From the NCBI GenBank assembly GCA_944381935.1, contig CALWMN010000021.1, forward strand, positions 1 through 42,144: DNA of 42,144 nt. The letters run 5' to 3'. Below the pieces are notes generated by a model that was not told where the DNA came from, searched no databases, and saw only the letters and a list, made by a program, of their open reading frames with translations. A program made the position numbers and the translations under genes. This DNA comes from an uncultured Mediterraneibacter sp. (GTDB lineage Bacteria > Bacillota > Clostridia > Lachnospirales > Lachnospiraceae). Below are positions 1 through 42,144 of the stretch, piece by piece; positions within the stretch are counted from its first letter, which is position 1; each line of letters begins with the position of its first letter.

Positions 1-1686
1 CATTATACTGAAATTCCACAGGATCATATTTTAGTGTATGAGGATGAAGGCTTTTCCGGCGGTAATCTCAACCGGCCGGACTTTAAAAAAATGATGGAAG
101 CTGCAAGGCAGCGTAAGTTCAAAGCGATCATTGTCTACCGCCTGGACCGAATCAGCCGGAATATCAGTGACTTTTCCAGCCTTATTGAAGAATTGTCAAG
201 ACTGGACATTGCTTTCATATCTATCCGAGAACAGTTTGATACCGGAACTCCCATGGGACGGGCCATGATGTATATAGCTTCTGTTTTTTCCCAGCTGGAG
301 CGTGAAACCATAGCCGAGCGTATCAGAGATAATATGCATGAACTGGCGAAAACCGGACGATGGCTTGGGGGAACAACTCCCACAGGATATGCCTCAGAAT
401 CGGTACAGAAAGTTACCATAGACGGGAAAGCAAAAAAGGCCTGCAAGCTGAAACTGATACCGGAAGAATCAGAAATTGTCCGTCTGATCTACAGCCTGTA
501 TATCGAACACGATTCTCTGACTTCTGTAGAAGCAGAATTAATAAAGCGGGGACTTAAAACAAAAAACAATAAACTCTTTACCCGTTTTTCAATCAAGTCT
601 ATCTTACAGAATCCGGTTTACATGATCGCGGATGTAAACGCATATAACTTTTTTGTAAAAGAGAACGCAGATCTTAATTCTGCCAAAGATGAATTCGACA
701 GCGTCCATGGCATGATGGTATATAACCGCACCAAACAGGAAAAAGGGAAAGCCGTCACCTATCTTCCGCCCGATGAATGGATTGTTGCGGTAGGTCTGCA
801 TCAGGGCATTGTTCCGGGCAAAGTCTGGATTTCTGTACAGGAGTCTCTGGATCGGAATAAAAGTAAGGCATACCGAAAGCCTCGGAATAACGAAGCACTC
901 CTGACCGGTCTTTTATACTGCACCTGCGGCAGCCGTATGTATCCGAAGATCAGCAAGCGAAAAACTGCTGACGGGAAGCCGATATACACTTATGTATGCA
1001 AATTAAAAGAGCGCAGCAAACGTTCAATGTGCAACAGTAAAAATGCCAATGGGAACACACTGGATCTGGCTGTGATCGAGCAGATCAAGCTGCTGGAAGA
1101 TGACAAAGGTTTCTTCATTGACCAGCTGGAACAAAGCCGGAAATTCTATACCGGCAACCGTGCAGCCTATGAAGATCAGCTGGCTTCTATCCGTCATGAG
1201 AAAGAAGAACTGGAAAAGAAAATTGAAGGTCTGGTTGATTCCCTGGCCGATTTGGGTGACAGCACGGTTAGGAATCAGGTGGCACGACGCATTGAACAGC
1301 TGAATCAGAAATGTGAGGAAACAGACACCCGGATCCATGAACTGGAAGCACTGACTTCCCAGCACACTTTCAGCGATATCGAATTTGACGTCATGCGGCA
1401 ACTGCTGTCCGTTTTCAAGACAAGCATAGATGAAATGACCGTAGAACAGAAACGTGCGGCGATCCGCACACTCGTCCGCAAAGTTGTATGGGACGGTGTC
1501 AACGCCCATATTATCCTCTTCGGGGTGCAGGATGATGAAATTGAATATCCGCCGCTTTCCTATCAAGCAAATGAAGCAGACAGCACAGAAGACGACTTAG
1601 AAGAGTTGGAACGGTTCAGTGATGTGGATTATGAAGATGAAATCGCTGACGGCTCAAAAACTCATTGGGGTGAGGATAGCAAATGA
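1..1686 (+). CDS. Large serine recombinase of a sigK-intervening (skin-like) element, 5' partial
   Basis: DNA-cutting recombinase expected to excise the element that splits sigK. The reading frame is open to base 1, so the N-terminus with the catalytic serine lies outside the window; GTG at 34 is internal. Visible are the rest of the resolvase domain (EDEGFSGG, LDRISRN, the GTPMGRAMMYIASVFSQLER stretch), a recombinase domain (about 360-900), a zinc ribbon (CTCG at about 922-933, then two more Cys near 1000-1032) and a long charged coiled coil (about 1090-1470), the usual order in large serine recombinases. Its TGA stop (1684-1686) lies inside the AATGA sequence where sigK resumes. Family and role as an integrase/excisionase are secure. 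The skin assignment rests on the sigK neighbour and is inference. Confidence 0.9.
   Translation, partial: HYTEIPQDHILVYEDEGFSGGNLNRPDFKKMMEAARQRKFKAIIVYRLDRISRNISDFSSLIEELSRLDIAFISIREQFDTGTPMGRAMMYIASVFSQLERETIAERIRDNMHELAKTGRWLGGTTPTGYASESVQKVTIDGKAKKACKLKLIPEESEIVRLIYSLYIEHDSLTSVEAELIKRGLKTKNNKLFTRFSIKSILQNPVYMIADVNAYNFFVKENADLNSAKDEFDSVHGMMVYNRTKQEKGKAVTYLPPDEWIVAVGLHQGIVPGKVWISVQESLDRNKSKAYRKPRNNEALLTGLLYCTCGSRMYPKISKRKTADGKPIYTYVCKLKERSKRSMCNSKNANGNTLDLAVIEQIKLLEDDKGFFIDQLEQSRKFYTGNRAAYEDQLASIRHEKEELEKKIEGLVDSLADLGDSTVRNQVARRIEQLNQKCEETDTRIHELEALTSQHTFSDIEFDVMRQLLSVFKTSIDEMTVEQKRAAIRTLVRKVVWDGVNAHIILFGVQDDEIEYPPLSYQANEADSTEDDLEELERFSDVDYEDEIADGSKTHWGEDSK
1682..1686 (+). other. Putative skin-element crossover core (AATGA) in sigK
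   Basis: AATGA sits where the recombinase gene ends and the sigK coding sequence resumes in frame (AAT GAA = Asn-Glu). The B. subtilis skin element recombines at AATGA at the same place in sigK, in the segment reading ENEILMH. Here the flanking codons read IANEVLMH. The partner half-site lies outside the window. Confidence 0.65.
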
Positions 1687-2035
1687 AGTGTTAATGCATT
1701 TCCGCTCCCGCAGAAAAGCGGGAAAAGAAATTTCTCTCTACGAGCCGATCGGCACTGACCGGGAAGGCAATGAGATTAAACTCTACGACATTATGGAAAA
1801 TGAAGGACTTGATGTTCCGGAAAAGATCTGCCTGAAAGAGAATATTCAGAAACTATATGAAAAAGTAGAAAGCGAGCTTTCCCAGAGAGAAAAGCTCGTC
1901 TTAAAAATGAGATATGGACTCTATAACGGGGAAGAGTATACACAGCGGGAAATTGCCAGACAGCTTGGAATTTCCCGCTCTTATGTCTCAAGAATCGAAA
2001 AGAGCGCAATCGAAAAGCTGCGCCCCTTCTTTTAA
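1682..2035 (+). CDS. sigK: RNA polymerase sigma-K factor, C-terminal half (spoIIIC-like), interrupted gene
   Basis: C-terminal half of the late mother-cell sporulation sigma factor. From the AATGA core the frame reads ANEVLMHFRSRRKAGKEISL, then an EPIGTDREGNEI-type stretch. This matches B. subtilis SigK after its skin insertion point (ENEILMHLRALKKTKKDVSL, DPIGQDKEGNEI). Region 4 follows, with the -35-binding helix-turn-helix TQREIARQLGISRSYVSRIE, ending KLRPFF. The frame runs back into the recombinase gene (ATG at 1619, GTG at 1670), but that part is out-of-phase recombinase sequence, not sigma factor. Regions 1-3 are absent from the window. The gene should be functional only after excision of the upstream element. 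Recognition of the family is firm; developmental rearrangement is inferred. Confidence 0.88.
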   Translation, partial: NEVLMHFRSRRKAGKEISLYEPIGTDREGNEIKLYDIMENEGLDVPEKICLKENIQKLYEKVESELSQREKLVLKMRYGLYNGEEYTQREIARQLGISRSYVSRIEKSAIEKLRPFF

Positions 2036-2051
2036 ATCCCCGGCAATCTTA

Positions 2052-2104
2052 AGAGCCGGCTCACATCGACCTTAAAAGCATTTGCACAGTATTGCGCCGG
2101 CTCT
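2052..2104. terminator. Inverted repeat between convergent genes, possible terminator
   Basis: AGAGCCGGC (2052-2060) is complementary to GCCGGCTCT (2096-2104) across a 35-base loop, between the ends of sigK and the convergent small membrane gene. The loop is long and there is no clean T-run, so termination is only a guess. Confidence 0.3.
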
Positions 2105-2118
2105 CAGGAAGTCCTTTT

Positions 2119-2454
2119 CTATCTGCTGATCTGCCGTTTAAAATCTTGAATTGTCTGTCCCCTGTAACTGAGGATTCCGACATCCCCTACGGAAATTATC
2201 ATTTTGCCATCCTGGAAACTTCTTAATTTCAACCGTTCGCCATCTTCACATTCAACAACATACCATGCAATATTTCCCTGGCTGACTGGTTTTTCCAGAA
2301 CTTTTACTTTTTTTGTTATCAGTGGTTTCTTGTTGTCCTGGCCTTTTACATAAAAATAAACCCCGCACGCTATAACAGCCAATCCGATCAATACCCCAAA
2401 AATAATGGGCAGTATTTCAAAAAAATCAATACTATGTGTCTGCACAACATACAT
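2119..2454 (-). CDS. Small membrane protein of unknown function (111 aa)
   Basis: Not recognised with certainty. One hydrophobic helix near the N-terminus (IIFGVLIGLAVIACGVYFYV, about residues 17-36) is followed by a soluble domain of about 70 residues with a beta-rich look (WYVVECEDGERLKL, GDVGILSYRGQTIQDFKRQ). This resembles small single-span proteins with a cytoplasmic OB/SH3-like domain that are common in Clostridia. A strong ribosome site (GGAGGGG) precedes the ATG. It lies 13 bases downstream of another small membrane gene on the same strand, so the two are probably co-transcribed. Confidence 0.7.
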   Translation of the reverse strand: MYVVQTHSIDFFEILPIIFGVLIGLAVIACGVYFYVKGQDNKKPLITKKVKVLEKPVSQGNIAWYVVECEDGERLKLRSFQDGKMIISVGDVGILSYRGQTIQDFKRQISR

Positions 2455-2467
2455 CTTTTTCCCCTCC

Positions 2468-2752
2468 TTATCGTCTGTTCCTTTTGTTGCCCACCGCCGC
2501 AGCGATGCAGATCACTCCTGTAACGCCCGCAAGAACGTAAAAGCAGGTCCCGGTAGTGTCAAACATCTCCTGCTTTTCCTGATTTCCTCCTATTCTTCCG
2601 GATGAGCTTTCCACAAATTCGCCATTTATTATTGCGCCCGTTGATGCTGATACTCCTGCCTGTCTGTCAGCGGTGCTTTTGCAAATGAACCCCAACACGA
2701 AAAAGCAGACAGTCAGAATCAAAGCAGCCGCAATTATTGCTTTCCTGCTCAT
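2468..2752 (-). CDS. Small two-helix membrane protein of unknown function (94 aa)
   Basis: No family recognised. An N-terminal hydrophobic segment (AIIAAALILTVCFFVLGFI, about 5-23) and a second one (CFYVLAGVTGVICIAAAV, about 70-87) flank a polar loop of about 45 residues, and the chain ends in a basic tail KRNRR. A clear GGAGG site precedes the ATG. It is divergent from the Xre-type regulator at 2872 and upstream of the other small membrane gene. The three may form a unit, with the regulator controlling the pair. Confidence 0.65.
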   Translation of the reverse strand: MSRKAIIAAALILTVCFFVLGFICKSTADRQAGVSASTGAIINGEFVESSSGRIGGNQEKQEMFDTTGTCFYVLAGVTGVICIAAAVGNKRNRR

Positions 2753-2788
2753 GCTTCTCCTCCTTTCCGCTTTATTTTACAACTTATT

Positions 2789-2819
2789 AGTTTTATATTC
2801 AACAACTTTTCAGTTTTAT
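2789..2819. repeat. Direct repeat AGTTTTAT x2 in the divergent promoter region
   Basis: AGTTTTAT occurs at 2789-2796 and 2812-2819, 23 bp apart, in the AT-rich gap between the small membrane genes and the Xre regulator. The spacing of about two helical turns would suit an operator, and a possible -10 for the regulator (TAGAAT, 2840-2845) follows. Weak evidence: the repeat is only 8 bp. Confidence 0.3.
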
Positions 2820-2871
2820 TCATATTTTTTTTTTACTGGTAGAATAATAAACATAATAAGGAGGATGCCTG

Positions 2872-3195
2872 ATGAAAAGATTAAAGGAATTACGCATAGA
2901 AAAAGGACTCAGTCAACAGAAGCTCGCCAACCACCTGGGCATCAGTCAACAATCGGTGTACAAATACGAAAATAATATCGCGGAACCGGATATTTCCACT
3001 TTGAAAAATCTTGCAGATTTTTTTGAGACCTCCGTAGATTACCTTATTGAATATTCTGACATTCCTCAAAAATGCGTCCACTATACAGAGACAGATCTGG
3101 ATAAAGCTGAACTGGAACTGATCAGAAATTTCCGCAGGCTTTCCTCTTCAAAGCGCAGGATTATCAGTCAGTTAATCATAGAAATGCTAAAATGA
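2872..3195 (+). CDS. Xre-family helix-turn-helix transcriptional regulator
   Basis: DNA-binding protein of 107 aa. The N-terminal half is a Cro/C1-type domain: KELRIEKGLSQQKLANHLGI (about 4-23), then SQQSVYKYENNIAEPDISTL and LADFFETSVDYLIEYSD. The C-terminal 40 residues (about 65-107) are helical and charged, with LRRLSSSKRRIISQLI-like character, and probably mediate dimerisation. AAGGAGG stands just upstream of the ATG. It is divergently transcribed from two small membrane genes and closed by a strong hairpin terminator. Target unknown; autoregulation through the shared upstream gap is plausible. Confidence 0.85.
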   Translation: MKRLKELRIEKGLSQQKLANHLGISQQSVYKYENNIAEPDISTLKNLADFFETSVDYLIEYSDIPQKCVHYTETDLDKAELELIRNFRRLSSSKRRIISQLIIEMLK

Positions 3196-3242
3196 AAAGT
3201 GCTGGCATATGCCCGTTGTATATGGCATATATCAGCACTTTT
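3195..3242. terminator. Bidirectional intrinsic terminator
   Basis: A hairpin with arms AAAAGTGCTG and CAGCACTTTT, extended inward by GCATATGCC/GGCATAT, lies between the convergent Xre regulator and U32 peptidase genes. A/T runs on both sides let it serve both strands. Confidence 0.85.
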
Positions 3243-3260
3243 CCTATGATTCGCATACGG

Positions 3261-4496
3261 TCACGTTTCCGCAGGCTCTGCCCTTCTTAAGATATCATAT
3301 TGCTCCGGGCATACGCTAAGTTCCACAAAAAGCCCCTGTTTTGGGTGCGGGGCGCTCTCCTGCGCCTTTCCCTCTTCATTCATGATGCGTCTGACCCGGA
3401 CTTCCACATCGGTCCCATCCGGCTTCATAATCTCAATCGTCTCCCCCACTGAAAATTTGTTCCTCTGCTCAATCCGGCATATCCCGTTCTGGACATTTCC
3501 GACAATACCAAGATATGTGTACTCCTTGACGTAAGTATTACTGTCATAGATCTGGGCGTCATCGTCCGGCTTCCCGAAAAAGAATCCCGTCGTAAACTTC
3601 CGGTAGGTGCAGTTTGAGATCTGCTTGAGGTACCAGGGCATGTGTGCCCGGTAAAGCTCAGGATCCTCCCGGTAATCATCAATCGCCTTCCGGTAGGTCC
3701 GTGCCACGGTGGCTACATAGAGCGCCGTTTTCATGCGTCCCTCTATTTTGAAACTGTCGATCCCGGCATCAATCAGTTCAGGGATATATTCAATCATACA
3801 CAGATCTTTTGAATTGAAGATATATGTTCCTCTCTCATTTTCATACACAGGCATGTATTCTCCCGGCCTTGTCTCCTCCACCACGGCATATTTCCAGCGG
3901 CACGGATGCGTACACGCCCCCCTGTTGGCGTCCCTCCCCGTAAAATAATTACTCAAAAGACACCTCCCGGAATATGAAATGCACATGGCCCCGTGCACGA
4001 ATGTCTCAATCTCCAGATCATCCGGGATATTTTCCCTCAACTCTTTGATTTCTCTTAAGGAAAGCTCCCTGGCTGACACCACGCGGTTTGCTCCCTGCCG
4101 GTGCCAGAAATTATAGGTCCCGTAATTGGTGTTGTTCGCCTGGGTGCTGATATGGCGGTCAATCTTTGGGCAGACTTCCTTCGCAATGTCAAAGACTCCC
4201 GGATCGGCAATGATCAGGGCATCTGGCTTCATCTCTCTGAGTTCTTCAAAATATTCCCGCACTCCTTTAAGATCCTGGTTATGAGCAAGAATATTCGCCG
4301 TCACATAGACCTTCACGCCATGCTTATGGGCAAAATTTATCCCCTCCTGCATGTCTGCCAAAGAAAAATTCTTTGCCTTTGCCCGAAGCCCGAACGCCTC
4401 GCCTCCGATATATACCGCATCTGCGCCAAATATCACCGCGGTTTTCAGCACCTCAAGGCTGCTGGCAGGTATCAATAATTCAGGATGTCTGCTCAT
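3261..4496 (-). CDS. trhP: tRNA wobble-uridine hydroxylation protein, peptidase U32 family (TrhP2-like)
   Basis: U32-family protein that in B. subtilis (YrrN/YrrO, TrhP1/P2) hydroxylates tRNA uridine 34 to ho5U with prephenate as the source. The start is set at 4496 (MSRHPELLIPASS), because GAGAGGGG precedes that ATG and the family begins there; an upstream start at 4544 would add 16 atypical residues. The resulting 411 aa matches the longer paralogue. Signature features are YIGGEAFGLRAKA, HISTQANNTN and four cysteines (about 172, 179, 195, 199) that probably hold an Fe-S cluster, followed by a C-terminal beta domain. It overlaps the end of the trmR-like methyltransferase that would methylate its product, as in B. 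subtilis yrrM-yrrN-yrrO. A true protease role is unlikely. Confidence 0.85.
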   Translation of the reverse strand: MSRHPELLIPASSLEVLKTAVIFGADAVYIGGEAFGLRAKAKNFSLADMQEGINFAHKHGVKVYVTANILAHNQDLKGVREYFEELREMKPDALIIADPGVFDIAKEVCPKIDRHISTQANNTNYGTYNFWHRQGANRVVSARELSLREIKELRENIPDDLEIETFVHGAMCISYSGRCLLSNYFTGRDANRGACTHPCRWKYAVVEETRPGEYMPVYENERGTYIFNSKDLCMIEYIPELIDAGIDSFKIEGRMKTALYVATVARTYRKAIDDYREDPELYRAHMPWYLKQISNCTYRKFTTGFFFGKPDDDAQIYDSNTYVKEYTYLGIVGNVQNGICRIEQRNKFSVGETIEIMKPDGTDVEVRVRRIMNEEGKAQESAPHPKQGLFVELSVCPEQYDILRRAEPAET

Positions 4497-5184
4497 CACG
4501 TTTCCCCTCTCTGTGGTTCTGTTTTTCCCCGCTTTTCTTTCCATCGCATCTTACGCTTACTGCCACGCCGTCCCCAAGCGGAAGAATCGATGTGACAAGC
4601 TCTTTCCGATGCTTGATCTCGTAGAGGTACTCCCTCATCCTGGCGTGGATCGTGCGGTTGCGCCGTTCTACTGCAAATCTGGACTCTATCACGTCTCCGT
4701 CCTGCATCACATTGTCTGAGACAAGCACGCCTCCCGGCGTGAGAAGGCGCATTACATCCGGCAGATAATGGATGTACTGGCCCTTTGCAGCATCCATAAA
4801 AATAAAGTCATACGGGTCTGTCAGCGTTTTCAGGATCTTTGCTGCATCTCCTTCCACCAGGAAGATCCGGGACTCCCGCCCTGCCCGTCTGAAGTTTTCT
4901 CTCGCAAGGGGGATCCTTTTTTCATAGTTCTCAATTGTCGTAATCACGCATTCCTCCGGCGCATACTCGCTCATCAATAACGCAGAGAAACCTACGGCAG
5001 TCCCGACTTCCAGGATGCTCATAGGTTTTTGAATCATAAGAAGTACTTTGAGGAGGCTCTGCGTCTCCCGGCGTATGACCGGCACATCCGACGCGAGAGC
5101 CTCTTGCTCAATCTCTTCTAGTATTTCACTGTTCTCTGTATCCAAGGAATTGATGAAGGTAACGATACGTTCATCCACTATCAT
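4480..5184 (-). CDS. trmR: tRNA 5-hydroxyuridine methyltransferase (class I O-methyltransferase)
   Basis: SAM-dependent O-methyltransferase of the YrrM/TrmR group, which converts ho5U34 to mo5U34 in tRNA. The Rossmann motif ILEVGTAVGFSALL lies at about 57-70, and the metal-binding acidic motif IFMDAAKGQY and GGVLVSDNVMQDG follow. The length of 234 aa includes an unusually long polar tail (KKSGEKQNHREGKRDEQTS) that overlaps the trhP start. It sits between rnj and trhP with a 3-base gap to rnj. Related catechol O-methyltransferase-like enzymes share the fold; the neighbour trhP favours TrmR. Confidence 0.83.
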   Translation of the reverse strand: MIVDERIVTFINSLDTENSEILEEIEQEALASDVPVIRRETQSLLKVLLMIQKPMSILEVGTAVGFSALLMSEYAPEECVITTIENYEKRIPLARENFRRAGRESRIFLVEGDAAKILKTLTDPYDFIFMDAAKGQYIHYLPDVMRLLTPGGVLVSDNVMQDGDVIESRFAVERRNRTIHARMREYLYEIKHRKELVTSILPLGDGVAVSVRCDGKKSGEKQNHREGKRDEQTS

Positions 5185-5187
5185 CTG

Positions 5188-6858
5188 TTACACATCCACA
5201 TCCATAATAATCGGAATGACCATTGGTTTCCTCTTGGTCTTCTTCCATATATAATCATTCATCGCGTCGCGTATCACCAGCTTGATCCTGTTCCAGTCCG
5301 TATGCCGTCCTGACAGGCACTTATCAAGGGCGTCTGATACCGCTTTGCGGGCGTCATCCATAAGCTGTTCGGATTCTCTTACATATACAAATCCCCTGGA
5401 GACGATATCCGGTCCCGCAAGGAGACGGTTTGTCCTTCTCTCAAGCGTCAGGACTACTATGATAATGCCGTCCTCTGCCAGATGCTGCCTGTCACGGAGA
5501 ACAATATTCCCGACATCGCCAACGCCGAGCCCGTCAACCAGAATCCCGCCTGTGTGTACTTTATCTACAACCTTAGCCGCCTCAGAATCCAGCTCAAGCA
5601 CCTCTCCTGACTGTATCAGGAAAATGTTTTCTTTCGGGATTCCAAGCGATCTGGCAACCTCTGCGTTTGCCTTCAGATGGCGGTACTCGCCGTGCACCGG
5701 TATGGCGTATTTCGGTTTCACGAGGGAATAGATCAGCTTCAGTTCCTCCTGACAGGCATGACCGGACACATGGGCATCCTGGAAAATAACCTCTGCCCCC
5801 TGGGCCGACAGTTCATTGATAATGCGGGATACTGATTTTTCATTCCCGGGGATCGGGTTCGAGCTCAGGATGATCGTGTCACTTGGCTGGATCGTTACCT
5901 TCCGGTGCACTCCCGCCGCCATTCTCGACAGGGCAGCCATCGATTCCCCCTGGCTCCCTGTCGTGATCAGCACCATCTTCTCCGGCGGATAATTCTTCAT
6001 CTCGTCAATCTCAATCAAAGTGCTGTCCGGCACATGCAGATATCCAAGCTCCGATGCCGTGGAAATGATATTCACCATACTCCTGCCTTCCACAACTACC
6101 TTACGCCCGTACTTGTACGCTGAATTGATGATCTGCTGCACACGGTCCACATTCGATGCAAATGTGGCAATGATAAGACGGGTATCCTGATGCTCTGCAA
6201 AAATGTGGTCAAAAGTGATTCCCACTGTCCGCTCCGACTGGGTAAAGCCGCGCCGCTCGGCGTTCGTACTGTCCGACATAAGTGCCAGAACACCCTTTTT
6301 CCCGATCTCGGCAAAACGCTGCAGGTCAATCGCATCCCCAAACACAGGGGTATAGTCCACCTTAAAGTCTCCCGTGTGTACGACAACCCCCGCCGGAGAA
6401 TAGATCGCAAGCGCTGAGGCATCCTGGATACTGTGATTCGTCTTAATAAATTCGATCCTGAATTTTCCAAGGTTGATCGACTGTCCGTGACGCACTACTT
6501 TCCTTTTCGTGCTTCTCAAGAGATTATGCTCTTTCAGCTTATTTTCAATAATTCCCATGGTAAGCTTCGTCGTGTAGACCGGAACGTTGATCTCCTTTAG
6601 CACATAGGGAAGGGCACCGATATGGTCCTCATGCCCGTGCGTGATGACAAACCCCTTTACCTTGGAAATATTATCCTTCAGGTATGTGACGTCTGGAATG
6701 ACAAGGTCAATCCCAAGCATATCATCCTCTGGAAACGCCAGTCCGCAGTCCACAACAACAATACTGTCTTCGTATTCAAAGGCAGTAATGTTCATACCGA
6801 TCTGCTCCAGTCCGCCAAGCGGTATGATACGCAATTTTCCATTGTTCTGTTTTTTCAA
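5188..6858 (-). CDS. rnj: Ribonuclease J
   Basis: Metallo-beta-lactamase-fold ribonuclease with 5'-3' exonuclease and endonuclease activity in mRNA decay and rRNA maturation. The HGHEDHIG zinc motif lies at about residues 74-81, followed by NHSIQDASALAI, HTGDFKVDYTP, the beta-CASP segment (SDSTNAERRG, TFASNVDRVQQI) and HVSGHACQEEL, then the C-terminal domain. The start is TTG at 6858: AGGAGG lies 10 bases upstream and the product (556 aa) begins LKKQNNGKLRIIPLGGLEQIG, as in the family. The in-frame extension to 6921 overlaps fur and lacks family character. Last of the fur side of the cluster, directly followed by trmR. Confidence 0.95.
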   Translation of the reverse strand: MKKQNNGKLRIIPLGGLEQIGMNITAFEYEDSIVVVDCGLAFPEDDMLGIDLVIPDVTYLKDNISKVKGFVITHGHEDHIGALPYVLKEINVPVYTTKLTMGIIENKLKEHNLLRSTKRKVVRHGQSINLGKFRIEFIKTNHSIQDASALAIYSPAGVVVHTGDFKVDYTPVFGDAIDLQRFAEIGKKGVLALMSDSTNAERRGFTQSERTVGITFDHIFAEHQDTRLIIATFASNVDRVQQIINSAYKYGRKVVVEGRSMVNIISTASELGYLHVPDSTLIEIDEMKNYPPEKMVLITTGSQGESMAALSRMAAGVHRKVTIQPSDTIILSSNPIPGNEKSVSRIINELSAQGAEVIFQDAHVSGHACQEELKLIYSLVKPKYAIPVHGEYRHLKANAEVARSLGIPKENIFLIQSGEVLELDSEAAKVVDKVHTGGILVDGLGVGDVGNIVLRDRQHLAEDGIIIVVLTLERRTNRLLAGPDIVSRGFVYVRESEQLMDDARKAVSDALDKCLSGRHTDWNRIKLVIRDAMNDYIWKKTKRKPMVIPIIMDVDV

Positions 6859-6872
6859 TAAATAAACACCTC

Positions 6873-7352
6873 CTAAAATGATAGGGGGGAACTGTTCTCT
6901 TTCTTTATGCAGTCTTTGCACAAACCATAAAATTTCAGCTCGTGATCCAGGATATGAAATCCGGTCGCTCCCTCTATGTACCGTTCCAGATCGTCAAGAA
7001 GATCATCCCCAAAGGGGATTACCTTATTGCATTTCCTGCATATCAGATGATGGTGGTTATGCTTTGTATCTCCTTTCAACAAATGTCCGATCTCATAGCG
7101 CACGCATCCATCGTCAAAGCTGATCCGGTCAACAAGCTGCATATTCCATAAAAGCTGCAGTGCCCTGTAAACTGTCGCCAGACCGATTTCCGGGCAGTCC
7201 GCCGAAACAAGCTCACAGACCTCCTCCGCAGTCATATGGCTGCCGCTGTTCTGTTCCAGCACCGATAAAACAAGCAGCCTCTGACGGGTTATCTTCAACC
7301 CTTTTTCCTTTAATTTCTCCTTCAGTAATTCCTGCACTTCTCTTTGTTCCAT
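6873..7352 (-). CDS. Fur-family metal-dependent transcriptional regulator
   Basis: Ferric uptake regulator family protein, 159 aa. A winged helix (about 20-80: ITRQRLLVLSVL, MTAEEV, GLATVYRALQLL) is followed by the metal/dimer domain with HNHHHLICRKC (Cys105, Cys108) and a second pair, Cys145 and Cys148 (LCKDC), that build the structural zinc site. Fur, Zur and PerR cannot be told apart by eye; the GFHILDHELKFYGLCKDC ending is typical of Fur in Clostridia. It precedes rnj by 14 bases and carries that gene's ribosome site at its 3' end. A candidate Fur-like box lies upstream of pflB in this window. Confidence 0.88.
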   Translation of the reverse strand: MEQREVQELLKEKLKEKGLKITRQRLLVLSVLEQNSGSHMTAEEVCELVSADCPEIGLATVYRALQLLWNMQLVDRISFDDGCVRYEIGHLLKGDTKHNHHHLICRKCNKVIPFGDDLLDDLERYIEGATGFHILDHELKFYGLCKDCIKKENSSPLSF

Positions 7353-7389
7353 CAGTGTTTTCGTCCCCCGCAGTAAGTAAATCTATTGT

Positions 7390-7415
7390 AAAAATCCTCT
7401 GTCTTTGCAGACGGA
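7390..7415 (-). terminator. Possible weak terminator after the DUF1292 gene
   Basis: On the minus strand TCCGTCT, loop GCAA, AGACAGAGGA forms a short hairpin followed by five T's, between the DUF1292 and fur genes. It may reduce read-through from the ireB-ruvX-DUF1292 genes. Confidence 0.4.
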
Positions 7416-7417
7416 CT

Positions 7418-7678
7418 CTACATTTCAATATTTACATCCTCCAGCAGTTCTTCAAAAACCTTTGACACTGCCAGAAGCTCTGTATCGTTTTCCACGATCT
7501 CGTATACGCTGTCAGCCTCCTGCGGCTGGCTTACCTCTTTCAGGATAAGGCACTCTGCATCATCATCCTGAGAGTTTGTCACCAGTAGATAAGAAGAGCC
7601 GTTTATCTTCGTCTCCTCAAGTACAAAGAACTCTTCTTCCCCGCTTCCGTCACCGAAAGCAAATCTCACTTTTTCCAT
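7418..7678 (-). CDS. DUF1292 family protein (YrzB-like)
   Basis: Small acidic protein of 86 aa with the family pattern: an opening beta strand (KVRFAFGDGSGEEEFFVLEET), KINGSSYLLVTN, then an acidic LKEV segment and a C-terminal ELLAVSKVFEELL helix. The function of the family is unknown. In Firmicutes it follows ireB (yrzL) and ruvX (yrrK), and that order is kept here, with 36 bases separating it from ruvX. Confidence 0.88.
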   Translation of the reverse strand: MEKVRFAFGDGSGEEEFFVLEETKINGSSYLLVTNSQDDDAECLILKEVSQPQEADSVYEIVENDTELLAVSKVFEELLEDVNIEM

Positions 7679-7714
7679 TTATATATCCCCTTATAAGGCT
7701 CCCTGCCGCACCAG

Positions 7715-8158
7715 TCAGCAAATACCCCCGTCATCCTTGCTATGTACAAAATCCAGATATCCCTGAAGTATGAATACTGCCGCAATCTTATCGATATATT
7801 TCTTCCGGTTCTCCCGCCGCACGCTGCTTTCAATCAGTATACGCTCCGCCTGCACTGTCGTAAGGCGCTCATCCCACATGACCACTTCCATGCCGGTGCG
7901 TCTTGCCAGCATATCGCGGAACTCGAGAGTTTTTACGGCACGCTCCCCGATGTCATTGTTCATATGTTTCGGAAAACCAAGCACAATCCTTTCCACATCA
8001 TATTCCCGCACCAGCTCTTCGATGCGGGCGCAGGTGCGGCGCAGCTTGTTCTCCTCTTTCCGCTGTATCGTCTCCACTGCCTGGGCGGTAATGCCGAGCG
8101 GGTCGCTCATCGCAACTCCAACCGTTTTCATACCATAGTCTAACCCCATAATCCTCAT
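7715..8158 (-). CDS. ruvX: Putative pre-16S rRNA nuclease / Holliday-junction resolvase-like YqgF
   Basis: RNase H-fold protein of 147 aa, thought to trim the 5' end of 16S rRNA. The first strand carries the metal aspartate ([16 protein letters not shown]), then [17 protein letters not shown] and the second acidic motif [11 protein letters not shown], followed by [18 protein letters not shown] with the last catalytic Asp. Length and motif order match the family. It lies 7 bases after ireB and before DUF1292, as in many Firmicutes. Confidence 0.93.
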
Positions 8159-8165
8159 GATATGA

Positions 8166-8429
8166 TTATTCCCAGGAATTGTGTTCGATATACGACTTCA
8201 GCAGTTCTTCAACCAGTTCATCCCGCTCCACTTTCATGACCAGGCTTCTCGCCCCGTTGTAGCTTGTAATATAGGTCGGATCGCCCGACATGATATAGCC
8301 GACGATCTGATTGACCGGATTATATCCTTTCTCTTTCAGTGCCTTAAACACGATCTCAAGAATATCTCTTGCTGAGATCTGCGGTCCCGGCTCTACCTGA
8401 AAGAACTGAGTGTTGCTTAAATCGCTCAT
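8166..8429 (-). CDS. ireB: IreB family regulatory phosphoprotein (UPF0297)
   Basis: Small protein that in Enterococcus is phosphorylated by the Ser/Thr kinase IreK and controls cephalosporin tolerance. The start at 8429 ([15 protein letters not shown]) is chosen because AAAGGAGGAGC precedes it; the longer frame from TTG at 8498 has no ribosome site. The family core [32 protein letters not shown] is present, with [16 protein letters not shown] at the end. The 87 aa length is typical. First gene of the ireB-ruvX-DUF1292 set; an AT-rich gap with promoter-like sequence (TTGTAA, GTATAT) separates it from mtaB. Confidence 0.93.
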
Positions 8430-8522
8430 GTTTGCTCCTCCTTTTTTCAAGTACGCCATGCGTAATCCTCTGAGAAAACCCAGATACCCTATATACAATT
8501 CTAATATAATATTTTACAAAAT

Positions 8523-9824
8523 TCAATGAATAATTTGTGAAGCATTATCAATTTGAACTTTTACAATACAATTTCTCAGATTTGTATCCGTCTCTAGTGC
8601 AATTTTCATATATTCCCTTGTATGACCGACCTGAACCGGTTTCCCTCCTCCTTCAGACTGCTCCTCAACAAGCACCTCCACTTCCTTCCCAAGAAAACTT
8701 TTTTCATATTCTGCGCGCTTTTTCTCCCCAAGCTCTATCATCCGGCTGCTGCGCGCGGCTTTTGTCTGCTCGCCCACCTGGTCCGGCATCGAAGCCGCTC
8801 TTGTGCCTTCCCTTCTGGAGTATTTGAAAATGTGGGTCTCATAAAAGTTCACTTTGTCCACAAATTTCATGGACTGGAGGAACTCCTCCTCTGTCTCTCC
8901 CGGGAATCCGACGATCACATCTGTAGTCAGGGCCGGATTAGAAAAATATTTTCTCAGGATCTGGCATTTTTCATAATACTCTTCGCTCGTATACCGCCTG
9001 TTCATACGCCTGAGCGTCGCGTCGCAGCCGCTCTGAAGGGAAAGGTGGAAATGCGGGCAGATCTTGGGAAGCGCTGCCAGCCCTGACGCAAATTCTTCCG
9101 TGATGATGCCCGGTTCCAGAGACCCGAGACGGATTCTTCTGATTCCGTCAATCCTGTGTACCTCCCGGATCAGTTCCAGGAGGTGCCGTTCCCCGTCAAA
9201 ATCGATGCCGTAGGAGCTCAGATGGATCCCGGTCAGGACAGCCTCACAGTACCCGTTATCCGCCAGGGCCCGGACTTCCCGGACCACATCAGCCGCCTCC
9301 CTGCTCCTTACCCGTCCCCTCGCATAGGGAATGATACAGTATGTGCAAAACTGGTTGCACCCGTCCTGTACTTTAATATACGCCCTGGTGTGGTCGCCCG
9401 GTTTTGTAAGCTGCATTTCTTCATACTCTTTTGCGCGCCCGATCTCTTCCATCTCCACAACCGGCTCTGCTTTTCTGCGTTCTTGCTCGTACTCGTCCAG
9501 AATTTTAGCCAGGTCTTTCTTCCGGTTGTTCCCGATCACAATATCAATGCACGGATCCGGCTTTTCCCCCTCCCCTTTTGCCTGGACATAGCACCCTGCC
9601 GCCACGACAATGGCATCCGGATTCATTTTACGTGCGCGGTGGAGCATCTGACGGGATTTCCTGTCCGCAATATTGGTCACGGTACAGGTATTGACGACAT
9701 ACACATCCGCCCCTTCTCCAAACGGTACGATCTCATATCCCGCCTTCTCTAAAATTTCCTGCATGGCTTCTGTTTCATAGGCATTCACCTTGCATCCCAG
9801 ATTGTGCAGTGCTGCTTTTCTCAT
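8523..9824 (-). CDS. mtaB: tRNA N6-threonylcarbamoyladenosine methylthiotransferase
   Basis: Radical-SAM enzyme that adds a methylthio group to t6A37 in tRNA. The N-terminal MTTase domain carries cluster cysteines at 11, 47 and 78. The radical-SAM triad is CNQFCTYC (Cys156, Cys160, Cys163) followed by IIPYARGRVRSR, and the C-terminal TRAM-like domain starts near residue 375. The opening KAALHNLGCKVNAYETEAM is diagnostic of MtaB rather than MiaB or RimO. The 433 aa length is normal. AGGT before the ATG is a modest ribosome site. It is divergent from the HPr-like gene. Confidence 0.93.
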   Translation of the reverse strand: MRKAALHNLGCKVNAYETEAMQEILEKAGYEIVPFGEGADVYVVNTCTVTNIADRKSRQMLHRARKMNPDAIVVAAGCYVQAKGEGEKPDPCIDIVIGNNRKKDLAKILDEYEQERRKAEPVVEMEEIGRAKEYEEMQLTKPGDHTRAYIKVQDGCNQFCTYCIIPYARGRVRSREAADVVREVRALADNGYCEAVLTGIHLSSYGIDFDGERHLLELIREVHRIDGIRRIRLGSLEPGIITEEFASGLAALPKICPHFHLSLQSGCDATLRRMNRRYTSEEYYEKCQILRKYFSNPALTTDVIVGFPGETEEEFLQSMKFVDKVNFYETHIFKYSRREGTRAASMPDQVGEQTKAARSSRMIELGEKKRAEYEKSFLGKEVEVLVEEQSEGGGKPVQVGHTREYMKIALETDTNLRNCIVKVQIDNASQIIH

Positions 9825-9946
9825 GCTATATTTACCTCGTTTTTCTCTATTGTTTCTTGACTTTTACCATATCTTCCCGTAGAATATACATAGGGCAGGC
9901 GCCCCGCAATATTGAGCCTTGGAGGTTCGGCAGACATACTTTATTG

Positions 9947-9952
9947 TATAAT
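9947..9952 (+). promoter_or_regulatory. Possible -10 box (TATAAT) for the HPr-like gene
   Basis: TATAAT lies 19 bases before the start codon of the HPr-like gene. The -35 region is poor (nothing convincing 17 bases upstream), and the leader would be very short. Moderate to low confidence. Confidence 0.4.
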
Positions 9953-9970
9953 CAAGGAGGGTATTTCAAA

Positions 9971-10204
9971 ATGAAAACAGTACAGATTTCATTAAACTCA
10001 ATCGACAAAGTAAAATCTTTTGTGAACGAAATTACAAAGTATGACAATGACTTCGATTTAGTATCAGGAAGATATGTTATAGATGCCAAATCAATCATGG
10101 GTATTTTCAGTCTTGATCTTTCCAAGCCGATCGACCTGAACATCCACGCTGACGGAGATGTGAGCGACATCCTGTCTGCGCTTGATCCTTACATCATCAA
10201 ATAA
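9971..10204 (+). CDS. HPr-like protein lacking the phospho-histidine
   Basis: Protein of 77 aa with the HPr fold signature but no active-site histidine. The GIHARPA loop of HPr is replaced by SIDKVKS (about residues 10-16), while the regulatory serine motif AKSIMGIFSLDL (Ser41) and the DLNIHADGDVSDIL end remain. It therefore cannot carry phosphate in the PTS, but could be a target of HPr kinase or act like Crh as a catabolite-repression partner; both are inference. The start ATG at 9971 has AAGGAGGG 8 bases upstream; the longer frame from 9809 overlaps mtaB and is not credible. A strong terminator follows. Confidence 0.8.
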   Translation: MKTVQISLNSIDKVKSFVNEITKYDNDFDLVSGRYVIDAKSIMGIFSLDLSKPIDLNIHADGDVSDILSALDPYIIK

Positions 10205-10218
10205 TGGCTATTGTTGAG

Positions 10219-10248
10219 AAAAGAGCTGTCTGCACGGACAGCTCTTTT
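10219..10248. terminator. Bidirectional intrinsic terminator
   Basis: Perfect 12-bp arms AAAAGAGCTGTC and GACAGCTCTTTT around a 6-base loop, between the convergent HPr-like and thiI genes. Confidence 0.92.
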
Positions 10249-10272
10249 TATACTGCCGGAATGTTCCCAGGA

Positions 10273-11463
10273 TCATCTTTCCTGTTCCACTCTCATGATT
10301 TCTGCAGTTTCAACTGCTGTTCTCACCAGTTCATCAATCTTTCCGGCAAGATTCTGCTCCGATTTCTCCATTCTCTCTATATTTGGTTTCGTTACGGGGT
10401 GCTTAGCGACAAATATCGTACAGCAGTCCTCAAAGGGCTGGATCGAGACCTCATATGTGTCGATCTTCTCTGATATCTCCACGATCTCGCGCTTGTCAAA
10501 TCCGATCAGCGGGCGGTAGACCGGAAGCGTGCACACAGCATTTGTCGCGGCAAGGCTCTGCATTGTCTGGCTTGCGACCTGGCCGATACTCTCTCCCGTC
10601 ACCAGCCCGAGACAGCCGTCCTTTTTGGCAAACTCTTCCGCGATCCTCATCATATATCTCCGCATAAGGATCGTCAGCTCTTCGTGCGGGCATTTTTCGT
10701 AGATGTAGAGCTGAATCTCTGTAAAATTCACGATATGGAGCTTGATAGGGCCTGCATATGCAGACACGAGGCGTGCAAGGTCGATGACCTTTTCCTTTGC
10801 CCGCTCGCTCGTGTACGGCGGCGCGTGGAAATACACTGCTTCCAGCTCAACTCCCCGTTTCGCGGTCATATATCCTGCTACCGGGCTGTCAATTCCGCCT
10901 GAGAGCAGCAGCATGGCGCTTCCGTTTGTTCCCACCGGCATCCCGCCCGGTCCCGGTATGATCTCAGAGTAGATGTATACTTCTTCCCGGATCTCCACAT
11001 TAAGCTTCACATCCGGATCGTGTACATCAACGCTTGTTTCCGGGAACGCCCCGAGAACCGCCTCACCCAGTTCACAGTTGATCTCCATAGAATTCATCGG
11101 ATATCTCTTGTTGGCTCTGCGCGCCTCCACCTTAAATGTCAGCTTCTTATCCGGATACACCTGATCCATATATGAGATTACATCCTGCTTCAACTGCCCG
11201 ATCTCAGCAACCTTTACACGCACGGCCGGGCATATCCCGACGATGCCGAATACTTTTTGCAGACTCCCGACGGTCTCCTCGTAATCATAGTCCCCGTCAC
11301 AGTCCACATAGACTCTTCCATGGCATTTATGGACATGGAAATTCCCGTCCACCCCTTTCAGGGCATATCTGATCTGGCGCACGAGGGCGTCCTCGAACAT
11401 ATACCGGTTCTTTCCTTTTATCCCTATCTCGCCGTACTTAATCAAAAATGAATGAAATCTCAT
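10273..11463 (-). CDS. thiI: tRNA 4-thiouridine synthase ThiI
   Basis: ATP-dependent sulfurtransferase that makes s4U8 in tRNA. An N-terminal ferredoxin-like/THUMP region (about 1-165) is followed by the PP-loop ATPase with LLLSGGIDSPVAGY (about 186-199) and TGESIGQVASQT. The rhodanese domain of the E. coli protein is absent, as usual in Firmicutes; the vicinal cysteines in FEDCCTIF may relay sulfur. Immediately upstream (12 bases) is a NifS-type cysteine desulfurase, the expected sulfur donor, like the B. subtilis nifZ-thiI pair. An AGGAGG site precedes the ATG. 396 aa. Confidence 0.95.
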   Translation of the reverse strand: MRFHSFLIKYGEIGIKGKNRYMFEDALVRQIRYALKGVDGNFHVHKCHGRVYVDCDGDYDYEETVGSLQKVFGIVGICPAVRVKVAEIGQLKQDVISYMDQVYPDKKLTFKVEARRANKRYPMNSMEINCELGEAVLGAFPETSVDVHDPDVKLNVEIREEVYIYSEIIPGPGGMPVGTNGSAMLLLSGGIDSPVAGYMTAKRGVELEAVYFHAPPYTSERAKEKVIDLARLVSAYAGPIKLHIVNFTEIQLYIYEKCPHEELTILMRRYMMRIAEEFAKKDGCLGLVTGESIGQVASQTMQSLAATNAVCTLPVYRPLIGFDKREIVEISEKIDTYEVSIQPFEDCCTIFVAKHPVTKPNIERMEKSEQNLAGKIDELVRTAVETAEIMRVEQER

Positions 11464-11475
11464 CGTATCCTCCTG

Positions 11476-12630
11476 TCAATGTCTCGTATATTTCCTGAGC
11501 ATCGGTACACAATTATATAGCGTTTCGAGTGTATAGTCAATTTCTTCTTTCGTTGTAAACTCTGACATGCTGAACCGCAGCGTGGCGTCCAGGTATTCCT
11601 TCGATGCCCCTATCCCTTTGAGGACGCCGCTGACGGCAGGATGATTGGAAGAGCATGCCGACCCGGATGACACATAGATCCCTTTCTCTTCCAACGCATG
11701 GAGCAGCACTTCACTTCGTATCCCTGCAACCCCTACACTGATGATATGGGGTGCGCTTCCCTCGTCAGTCATGCCATGCACGGTCGTATTTTCAATTCTG
11801 GAAATGCCATCCAGAAAATAAGCTTTGAGCTCCCGCATCAGCGCTGTCTTGACATCAAGGTCCTGGTAGATCATCTTTGCCGCAAGTCCCAGCCCTGCTA
11901 TCCCCGGAACGTTCTCCGTACCGGAGCGGACATTTTTCTGCTGCTCCCCTCCAAACACGATCGGCTTGATCTTTACTTTTTCCCCAATATAGAGAAACCC
12001 GATCCCCTTGGGGCCGTGAATCTTATGCCCGCTTGCTGTCAGGAGATCAATCCCCATCCGCTTCGGATAAATATGGTACTTCCCAAATCCCTGGACCGCA
12101 TCCGTGTGGAACAGAATCGAAGAGTTGTACTGCTTCACAATACGGACCGCTTCTTCCACCGGCTGGACAGTCCCCACTTCATTGTTCACATACATCACCG
12201 AGACAAGGATCGTTTCCGGGCAGAGGGCATCTTCCAGCGCTTCCAGCTTGATCCTCCCCTGGGCGTCCACCGGGAGATACGTCACGCGGAACCCTTCCTC
12301 CTCCAGGTATCTCATCGTATTCAGAATCGCCGGATGTTCAATGGAAGAAGTGATCAGATGGTTTCCGGCTCTTTTATTCGCCCTCGCGCATCCGATCAGA
12401 GCCAGGTTGTCACTCTCTGTCCCGCCGGAGGTGTACACGATCTCTTTTGTCCCAACCTTCAGGATTCTGGCAAGCGTTTCCTTTGACTCCCTGATATAAT
12501 GCTCTGCCTCAATGCCCTTTCGGTGCATGGACGAAGGATTGCCGTAATCTTTACACATCACCTTATATACCAGTTCCCCCACTTCCGGGTAACACATGGT
12601 CGTGGCAGAGTTATCTAAATATATTTCCAT
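11476..12630 (-). CDS. nifS: Cysteine desulfurase (NifS/IscS family), probable ThiI partner
   Basis: PLP enzyme that takes sulfur from cysteine as a persulfide. Visible are the start MEIYLDNSATT, the cofactor segment SGGTESDNLAL, HTDAVQGFG, the PLP lysine in SGHKIHGPKG (Lys203) and the persulfide cysteine in SSGSACSSNHP (Cys326) on a short group I-like loop. The 384 aa length is typical. It stands between rsmE and thiI with 12-base gaps, so sulfur delivery to ThiI for tRNA thiolation is the likely job, as for B. subtilis NifZ. A role in Fe-S assembly cannot be excluded; no iscU-like gene is adjacent. Confidence 0.92.
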   Translation of the reverse strand: MEIYLDNSATTMCYPEVGELVYKVMCKDYGNPSSMHRKGIEAEHYIRESKETLARILKVGTKEIVYTSGGTESDNLALIGCARANKRAGNHLITSSIEHPAILNTMRYLEEEGFRVTYLPVDAQGRIKLEALEDALCPETILVSVMYVNNEVGTVQPVEEAVRIVKQYNSSILFHTDAVQGFGKYHIYPKRMGIDLLTASGHKIHGPKGIGFLYIGEKVKIKPIVFGGEQQKNVRSGTENVPGIAGLGLAAKMIYQDLDVKTALMRELKAYFLDGISRIENTTVHGMTDEGSAPHIISVGVAGIRSEVLLHALEEKGIYVSSGSACSSNHPAVSGVLKGIGASKEYLDATLRFSMSEFTTKEEIDYTLETLYNCVPMLRKYTRH

Positions 12631-12642
12631 TTTCCCTTTCCT

Positions 12643-13410
12643 TTACTCTTTCTTTATTACTAAATTATGTTCCTGGGACTCCAGTTGATACATGAGAACC
12701 GACAGCACAGCCACCCCTGCGGTCTCTGTCCTCAATATCCGCTTCCCAAGGGAAATCGGAACTGCCCCGGCTTCTCTGGCGCGTTCCACCTCTTCCTGCT
12801 CAAACCCGCCTTCCGGTCCGATGAAAATTCCGACAGACTGTCCTGCCCTGATCCTGCTTATCGTCCTTGACGTCTCTTCCATCCCCTTTTCCAGTTCATA
12901 CGGGATCAAAAGCACGTCCAGGTCTCCTGCTGCCCTGAGGGCATCCTGAAATGTCATAACCTGGGCCACTTCCGGTATGACGCCTCTTCCTGACTGTTCC
13001 GCCGCCCCTTTTGCGATCGCCTGCCAGCGCGCCTGCCGTTTTGCCGCCTTTTTCTCATCCAGCTTTACAACCGAACGTTTTGCCCGAAACGGGATGATAC
13101 TCCAGGCCCCCAGTTCTACCGCTTTCTGGATGATCCATTCCATCTTGTCCCCCTTCGGGAGCCCCTGGAAGAGGCAGATCCTGGAGGGAAGCTCTGTATC
13201 CGTCTCTGTGGCGCTCTGTATATCAAGAACCGCTTTCCCCTCCGAATACCGGTTTATCCGGCACTGGTAGGTCTTACCGCTCCCGTCATTTACTGAGATC
13301 TCCTCCCCCGGTTTCATGCGGAGCACATTTTTAATATGGTTAACATCCGTTCCGTCTATCAGGATTTCATGTTCTCCCACCTGGGAAGTCTGTGCGAAAA
13401 GACGCTGCAT
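12643..13410 (-). CDS. rsmE: 16S rRNA (uracil-1498-N3)-methyltransferase
   Basis: SPOUT-fold methyltransferase acting on 16S rRNA U1498. An N-terminal PUA-like domain (HEILIDGTDVNHIKNVLRMKPGEEI) precedes the SPOUT knot with LFQGLPKGDKMEWIIQKAVELG, IGPEGGFEQEEVERAREAG and SLGKRILRTETA. The start at 13410 gives 255 aa and overlaps the prmA stop (TGATG), the usual prmA-rsmE coupling; the longer frame to 13440 would run further into prmA. Confidence 0.94.
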   Translation of the reverse strand: MQRLFAQTSQVGEHEILIDGTDVNHIKNVLRMKPGEEISVNDGSGKTYQCRINRYSEGKAVLDIQSATETDTELPSRICLFQGLPKGDKMEWIIQKAVELGAWSIIPFRAKRSVVKLDEKKAAKRQARWQAIAKGAAEQSGRGVIPEVAQVMTFQDALRAAGDLDVLLIPYELEKGMEETSRTISRIRAGQSVGIFIGPEGGFEQEEVERAREAGAVPISLGKRILRTETAGVAVLSVLMYQLESQEHNLVIKKE

Positions 13411-14363
13411 CAGTTTTTCCTCGCTGTCACGCAGGCCCACTCGCCCTGGTATGTCACATCCAGGACCTCCATCCCGGCAGCTCTCACCGCCTCTGTCACG
13501 GTCTGCTCCTTGCCATCTATGATCCCGCTCGTAATATAGATTCCCCCGTTCTTTAACTGTCGGGTGATCACCGGTGTAAGCTCCACAAGGACATCAGCCA
13601 GGATATTTGCCGCCACAATATCATAACAGCCATACCCCACTTTATCCTGAACCGCTTTGTCATCGATGATATTTCCTGCCATAACCTCATACCTGTCCCG
13701 GGAAATACCGTTTGTTTCCATGTTTTCATGGGTCGCGTCAATGGCACACGGATCGAGGTCTGTGCCGACAGAGTATGCTGCGCCGAATTTCAGTGCTAAC
13801 ATCCCCAGAATCCCGCTGCCGCATCCCACGTCGAGAACCCTTGTGTTTTCCGTCACATATTTGCGGAGCTGCCGGATGCAAAGCTGTGTCGTCTCATGCA
13901 TCCCCGTGCCAAATGCTGTTCCGGGATCGATATGGATCACCATCTTATCCTCATCCTCCGGTTTTACGTCCTCCCAGGAAGGAATGATCAGAATATCATC
14001 CACATAAAACTGATGGAAATACTGCTTCCAGTTATTCACCCAGTCCACATCCTCTGTCTGAGACTCCTCGATCAGGCAGTCACCGACATCTATATAGGAG
14101 GACATTTCCTCAAGCTCCCGCCTGACATCCGAGAGGACCCTGTCTTTATCCTCCTCCTCTTCCAGGTAAAAGCTCAGATATGCAACTCCGTCATCCGCCT
14201 CGATCTGAGGCAGAATATCCACAAACATCTGCTCTTTATCCGACTGGGAGAGAGGGATCTTATCCTCAATCTCAACCCCCTGGATTCCCAGGCCCATCAG
14301 CATGCTGCTGACAATATCCTCGGCCTGTGTCGTTGTCTTCAAACGAAATTTATTCCACTTCAT
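13410..14363 (-). CDS. prmA: Ribosomal protein L11 methyltransferase
   Basis: SAM-dependent enzyme that methylates ribosomal protein L11. The N-terminal substrate-recognition domain includes a long acidic insert (EEEEDKDRVLSDVRRELEEM). The catalytic domain contains IHIDPGTAFGTGMHETTQLC, RVLDVGCGSGILGMLALKFG and VAANILADVLVEL. The 317 aa length is normal. Its ATG overlaps the stop of the GH25 lipoprotein gene (ATGA) and its stop overlaps rsmE, so translation is probably coupled along the run. Confidence 0.95.
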   Translation of the reverse strand: MKWNKFRLKTTTQAEDIVSSMLMGLGIQGVEIEDKIPLSQSDKEQMFVDILPQIEADDGVAYLSFYLEEEEDKDRVLSDVRRELEEMSSYIDVGDCLIEESQTEDVDWVNNWKQYFHQFYVDDILIIPSWEDVKPEDEDKMVIHIDPGTAFGTGMHETTQLCIRQLRKYVTENTRVLDVGCGSGILGMLALKFGAAYSVGTDLDPCAIDATHENMETNGISRDRYEVMAGNIIDDKAVQDKVGYGCYDIVAANILADVLVELTPVITRQLKNGGIYITSGIIDGKEQTVTEAVRAAGMEVLDVTYQGEWACVTARKN

Positions 14364-15280
14364 TCCCTGCTCCTTCCAACATTATCTTTGCAAAACCATA
14401 TGTTAAGATCTACATTGCCGTTAATTCCCGGCACCACTCCCGTCTCACTGAACTGCCAGACCTGATACTGGTAAGGGCACTGGGGAAGCTCATAATAATC
14501 CGCATACCAGAATGAATAATCTTTGAGTTCCTCCATGTCCAGAGTGAACGCCATCCACTTCAGATTTGCGTAAATCATTGTCTCATATCCGGCATCCTCC
14601 ACAGCCGAACAGAACTGCTTCGCATAATCCGTAAATTCCTGCCTTGTATTGCCGTCCGTCCGGGCAGTGTCCCATTTGATCTCTTCCGTGTCATATACAA
14701 CCGGTCCTGTAATCTCGTATGGCTTCACATGTTTTAAGACAAACTTTGCTTCCTCGGCAGCTTCCTTCTTTGAGACTGCCTGGGAGAAAAAGTATACGCC
14801 GACTTCAAGTCCCGCATCCAGCGCACCCTTTACATTCTGGTCATACATTGCGTCAAGCACAAGTTCCCCTTCTTCTCCATACGCCCGATAACCAAGGCGA
14901 ACAAAGACAAACTCGATCCCGCTCTTTTTCACCTGTTTCCAGTCGATATCCTCTCCCTGAAATTCCGAGACGTCGATTCCCATTTTGGATGAAATGCCTT
15001 TTTCCTTATCTGTATAGGATTTAAACCCTGTCTCTTCCACTGTCGTAAGCTTGGAAAAATCATATTCACATTTCGGCACGCTGTCTAAAAGCTTCGCCTC
15101 ATAGCTGTTTCCCTCCACATCCTGAAATGTGTAATATTGTTCCCCGTCCTTTTCCTCTATCTCAATTCCTGCCATGCCACCCTGCTTTGCACCATCTGCC
15201 GTATCCGCCTCTGACGGACGGCACGCTGCCAGCACAGCCGCACAGCTTACTGCCAGAACTGCCAATCTTACCCTTTTCAT
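14360..15280 (-). CDS. Lipoprotein with glycoside hydrolase family 25 (lysozyme-like) domain
   Basis: Secreted, membrane-anchored muramidase-like protein. The start at 15280 (MKRVRLAVLA) follows AGGTGG; a GTG two codons earlier is possible. A lipoprotein signal with lipobox LAAC places the lipidated Cys at residue 20. After a linker domain (about 25-95) the GH25 barrel begins with GIDVSEFQGEDIDWKQVK and continues with FVFVRLGYRAYGEEG, the catalytic-type DTE in PVVYDTEEIKW, and YQVWQFSETGVVPGI near the end. It heads a run with prmA, rsmE, nifS and thiI by overlap, an odd partner for RNA enzymes. It likely cleaves peptidoglycan at the cell surface. Total 306 aa. Confidence 0.88.
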   Translation of the reverse strand: MKRVRLAVLAVSCAAVLAACRPSEADTADGAKQGGMAGIEIEEKDGEQYYTFQDVEGNSYEAKLLDSVPKCEYDFSKLTTVEETGFKSYTDKEKGISSKMGIDVSEFQGEDIDWKQVKKSGIEFVFVRLGYRAYGEEGELVLDAMYDQNVKGALDAGLEVGVYFFSQAVSKKEAAEEAKFVLKHVKPYEITGPVVYDTEEIKWDTARTDGNTRQEFTDYAKQFCSAVEDAGYETMIYANLKWMAFTLDMEELKDYSFWYADYYELPQCPYQYQVWQFSETGVVPGINGNVDLNIWFCKDNVGRSRE

Positions 15281-15301
15281 AGCCACCTGCCGCGTCTTAT
15301 A

Positions 15302-15320
15302 TTTGCCGGACTGTCATCCG
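15302..15320 (-). repeat. 19-bp repeat, copy 1, upstream of the GH25 lipoprotein
   Basis: On the minus strand CGGATGACAGTCCGGCAAA lies 22-40 bases before the GH25 start and is identical to the copy at 17995-18013 upstream of moaC. Both copies are preceded by a purine-rich GGAGGG and contain an ATG. Here the ATG opens a short frame ending in TAA (MTVRQI); a slightly longer in-frame ORF starts upstream after GGGAGG. Confidence 0.6.
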
Positions 15321-15425
15321 CTTTCCCTCCGCCTCAGAGCCGTTTCCCTTTGGCGTCATCCTGCCTCCCAATAGGATATACCGAATCACGGACTCTTGCA
15401 AGGAATTTTTCATCCGGATCCGGGA

Positions 15426-15857
15426 TCATTCCATAATTTGGATCTCATCCCCGGGACTGATCCGTCCTCCTCGGACCACCCTGGCAAAGACGCCCTCCCG
15501 GGGCATGATGCAGTCCCCCATTTTCCGGTATATCTGGCAGCCATGATGACATTCTTTCCCGATCTGCGTTATCTCAAGGATGACAGCGTTGCATGCCAGG
15601 CGCGTCCCGGCCGGGAGTGTACGAAGATCTATCCCCTGCACGACAAGATTTTCTCCGAACGCGCCGTCTCCAATCTCTGCTCCTCTGCTCCTGAACTCTT
15701 CGATCCTGTCATAGGAGAGAAGGCTGACCTGCCGATGCCATTTTCCTGCATGGGCGTCCCCCTTTATGCCGAAATCTTCTATAAATTCACCCATTTCCCG
15801 ACCTGTTTTCTGCGTTCCCTTTTCCGGGCTTGTGCAGACTGCAATTATCCTTCCCAT
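15426..15857 (-). CDS. MOSC domain protein
   Basis: Stand-alone MOSC (molybdenum cofactor sulfurase C-terminal-type) domain of 143 aa, thought to bind sulfur or Moco. The start at 15857 (MGRIIAVCTSPEKGTQK) follows AAAGGACAGGG; the longer frame to 15911 overlaps moaA. Diagnostic residues include FGIKGDAHAGKWHRQVSLL, DGAFGENLVVQGIDL and the conserved cysteine motif ITQIGKECHHGCQI. It follows moaA in the moaC-mogA-moaA run, so it belongs to molybdenum cofactor handling. Confidence 0.9.
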   Translation of the reverse strand: MGRIIAVCTSPEKGTQKTGREMGEFIEDFGIKGDAHAGKWHRQVSLLSYDRIEEFRSRGAEIGDGAFGENLVVQGIDLRTLPAGTRLACNAVILEITQIGKECHHGCQIYRKMGDCIMPREGVFARVVRGGRISPGDEIQIME

Positions 15858-15907
15858 TTGCCCTGTCCTTTCTCTGGCTGACATTTTAATCCGTGCCCCC
15901 CTCCTGC

Positions 15908-16909
15908 TCATCCGCCGATCCCGGACATATTTCTTGTCTCAAGGTACCCCGTCGGTCTCTCTTGTTCTGTATCCTTATCCGGAAAGCAATGGCAGGCAGG
16001 CTTATTGTATACCGCGTCCCGGAATGCGTCTTCTATTTCCCTGTCGTCTGCCCCTGCCCGGATCAGCTTCCGGAGATCTGTCCCTGTGCCGTACTGCAGG
16101 CATGTCTTCAGGTATCCTTCCGGGGTTAGCCGGACCCGGTTGCAGGTATCACAGAACGGATGGGAAATGGCACTGATGAACCCGATTCTGCCGGCAAATC
16201 CCGGAAACCGCACATAATCGGCAGGTCCGTTTCCCAGCCTCTCTGTATACATTTCTGCCTCTCCAAAGGCTGCCCTCAGCGTCTCATATATCTTCTCCCT
16301 TCCCGGTCCGCTGTACTGTCTGCCTGTCCCAACCGGCATTATTTCAATAAAACGTACTTCCAGATGCCTCTCTTTCGCCAGGGCTGCCATCCTGACCCAG
16401 TCCTCGCCCTCGTCCTCTCCCAGGGGAACACAGTTCACTTTGACATGGAGTCCCGGAAATCCAAGCGCCGCTTCCACGCCTTCCAGCGCATCGCCTAATC
16501 TGCCCGTCCGCGTGATCTTGCGGTACTTCTCCTCATTCAGGGTATCAATGCTGATGTTTACCCCGTCCATCCCGGAAGAGACAAGCTCAGAAATCTGGTG
16601 TTTGAGCAAAGTGCCGTTTGTCGTCAATGTCACCTGTTCCATTCCTTCTATTCTCTTGAGCCGTCCCAGCAGAACCGGCAGGCCGCGCCTTACCAGAGGT
16701 TCGCCTCCCGTAAGCCGGATCCGGGTGATCCCAAGTCCGGCGCCGATCCCCGCAATGCGCTCTATCTCATCAAAAGTCAGGATCTCATTGTGCGGAACGC
16801 TTTTTACTCCTTCCGGAGGCATACAGTAAATGCATCTGAGATTGCAGCGGTCCGTAACAGACACTCTCATATATTCAATTTTTCTGCCATACTGATCCAC
16901 TAACGGCAC
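15908..16909 (-). CDS. moaA: GTP 3',8-cyclase (molybdenum cofactor biosynthesis)
   Basis: Radical-SAM enzyme that converts GTP to 3',8-cyclo-7,8-dihydro-GTP, the first Moco step. The N-terminal cluster motif is CNLRCIYC (Cys22, Cys26, Cys29), preceded by RVSVTDR; LTGGEPLVRRG follows, and the C-terminal cluster cysteines are in HPFCDTCNRVRLTPEGYLKTCL. The protein ends in Gly-Gly (SGIGG), the functional tail of MoaA. The start is GTG at 16909 with GGAGG upstream. 333 aa. Next to mogA and moaC. Confidence 0.96.
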   Translation of the reverse strand: MPLVDQYGRKIEYMRVSVTDRCNLRCIYCMPPEGVKSVPHNEILTFDEIERIAGIGAGLGITRIRLTGGEPLVRRGLPVLLGRLKRIEGMEQVTLTTNGTLLKHQISELVSSGMDGVNISIDTLNEEKYRKITRTGRLGDALEGVEAALGFPGLHVKVNCVPLGEDEGEDWVRMAALAKERHLEVRFIEIMPVGTGRQYSGPGREKIYETLRAAFGEAEMYTERLGNGPADYVRFPGFAGRIGFISAISHPFCDTCNRVRLTPEGYLKTCLQYGTGTDLRKLIRAGADDREIEDAFRDAVYNKPACHCFPDKDTEQERPTGYLETRNMSGIGG

Positions 16910-16943
16910 TTTTTATCCACCTCCGCTGTATCCTCTATCCTCC

Positions 16944-17474
16944 CTATGCTCTTCCTGTACTCTTCTGGTCAGGCATCCCGCACTCCTGCGCTCTTCCTGC
17001 CAGGATTTCCATGCCGTGCCCAAGGGCCGGAAGGACAGCTTCCAGATTTTCCCGGACCGCCTTCGGGCTCCCCGGAAGATTGATGATCAGCGTCCGATTC
17101 CGTATCACTGAGACTCCGCGGCTAAGCATTGCCCTGGGCGTAACCTTAAGGGAGGCAAGCCGCATTGCTTCCGCAATCCCCGGCACATTTCTGGTCGCCA
17201 CTGCCATCGTTGCTTCGGGAGTGCAGTCCCTCTCTGCAAATCCCGTGCCTCCCGTCGTAAAAATGATATCCATTCTTTCGTCATCACAAAGTGTACGCAG
17301 ACACTTTTCTATTTCTTTCCGTTCATCCGGAAGCAATACTGTCTTCACCACATCGTAGGTCTCTTTCTCCAGCATTTCACATATTGCCGGACCGCTTTTG
17401 TCCACCCTCTCTCCCGCATATCCTTTGTCGCTGAGCGTCACAACCGCTGTCCGCCATCTCCTGTCTGCCGTCAT
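16944..17474 (-). CDS. mogA: Molybdopterin adenylyltransferase (MogA/MoaB)
   Basis: Moco enzyme that adenylates molybdopterin. It contains VVTLSDKGYAGERVDKSGP, the FTTGGTGFAERDCTPEA substrate loop and NLPGSPKAVRENLEAVLPAL, all family hallmarks, in 176 aa. Its ATG overlaps the moaC stop, showing coupled translation, and it is followed by moaA after 34 bases. MogA and MoaB share the fold and cannot be separated confidently by eye. Confidence 0.92.
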   Translation of the reverse strand: MTADRRWRTAVVTLSDKGYAGERVDKSGPAICEMLEKETYDVVKTVLLPDERKEIEKCLRTLCDDERMDIIFTTGGTGFAERDCTPEATMAVATRNVPGIAEAMRLASLKVTPRAMLSRGVSVIRNRTLIINLPGSPKAVRENLEAVLPALGHGMEILAGRAQECGMPDQKSTGRA

Positions 17475-17956
17475 GATGTTTTCCTCCTGTTTAAAATATG
17501 CCCGCTCCTGCCCCCGCTTTTTTCCACCAGACAGATTTCTCCTATCTCCATCGTCTTATCCATAGCCTTGCACATGTCGTAGACCGTAAGGAGCGCGATG
17601 CTCACGCCTGTCAGCGCCTCCATCTCCACCCCGGTCTTTCCCGTCACCTTAACGGTGCATTGGCAGTAAATCGCGTTCTTCGCAGCATCTGTCTCAAAAT
17701 TTATCCTGCAGTTCGTAATGGGAAGGATATGGCACATCGGGATCAGCTCAGATGTCTTTTTTGCCCCCATGATGCCTGCTGTCGCCGCTACGCCAAGGAC
17801 ATCCCCTTTGCCGACCGTTCCTTCCAGAACTGCCTGTAACACTTCCCGGCTTACAAGTATTTTCCCCTCGGCGGTCGCCTCTCTTACCGTCTCCTGTTTG
17901 TCCGTCACATCTACCATAACCGCTTTCCCGTTCTCATCAAAATGTGTAAATCCCAT
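17471..17956 (-). CDS. moaC: Cyclic pyranopterin monophosphate synthase
   Basis: Second Moco step, turning the MoaA product into cPMP. Start MGFTHFDENGKAVMVDVTDK at 17956 with GGGAGGG upstream; family core MCHILPITNC, GKTGVEMEALTGVSIALLTVYDMCKAMDK. The 161 aa length is typical. The frame stays open to 18127, and an in-frame ATG at 18010 (MTVRQTFV) lies inside the 19-bp repeat behind a GGAGG; initiation there would add 18 non-family residues. First gene of the moaC-mogA-moaA-MOSC run. Confidence 0.95.
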   Translation of the reverse strand: MGFTHFDENGKAVMVDVTDKQETVREATAEGKILVSREVLQAVLEGTVGKGDVLGVAATAGIMGAKKTSELIPMCHILPITNCRINFETDAAKNAIYCQCTVKVTGKTGVEMEALTGVSIALLTVYDMCKAMDKTMEIGEICLVEKSGGRSGHILNRRKTS

Positions 17957-17994
17957 ATCGATCCCTCCCTGTTCTCCCCTTATTATAACGAATG

Positions 17995-18013
17995 TTTGCC
18001 GGACTGTCATCCG
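17995..18013 (-). repeat. 19-bp repeat, copy 2, upstream of moaC
   Basis: Identical to 15302-15320 and in the same orientation, 39-57 bases before the moaC start. It contains an ATG that is in frame with moaC, preceded by a GGAGG on the minus strand. Confidence 0.6.
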
Positions 18014-18063
18014 TTTTGTCCCCCTCCTCTGACATACTGTCCGATTTCTTTTTCCCGACGCAA

Positions 18064-18094
18064 AAATCGGACGGTTGATAATTCCGTCCGATTT
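18064..18094 (-). terminator. Intrinsic terminator after the ABC exporter genes
   Basis: On the minus strand AAATCGGACGG pairs with CCGTCCGATTT (11 bp, 9-base loop), followed by a T-run, just after the second exporter gene. A third copy of the arm (AAATCGGAC, complement of 18039-18047) follows and could pair with the middle arm instead. Confidence 0.8.
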
Positions 18095-18117
18095 CTGCCA
18101 ATATGTCCCCTTTTTAT

Positions 18118-19938
18118 TTATGCGCACGTCTGATCTGAAGATTCAAACTGTGCATTATACAGATCTGCATAAAAGCCGTTTTGGGCAAGAAGGGTCTCAT
18201 GGTTTCCCTGCTCCACAATATCGCCGTCTTTCATGACGAGGATCAGGTCTGCATCGCGGATCGTTGACAGTCTGTGGGCAATGATAAAGCTTGTTCTGCC
18301 CTTCATCAGATTATCCATCGCTTTCTGGATCAGGACCTCTGTCCTGGTATCAACAGAACTGGTCGCCTCGTCGAGTATGAGGATCTTCGGGTCTGCCAGG
18401 ATCGCCCTGGCGATCGTAAGAAGCTGTTTCTGCCCCTGGGAGACATTGCTCGCCTCCTCGTTCAGTTCCATATGATACCCTCCGGGGAGCGTCTGGACGA
18501 ACCGGTGTACATGGGCGGCCTTTGCAGCCTGGATCACCTCTTCATCCGACGCATCCAGCTTGCCGTACCGGATATTTTCCATAATGCTCCCGTGGAACAG
18601 CCATGTGTCCTGCAGCACCATGCCAAACATCTGCCGCAGCTCGCTCCTGTTGAAATCTTTCACGTTATGCCCGTCGATTTTGATAGCGCCGCTGTTCACG
18701 TCGTAGAAACGCATCAGCAGCTTGATCATCGTCGTCTTTCCGGCTCCCGTCGGTCCTACAATGGCGATTTTCTGGCCTTCCTCCACTTTTGCCGAAAAAT
18801 CATTGATGATGATCTTATCCGGGTTGTATCCGAAATGCACATGGTCGAACTCCACATTTCCCCGTAGTCCTTCCACAGGCACCGGATCCGGCACTGTCTG
18901 GTCTTCTTCCTTCTCCTCCAGAAATTCAAATACCCTCTCGGAGGCTGCCGCCGTGGACTGCAGCATGTTTGCCACCTGCGCCACCTGCTGGATCGGCTGC
19001 GTAAAGTTTCGTACATACTGGATAAAGGACTGGATATCTCCTACTTCTATCGTATTTTTGATCGTCAGGTATCCGCCCAGTATTGCCACGAAGACATACC
19101 CCAGGTTGCCGATAAACTGCATGACCGGCATCATCATACCGGAAAAGAACTGAGATTTCCATGCTGAATCATACAGTTTGTCATTCGTAGAATTAAACGT
19201 TTTTATCACATCGTCTTCTTTGTTAAATGCCTTGATGATATTATGTCCGCTGTAGATCTCTTCCACCTGCCCGTTTACATTCCCAAGATATTCCTGCTGG
19301 CCCCGGAAATATTTCTGGGAATGTTTCATCACAAACGACAGCAGCAGAACAGAAACCGGCAGGATCAGCAGCGCCACCACCGTCATCAGAGGGCTGATCG
19401 ACAGCATCATGATCAGCACACCAATGATCGTTGTCACAGACGTAATAAGCTGTGTGGCGCTCTGGTTTAAGCTTTGCCCGAGAGTATCCACGTCATTTGT
19501 CACACGGGAGAGGATCTCCCCGACAGGTTTGGTATCAAAATAGTTCATCGGCATCCGGTTGATCTTTTCTGATATTTCTTTTCTCAGACGGTATGTCGTC
19601 TTCTGGGACACTCCCGTCATAATAATCCCCTGGACAAAGGAACAAAACGCACTGACCACGTACAGTCCGAGTGTTGCAAGCAGGATCTGCCCTATCTTCC
19701 CAAAATCCATGCCGCTCCCGCCTGAGACTTTACTCACAAGCCCGTTAAATATTTCTGTCGTTGCCTTTCCCAGGATCTTCGGTCCCACGATGTTAAACAC
19801 AGTCCCGCAGACCGCAAAAACAGCAACAAATGCCATCTGTACCTTAAAAGCATTCATGTACCGGACCAGTTTCCTAAGTGTTCCTTTAAAATCTTTTGCT
19901 CTTTCTCCCGACATACTGCCGTGTGCTCCTCTAGGCAT
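18118..19938 (-). CDS. ABC exporter half-transporter, subunit with intact ATPase site
   Basis: Fused permease-ATPase of 606 aa: six-helix membrane domain (about 30-330), then an ATPase with Walker A GPTGAGKTT, Q-loop MFGMVLQDTWLF, Walker B ILILDEATSSVD with the catalytic Glu, and H-loop IAHRLST. Its signature motif is VSQGQ rather than LSGGQ. The partner upstream has a normal signature but a non-catalytic Walker B; such complementary defects mark heterodimeric exporters of the BmrCD/LmrCD/TM287-288 kind, with one degenerate site. Its start overlaps the partner gene's end; AGGAGG lies 9 bases before this ATG, and a second ATG at 19914 also has a ribosome site. Probably exports a drug or lipid-like compound; controlled by the MarR gene upstream. 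Confidence 0.92.
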   Translation of the reverse strand: MPRGAHGSMSGERAKDFKGTLRKLVRYMNAFKVQMAFVAVFAVCGTVFNIVGPKILGKATTEIFNGLVSKVSGGSGMDFGKIGQILLATLGLYVVSAFCSFVQGIIMTGVSQKTTYRLRKEISEKINRMPMNYFDTKPVGEILSRVTNDVDTLGQSLNQSATQLITSVTTIIGVLIMMLSISPLMTVVALLILPVSVLLLSFVMKHSQKYFRGQQEYLGNVNGQVEEIYSGHNIIKAFNKEDDVIKTFNSTNDKLYDSAWKSQFFSGMMMPVMQFIGNLGYVFVAILGGYLTIKNTIEVGDIQSFIQYVRNFTQPIQQVAQVANMLQSTAAASERVFEFLEEKEEDQTVPDPVPVEGLRGNVEFDHVHFGYNPDKIIINDFSAKVEEGQKIAIVGPTGAGKTTMIKLLMRFYDVNSGAIKIDGHNVKDFNRSELRQMFGMVLQDTWLFHGSIMENIRYGKLDASDEEVIQAAKAAHVHRFVQTLPGGYHMELNEEASNVSQGQKQLLTIARAILADPKILILDEATSSVDTRTEVLIQKAMDNLMKGRTSFIIAHRLSTIRDADLILVMKDGDIVEQGNHETLLAQNGFYADLYNAQFESSDQTCA

Positions 19939-22171
19939 GGCTGGCCGCCTCCTTTCCTTTCAGCCCGACGCCAAGCTCCTTTTCCGAGAGCTGGGACGCC
20001 GCGATCTGCTGATAAACTTCGCAGTTTTGAAGCAGTTCTTGATGTGTTCCGATCCCCGCAATCCTGCCCTCATCCAGCACGATGATCTGCTCGGCATTGA
20101 GGATCGTACTGATTCTCTGCGCAACGATCAGGACCGTACTGTCCTTTGTTTTCTTTTTCAACGCTTTCCTGAGCGTAACATCTGTCTTGAAATCCAGGGC
20201 GGAAAAGCTGTCGTCGAAAATAAAGACCTCTGGATGCTTTGCAATTGCCCTGGCGATGGACAGTCTCTGTTTCTGCCCGCCGGACACATTGCCTCCCCCC
20301 TGGGAGATCGGGCTTTCATATTCGTCCGGTTTTTCCTCTATAAATTCTGTGGCCTGCGCTATCTCTGCTGCCTCCACCATCTCCTCCCTGGTCCCGTCCG
20401 GATTACCGAACATGATGTTGGAAGCAATATCTCCTGAAAAGAGGACTCCCTTCTGGGGAACATATCCCAGCCGTTCCCGTAGGTCATGCTGCCTTACTTT
20501 GCGGATGTCCGTCCCGTCCAGCGTGATCGCCCCCTCCGTCACATCATAGAATCTCGGGATCAGATTAACCAGGGTGGATTTTCCGCTTCCCGTACTTCCT
20601 ATAACTGCAGTGGTCTCGCCGGGTTTCGCGGTAAAGGTAATATCGTGGAGCACATTTTCATCGGCACCCGGATAGCGAAACGATACGTGGTCGAATTTCA
20701 CCACACCTTTCGCCTCCTCGTCGAATCCCTCCGGCTGTTTTGGGTCGTGGATCACAGTACTGCTCTGCAGCACTTCCTCCACACGGTCTGCTGCGACTGC
20801 CGCCCTCGGAAGCATAATGGAGAGCATGCACAGCATCAGGAATCCCATGATAATCTGCATGGTATACTGAATAAACGCCATCATATCGCCAACCTGCATC
20901 TGCCCCTGGTCGATCCCGTGGGCGCCGGTCCACATAATCAGCACGGACACTCCGTTCATGACCAGCATCATCACCGGCATCATAAATGTCATGGCACGGT
21001 TTACAAACAGATTCGTCCTTGTCAGCTCCCTGTTCGCTTTGTCAAAGCGTTCTTCCTCATGCTTCTCTGTGCTAAAGGCCCGTATCACGGACAGGCCGGT
21101 CAGGATCTCTCTCATCACAAGATTTACTTTGTCGACAAGAGTCTGCAGGATCCTGAACTTCGGCATGGCGACAAGGAACAAAATCAGAATGACGAACGCG
21201 ATCACAGCAACTGCCAGCGCAATGACCCATGACATTGAGACATTGGTGTGGAATACCTGGATGATTCCGCCGATGGCAAGGATCGGAGCATACAGTACAA
21301 TGCGCAGGAGCATAACCGTCAGGAGCTGGATCTGCTGGATATCATTCGTACTCCTTGTGATAAGGGACGCCGTGGAAAAATGGTCAAATTCATTGTTTGA
21401 AAACCCGACGACCTTGTGGAAGACCCTGCTCCGCAGGTCGCGTCCGGTCGCTGCGCCGACACGGGACGCAAGAAATCCGACAAGGATGCTCGCTGCCATT
21501 CCCAGAAACGCCAGGGCGACCATTTTCCCTCCTGTCGCAAGCAGATAATTTGTCTGGATACGGTCCATATCCATACCGAGATTCTCATATGCACTTCTTA
21601 CATAGCTGACTGCCGCCTGCTCCAGAATGCTGTCCGGGATCTCGTCCAGCTCTCTTTCCATTTCCTCTGTCACGGCACTTCTCTGTTCCTGCGGGAGCAT
21701 TTCCATGATATCAAAGACTGTCATATCCTCTGCTGCCGCGCCGGATGGCAGGGCAGCTTTTAGCTGGTCCTCAATCTGCTTTGTCATGTCGCTCCCTGAC
21801 TCAAATCCGGCAGTGAGCATCATAGGCCCCGCAAGAATCCCTTTTAGTTCATCCATTTTTGCATGATCACCGGATACCGAGCCCTTTAATGTCCATGCAT
21901 CCTGGCCAAATGAACTGTTGTCAGCCTCATAGGCATCCATCACCTGTTCCCGGTCCTCCTCTGGCATAAACAGGGTAAGTTTCCCCATCTCTTCTGCCGA
22001 GATGGACCGCGGCACCTGTTCCTCGATTCCCCCCTGCTGGATTCCGACGTTTACAATATCGGACGTATAGGCCGGAAGGGACAGGTCGCAGTATGCCTGG
22101 ATAAACAAGATGACAATGATTGCCAGTACGGATTTCCACTGGACCGCCGCATATTTGAACAAATTTTTCAT
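19931..22171 (-). CDS. ABC exporter half-transporter with degenerate ATPase site and large external loop
   Basis: Fused permease-ATPase of 746 aa. The ATPase has Walker A GSTGSGKST, signature VSGGQKQRL and Walker B VFIFDDSFSALD, where Asp replaces the catalytic Glu. It is therefore the non-catalytic half of the heterodimer with the downstream gene. Between the first helix (about 14-32) and the second (about 218-238) lies an insert of about 170 mostly acidic residues (QVPRSISAEEMGKLTLFMPE onward), absent from ordinary half-transporters and predicted outside the cell. The ATG overlaps the MarR gene's end (22168), so the three genes are translated together. Confidence 0.92.
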   Translation of the reverse strand: MKNLFKYAAVQWKSVLAIIVILFIQAYCDLSLPAYTSDIVNVGIQQGGIEEQVPRSISAEEMGKLTLFMPEEDREQVMDAYEADNSSFGQDAWTLKGSVSGDHAKMDELKGILAGPMMLTAGFESGSDMTKQIEDQLKAALPSGAAAEDMTVFDIMEMLPQEQRSAVTEEMERELDEIPDSILEQAAVSYVRSAYENLGMDMDRIQTNYLLATGGKMVALAFLGMAASILVGFLASRVGAATGRDLRSRVFHKVVGFSNNEFDHFSTASLITRSTNDIQQIQLLTVMLLRIVLYAPILAIGGIIQVFHTNVSMSWVIALAVAVIAFVILILFLVAMPKFRILQTLVDKVNLVMREILTGLSVIRAFSTEKHEEERFDKANRELTRTNLFVNRAMTFMMPVMMLVMNGVSVLIMWTGAHGIDQGQMQVGDMMAFIQYTMQIIMGFLMLCMLSIMLPRAAVAADRVEEVLQSSTVIHDPKQPEGFDEEAKGVVKFDHVSFRYPGADENVLHDITFTAKPGETTAVIGSTGSGKSTLVNLIPRFYDVTEGAITLDGTDIRKVRQHDLRERLGYVPQKGVLFSGDIASNIMFGNPDGTREEMVEAAEIAQATEFIEEKPDEYESPISQGGGNVSGGQKQRLSIARAIAKHPEVFIFDDSFSALDFKTDVTLRKALKKKTKDSTVLIVAQRISTILNAEQIIVLDEGRIAGIGTHQELLQNCEVYQQIAASQLSEKELGVGLKGKEAASHA

Positions 22172-22659
22172 AGTCTGTTTTTCCTTTCTGTATCATAAGA
22201 TTCCGCGTGAGTCTTACTCTTTTTTCTTTCCTCGTCGAGGTTTTCACCCACCTGTATCAGAAGTCTTCTGAAAAGCAACTTCTCTTCTGTATTCATACCG
22301 CTAAAAATCAGTTCTTCCATCTGATCTGTAATCTCTTTCACATTGTGGATACAGGATTCTCCTTTTTCCGTCAGTGCAAGGCGCATCACCCTTTGATCCG
22401 TTTCATCCGGCTTCCGTGTGATATAGCCGCCTTTCTCCATCTTCTGTATCGTGGAGGTAACGGAAGGCGGAGTCATATTCAGGCGCGCTGCCAATTCTTT
22501 TTGCGACATTTCCTTCTTCTGATGTAGATAGAACAACACACCCGCCTGGCTGTAGTTCAGGTCAAATTCCATGTACATTTCTTTTGCCCTGTTCATCACT
22601 TTATGCACTACAATCCCCATAAGAGCCAGAACGGGAAGTTTCGTCTTATCACACTCCAT
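22168..22659 (-). CDS. MarR-family transcriptional regulator
   Basis: Winged-helix repressor of 163 aa. Start MECDKTKLPVLALMG at 22659 with GGGAGG upstream; the longer frame to 22734 would cover its own promoter. DNA-binding part: KEMSQKELAARLNMTPPSVTSTIQKMEKGGYITRKPDETDQRVMRLALTEKG type sequence (about 55-110). It directly precedes the two exporter genes and has a consensus promoter with a perfect palindrome, so it probably represses its own operon and responds to an exported compound. The ligand is unknown. Confidence 0.93.
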   Translation of the reverse strand: MECDKTKLPVLALMGIVVHKVMNRAKEMYMEFDLNYSQAGVLFYLHQKKEMSQKELAARLNMTPPSVTSTIQKMEKGGYITRKPDETDQRVMRLALTEKGESCIHNVKEITDQMEELIFSGMNTEEKLLFRRLLIQVGENLDEERKKSKTHAESYDTERKNRL

Positions 22660-22683
22660 ATTCAATCCTCCCTCCCGCGATAA

Positions 22684-22701
22684 ATTAGTTAGGTAACTAA
22701 T
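22684..22701. promoter_or_regulatory. MarR-type operator palindrome
   Basis: ATTAGTTA and TAACTAAT form perfect 8-bp arms around GG. It sits just downstream of the -10 box and before the MarR gene, overlapping the expected transcription start. An additional partial half-site (ATATTAGTA) lies at 22706-22714. Confidence 0.8.
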
Positions 22702-22705
22702 CGAT

Positions 22706-22734
22706 ATATTAGTATTTCCGTACAATAATGTCAA
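22706..22734 (-). promoter_or_regulatory. Promoter of the marR-ABC exporter operon
   Basis: On the minus strand TTGACA (22729-22734), a 17-base spacer, and TAATAT (22706-22711): a near-consensus housekeeping promoter immediately upstream of the operator. Confidence 0.85.
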
Positions 22735-22843
22735 GAAATATCTGCTTTATTCACGATATTTTTATATTTTTTATATAAAATCAGTTTATGTATCTAATTA
22801 AATTTTGTTCCATCGCGCACTGCCTTTTCTCGTACAGAAGCAA

Positions 22844-22906
22844 AAACCGGATGAGGCGGGGATCATGCAGAACCCGCCCCTGCATGATCCCCGCCTCATC
22901 CGGTTT
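22844..22906 (-). terminator. Very long perfect hairpin, terminator of the DUF4317 gene
   Basis: Perfect 27-bp arms (22844-22870 and 22880-22906) with a 9-base loop, followed on the minus strand by a short T-run. Outer arms 22811-22820 and 22910-22919 also pair with one mismatch, giving a nested structure of about 110 bases. It lies downstream of the DUF4317 gene and upstream of the marR promoter. The stem is much longer than an ordinary terminator. Confidence 0.75.
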
Positions 22907-22949
22907 CCCGTGTGCGATGCCGCTTATGTCTTTATCTGTCTGATGCGGA

Positions 22950-24089
22950 TCACTGCTGATCCGCCTTTAAAGTTCTGACATTGATTCCATTTACCTCAAT
23001 ATGGTCGTCTACCGGGATCACGATGCACTGCCGCCCGTCGATCATCCGCGTCTCTACCAGGTCTGCCCTCTCCGGGTTCACCTTGATGACGATATCCGGG
23101 GTTTCAATGTTGAACTTTTTTGTCTCTGCTATGTTGGATGCCAGCAGAGACGCCTTCTCTCCGACCGCATCCTCATAATTCCTTTCAAAACTCTCCATCT
23201 TTTCATCGGAGACCCCACTCTGCTCAAAGATCTTCCTCACATCTGTCTTGTCAAGCCTAAGCGGCTCCGGCTCTTCTTTATGTTCTTCAATCAGATCATT
23301 TAAGGTTTCATGGATATTCCGGACCGTCTCATAATCCCCCTCATCCCCCAGTGTATCCTCGATCATCATCTGAAAGCTCTCCTTCTGCGTATCCGCTGTC
23401 ATCGGCATCTGAGCGCCTAAAATCTGTCCGATCAGCTCCGGCTGCAAATCCTCTGATTTCTTCGAGTAATACAGCACGGCATGGAGGTCTGTATTCCTGT
23501 CATTGAAAGCGGGAAAGAGGAAGCCTTTATCCGGCATATCCACGATCCAGTCCCTGACGCGGTCCTCAATCCGGTTGTCCTGTGCATTGTAGCACAGTCC
23601 CGCTTTCGACAGAGAAACCGGGCAGATACTCATGAGCAGATACTCGTATACATCCTCGGATGCGTCGAACATTTCCAGGTTATCTGTTGATTTCCCGGGG
23701 ATATCATACATGGCATGGATCAGGATGATATAATAGTTTTCAGCATACTCATAGGAGGCGATCACCCTGTCATAAAACTCTTCCAGGAGCATGTCATCCT
23801 CCAGCCTGCTGTTCCTGAGCTTTAACAGAAATTCCTGTGTCCCTCCCGGCATCTCCGCATCAAGAGGAAATTCCATGTTCAGCATATTCCTCCCCACTGT
23901 CCCGGAAAGTGTCTTTTTAAAAATATCGAAATATTTAAAAGCCTCCTCTTCCGGCAGAGACAGAAAAGCCTCTTTTGACTCCAGCTTTTTATTCTTCTCA
24001 TGGTCCACATAGCACCCGCATATTCTCGTAATCGCGCAGTTTTTCGGGGTAAACTGTTTCCGTATCTCCAGTATTTCCTTTTTGTTCAT
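22950..24089 (-). CDS. DUF4317 family protein
   Basis: Protein of 379 aa, family of unknown function typical of Clostridia. Recognised from the opening MNKKEILEIRKQFTPKNCAI and TRICGCYVDHEKNK, the SLPEEEAFKYFDIFKKTLSG segment, and the central YYIILIHAMYDIPGK block. No membrane helix or signal peptide, so cytoplasmic. C-terminal third has NIETPDIVIKVNPERADLVETRMIDGRQCIVIPVDD, a beta-rich segment. Monocistronic by context: terminator downstream and a separate gene divergent upstream. A good GGAG site precedes the ATG. Confidence 0.82.
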   Translation of the reverse strand: MNKKEILEIRKQFTPKNCAITRICGCYVDHEKNKKLESKEAFLSLPEEEAFKYFDIFKKTLSGTVGRNMLNMEFPLDAEMPGGTQEFLLKLRNSRLEDDMLLEEFYDRVIASYEYAENYYIILIHAMYDIPGKSTDNLEMFDASEDVYEYLLMSICPVSLSKAGLCYNAQDNRIEDRVRDWIVDMPDKGFLFPAFNDRNTDLHAVLYYSKKSEDLQPELIGQILGAQMPMTADTQKESFQMMIEDTLGDEGDYETVRNIHETLNDLIEEHKEEPEPLRLDKTDVRKIFEQSGVSDEKMESFERNYEDAVGEKASLLASNIAETKKFNIETPDIVIKVNPERADLVETRMIDGRQCIVIPVDDHIEVNGINVRTLKADQQ

Positions 24090-24167
24090 CTATAGCCTCT
24101 CCTCTTTCCCGTGGTCTGTCTTTAGCCACTTTTTTATTCTACACTGGAATCTTCGGGAAAAAAAGAT

Positions 24168-24196
24168 TTGATTTCCTGTCCTTTCTGTGATATGAT
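24168..24196 (+). promoter_or_regulatory. Promoter of the MATE efflux gene
   Basis: TTGATT (24168-24173), a 17-base spacer, and TATGAT (24191-24196). The expected start near 24203 leaves a leader of about 135 bases that contains a complete terminator. Confidence 0.75.
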
Positions 24197-24200
24197 GGCT

Positions 24201-24321
24201 ACGATTTAAACAATCCATTAATAAAAATGTAATGTAAGATTCTGCCGCCGGGTAGGATCGTCGCAACATTCATCTTCTGTACCGTCAGGCCGTAGCAGGT
24301 ACAGATGGTGGATGTTTTTTT
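24201..24321 (+). ncRNA. Leader RNA with terminator; candidate guanidine-IV (mepA) riboswitch
   Basis: Between the promoter and the MATE ribosome site lies a conserved-looking segment (ACGATTTAAACAATCC, later GCCGCCGGGTAGGATCGTCGC). Its ends can pair (ACGAT 24201-24205 with ATCGT 24257-24261). It is followed by a strong hairpin (about 24267-24314, arms roughly 17 bases with some G-U pairs) and seven T's before AAGGAGG. A terminator inside a 5' leader implies transcription control. The guanidine-IV class is known upstream of mepA-type MATE genes in Clostridia, and the general layout agrees. Identification is from memory of the class, not a model search. Confidence 0.62.
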
Positions 24322-24338
24322 GTAAGGAGGTTTACATT

Positions 24339-25673
24339 ATGGCAAGCTCAGCCTCAACAGCAAAACTTCATTCACATGAAAACATTTTCCCTGTCTTCCT
24401 CCGGTACGTCTCTGCAAATGTACTGGGAATGATCGGTTATTCCTGCTATATTCTGGCAGATACCTTTTTTATTGCCCGCGGGATCGGCGCTGACGCACTC
24501 GCTGCTCTTAATCTGGCAATTCCCGCCTACAATCTGATGAACGGCACGGGACTGATGATCGGCATGGGAGCTGCTGCCAGGTTTTCTCTTACCGCACCCA
24601 GTCCTGACAGCAGGGTTCACCGCACCATCTTTACGCAGGCGTTGTACCTTGCCGCCCTTGCATCGGCCATCTTCTCGTTTACAGGGTTGTTTTTCACGCC
24701 AGGCCTTGCCTCACTGCTCGGAGCCGACGGGACAACCCTGCCTTACGCCGTCCCTTATCTGAGGGTCCTGCTGATGTTCTCCCCGCTGTTTCTGTTCAAT
24801 AATACGCTCTTATGCTTTGTCAGGAACGACGGTGCACCGGGTCTTGCCATGACCGGGATGATCACAGGAAGCCTCACTAACATCGTGCTTGATTATATTT
24901 TTATTTACCCCCTGAATATGGGAATGACAGGGGCAGCCATCGCCACTGCGACTGCTCCTGTCATCAGTATGCTCATCCTTTCCCTTCATTTTATAAGGAA
25001 ACGGAATCATTTTCACCCTGTGAGAACCGCCCCCTCCGTAAAGCGCGCCGCGGATATATGCTCCCTCGGACTATCTTCCCTGATCACTGAGGTATCATCC
25101 GGCATTGTCATCATTATATTCAACTTCCTCATCCTCTCTTTAAACGGCAATACCGGGGTGGCTGCCTACGGGATTCTCGCCAATATTTCACTGGTGCTGA
25201 CCTCTGTTTTTACCGGTATCGGGCAGGGGATACAGCCGATCGTGAGCAGATATTCCTCGGAAAGCGGCCGGAAAGCGCGCCGGGGCACAAGGCGGTATGC
25301 CATATCATCCGCTTTGATCCTGTCACTTGCCTCCTATCTGGCCATCGCGTTGTTTTCTGCGCCCCTGGCAGACGTATTCAACCGGGATCACGATCCGGTC
25401 CTGAGCAGCATTGCCTCGCAGGGGATGAAGCTCTATTTCATCAGCCTGTTTTTTGCCGGCATCAATATCATTGCCGCGGCATTTTTAAGCTCTTCGGATC
25501 AGCCGCGGCATGCCTTTGCCATCTCCATGCTGCGCGGATTTTTACTGATCATCCCGGTCGCATGGATCCTTTCCGAACTGTTCGGGCTGACCGGCGTGTG
25601 GCTGTCTGTCCCGGTGACGGAAGGAATCGTATGTATCCTGTCAGTCATATTTCTGGCAAAAGATTATAGATGA
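24339..25673 (+). CDS. MATE-family multidrug/toxin efflux transporter (MepA-like)
   Basis: Cation-coupled efflux protein of 444 aa with about 12 predicted helices in two similar halves. Typical segments: VSANVLGMIGYSCYILADTFFIARGIG, LNLAIPAYNLMNGTGLMIGMGAA, LTNIVLDYIFIYPLNMGMTGAAIAT and the second-half GQGIQPIVSRYSSES. The start ATG at 24339 has AAGGAGG 8 bases upstream; a start at 24312 would lie inside the terminator stem of the leader. The upstream leader suggests ligand-controlled read-through, possibly by guanidinium. Monocistronic; convergent with pflA. Confidence 0.93.
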   Translation: MASSASTAKLHSHENIFPVFLRYVSANVLGMIGYSCYILADTFFIARGIGADALAALNLAIPAYNLMNGTGLMIGMGAAARFSLTAPSPDSRVHRTIFTQALYLAALASAIFSFTGLFFTPGLASLLGADGTTLPYAVPYLRVLLMFSPLFLFNNTLLCFVRNDGAPGLAMTGMITGSLTNIVLDYIFIYPLNMGMTGAAIATATAPVISMLILSLHFIRKRNHFHPVRTAPSVKRAADICSLGLSSLITEVSSGIVIIIFNFLILSLNGNTGVAAYGILANISLVLTSVFTGIGQGIQPIVSRYSSESGRKARRGTRRYAISSALILSLASYLAIALFSAPLADVFNRDHDPVLSSIASQGMKLYFISLFFAGINIIAAAFLSSSDQPRHAFAISMLRGFLLIIPVAWILSELFGLTGVWLSVPVTEGIVCILSVIFLAKDYR

Positions 25674-25803
25674 TTTTATTGCTGTAGGCGAAAGATGATA
25701 TTTGCCTTAAATGCCGTACGGGCACGAACATTTTTGCCCGGAACTCAACTGTAAAAGCTAAATAAAATCTGCATTTTTATTGAATATCTTTCAAATTAAA
25801 AGA

Positions 25804-25852
25804 ACTGCCGCATCTATAAATTGACATTTCATAGATACGGCAGTATTTTTTT
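25804..25852. terminator. Bidirectional intrinsic terminator
   Basis: Arms ACTGCCGCATCTAT (25804-25817) and ATAGATACGGCAGT (25831-25844) with one mismatch, followed by eight T's. Located between the convergent MATE and pflA genes. Confidence 0.88.
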
Positions 25853-25855
25853 ACC

Positions 25856-26596
25856 TTACTTATTTACTTTACACCCGGTTTCCAGGATCCTGTTCGCATT
25901 TTCAATGCGTTCCGCAGAAGGCGGCTCAATTCCCGCAAGCGGATAGTCATATCCCAGTTCTTTCCATTTGTATTCCCCCAGCGTATGATAAGGGAGGATC
26001 TCCACCTTTTCCACATTGTCCAATGTATCAATGAACTTCCGAAGATCCCTGAGATATCCGTCATAATCATTCCTCTGTGGCACAAGCACGTGACGGATCC
26101 ATACTGGCTTTCCAATTTTGGAAAGATATTCTGCCATATCCAAAATATTGTTATTTGACTGTCCTGTAAGAATCCTGTGCTGCGCCTCATCAATATGCTT
26201 GATATCGAGCAAAAGCAGATCCGTATATCCCATCAACTCATTGAATTTTCCGAAAAACGGTTCCTCACGTGTAAAAGGTGCTCCACTTGTATCAATGGTG
26301 GTGTGGATCCCATGTTCCTTTGCCTTCCTGAAAAGCTCCAGAAGAAAATCGATCTGCATGAGAGGCTCCCCGCCGCTGACCGTAATGCCGCCGCCATCCC
26401 TCCAATATGATCTGTATCGGAGCGCCTGCTGCAACAATTCATCCACACTTCTCTGCTCCCCGTCCGTCATATTCCACGTATCCGGGTTATGGCAGAACTG
26501 ACAGCGCATTGGACATCCGCTCATAAAAATCACAAAACGGACACCCGGTCCGTCTACCGAGCCAAAACTCTCGGTTGAATGAATAAAACCCTTCAT
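25856..26596 (-). CDS. pflA: Pyruvate formate-lyase activating enzyme
   Basis: Radical-SAM enzyme that puts the glycyl radical on pyruvate formate-lyase. Cluster motif CPMRCQFC (Cys28, Cys32, Cys35) followed by HNPDTW; also STESFGSVDGPGVRFVIFMSG and TVSGGEPLMQIDFLLELF, both typical of PflA. 246 aa, a normal length. Good ribosome site (AAAGGGG). It lies downstream of pflB on the same strand, separated by a 247-base gap full of repeats. Confidence 0.95.
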   Translation of the reverse strand: MKGFIHSTESFGSVDGPGVRFVIFMSGCPMRCQFCHNPDTWNMTDGEQRSVDELLQQALRYRSYWRDGGGITVSGGEPLMQIDFLLELFRKAKEHGIHTTIDTSGAPFTREEPFFGKFNELMGYTDLLLLDIKHIDEAQHRILTGQSNNNILDMAEYLSKIGKPVWIRHVLVPQRNDYDGYLRDLRKFIDTLDNVEKVEILPYHTLGEYKWKELGYDYPLAGIEPPSAERIENANRILETGCKVNK

Positions 26597-26609
26597 ATTT
26601 CCCCTTTCA

Positions 26610-26842
26610 GGGACGTAGTAAAACTCAATTTAGCTATGTCCCAAATTAAGCTTCACTGTGTCCCAAATTGAATTTCACTGTGTCCCCTATGTGAAAAATA
26701 GCCAAAAATGGTGATAATATCCCCCTATAATCCCTTGCCTTTTGTGCAAATTTCAGGCAGGGACAGGGCTATCTGCAAAAAGGGACAGGGCTGGCGTCAA
26801 TCGGGGACGTAGCTAAATTTAATTTTACTACGTCCCCGATTG
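26610..26842. repeat. Mosaic of palindromic and 22-bp repeats between pflB and pflA
   Basis: The gap is built of related GGGAC-type repeats. Palindromic unit 1 is at 26610-26642; palindromic unit 2 at 26798-26842 has 15-bp arms and is its near-identical inverted copy (3 differences in 33). Two tandem 22-bp units (26637-26658 and 26659-26680) share TTCACTGTGTCCC (also 26674-26686). GGGACAGGGCT occurs at 26760-26770 and 26782-26792, again 22 bp apart. The pattern resembles REP/BIME elements. The right palindrome ends 2 bases before the pflB stop and may also terminate or stabilise its transcript. Confidence 0.75.
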
Positions 26843-26843
26843 A

Positions 26844-29102
26844 TTACATTCTGTCGTGGCAGGTTCTTGCAATTACGTCAAGCTGCTGCTCTTTTGTCAG
26901 GTCGATGAACTTCACAGCATATCCGGAAACGCGGATCGTAAAATTCGCATACTCTTCTTTCTCCGGATGTTCCATTGCATCGATCAGTTTCTCTGTACCA
27001 AACACATTCACATTTAAATGATGTGCGCCCTGGTCAAAGTATCCGTCCATCACATGGACAAGATTATTCTTGCGTTCATTATCATCATGCCCCAGTGCGC
27101 CCGGGCTGATTGTCTGAGTATTGGAAATCCCGTCAAGCGCCTGCTCATACGGAAGTTTCGCAACGGAGTTAAGGGATGCGAGAAGCCCGTTCATCTCTGC
27201 TCCGTAGGACGGGTTTGCTCCCGGCGCCAGCGGCTCCCCTGCCTTTCTTCCGTCCGGAAGGGAACCTGTCGCCTTACCGTAAACAACATTGGACGTAATG
27301 GTGAGGATGGATGTGGTCGGCTCGGAATTTCTGTAAGTATGGCACTTTTTCAGCTTGCTCATGAATGTGCGCAGCAGCCATACCGCGATATCATCCGCTC
27401 GGTCGTCATCGTTTCCATATTTCGGGAAATCGCCCTCCACCTCAAAATCTGTGGCAATACCGTCCTCATCACGGATCACTTTTACTTTCGCATACTTAAT
27501 TGCGCTTAAGGAATCGACCACATGCGAGAATCCTGCGATACCTGTCGCAAACGTACGTCTCACATTTGTATCGATCAGCGCCATCTCAGCAGCCTCATAG
27601 TAATATTTGTCATGCATATAGTGGATCATGTTCAGTGTATCCACATACAGCTTGGACAGCCACTCCATCATCTGGTCGTATTTCTCCATAACCTCATCAA
27701 AATCAAGGTACTCAGACGTAATCGGCCTGTAGAGCGGAGATACCTGCTGTTTCGTCTTTTCATCGACACCGCCGTTGATCGCGTACAGAAGGCATTTCGC
27801 AAGATTCGCGCGCGCTCCGAAGAACTGGATCTCCTTACCGGTCTCTGTCGCGGATACGCAGCAGCAGATGGAGTAGTCGTCGCCCCATACCGGGCGCATT
27901 ACATCATCGTTCTCATACTGGATCGAGCTTGTCTTTACAGAAATATAAGCCGCATATTTCTTAAAGTTCTCCGGCAGATGCGAGGAATACAGCACTGTCA
28001 GGTTCGGCTCCGGTGACGGTCCCATGTTCTCCAGTGTGTGAAGGAAACGATAATCGTTCTTTGTGACCATATGGCGCCCGTCCATTCCGATTCCTGCCAT
28101 CTCCAGCGTCGCCCAAACCGGGTCCCCCGAGAAAAGCTCGTTGTAGGACGGGATCCTTGCGAATTTCACCATTCTGAACTTCATGACAATGTGGTCGATA
28201 AGTTCCTGTGCCTGCTCTTCTGTCAGGATTCCTTTCTCCATATCCCTCTGGATATAAATATCAAGGAATGTGGAGATACGTCCCACACTCATCGCGGCTC
28301 CATTCTGCGTCTTGATCGCCGCGAGATAGCCGAAGTACAGCCACTGAACCGCCTCTTTCGCGTTTGTGGCCGGCTTGGAAATGTCATAGCCGTATACGGA
28401 CGCCATCTCCTTCATCTCTTTGAGCGCCCTGATCTGGTCCGCAATCTCTTCCCTGAGACGGAAATCCGTCCCTTTCATCCCATGTCTCTCGTACTCAATG
28501 AAATCAGACTCTTTCTTCTCGATCAGATAATCAATCCCGTAAAGAGCCACACGGCGGTAATCGCCCACGATACGCCCCCTTCCGTACGTGTCCGGAAGCC
28601 CTGTGATAATCTTATTGTGACGTGCTTTCTTCATCTCAGGCGTGTATACATCGAATACTGCCTGATTGTGTGTCTTATGATATTTGGTAAAGATTTCATG
28701 CAGTTTTTCACTTGGGGTATATCCATAGGTCGTGCATGCCTGCTCCGCCATCTTGATCCCGCCGTAGGGCATGAACGCTCTCTTTAATGGCTTGTCCGTC
28801 TGAAGGCCTACAACCTGTTCCAGGTCCTTCATTTCTTCATTGATGTAACCCGGCCCATATGCTGTCAGCCCGGAAACAATCTCTGTCTCCATATCCAGAA
28901 CACCGCCCTTTGCACGCTCTTCCTTCTGGAGTCTGGAGAGTTCCCCCCAAAGCTTGTCCGTTGCCTCTGTCGGGTCTGCAAGGAAAGACTCGTCCCCGTC
29001 ATACTGTGTATAGTTATTCTGGATGAAATCACGCACATTGACTTCTTCTTTCCAGAGATGCCCTTTGAAATCTGTCCACTGGTCAAAATTTACTCTCGCC
29101 AT
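26844..29102 (-). CDS. pflB: Formate C-acetyltransferase (pyruvate formate-lyase)
   Basis: Glycyl-radical enzyme splitting pyruvate plus CoA into acetyl-CoA and formate, central to anaerobic fermentation. The active-site cysteines lie in a CCC run (413-415, [12 protein letters not shown]), and the radical glycine in [10 protein letters not shown] (Gly727) near the C-terminus. [24 protein letters not shown] and [28 protein letters not shown] are family hallmarks. 752 aa, full length. GAGGAGG precedes the ATG. Its upstream region is shared with the divergent GH3 gene and holds several palindromes and a Fur-like box. pflA follows. Confidence 0.97.
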
Positions 29103-29231
29103 TTTTCTGAAAACCTCCTCATTGAAATCCTTAAATTACCGTTTAAAATTACTGTTTCTGTAAGCCGGCGTCTGCAGCCCCGGTCTCTTACATGCGCTAG
29201 TATATCATCGCGTTAAAAAAAAGACAAGCGT

Positions 29232-29250
29232 TATAATGAAAATCATTCTC
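29232..29250. promoter_or_regulatory. Fur-box-like sequence upstream of pflB
   Basis: TATAATGAAAATCATTCTC matches the classical 19-bp Fur consensus (GATAATGATAATCATTATC) at 16 of 19 positions. It lies about 130 bases before the pflB start and 210 before GH3. It is AT-rich, so a chance match is possible. Confidence 0.45.
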
Positions 29251-29260
29251 AGGAACGCCA

Positions 29261-29280
29261 TTGTACTTAATTTTGTACAA
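29261..29280. promoter_or_regulatory. Palindrome TTGTAC-N8-GTACAA
   Basis: Perfect 6-bp arms around eight AT bases, in the pflB/GH3 divergent region. It resembles redox or catabolite operators in shape but does not match the Rex consensus (TTGTGAA-N4-TTCACAA). Confidence 0.45.
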
Positions 29281-29302
29281 TACATGTCCGTTTCACACTA
29301 TA

Positions 29303-29326
29303 TATTGTATTTTCCCGAATACAATA
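29303..29326. promoter_or_regulatory. Palindrome TATTGTATT-N6-AATACAATA
   Basis: Perfect 9-bp arms around TTCCCG, also in the pflB/GH3 divergent region, different in sequence from the neighbouring palindrome. A candidate operator for pflB or the GH3 gene. The rest of the 29103-29461 gap shows no gene. Confidence 0.5.
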
Positions 29327-29461
29327 CGTCAATACTTTCTTTCTGAATCCGGCATCATTTTGTCAAAATTCTACTTCACGCCTGCCCACATCTCATTGAA
29401 AGATATTTTAATTATGCTATAATAAACCGCATACTACATATTTTTGAAATGGGGGAAAGTA

Positions 29462-31711
29462 ATGAAACAGCAGAAAGCAAGCGAAAAAATACGCTACTTC
29501 CAAAATGAAAACGGTCCTGTAATAGGCGTAACCGAAAAAGACCCAATCTGTGCAGACGGATTATATTTCCGCGATGTCAACGGAGACGGAAAGCTCTGCA
29601 TCAGCGGGGACTGGAGAAAATCCCCGGAGGAACGTGCCGAAGCTCTGGCAAAGGAGCTCTCAGTGGATGAAAAGATCGGCCTGCTTTTCCTAAATTCCTG
29701 GAAAATGGGACAGGAACAAGAAGACAAAAACTTTGTCGATGCAACGGGTCTTCTCGACGAGAAACCGGTGGAGGCAGGCACTTCAATCTTCGCGACAAAC
29801 TCGACGACGGGGACAACAGACATGATGCTCAACCAACATGTACGCGAGTTCATTCTCCGCGCCAACCCAAAGCCGGACGAGCTGACAGACTGGATCAATG
29901 AATTAAACTGCGTGGCAGAAAAAGCAGAGCATTTTGTCCCGGCGCTTGTCGTATCCAACTCCCGGAATGAAAACGGTGAAGTCGTATTCGGAATGAACGA
30001 TGCCTCCGGGGTATTCGCGGCGTGGCCCGGCACTCTGGGTATCGCTGCCGCACTGAAGGGGACGGATGATTTCTCCATCATAGACGACTTTGCCGACTGT
30101 ATCAGGAAAGAATGGGATTCCGTGGGCCTGAAAAAAGGCTACATGTACATGGCAGACTGCTTAAGCGATCCCCGCTGGCAGCGGACATACGGTACATTTG
30201 GGGAAGACCCTGAACTGATCGCGGAGATCTTTGACCGGCTCATCCCGGGAATCCAGGGAAGTGACGACGGCGTGACGGCAGACGGTGTCGCCCTGACCGT
30301 AAAACATTTCCCGGGCGGAGGCGCAAGAGAAAACGGATTCGATCCCCATTATAAACAGGGGCAGTGGAATGTCTATCAGACGGAGGGCAGCCTTCAGAAA
30401 TATCATATTCCGGGATTCCTCCCCGCAGTGAAAAAGCATGCCTCCTCCATTATGCCTTATTACGCGAAACCTGCCAGGGCAAAAAGCGCAGACCAGTACG
30501 ATATGAATGGAGATCCGATCGAGTGGATTCCTGTGGGATTTGCATACAACAAAGCCTTTCTCCATGACATCCTTCGCGGCCAGATGGGATTCAAAGGCTA
30601 CATAAACAGCGATTCCGGCATTACCCAGATGATGGCATGGGGTGTGGAAGACCTTGAGAGATGTGAGCGCGTAGCCCTTGCAGTCAACACGGGCATCGAT
30701 ATCATAAGCGGCTCCTATGATATGAAAGACGCAAGGGAGGCATATGACCGGGGACAAAACGGATATTACACCACGGGCGGGCACGCTGTCCCGGAAGGGT
30801 ATACCCCCGAACAGATCACGCTCTCGGAAGAAGCGATCAACCGCGCCGTGTCCCGCACGCTCAAAGAACGTTTCGAGCTTGGACTGTTCGAGAACCCGTA
30901 CCGTGACCCTGTCAGGGCGGCAGAAGTCGTTGCCACACAGAAGCACTGGGATGACGCTGCTGATATCCACCGCAAGTCTGTGGTTCTCCTGAAAAATAAT
31001 GACGGGACACTTCCCCTTCGCACATCCACGGGAGATTCCGTCCTGAAGGTTTATGTCGAATGTTTCAACAAAAGTGCAGAGGCTGCAGGAAAGGCGACAG
31101 AAGAGCTCCAAAAACAGGTCGCTGCAGAGGGCATAACCCTGGTCTCCTCCCCGGAAGAAGCAGGGGCAGCCATCCTGTTCGTAACGCCAAGTTCAGGAGA
31201 GTACTTCAACGCTACCCCCGGATATCTTGAGCTGGATATCTGTGACGGGAAAGAAGTCTGCGATGTGGATGAGGAAGGGCGTCCCGCCAGGACAGTTCAC
31301 ACCGAGACCACGCTTGCAGGAGCAGGAAGAATCTCAGAAATTGCAGAAATCGTACACCGAAACGGCGGGAAGGTGATTTCGTCAATCAATTTCACCCTTG
31401 CATGGCAGGTCGGAAATGTAGAGAAACACTCTGACGTGCTCCTCGCAGGGTTCGACACCTATCCCTGTGCGGTCCTGGACGTGATATTCGGCAGGTTCTC
31501 ACCTGTCGGCCGCATGCCGATGACACTGCCAAAAGACGACAGCGTCATTGCGGTAAACGCTGACGGGGTATGTATCTCACCGAATGATGTCCCCGGCTAT
31601 GACAAAGACAGGTACATGCCGGATGGCATGAAAGATGAAAACGGCAAAGCCTATGCTTACCGCGACGCGGCAGGAAATTATTATGAGCTTGGTTTTGGCC
31701 TGAAATATTAG
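29462..31711 (+). CDS. Glycoside hydrolase family 3 (beta-glucosidase/xylosidase-like)
   Basis: Cytoplasmic exo-glycosidase (no signal peptide), 749 aa. The opening FRDVNGDGKLCISGDWRKSPEERAEALAKELSVDEKIG is the usual GH3 entry; it is followed by the barrel with LTVKHFPGGGARENGFDPH and the nucleophile region YINSDSGITQMMAWG (Asp384), then the second domain (VVLLKNNDGTLPL) and the end YYELGFGLKY. Start at 29462 chosen for GGGGGAAAGTA; a start at 29444 would lack a ribosome site. Substrate not determined by sequence. The GH2 gene follows after about 100 bases, suggesting joint use of a beta-linked plant or host glycan. Confidence 0.9.
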   Translation: MKQQKASEKIRYFQNENGPVIGVTEKDPICADGLYFRDVNGDGKLCISGDWRKSPEERAEALAKELSVDEKIGLLFLNSWKMGQEQEDKNFVDATGLLDEKPVEAGTSIFATNSTTGTTDMMLNQHVREFILRANPKPDELTDWINELNCVAEKAEHFVPALVVSNSRNENGEVVFGMNDASGVFAAWPGTLGIAAALKGTDDFSIIDDFADCIRKEWDSVGLKKGYMYMADCLSDPRWQRTYGTFGEDPELIAEIFDRLIPGIQGSDDGVTADGVALTVKHFPGGGARENGFDPHYKQGQWNVYQTEGSLQKYHIPGFLPAVKKHASSIMPYYAKPARAKSADQYDMNGDPIEWIPVGFAYNKAFLHDILRGQMGFKGYINSDSGITQMMAWGVEDLERCERVALAVNTGIDIISGSYDMKDAREAYDRGQNGYYTTGGHAVPEGYTPEQITLSEEAINRAVSRTLKERFELGLFENPYRDPVRAAEVVATQKHWDDAADIHRKSVVLLKNNDGTLPLRTSTGDSVLKVYVECFNKSAEAAGKATEELQKQVAAEGITLVSSPEEAGAAILFVTPSSGEYFNATPGYLELDICDGKEVCDVDEEGRPARTVHTETTLAGAGRISEIAEIVHRNGGKVISSINFTLAWQVGNVEKHSDVLLAGFDTYPCAVLDVIFGRFSPVGRMPMTLPKDDSVIAVNADGVCISPNDVPGYDKDRYMPDGMKDENGKAYAYRDAAGNYYELGFGLKY

Positions 31712-31815
31712 CCTGAAAATCGTTCGATAATCACTAAAAATATTCCTTTCCTTTCTATAAACGCCAGTTTAGAATACAGACAGGAATATCAGAAGATTCA
31801 TAAGGAGGATTATGT

Positions 31816-34083
31816 ATGCGCAAAGTAATAAACCTGAATGACAACTGGAAATTCATTCAGAAAGACGCCGGACTTCCCGATGCTTTTCCGGCAGACTGGC
31901 AGACTGTCACCCTGCCCCACACATGGAACGCCATAGACGGACAGGACGGGAACGGGAGCTACGACCGCGGCAGATACTGGTATGCAAAAAGCTTTGAGAC
32001 TCCCCGGCAGCCTCTTGCGGGCGGGAGGGTATTTGTCGAGATACTGGCTGCCGGCCAGCAGGCAACTGTTTATGTAAACGGCAAGGAGGCGGTTTATCAT
32101 GAGGGAGGATACTCCATTTTCCGCGCAGATATCACAGATCTGTGCAGGGAGGAAGGGGAGAATCTTCTTGTCGTAGCGTGCAGCAACGAACACAAAGAAA
32201 GTGTCTACCCACAGTCCGCAGACTTTACTTTCTATGGAGGGCTTTACCGCGGGGTGAATCTTATCAGCGTACCGGACGCGCATTTTGACCTGGAATACTA
32301 CGGAGGGCCCGGTATTCAGGTGACCCCGGAGCCGTGTGAGGACGGCGGCGCCGTATTTGACATTGTCACTTATACTAAAAATACAGACGAGAACTTTACC
32401 GTATTATATTCTATCTGTGACGCAGATGGAAATGAGGTCGGATACGCGTGCCGCCCGGCGGATGACACAAGGGTTACGATCTACGTGCCAGACGCCCGGA
32501 AATGGGATATTGACGATCCCTGTCTCTACACTGTAACGGCCCTGCTCCAGCGCAGGAATGAGGCATATGACGAGATCTCCGCCAACGTCGGTGTCCGCAG
32601 CTTCTCCTGTGATCCCGACAAAGGATTTATTATCAACGGCGTTGAGACTCCGCTGCGCGGTGTAAGCCGCCATCAGGATCAGCTTTATAAGGGGAACGCC
32701 CTGACACGTGAGGACCACTTCAGAGATGCTGAGCTTATCAAGGAGCTGGGAGCAAATACGATCCGCCTGGCGCACTATCAGCACTCACAGGATTTCTATG
32801 ATGCATGCGATAAGCTCGGATTTATCATCTGGGCAGAGATCCCGTTTATCAGCGTATTCAACAAAGATCCGGAGGCTCACCAGAACTGTATCAGCCAGCT
32901 CAAGGAGCTGATTATACAGAACTACAATCATCCTTCCATCTGTTTCTGGGGTATCTCAAACGAGATCCTGATCGGCGGCATTTCCGAGAAGCTGGTGGAA
33001 AACCACAAGGAACTCAATGCTCTGGCAAAAGAGCTTGACCCGACCCGCCTGACGACAATCGCCCATGTGACGATGACACCGGTCGAAAGTCCCATGCATG
33101 GGATCACAGACGTGGAGAGCTATAACCATTATTTCGGATGGTACGGCGGGAAGATGGAGGACAACGGGCCCTGGCTGGACAACTTCCACAAGGCCCATCC
33201 TGATATCTGCCTGGGTCTTTCCGAGTACGGCTGCGAGGGCATTATTACATATCACGGACCGAACCCGGCATGCAAGGACTACAGCGAGGAGTACCAGGCG
33301 CTGTACCATGAGCACCTTGCCAAAGTTCTGGACGAGCGTCCGTGGATGTGGTCCAGCCATGTGTGGAACATGTTCGATTTCGGATGCGCTGCCCGCGATG
33401 AGGGCGGTGTCGCAGGCCGTAACAACAAGGGTCTTATGACAATTGACCGCAAGACAAAGAAAGACAGCTATTATATTTATAAGGCATACTGGAACAAAGA
33501 ACCGATGGTTCATCTGTGTGGGAAGCGTTATGCGCAGCGCTCCGGTGAGACGACCGAGATCCGTGTATACTCCAACCAGCCGGCTGTAACGCTTTATCTG
33601 AATGGGGAGAAGGTTGCAGAACAGACGTCGGAGAAAGTATTCGTATTTACGGTTTCTCTTGCCGATGGGTTCAACACCATTATGGCTGCAGCAGGAGACA
33701 TAAAGGATACTATGACACTGGAAAAAGTGGAAAAAGAACCTTCCATCTATGTACTGCCCGAGGTGAATGAACGTGCGGAAGGTGTTGCAAACTGGTTTAA
33801 GGCAGTGGGCGACCTGGACCTGAAAGCTCCTATGGAGTTCCCGGAAGGTATGTATAGCATTAAAGATACAATGGAAGAGCTTGCAGAGTGCCCTGAGGCC
33901 CTGGAGATCATAAGCAAAGCCTTCAAGCTGGCAATGAATATGACCTTATCCCCGGGCGAAGGGATGTGGGATATGATGAAGTCCATGTCCTTTGAAAACA
34001 TGGGTCAAATGGCAGGTTCCCTCCTCCCCGAAGGATTTGTGGAGAGCATCAATGCACAGTTGATCAAGATTAAAAAGAAATAG
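31816..34083 (+). CDS. Glycoside hydrolase family 2 (beta-galactosidase-like) with C-terminal extension
   Basis: Intracellular GH2 enzyme, 755 aa. N-terminal sugar-binding domain (NDNWKFIQKD, LPHTWNAIDGQDGNGSYDRG, RYWYAKSF), Ig-like domain, then the TIM barrel with GVSRHQD, the acid/base Glu383 in WGISNEI and nucleophile Glu470 in GLSEYGCEG. Residues from about 642 to 755 are an unusual, mostly helical, Met-rich tail (PEGMYSIKDTMEELAECPEA, then GEGMWDMMKSMSFENMGQMA) without an obvious carbohydrate role. AAGGAGG precedes the ATG. Follows GH3 on the same strand and ends at a hairpin terminator. Beta-galactosidase is the closest guess; other beta-glycosides are possible. Confidence 0.9.
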   Translation: MRKVINLNDNWKFIQKDAGLPDAFPADWQTVTLPHTWNAIDGQDGNGSYDRGRYWYAKSFETPRQPLAGGRVFVEILAAGQQATVYVNGKEAVYHEGGYSIFRADITDLCREEGENLLVVACSNEHKESVYPQSADFTFYGGLYRGVNLISVPDAHFDLEYYGGPGIQVTPEPCEDGGAVFDIVTYTKNTDENFTVLYSICDADGNEVGYACRPADDTRVTIYVPDARKWDIDDPCLYTVTALLQRRNEAYDEISANVGVRSFSCDPDKGFIINGVETPLRGVSRHQDQLYKGNALTREDHFRDAELIKELGANTIRLAHYQHSQDFYDACDKLGFIIWAEIPFISVFNKDPEAHQNCISQLKELIIQNYNHPSICFWGISNEILIGGISEKLVENHKELNALAKELDPTRLTTIAHVTMTPVESPMHGITDVESYNHYFGWYGGKMEDNGPWLDNFHKAHPDICLGLSEYGCEGIITYHGPNPACKDYSEEYQALYHEHLAKVLDERPWMWSSHVWNMFDFGCAARDEGGVAGRNNKGLMTIDRKTKKDSYYIYKAYWNKEPMVHLCGKRYAQRSGETTEIRVYSNQPAVTLYLNGEKVAEQTSEKVFVFTVSLADGFNTIMAAAGDIKDTMTLEKVEKEPSIYVLPEVNERAEGVANWFKAVGDLDLKAPMEFPEGMYSIKDTMEELAECPEALEIISKAFKLAMNMTLSPGEGMWDMMKSMSFENMGQMAGSLLPEGFVESINAQLIKIKKK

Positions 34084-34089
34084 TTTAAA

Positions 34090-34131
34090 AAACTGCCGCG
34101 CAGCTGAGATACTCAGTCTGTACGGCAGTTT
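34090..34131. terminator. Intrinsic terminator after the GH2 gene
   Basis: Arms AAACTGCCG (34090-34098) and CGGCAGTTT (34123-34131) enclose a smaller hairpin (CTGAG/CTCAG). It lies between the convergent GH2 and DUF308 genes. Confidence 0.85.
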
Positions 34132-34172
34132 CTTACTATTACGGCGAAGCATGTCCGAACCTCATCATTCTG

Positions 34173-34766
34173 TTATCTGTGTATCCGGCACATTCCGGCC
34201 GCTTCGATGCAAAGCGCGATCCCCGTTATGACCAGGTATGCCGCGATGATATAGTTCAGCACGACTGCAGAACCAAAAGGCAGCAGGATGAACGTCGCCG
34301 ACAGGAGGATACTGAGCACACCACTCAACGTGATCATACCCGTGTTCTGCACCCCGAAATATTTCAGCCTCGACGCAAAGGAAACCTTCTGTGCCCCGCT
34401 GAATATAAGCACGACCGCCAGCATGAACGTAATGACATTTACGGTCAGAACCAGTGGCATTGCCGCAACGAGGATCCCCATCAGGATATTGACGGCCGCC
34501 ATCACAATAAGCATCGGGTCTTTAAAGTAATACGTGGTCGACAAATAGCTGACAATATGGCAGATGCCAAGCGCGATCAGGGCTGCCGCCGCCACATACT
34601 GGATCACTGCAAATACCTTTACCGGGAACGCAATGCACAGGATTCCTGCCACGATCAAAAGCGCTGCCACAATAAGGCATGTATTCCTGATCTTCTTTAT
34701 CTTTTTATTCCAGTTCTCAAAAAACTCATTAACATAATCAAATCCAGAATCAAAAAACCATCTCAT
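34173..34766 (-). CDS. DUF308/HdeD-like membrane protein under a CIRCE operator
   Basis: Integral membrane protein of 197 aa. After a basic amphipathic N-terminus (MRWFFDSGFDYVNEFFENWN, then KKIKKIRN) come about six hydrophobic segments in repeated pairs (CLIVAALLIVAGILCIAFPV, VIQYVAAAALIALGICHIVS, LIVMAAVNILMGILVAAMP and so on), the DUF308 pattern of acid-stress protein HdeD. Start at 34766 (AAGGAG 10 bases upstream); a TTG two codons earlier is too close to the ribosome site. Its promoter overlaps a CIRCE element, so it is likely repressed by HrcA and induced by heat or misfolded protein. Function of the family in Clostridia is unknown. Confidence 0.85.
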   Translation of the reverse strand: MRWFFDSGFDYVNEFFENWNKKIKKIRNTCLIVAALLIVAGILCIAFPVKVFAVIQYVAAAALIALGICHIVSYLSTTYYFKDPMLIVMAAVNILMGILVAAMPLVLTVNVITFMLAVVLIFSGAQKVSFASRLKYFGVQNTGMITLSGVLSILLSATFILLPFGSAVVLNYIIAAYLVITGIALCIEAAGMCRIHR

Positions 34767-34801
34767 AAACAATGAGCTCCTTTCCTCTTTTTCTATAAGG
34801 A

Positions 34802-34830
34802 AATATAGCTCGGATTATCAGCACTGTAAA
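34802..34830 (-). promoter_or_regulatory. Promoter of the DUF308 gene
   Basis: On the minus strand TTTACA (34825-34830), 17 bases, TATATT (34802-34807). The -35 box lies inside the CIRCE element. Confidence 0.65.
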
Positions 34831-34844
34831 CACTTGAGTGCTAA
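34818..34844. promoter_or_regulatory. CIRCE element (HrcA operator)
   Basis: TCAGCACTG-N9-GAGTGCTAA. The right arm is a perfect match to the CIRCE consensus (TTAGCACTC-N9-GAGTGCTAA), the left arm differs at 2 of 9 bases, and the spacer is exactly 9. It overlaps the -35 box of the DUF308 gene. Confidence 0.8.
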
Positions 34845-34864
34845 TTTATTAAATTTTCATATTT

Positions 34865-35809
34865 TCATATCAGAGACAGGCTCCTCAGAACATACAGCCA
34901 GCCTGTCACCGTAAAAGCACTGAAAAATGTGGTCAGCATGACTGTGCTGGATGTCAGTACCCCTTCATGCCCCATATTTCTTGCCATCACATAACAGCTC
35001 ACCGTCGTCGCGGAACCAAGCATAATCAGGATTGCCACAAGCTGCTCCCTGCGAAATCCCATCCAAACTGCCAGAGGAAGAAAGATGGCAGCAAAACCGG
35101 CCAGCTTCATCACAGCCGCCAGGGCCGCCGGCTTTGCCTTTCCAAATGCCTTCCTTATGTCAAAAGACGCTCCCATCGCCATAAGTCCCAGTGGCGTTGC
35201 AATGGCGCTCACATCAGAGACCGCCTTTTCCATGACGGAAGGCATGGGAAGCCGCAGGGCAGACCAGAAAAGCCCTGCCGCGATTCCGAGTATGATCGGG
35301 TTCGTCACAATGCCTTTCAGCGTAGTAACCCACACCTCTCTGTCCAGCTTCCGCCTCTCCTGCCTGAAGAGGGACAGGACAACCACTGCCATGATATTAT
35401 AAAGCGGAACACTTCCGATGATCATAAGAGGCGCCATTTTGGCATCCCCGTATATATTCTCGATGAAGGCAATCCCCAGAAGTGCCGCGCTGCTCCGGTA
35501 GGACGCCTGTATGAACTCCCCCCTGACAGAGCTATCCCTCCATAACAGCGATAGCAAAGCGGCAAGGGCAATGCTGAGAAATGTAGTGCAAAAACAGAAC
35601 AGCACAAACTTCATATCCCACACTGCTGAAAAATCCACTGTCGCCAGGTCTTTAAACACAAGCACCGGCAGGGGCACAAGAAAGACAAACTGATTCATTT
35701 TGGACGCAAAATCCTCGTCAATCCATCTGAGTTTCCGAAAAAAGAGCCCTAAAAGCATCAAAAGGAAGATGGGCGCCGTCGCATTCAGGCTGAAGATCAG
35801 ATTTTCCAT
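34865..35809 (-). CDS. AEC-family (auxin efflux carrier-like) transporter
   Basis: Membrane permease of 314 aa with about ten hydrophobic helices in two halves. It fits the AEC family: FSLNATAPIFLLMLLGLFFRKL start, FVFLVPLPVLVFKDLA, AFIENIYGDAKMAPLMIIGSVPLYNIMAV, NPIILGIAAGLFW and TVSCYVMARNMGHE near the end. Bacterial members carry malate, malonate or other organic acids. The ATG stands 3 bases after the pyruvate kinase stop, so the two are one transcription unit, and an organic acid linked to pyruvate metabolism is a reasonable guess for the substrate. Confidence 0.88.
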   Translation of the reverse strand: MENLIFSLNATAPIFLLMLLGLFFRKLRWIDEDFASKMNQFVFLVPLPVLVFKDLATVDFSAVWDMKFVLFCFCTTFLSIALAALLSLLWRDSSVRGEFIQASYRSSAALLGIAFIENIYGDAKMAPLMIIGSVPLYNIMAVVVLSLFRQERRKLDREVWVTTLKGIVTNPIILGIAAGLFWSALRLPMPSVMEKAVSDVSAIATPLGLMAMGASFDIRKAFGKAKPAALAAVMKLAGFAAIFLPLAVWMGFRREQLVAILIMLGSATTVSCYVMARNMGHEGVLTSSTVMLTTFFSAFTVTGWLYVLRSLSLI

Positions 35810-35812
35810 GTC

Positions 35813-37237
35813 CTATTCTCCCACAATGCATACGCGGATCAGGTTCGTCCTCCCCGGGATTCCCAGCGGGATCCCCCCGGCAAATACAATCTCATCCCCG
35901 TCTTCTACCAGGCCGTGAGACTTCGCCGCCTCGATGGCACGCAGGCAGAGAATCTCAGAACTGTATTCTTCCTTTATAGACATGGGATATATCCCCCAGG
36001 ACATGTTAAGCTGCCTGCACACCTTCTTTGAGCTGGAGCAGCCTCCGATCAGGCATCCCGGACGGTATTTTGAGATCATCCGCGCCGTACACCCTGTCTT
36101 GCTCGCTGCCAGAATAGCATTTGCCTTCAAATCAATCGCCGTCATACAGGTGGCATGGGAAATAGCATTGGTCACATCCGGGTCTTCCGAGCGCTCTGAT
36201 TTCCTGAAAATGGTATTGTAATCAATACTGTTTTCCATGCTGACAGCAATCCTGACCATCATCTTCAATGCTTCCACAGGATATTTCCCTGCCGCTGTCT
36301 CCCCGGAGAGCATGATCGCGCTTGTCCCCTGATAAATCGCATTGGCAACGTCTGTGGCTTCCGCACGGGTCGGCCTTGGATGCGCCATCATGGAATCCAG
36401 CATCTGTGTGGCAGTGATCACGACTTTCCCTGCCTGGTATACCTTCTCAATAATCCTCTGCTGGATAACCGGCACCCGCTCAAGAGGAATCTCAACTCCC
36501 ATATCTCCGCGCGCCACCATGATCCCATCGGCTTCCTCAATAATCGCATCAATATTGTCCACACCCTGCTGATTCTCAATCTTTGCGATGATATTGACAG
36601 ACTCCCCTCCGTTCTCATCCAAAAGCCTTCTCATCGCTCTGATATCATCGGCAGTCCGGGTAAAGGATGCCGCCACAAAGTCGAAGTCTTCCTTGATTCC
36701 GAAAAGAAGATCCTCTTTATCTTTCGGACTGATAAACGGCATGTTCAGTTCAACCCCCGGGACATTAACCCCCTTGCGGTCCGAAATATCCCCTCCGTTC
36801 CTGACAACGCAGACGATATCCTTTCCTTCGATCTTTTCTACCCTCATCCCGACCAGGCCGTCGTCAATCAGGATAGCATCCCCTGCCTTTACATCCCGGT
36901 AAAGCTCCTTATAAGAAACTGTCACACTCTCCTGGGTCCCCTCAATTTCATCATTGACAAGAGTAAACTTCTGCCCTTCCTGGAGCGTGATCTTATGGCT
37001 CCGAAAACATCCGATCCGAATCTCCGGGCCCTTTGTATCCAGAAGCGCGGCAATCGGCCTGTCATATTCTTCCCGGAGCGCCTTCAGACTCTCCAGCCGC
37101 GTCTTCTGTTCCTCATGGGAACCATGGGAAAAATTAAATCTCGCAACGTCCATTCCCTCCCGGATAAGCGCTTCGAGAATCCCTTCCCGGTCTGTCGCAG
37201 GACCAAGTGTACAGATGATCTTTGTCTTTCTTATAAT
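35813..37237 (-). CDS. pyk: Pyruvate kinase, with a non-canonical start codon (ATT or ATA)
   Basis: Converts phosphoenolpyruvate and ADP to pyruvate and ATP. Contains ARFNFSHGSHEEQ, LLDTKGPEIRIG, ANIENQQG-type IIAKIENQQGVDNID, GIMVARGDMGVEIP, HPRPTRAEATDVANAI and LSGETAAGKYPVEAL; the C-terminal domain is complete. The first ATG in frame (37153, MDVARFNFSH) would remove the essential first strand. Upstream the frame continues without a break as RKTKIICTLGPATDREGILE, the true N-terminus, back to ATA (37234) and ATT (37237) behind AGGAAAGGAAAAG. A TAA lies 14 codons before the ATT, and no ATG, GTG, TTG or CTG lies between it and that N-terminus. With ATT the product is 474 aa, the normal length. 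Followed by the AEC transporter. Confidence 0.93.
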   Translation of the reverse strand: MIRKTKIICTLGPATDREGILEALIREGMDVARFNFSHGSHEEQKTRLESLKALREEYDRPIAALLDTKGPEIRIGCFRSHKITLQEGQKFTLVNDEIEGTQESVTVSYKELYRDVKAGDAILIDDGLVGMRVEKIEGKDIVCVVRNGGDISDRKGVNVPGVELNMPFISPKDKEDLLFGIKEDFDFVAASFTRTADDIRAMRRLLDENGGESVNIIAKIENQQGVDNIDAIIEEADGIMVARGDMGVEIPLERVPVIQQRIIEKVYQAGKVVITATQMLDSMMAHPRPTRAEATDVANAIYQGTSAIMLSGETAAGKYPVEALKMMVRIAVSMENSIDYNTIFRKSERSEDPDVTNAISHATCMTAIDLKANAILAASKTGCTARMISKYRPGCLIGGCSSSKKVCRQLNMSWGIYPMSIKEEYSSEILCLRAIEAAKSHGLVEDGDEIVFAGGIPLGIPGRTNLIRVCIVGE

Positions 37238-37278
37238 CTTTTCCTTTCCTGATAAATCCTTCCATTTCTTTAATGATT

Positions 37279-37284
37279 ATTATA
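37279..37284 (-). promoter_or_regulatory. Possible -10 box for pyk
   Basis: TATAAT on the minus strand, 42 bases before the proposed pyk start. It is embedded in AATGAT-N9-ATCATT, an inverted repeat that could be an operator. The -35 region is poor. Confidence 0.4.
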
Positions 37285-37358
37285 TCATCATTATCAGTTC
37301 AATATCCAGAGGGATTTGCCGATACGCGCCTTTCCCACAGCACATTGACAATATAAAA

Positions 37359-37398
37359 GCCTTCCGCCTGTCAGGTCGTTGACCTGCAGATGGAAGGC
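37359..37398 (-). terminator. Intrinsic terminator after the CMD-like gene
   Basis: GCCTTCC (37359-37365) pairs with GGAAGGC (37392-37398), with an inner stem CAGGTC-GTT-GACCTG. It lies between the CMD-like gene and pyk, with a short T-run on the minus strand. Confidence 0.75.
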
Positions 37399-37412
37399 GT
37401 ATCCGTCATTTT

Positions 37413-38162
37413 TTACTGCTGCCCTGCCGCATCATTGACACACCTGAGCGCATTCAGGCTTCTCGGATATCCAATATAGGGAAGGCACTGGGAAATGATC
37501 TTGATCAAAAATGCCTTGTCATTTCCCACTTTCATATTCCCTGCCGCATGGGAAGTAAGCTGAGGCTCACATCCTCCCTGTGCTGCGAGGAAACAGAATG
37601 TGATCATCTCGCGCTGCCTGTAGTCAAGCCCTGTCCGCGTATAATAATCTCCAAAACAGTTGCCCGACAGCCACCGGTTGATATGGCGGCTTTCTTCCGG
37701 CCCGGATGTAGAAAAGCCTCTCATTCCGTCTCCAAAAATATCCACCTGGGCCTGCTCCCCTTTTTCCACGCGGTCCTTGATCGTAGTTGTCGTCTGCCCT
37801 TCAAGGGGAAGCGCAATTCCCTTTTCTGCCAGGATCTGATTTACCGCGTCAAAGAATGGGCGCACTCTCCCAATTCCCAGATAGGCACATGCCTGGTAAA
37901 CGATCTCCTTTACCTCCACCGGCGTCACGCCAAGGTTCAGCGCCCCCGGAAGGATCTCCCTGAATTCGTCCACTCCCTGGCATCCGAGAAGCGTCGCAAG
38001 AATCGCCATCATCCGGGTGCGGTCATCCAGGTCGTCCTGATTTACTACTTCATCACAGGAAAAGTCAGCGAAAAAATCCGTGAACTCAGGATCTGTAGAT
38101 GCAAGTTTAAATTCTCCGCCTGGATATAATCTGTTAAAATATTTTTTTGCTGCTTCTGTCAT
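37413..38162 (-). CDS. Carboxymuconolactone decarboxylase (AhpD-like) family protein, two domains
   Basis: Protein of 249 aa with tandem CMD-type helical domains: the first at about 40-110 (RTRMMAILATLLGCQGVDEFREILPGALN, VKEIVYQACAYLGIGRVRPFFDAV), the second at about 175-245 (YRQREMITFCFLAAQGGCEPQL, then SHAAGNMKVGNDKAFLIKII). No CxxC pair is seen, so it is not an AhpD-type peroxidase reductase. Such proteins in gut Firmicutes often stand beside a cupin gene, as here (65 bases after it). Actual reaction unknown; perhaps a decarboxylase or isomerase of small acids. Confidence 0.85.
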   Translation of the reverse strand: MTEAAKKYFNRLYPGGEFKLASTDPEFTDFFADFSCDEVVNQDDLDDRTRMMAILATLLGCQGVDEFREILPGALNLGVTPVEVKEIVYQACAYLGIGRVRPFFDAVNQILAEKGIALPLEGQTTTTIKDRVEKGEQAQVDIFGDGMRGFSTSGPEESRHINRWLSGNCFGDYYTRTGLDYRQREMITFCFLAAQGGCEPQLTSHAAGNMKVGNDKAFLIKIISQCLPYIGYPRSLNALRCVNDAAGQQ

Positions 38163-38227
38163 AACTGACCACCCTTCTTCCTATTATAAACTGATTCGGA
38201 GGGGAAACCCCTCCGATATATCGCATG

Positions 38228-38650
38228 CTATTTTAATTTTCCATATTCTTCGTCTGATACAGCCTCAAGCCATTCATTGGAAGCCCCCTCTGCAGGGACC
38301 TCGATGGCAAGGTGCTGGAACCAACTGTCCGCTGCCGCACCGTGCCAGTGCTTTACCTCCGGCGGAATATTCACAACATCTCCGGCTTTCAGCTCCTGTG
38401 CGGGTTTTCCCCACTCCTGATACCAGCCGCGTCCGCCTGTTACAAGGAGTATCTGGCCTCCTTTATGATGGATATGCCAATTGTTACGGCAGCCCGGCTC
38501 AAAAGTTACATTGCCTATTCCCACTCTTTCTGTGGTGAGCATTTTCAGATAGCTCTGTCCGATGAAGTACTGTGCAAATGCTGTGTTCGGCTCGCCGATC
38601 TCAAATACATTTCCGCCTCCTAAGTCCTGTTTCATTTTTTCTGTATCCAT
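38228..38650 (-). CDS. Cupin-domain protein
   Basis: Single-domain cupin of 140 aa. Motif 1 is GCRNNWHIHHKGGQILLVTGGRGWYQEWG with metal histidines; motif 2 is LKAGDVVNIPPEVKHWHGAAADSWFQHLAI. This arrangement matches small cupins that stand next to carboxymuconolactone decarboxylase-like genes in many bacteria, and that gene follows here. GGAGG precedes the ATG. Probably a metal-binding enzyme or ligand-binding protein; reaction unknown. Confidence 0.88.
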   Translation of the reverse strand: MDTEKMKQDLGGGNVFEIGEPNTAFAQYFIGQSYLKMLTTERVGIGNVTFEPGCRNNWHIHHKGGQILLVTGGRGWYQEWGKPAQELKAGDVVNIPPEVKHWHGAAADSWFQHLAIEVPAEGASNEWLEAVSDEEYGKLK

Positions 38651-38702
38651 GTGTAACGCCTCCAGTTTTTATACAATTTCTTTTTATCTGTATATATTGT
38701 AT

Positions 38703-38721
38703 AACCGGTTGGGCCTATAGG
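38703..38721. promoter_or_regulatory. Two adjacent palindromes upstream of the cupin gene
   Basis: AACCGGTT (38703-38710) and CCTATAGG (38714-38721) lie just upstream of a TATACA-type -10 box, about 55 bases before the cupin start. The layout (dyads between -35 and -10) recalls MerR-type promoters. No regulator gene is adjacent. Confidence 0.35.
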
Positions 38722-38844
38722 CAAATGCTTAGTTCACATGATGGAGTATGCCTGGGAGGTATGATTGTAAAATGCGATTCACCCTTATTTTGCAACACAT
38801 AATAAGTTCCCTTTGATTCCCCTTCTTTCTTTAGCAATTCTAAA

Positions 38845-39036
38845 TTAGTTTATTCTCTTAATCTCTTTAGTGCCCTTGATTCTTTTATATTTAGGAGCTT
38901 CTTCCAAAAAGCCACTCTCCCGCAGTCCCCTCAAATGCTGCATGATCACCTTTCCGGTTTTGGGATGCGGCTTTCCGGCTCTTTTACTATATATATCTTT
39001 TCGACCTTTGAAAAAAGAAATAGAAGTACTGGGCAT
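38845..39036 (-). pseudogene. Gene fragment, winged-helix-like C-terminus (63 aa)
   Basis: A 63-codon frame without a convincing ribosome site. The part DIYSKRAGKPHPKTGKVIMQ and LRGLRESGFLEEAPKYKRIK looks like a winged helix such as ends some restriction endonucleases (for example the DpnI C-terminus), but the match is only in style. It is probably the 3' remnant of a larger gene, lying just past the decayed surface protein. The remainder of 38722-39166 shows no gene. Confidence 0.35.
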
Positions 39037-39166
39037 GTTTCTGAGTGATCGGCGTACACCAGGTCGATGCTGTCACCCCTTTCCAACAAAAAAGGGTGTC
39101 ACAAAATCATTAAATCAGATGATCAAGCGATACCCTCTCTCTGCTTATAGGAAAATCAGGAGTATA

Positions 39167-40440
39167 TCATTTGTTTTGTTTCTTCCAAAGCGCCCCTGCC
39201 GTTCCGGCTGATATGGGCATAAGGAAAATGTATATAGATCCACTGCTGGAAACGCCGGTCTGGGGAGAGGCTTCAATGTCTTTTTCTCTGTCCGATCCTG
39301 TACTTACTTCCTCAGACGGAGCGGCGTTTACGCTCTCATTGGAAGCCCTCTGTACGGCCAGGCGCCGGTTCTGTGCCGCTTTCTGTTCCCACTACCCGGA
39401 TTACTGCCGAACCGGTTATAACCGAATAGTTATTACTGGATGGAGTGAACCTGTACCAGAATGTATAAGAGCCTTCAGACAGGATCCCCAGTGTCTGTTC
39501 ATCCTGCGGAAGAGCGGCAGTGCCGTCGTATGCCTTGCCTGCATCTCCCGACAGAACAGCCGTTACGATACGCTGCTGCAGACTCACCCCTGCTCTGGCA
39601 TCGTAAGAAAAATCAGCGTTCTGATCCACGCACCGGACAACCAAATCAAAGGAGCCTACAGGCAGTTTCTTTTCTGCAGTATCTACGCTCAATCGGTATT
39701 TGCCGTCTGGATCAACATTAACAGGCCCGCTTATCTGCGACGAGTTCCCGGAAGCGTCTTCCATAAACAGCGTCATCTGCATGTCCGGCGCCTGCGCCGG
39801 CGGGATTGTGAAAGCGGTCTCTACCGATACAGTATCCCCGTATATGAATACGTTTCCTGCGCCTCCGCTTCCGCCGGAAACAGTCATGCTGTCAGCCGGA
39901 ACTGTATGTGGCTTCACCTCTATCGACACCTCTGCGGTTTCTGTCAACGTACTGGATGTACCAAACTGTACGTCGACTTTTATCGTTGCCGTATATGTCC
40001 CGTCAATCTCTACATAATTCCATGCATGCCTTTCCCCATATGGCAGGTTTTTATCATTATATGCCGTCGTTTTCAGAAAGGATCCCGCTTGCGGCACAGC
40101 GGGAAAAATTGCTGGCTCCCATGCCGTTTGCATTATATGTATTATGGATTGAAAGCCAGTTATTCAGATACCGTATGGTAAGGACCGGATCTCCGATGGG
40201 AGCGCCGTCCATAATCCTGTCCACGGCTTCATCAAACTGCGTCCGGTACCCTGGCAAATTATCTGCCGTAAACCCGTCATAAAAGTAGGATTCGCCGCTC
40301 ATAGCGGACAGATGCCAGGACGGGCTGTCATCGTCCCAGTCCGCATCGGGTTCAAAAGCGATGCGTGACACATTTATCCAGAAATATTCCGGGGTTGTCT
40401 CGTATGCGTCAAGTAATTGTTGGAACTTTTCTCATCCTCA
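39167..40440 (-). pseudogene. Decayed sortase-anchored surface protein with transglutaminase-like and Ig-like parts
   Basis: Pieces of one protein are spread over three frames. The 5' part (about 40440-40057) reads EKFQQLLDAYETTPEYFWIN then YLNNWLSIHNTYNANGMGAS, like the start of a transglutaminase-like domain. The next frame carries YGERHAWNYVEIDG, its histidine motif, but then jumps straight to Ig-like sequence (TYTATIKVDVQFG onward), and the cysteine part is missing. The last frame shift, near 39345, leads to a cell-wall sorting signal: SPQTG (39254-39268), a hydrophobic stretch (IYIFLMPISAGTAGALW) and KKQNK before TGA at 39167-39169. Frame shifts fall near 40430, 40095 and 39345. Sequencing errors could explain one, not the missing core. 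Confidence 0.75.
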
Positions 40441-40539
40441 ACCATGTATACTGTACGATATGCACCTGTATTTCAAACGCTATACACTCAAAATATTTCA
40501 AAAGATCTGGAATCCCTTTTGAGTATGCCTTTCCAGGAT

Positions 40540-42144
40540 TCACCTAATATCATAAACGCTCCTGGCACTGATCCCGTCCGGTTTCCCACGCAGGATACGG
40601 ACTTTCTTTTTGCCTGCGTTCATATCAAAATAATTATCACTCAGGATCATATCTTCATTCTCATTCAAAATTTCCACGCTTTTCGCATAAGCGTCAGCAT
40701 AAACAGTGATCCACTCCCCGTCCGCCTCCACATGCAGATGCGGGTTCTGATATCGGAAATATTTCGGGTAGGAAAAGATAACCGTACCGTCCGCAATCGG
40801 TTCATCTGTCGCCGTTCCCATACAATCCCACGCCTGAAAGCTCACGTACTCTGTGAACACATCGATATCAGGAAGCAGCGCTTTCCCGGTCCACTGCGCC
40901 GAGAACGCCGGAACCGCGATCTTCGTCTCCTCGCTTCGGAGCACTTCCGCCCGTGCATTCCTCACCTGCCAGCGCAGGAGGATCTCCCGGTCCTGTCTCG
41001 TCTCGTTGGAGGCATTGAACCGCACGGATTTTTCAAACCGGAAATGCTGACGGTTCATATTTGCTTCCTGGGTCATCCAGCTCTCCTCCTCGCAGGATAC
41101 GAGCACCGGAGCGAAAAAGCGTTTCGCGTAATAGTGCAGCGCTTTCCATCTCCCGTGATAATCAATGGATGACCAGGAGATGACCGGCCAGCAGTCGTTT
41201 AACTGCCAGTAGACCGCGCCCATGCATCTGCCGCGGTTTCTGCGGAAATGCTCCACCCCGTAGCGGATACCGTCCGCCTGCAGCAGCTGGGAGGCATAGA
41301 TCAGCGTGGCTAAATCCGTCGGATACCGGTACGCCTGCTGCATATAGCTCATGATCTTTCCGTTGGCGCCGTAATTGCGCTGATGTTTCTCCATAATATA
41401 GGAGAAAATATTCCAGTCTGCCGGATCATCTGTGAAGGATTCGATGGTCCTTTTCGACGGAAACGCCTGAAAACCAAATTCCGAAATATACCGGAAATAA
41501 TGTTTCCTGTACTCGGAGAACGGACGGCTTCCATGCCACACTTTCCAGTAGTGGACATCACCCCGGTCGGGATCGTTGGGGTTGTCAAAAGATCCGCCGG
41601 AGGATGGGCTTGCAGGCCAGTAGAACGTCTCCGGGTCATATTTTCTGAGGACTTCAGGGATGATCCTCTCATACATGAACAGATAGTCTCTGACCTCGCT
41701 TTGTTTTGTCACCCAGCACCGCTCGTCCACAAACATTTCCATCTCGTTGTTCCCGCACCACAGGCCGAGGCTGGCGTGGTGGCGGATCCTTGTAATATTA
41801 TCGATAAATTCCTGCCGGATATTCGCCTCAAATTCTTCCGTCAGCTCATAGACGGAGCAGGCAAACATGAAATCCTGCCAGACAACCAGTCCCAGTTCAT
41901 CGCACAGATCGAAGAACCAGTCATCCGGGTAGAAGCCGCCGCCCCATACGCGGATCGAATTAAAGTTTGCAAGGCGGCAGTCCTCAAGGAGACGCTCTGT
42001 CCGTTCTCTGCTCCGCCGTCCGAGGAGGTGGTCCTCCGGTATGTAATCTGCTCCCATGGCAAAGAAGCAGACTCCGTTTACCTCATGGGCAAAGCTCTCG
42101 CCCCACGCATCCTTTTCCCTTTTTACAGTCAGCGTGCGCAGGCC
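40540..42144 (-). CDS. Beta-mannosidase-like glycoside hydrolase family 2, 5' partial
   Basis: C-terminal about 535 residues of a GH2 enzyme; the frame is open to the window end, so ATG at 42057 is internal. Visible barrel motifs: NFNSIRVWGGGFYPDDWFFDLCDELGLVVWQDFMFAC, acid/base Glu in LWCGNNEMEMF, YWPASPSSGG, DVHYWKVWHG, nucleophile Glu in YISEFGFQAFPS, and GAVYWQLNDCWPVISWSSIDY. These belong to the beta-mannosidase branch (WCGNNE, SEFGFQ) rather than beta-galactosidase. C-terminal beta domains follow. No signal peptide can be judged. Located apart from the GH3/GH2 pair, but likely part of the same glycan-degrading repertoire. Confidence 0.93.
   Translation of the reverse strand, partial: GLRTLTVKREKDAWGESFAHEVNGVCFFAMGADYIPEDHLLGRRSRERTERLLEDCRLANFNSIRVWGGGFYPDDWFFDLCDELGLVVWQDFMFACSVYELTEEFEANIRQEFIDNITRIRHHASLGLWCGNNEMEMFVDERCWVTKQSEVRDYLFMYERIIPEVLRKYDPETFYWPASPSSGGSFDNPNDPDRGDVHYWKVWHGSRPFSEYRKHYFRYISEFGFQAFPSKRTIESFTDDPADWNIFSYIMEKHQRNYGANGKIMSYMQQAYRYPTDLATLIYASQLLQADGIRYGVEHFRRNRGRCMGAVYWQLNDCWPVISWSSIDYHGRWKALHYYAKRFFAPVLVSCEEESWMTQEANMNRQHFRFEKSVRFNASNETRQDREILLRWQVRNARAEVLRSEETKIAVPAFSAQWTGKALLPDIDVFTEYVSFQAWDCMGTATDEPIADGTVIFSYPKYFRYQNPHLHVEADGEWITVYADAYAKSVEILNENEDMILSDNYFDMNAGKKKVRILRGKPDGISARSVYDIR

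Follow-up and report, generated by a model that had tools for sequence, protein, structure and literature searches.

A skin-type element in sigK of Mediterraneibacter whose attachment site seems to lie inside its own recombinase gene

The sporulation gene sigK of an uncultured Mediterraneibacter sp. (Lachnospiraceae) is interrupted by a recombinase-bearing element, and attP seems to be situated within the recombinase gene that the element itself carries, because the joined frame runs through attP into helix-turn-helix (HTH) domains in all 16 elements examined. If so, insertion would split sigK and the integrase gene together. We consider it probable that this is an excisable skin-type element with attP inside its own recombinase-HTH gene and with the C-terminus of the recombinase serving as a switch. 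The splitting of sigK by an element is of a known kind; what is new is the self-splitting recombinase gene and, in the same genome, a split spoIIID. An initial annotation of this DNA had recognized the interrupted sigK and overlooked that the insertion apparently splits the recombinase gene itself.

The window, that is, the whole stretch of DNA analyzed (42,144 nucleotides), is contig C21 of the organism's own genome (G000), a 54-contig draft of 3.04 Mb with an estimated completeness of 99.88 %. The following features are needed for the argument:

1–1686, plus strand: large serine recombinase in its integrated short form, assigned by Pfam; the contig start removes its N-terminal residues, and its TGA stop codon occupies 1684–1686
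1674–1690, plus strand: attR, with the arm GGATAGC (1674–1680), the core AAAT (1681–1684) and the sigK continuation GAAGTG; compared with attL of contig C22 and with the junctions of relatives
1682–2035, plus strand: sigK 3′ half, reading N-E-V-L-M-H-F to its stop; assigned by SigK models, its C-terminal half aligning with the intact SigK of relatives
3261–4544, minus strand: U32 peptidase of the host flank, assigned by Pfam and by synteny with 8 of 30 intact loci of relatives

The frame behind the recombinase (1619–2035), previously read as the 3′ half of sigK, indeed fits SigK models from about residue 109 on (NF004471, E 2.6e-44; TIGR02846, E 2.3e-42) and showed no SigK N-terminal half in the same profile searches. 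The 5′ half is located at G000:C22:4401–4733, on the minus strand and directed towards the end of contig C22. Joined, the two halves give a protein that aligns over its full length with intact SigK from related genomes (90 % over 211 residues), so that the proposed interruption of sigK by a recombinase-bearing element holds. No full-length sigK was found in G000 (a 99.88 % complete draft), an intact copy elsewhere in the genome being what the initial annotation had named as counter-evidence. Contigs C21 and C22 most likely represent opposite sides of a single split sigK locus, since both carry flank genes of the intact locus of relatives: comM, a gene of C22, adjoins intact sigK in 29 of 30 such loci, and the U32 peptidase of the window lies on the other side in 8 of the 30 (within a 1.5-kb flank; absent there in 22). 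Two small genes (2119–2752) and an XRE-type regulator (2872–3195) are situated 3′ of the sigK 3′ half in the window; the former were found beside intact sigK in none of the 30 loci, and the latter has a weak match in one.

According to the SigK models and the junctions, sigK is split at conserved region 2 codons, as in skin-type elements. The halves stand in direct orientation and their joining restores the frame, which is read from single contigs in relatives and from contig orientation and flanks in G000. Two contigs of G000 together show about 6.1 kb of the element. A search of the assembly with the element interiors of two relatives (G049 and G005) did not reveal the middle; it matched the two known contig ends and gave short or weaker matches elsewhere.

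Comparison of the two junctions gives attL as GAAAATGCTATCC and attR as GGATAGCAAATGAAG, with AAATG as their common core, which replaces the AATGA core assumed earlier. The N-terminal half that had been expected upstream, ending at AATGA, does exist on C22, but the letters AATGA occur at the 3′ side only. With the arm set off, the sites read GAAAAT-GCTATCC (attL) and GGATAGC-AAATGAAG (attR), and joining the element ends yields a type I attP, GGATAGC-AAAT-GCTATCC, with perfect 7-bp arms, together with a restored attB, GAAAATGA, that encodes CIEN-E. Both sigK junctions are clean and the halves join in frame. A second recombinase family (in G019, G041, G023, and G026; 36–43 % identical to the recombinase of the window) defines type II elements, the attP of which reads GGGTTGC-AAAA-GCGACCC with one mismatch between the arms; here, the circle was joined at the 4-base core, the intact site having four A's.

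The recombinase frame (1–1686) contains Resolvase (2.2e-29), Recombinase (1.7e-19), and Zn ribbon (2e-10) domains, and full-length copies in relatives start upstream with a YSRKS motif. Its TGA stop codon is built from sigK letters and overlaps the first codons of the sigK 3′ frame. Host letters likewise make this stop in 14 of the 15 sigK-inserted elements with both ends known; in G251 and G033 (the latter represented by its 3′ end only), sigK has AAC and supplies no stop, and the recombinase is 39 and 13 residues longer, respectively. Joining the ends in silico leaves the recombinase frame open for 93–216 codons beyond attP in 16 of 16 elements (162 in L132); neither of the other two frames extends past 55 codons in the 15 elements counted (L132 is outside this count). 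These 16 are the elements with both ends known; their recombinases are down to 36–43 % identical to that of the window, and one of them, in G226, sits beside tRNA-Asn and not in sigK. As the 16 elements share ancestry, the common frame counts as one conserved trait and not as 16 independent events. Integrated recombinase copies comprise 563–637 residues; for the seven complete elements with an intact or almost intact HTH part, the predicted circle frame of recombinase plus HTH part comprises 768–843 residues. Judged by domain content, the split leaves the catalytic, recombinase, and Zn-ribbon domains of the enzyme together.

The stretch that is open beyond attP encodes two XRE helix-turn-helix domains. 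An AlphaFold model of this part has a mean pLDDT of 78, with low values for residues 1–60; among PDB structures, HTH repressors match it best (E 3e-3 and weaker). Among 22 type I copies, median dN/dS values are 0.06–0.07 for the HTH part and 0.45 for the linker, by which measure the HTH part is under purifying selection. Interruptions occur further along the HTH frame in G124, G251, and G226; in G049 the frame shifts close to its end, and that of L132 is shorter. We considered whether translation might pass from the sigK 5′ half into the HTH frame by programmed frameshifting but set this aside, since inspection by eye showed no classic slippery heptamer.

The ten complete sigK elements range from 4.1 kb (G251) to 27.0 kb. 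With a limit of 45 residues per open reading frame, three non-overlapping families recur in every one of the ten (recombinase, HTH part, and one small gene); the single family present in nine of the ten is encoded antisense to the recombinase. In the ten elements, the small gene encodes 55–74 residues and is located on the opposite strand behind the HTH part; it was found within 2.5 kb in 28 of 36 sources (a number that includes two loci counted twice, G005/L113 and G011/L114) and deeper inside in L129, L131, and L134. This conserved gene is the candidate excision factor. The small protein gave no Pfam or PHROG match of note, no PDB sequence match, and no PDB fold match at E 0.001. In type I elements the upstream region is conserved as ATAGCGGACAACTTCTC..TCATA(A/G)ACTGAAATA, with GGGAGG before a GTG start. 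Of 28 copies of the small gene, 23 have the box CATANANT/A no more than 60 bases upstream; the four type II copies tested do not have it, and L123 is cut off there. Similar boxes precede sigK in the twelve loci of relatives with the upstream region in view, namely CATAAACT, CATACACT, CATAGACT, and once CATAAAAT. Going by consensus sequences, the boxes before the small gene and sigK are putative sigmaE −10 boxes, and GGACAACT is a putative SpoIIID site. Upstream of the recombinase, TTTAC..TATAAT-like boxes were seen by eye in G005, G089, G279, and L132. The cargo of one sigK element additionally includes a gene for a 777-residue NB-ARC/STAND-like ATPase with TPR repeats (L014:1019–3352, minus strand), which has no PADLOC match.

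By hand count, full-length sigK is present in 47 of 58 genomes of the genus (own genome included among the 58), three of which have one in-frame TGA inside the match:

G012:C1:2104881–2105510: full-length sigK with one TGA
G048:C129:15246–15875: full-length sigK with one TGA
G017:C34:17661–18293: full-length sigK with one TGA

Nine of the remaining 11 genomes have both halves, G033 has the 3′ half only, and G036 the 5′ half only. G026, one of those with both halves, also has a partial intact sigK at a contig end that is 81–85 % identical to the split halves and probably foreign, and G053 has an intact sigK plus a 3′ half. A second sigK 3′ half in G011 (C206:369–746; L064) has no recombinase in front and two stops inside the match. 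Both halves occur on a single contig in direct orientation in G005, G019, G041, and G049 of the genus, and the same holds in further genera (G089, G279, G124, and G251).

The HTH part was matched at E 1e-6 in 12 of 397 genomes of the family. Five of these matches lie beside a sigK 5′ half (own genome, G089, G279, G124, and G251), those in G226 and G181 lie elsewhere, and the other five are weak, with no relative of the recombinase in the stretch analyzed. Scanning GTDB species for the HTH part returned at least 27 loci: 25 adjoin a sigK 5′ half by tblastn, L123 does so when its 53 bases are read by eye, and L112 lies elsewhere. Among the matches listed are records of Lachnospiraceae, Holdemania, Tyzzerella, and Oscillospiraceae. 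When G000 and G049 are compared, the DNA of the recombinase is 99.9 % identical and that of the HTH part 99.7 %, and the sigK halves are only 78.6 % and 76.1 % identical, which points to a recent transfer of the sigK element between species, into the same codon. Sites other than sigK were also observed for the HTH part, namely L112 (Ca. Lachnoclostridium avicola), a type II-like copy at G181:C176 (L099), and two near-identical viral contigs with type I copies (L138 and L139) that do not adjoin sigK. The related element of G226 (C148; L100) that lies beside tRNA-Asn is complete on one contig, has a recombinase 54 % identical to that of the window, and shows the same in-frame extension through attP, ending at TAG.

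We propose that the serine recombinase, together with a small directionality factor supplied by the mother cell, would recombine attL with attR, upon which the element would leave as a circle and sigK would be rejoined. In the free circle, the recombinase and a C-terminal double XRE-HTH extension would form one open reading frame; upon insertion into sigK, host letters would provide a stop right after attR and thus a shorter recombinase, and the HTH part would be stranded behind the sigK 5′ half, where it has no start codon common to all copies. The change of the C-terminus would then act as a switch of state: the short form and the small factor would lead to excision, and the long form in the circle might help the element to integrate into a new host, make re-insertion in the mother cell harder, or control its own promoter.

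Neither excision nor a circle, a joined sigK, or an unsplit fusion gene was seen in the sequences searched. The attP pattern occurs in none of the 58 genus genomes. Viral contigs yielded 17 stretches with the type I pattern and none with type II; no recombinase or HTH relative is encoded in any of the 17, nor is the pattern flanked by long frames on both sides in any of them (the frame of one covers 19 codons before the pattern and 255 after it). The HTH part had no match among phage and plasmid records, and a search of viral contigs for the type II HTH part covered 64 pattern stretches and gave no relative.

Several other explanations have to be weighed against the proposed switch. The element could be an ordinary skin-type one in which the HTH gene is a separate regulator, expressed from internal starts and the sigK promoter, and in which the in-phase junction at attP has no role. 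Internal start codons do exist inside the HTH part, some of them preceded by an SD-like site (GGAG/GAGG), so that separate translation is possible and could also account for the conservation of the HTH part in integrated copies; moreover, sigK transcription would reach the HTH part, as it lies directly behind the sigK 5′ half. We nevertheless regard this as rather unlikely, since no start codon is shared by all copies, type II copies by reading have no ATG before the HTH region, the conserved residues begin at W23 and thus upstream of the commonest ATG, and the phase of the frame is identical in 16 of 16 elements.

A decayed insertion that no longer excises, leaving sigK dead and sporulation incomplete, would fit the small size and damaged HTH part of some elements (such as the 4.1-kb element of G251) and the fact that spoIIID of G000 is split as well. 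It is quite improbable in view of the open recombinase frame of the window, which is 99.9 % identical to a copy in another species, of the clean junctions and in-frame join of both sigK halves, and of an intact spoIVA in G000. That the arrangement is an assembly or binning artefact, with a foreign 5′ half on C22 or a chimeric window end, is more improbable still: the halves do lie on different contigs in G000, and two relatives are mixed (G026, with its partial, probably foreign intact copy, and G053, with an intact sigK and a 3′ half), but eight genomes show the arrangement on single contigs (G005, G019, G041, G049, G089, G279, G124, and G251), the flanks of C22 and C21 match the intact locus, and the core sequences fit each other.

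The proposed self-splitting element shares features with several known systems. In B. subtilis, sigK is interrupted by the skin element (skinBs) at the same conserved codons, and the recombinase SpoIVCA is located beside the other sigK half. The present element has in common with skinBs the gene, a serine recombinase, and the interruption codons. The position of the recombinase beside the sigK 3′ half, which had been noted as a layout different from that of B. subtilis, is correct but not new, as it has already been published for C. difficile, where the recombinase CD1231 lies directly upstream of the sigK 3′ moiety of skinCd (PMC5025042). In both skinCd and the present element, sigK is interrupted, the recombinase is placed beside the 3′ half, and the att sites contain inverted repeats. 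A separate small factor is required for excision of skinCd, a place for which the small gene is the candidate here. According to the part of the skinCd report available to us, CD1231 is constitutive and the directionality factor CD1234 is under the control of sigmaE and SpoIIID (PMC5025042); the sigmaE-like box of the small gene and the TATAAT-like boxes of the recombinase resemble this regulation. The small gene showed no similarity to known factors in the Pfam, PHROG, and PDB searches. CD1231, with about 505 residues, is smaller than the recombinases described here (563–637), and the same part of the report mentions no in-frame HTH extension across attP (PMC5025042).

In the SSR-unit model, as outlined in the portion of the source at hand, int and rdf flank attP after excision, whereas here attP would lie inside the recombinase frame (PMC6957869). 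A review, in the excerpt available, describes integrases that disrupt their own gene as exclusively archaeal. The suicidal archaeal integrases of the SSV type likewise have attP inside the integrase gene, which is split by insertion; however, these are tyrosine recombinases that are inactive after the split, while the present enzyme is a serine recombinase that would lose only its C-terminal HTH extension (partial text of PMC8371274). Similarly, attP of mycobacteriophage BPs lies inside a gene of its immunity system, and insertion shortens the product and alters its activity, the shortened protein being a repressor there and a recombinase here (partial text of PMC4557955). Searches of the open-access literature, judged by titles and abstract starts, listed no serine or bacterial counterpart of a self-splitting integrase and no published sigK element from Lachnospiraceae. 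If the proposed reading is true, the archaeal self-splitting integrases would have a bacterial counterpart among serine recombinases, one that leaves a catalytically complete enzyme on the chromosome and offers a concrete system for studying how the C-terminus of an integrase sets direction.

A second sporulation gene of G000, spoIIID, is split by another element (C13:18082–23475; L076) of 5,145 bp, with a different serine recombinase beside the 3′ half:

G000:C13:23347–23475: spoIIID 5′ part
G000:C13:18082–18249: spoIIID 3′ part

The joined flanks of this element encode a full SpoIIID of 83 residues. Read by eye, the joined ends give AACCATA-CA-TATGGTT as attP; the junction again creates the stop codon of the recombinase (TAA), and the circle form would gain only about 14 residues. 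A hand count of spoIIID in the 58 genus genomes gave 39 full or nearly full genes, 11 with parts only, and 8 without a match. Recombinases 75–77 % identical to that of the spoIIID element adjoin spoIIID 3′ halves in G029 (complete, 13.8 kb), G001, G055, G039, and G020, those of the last two being fragments at contig ends. In five further genomes, an intact spoIIID is accompanied by an extra 3′ part a few kb away (G002:C12, G053:C26, G011:C168, G049:C25, and G056:C45), as if some elements inserted in spoIIID and brought a replacement 3′ end.

In the known sporulation programme, SpoIIID acts before sigmaK, and two ordered excisions may therefore be needed in G000. A wider reading, which we put forward tentatively and as something short of probable, is that of a self-editing bacterial serine integrase that would swap its C-terminus, and hence its direction or regulation, with each insertion and excision, cutting or mending sigK in the same step; in G000, this would extend to a cascade in which sigmaE leads to removal of the spoIIID element and the rejoined SpoIIID then helps to activate sigK and the excision gene of the sigK element, with sigK mended last. 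In gut Lachnospiraceae, the data suggest, DNA rearrangement during development is mobile and recent, and a single strain can be struck in both spoIIID and sigK, which are successive regulators. A species of this kind could be counted as devoid of sigK or spoIIID and yet may mend both when sporulating. Among split sporulation genes, the accessible part of one source names sigK, spoVFB/spoIVFB, spoVR, spsM, gerE, and kamA, without spoIIID (PMC6957869), and part of another adds yabG (PMC10747680); no published report of a split spoIIID was found, as judged by titles and abstract starts.

The spoIIID element also has a small gene; of the copies in G000, G029, and G055, only that of G000 has a clear sigmaE-like box before it, the other two showing CATAGG. 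We considered whether its product is related to the small protein of the sigK element and dropped this (hhalign probability 0.1). The cargo of the spoIIID element of G000 includes an AAA ATPase and its partner (L076:3865–5639, minus strand), a candidate defence pair matching PDC-M07A/B (E 6e-136 and 1.7e-50), beside which lie FUR-like and PTPS-like genes.
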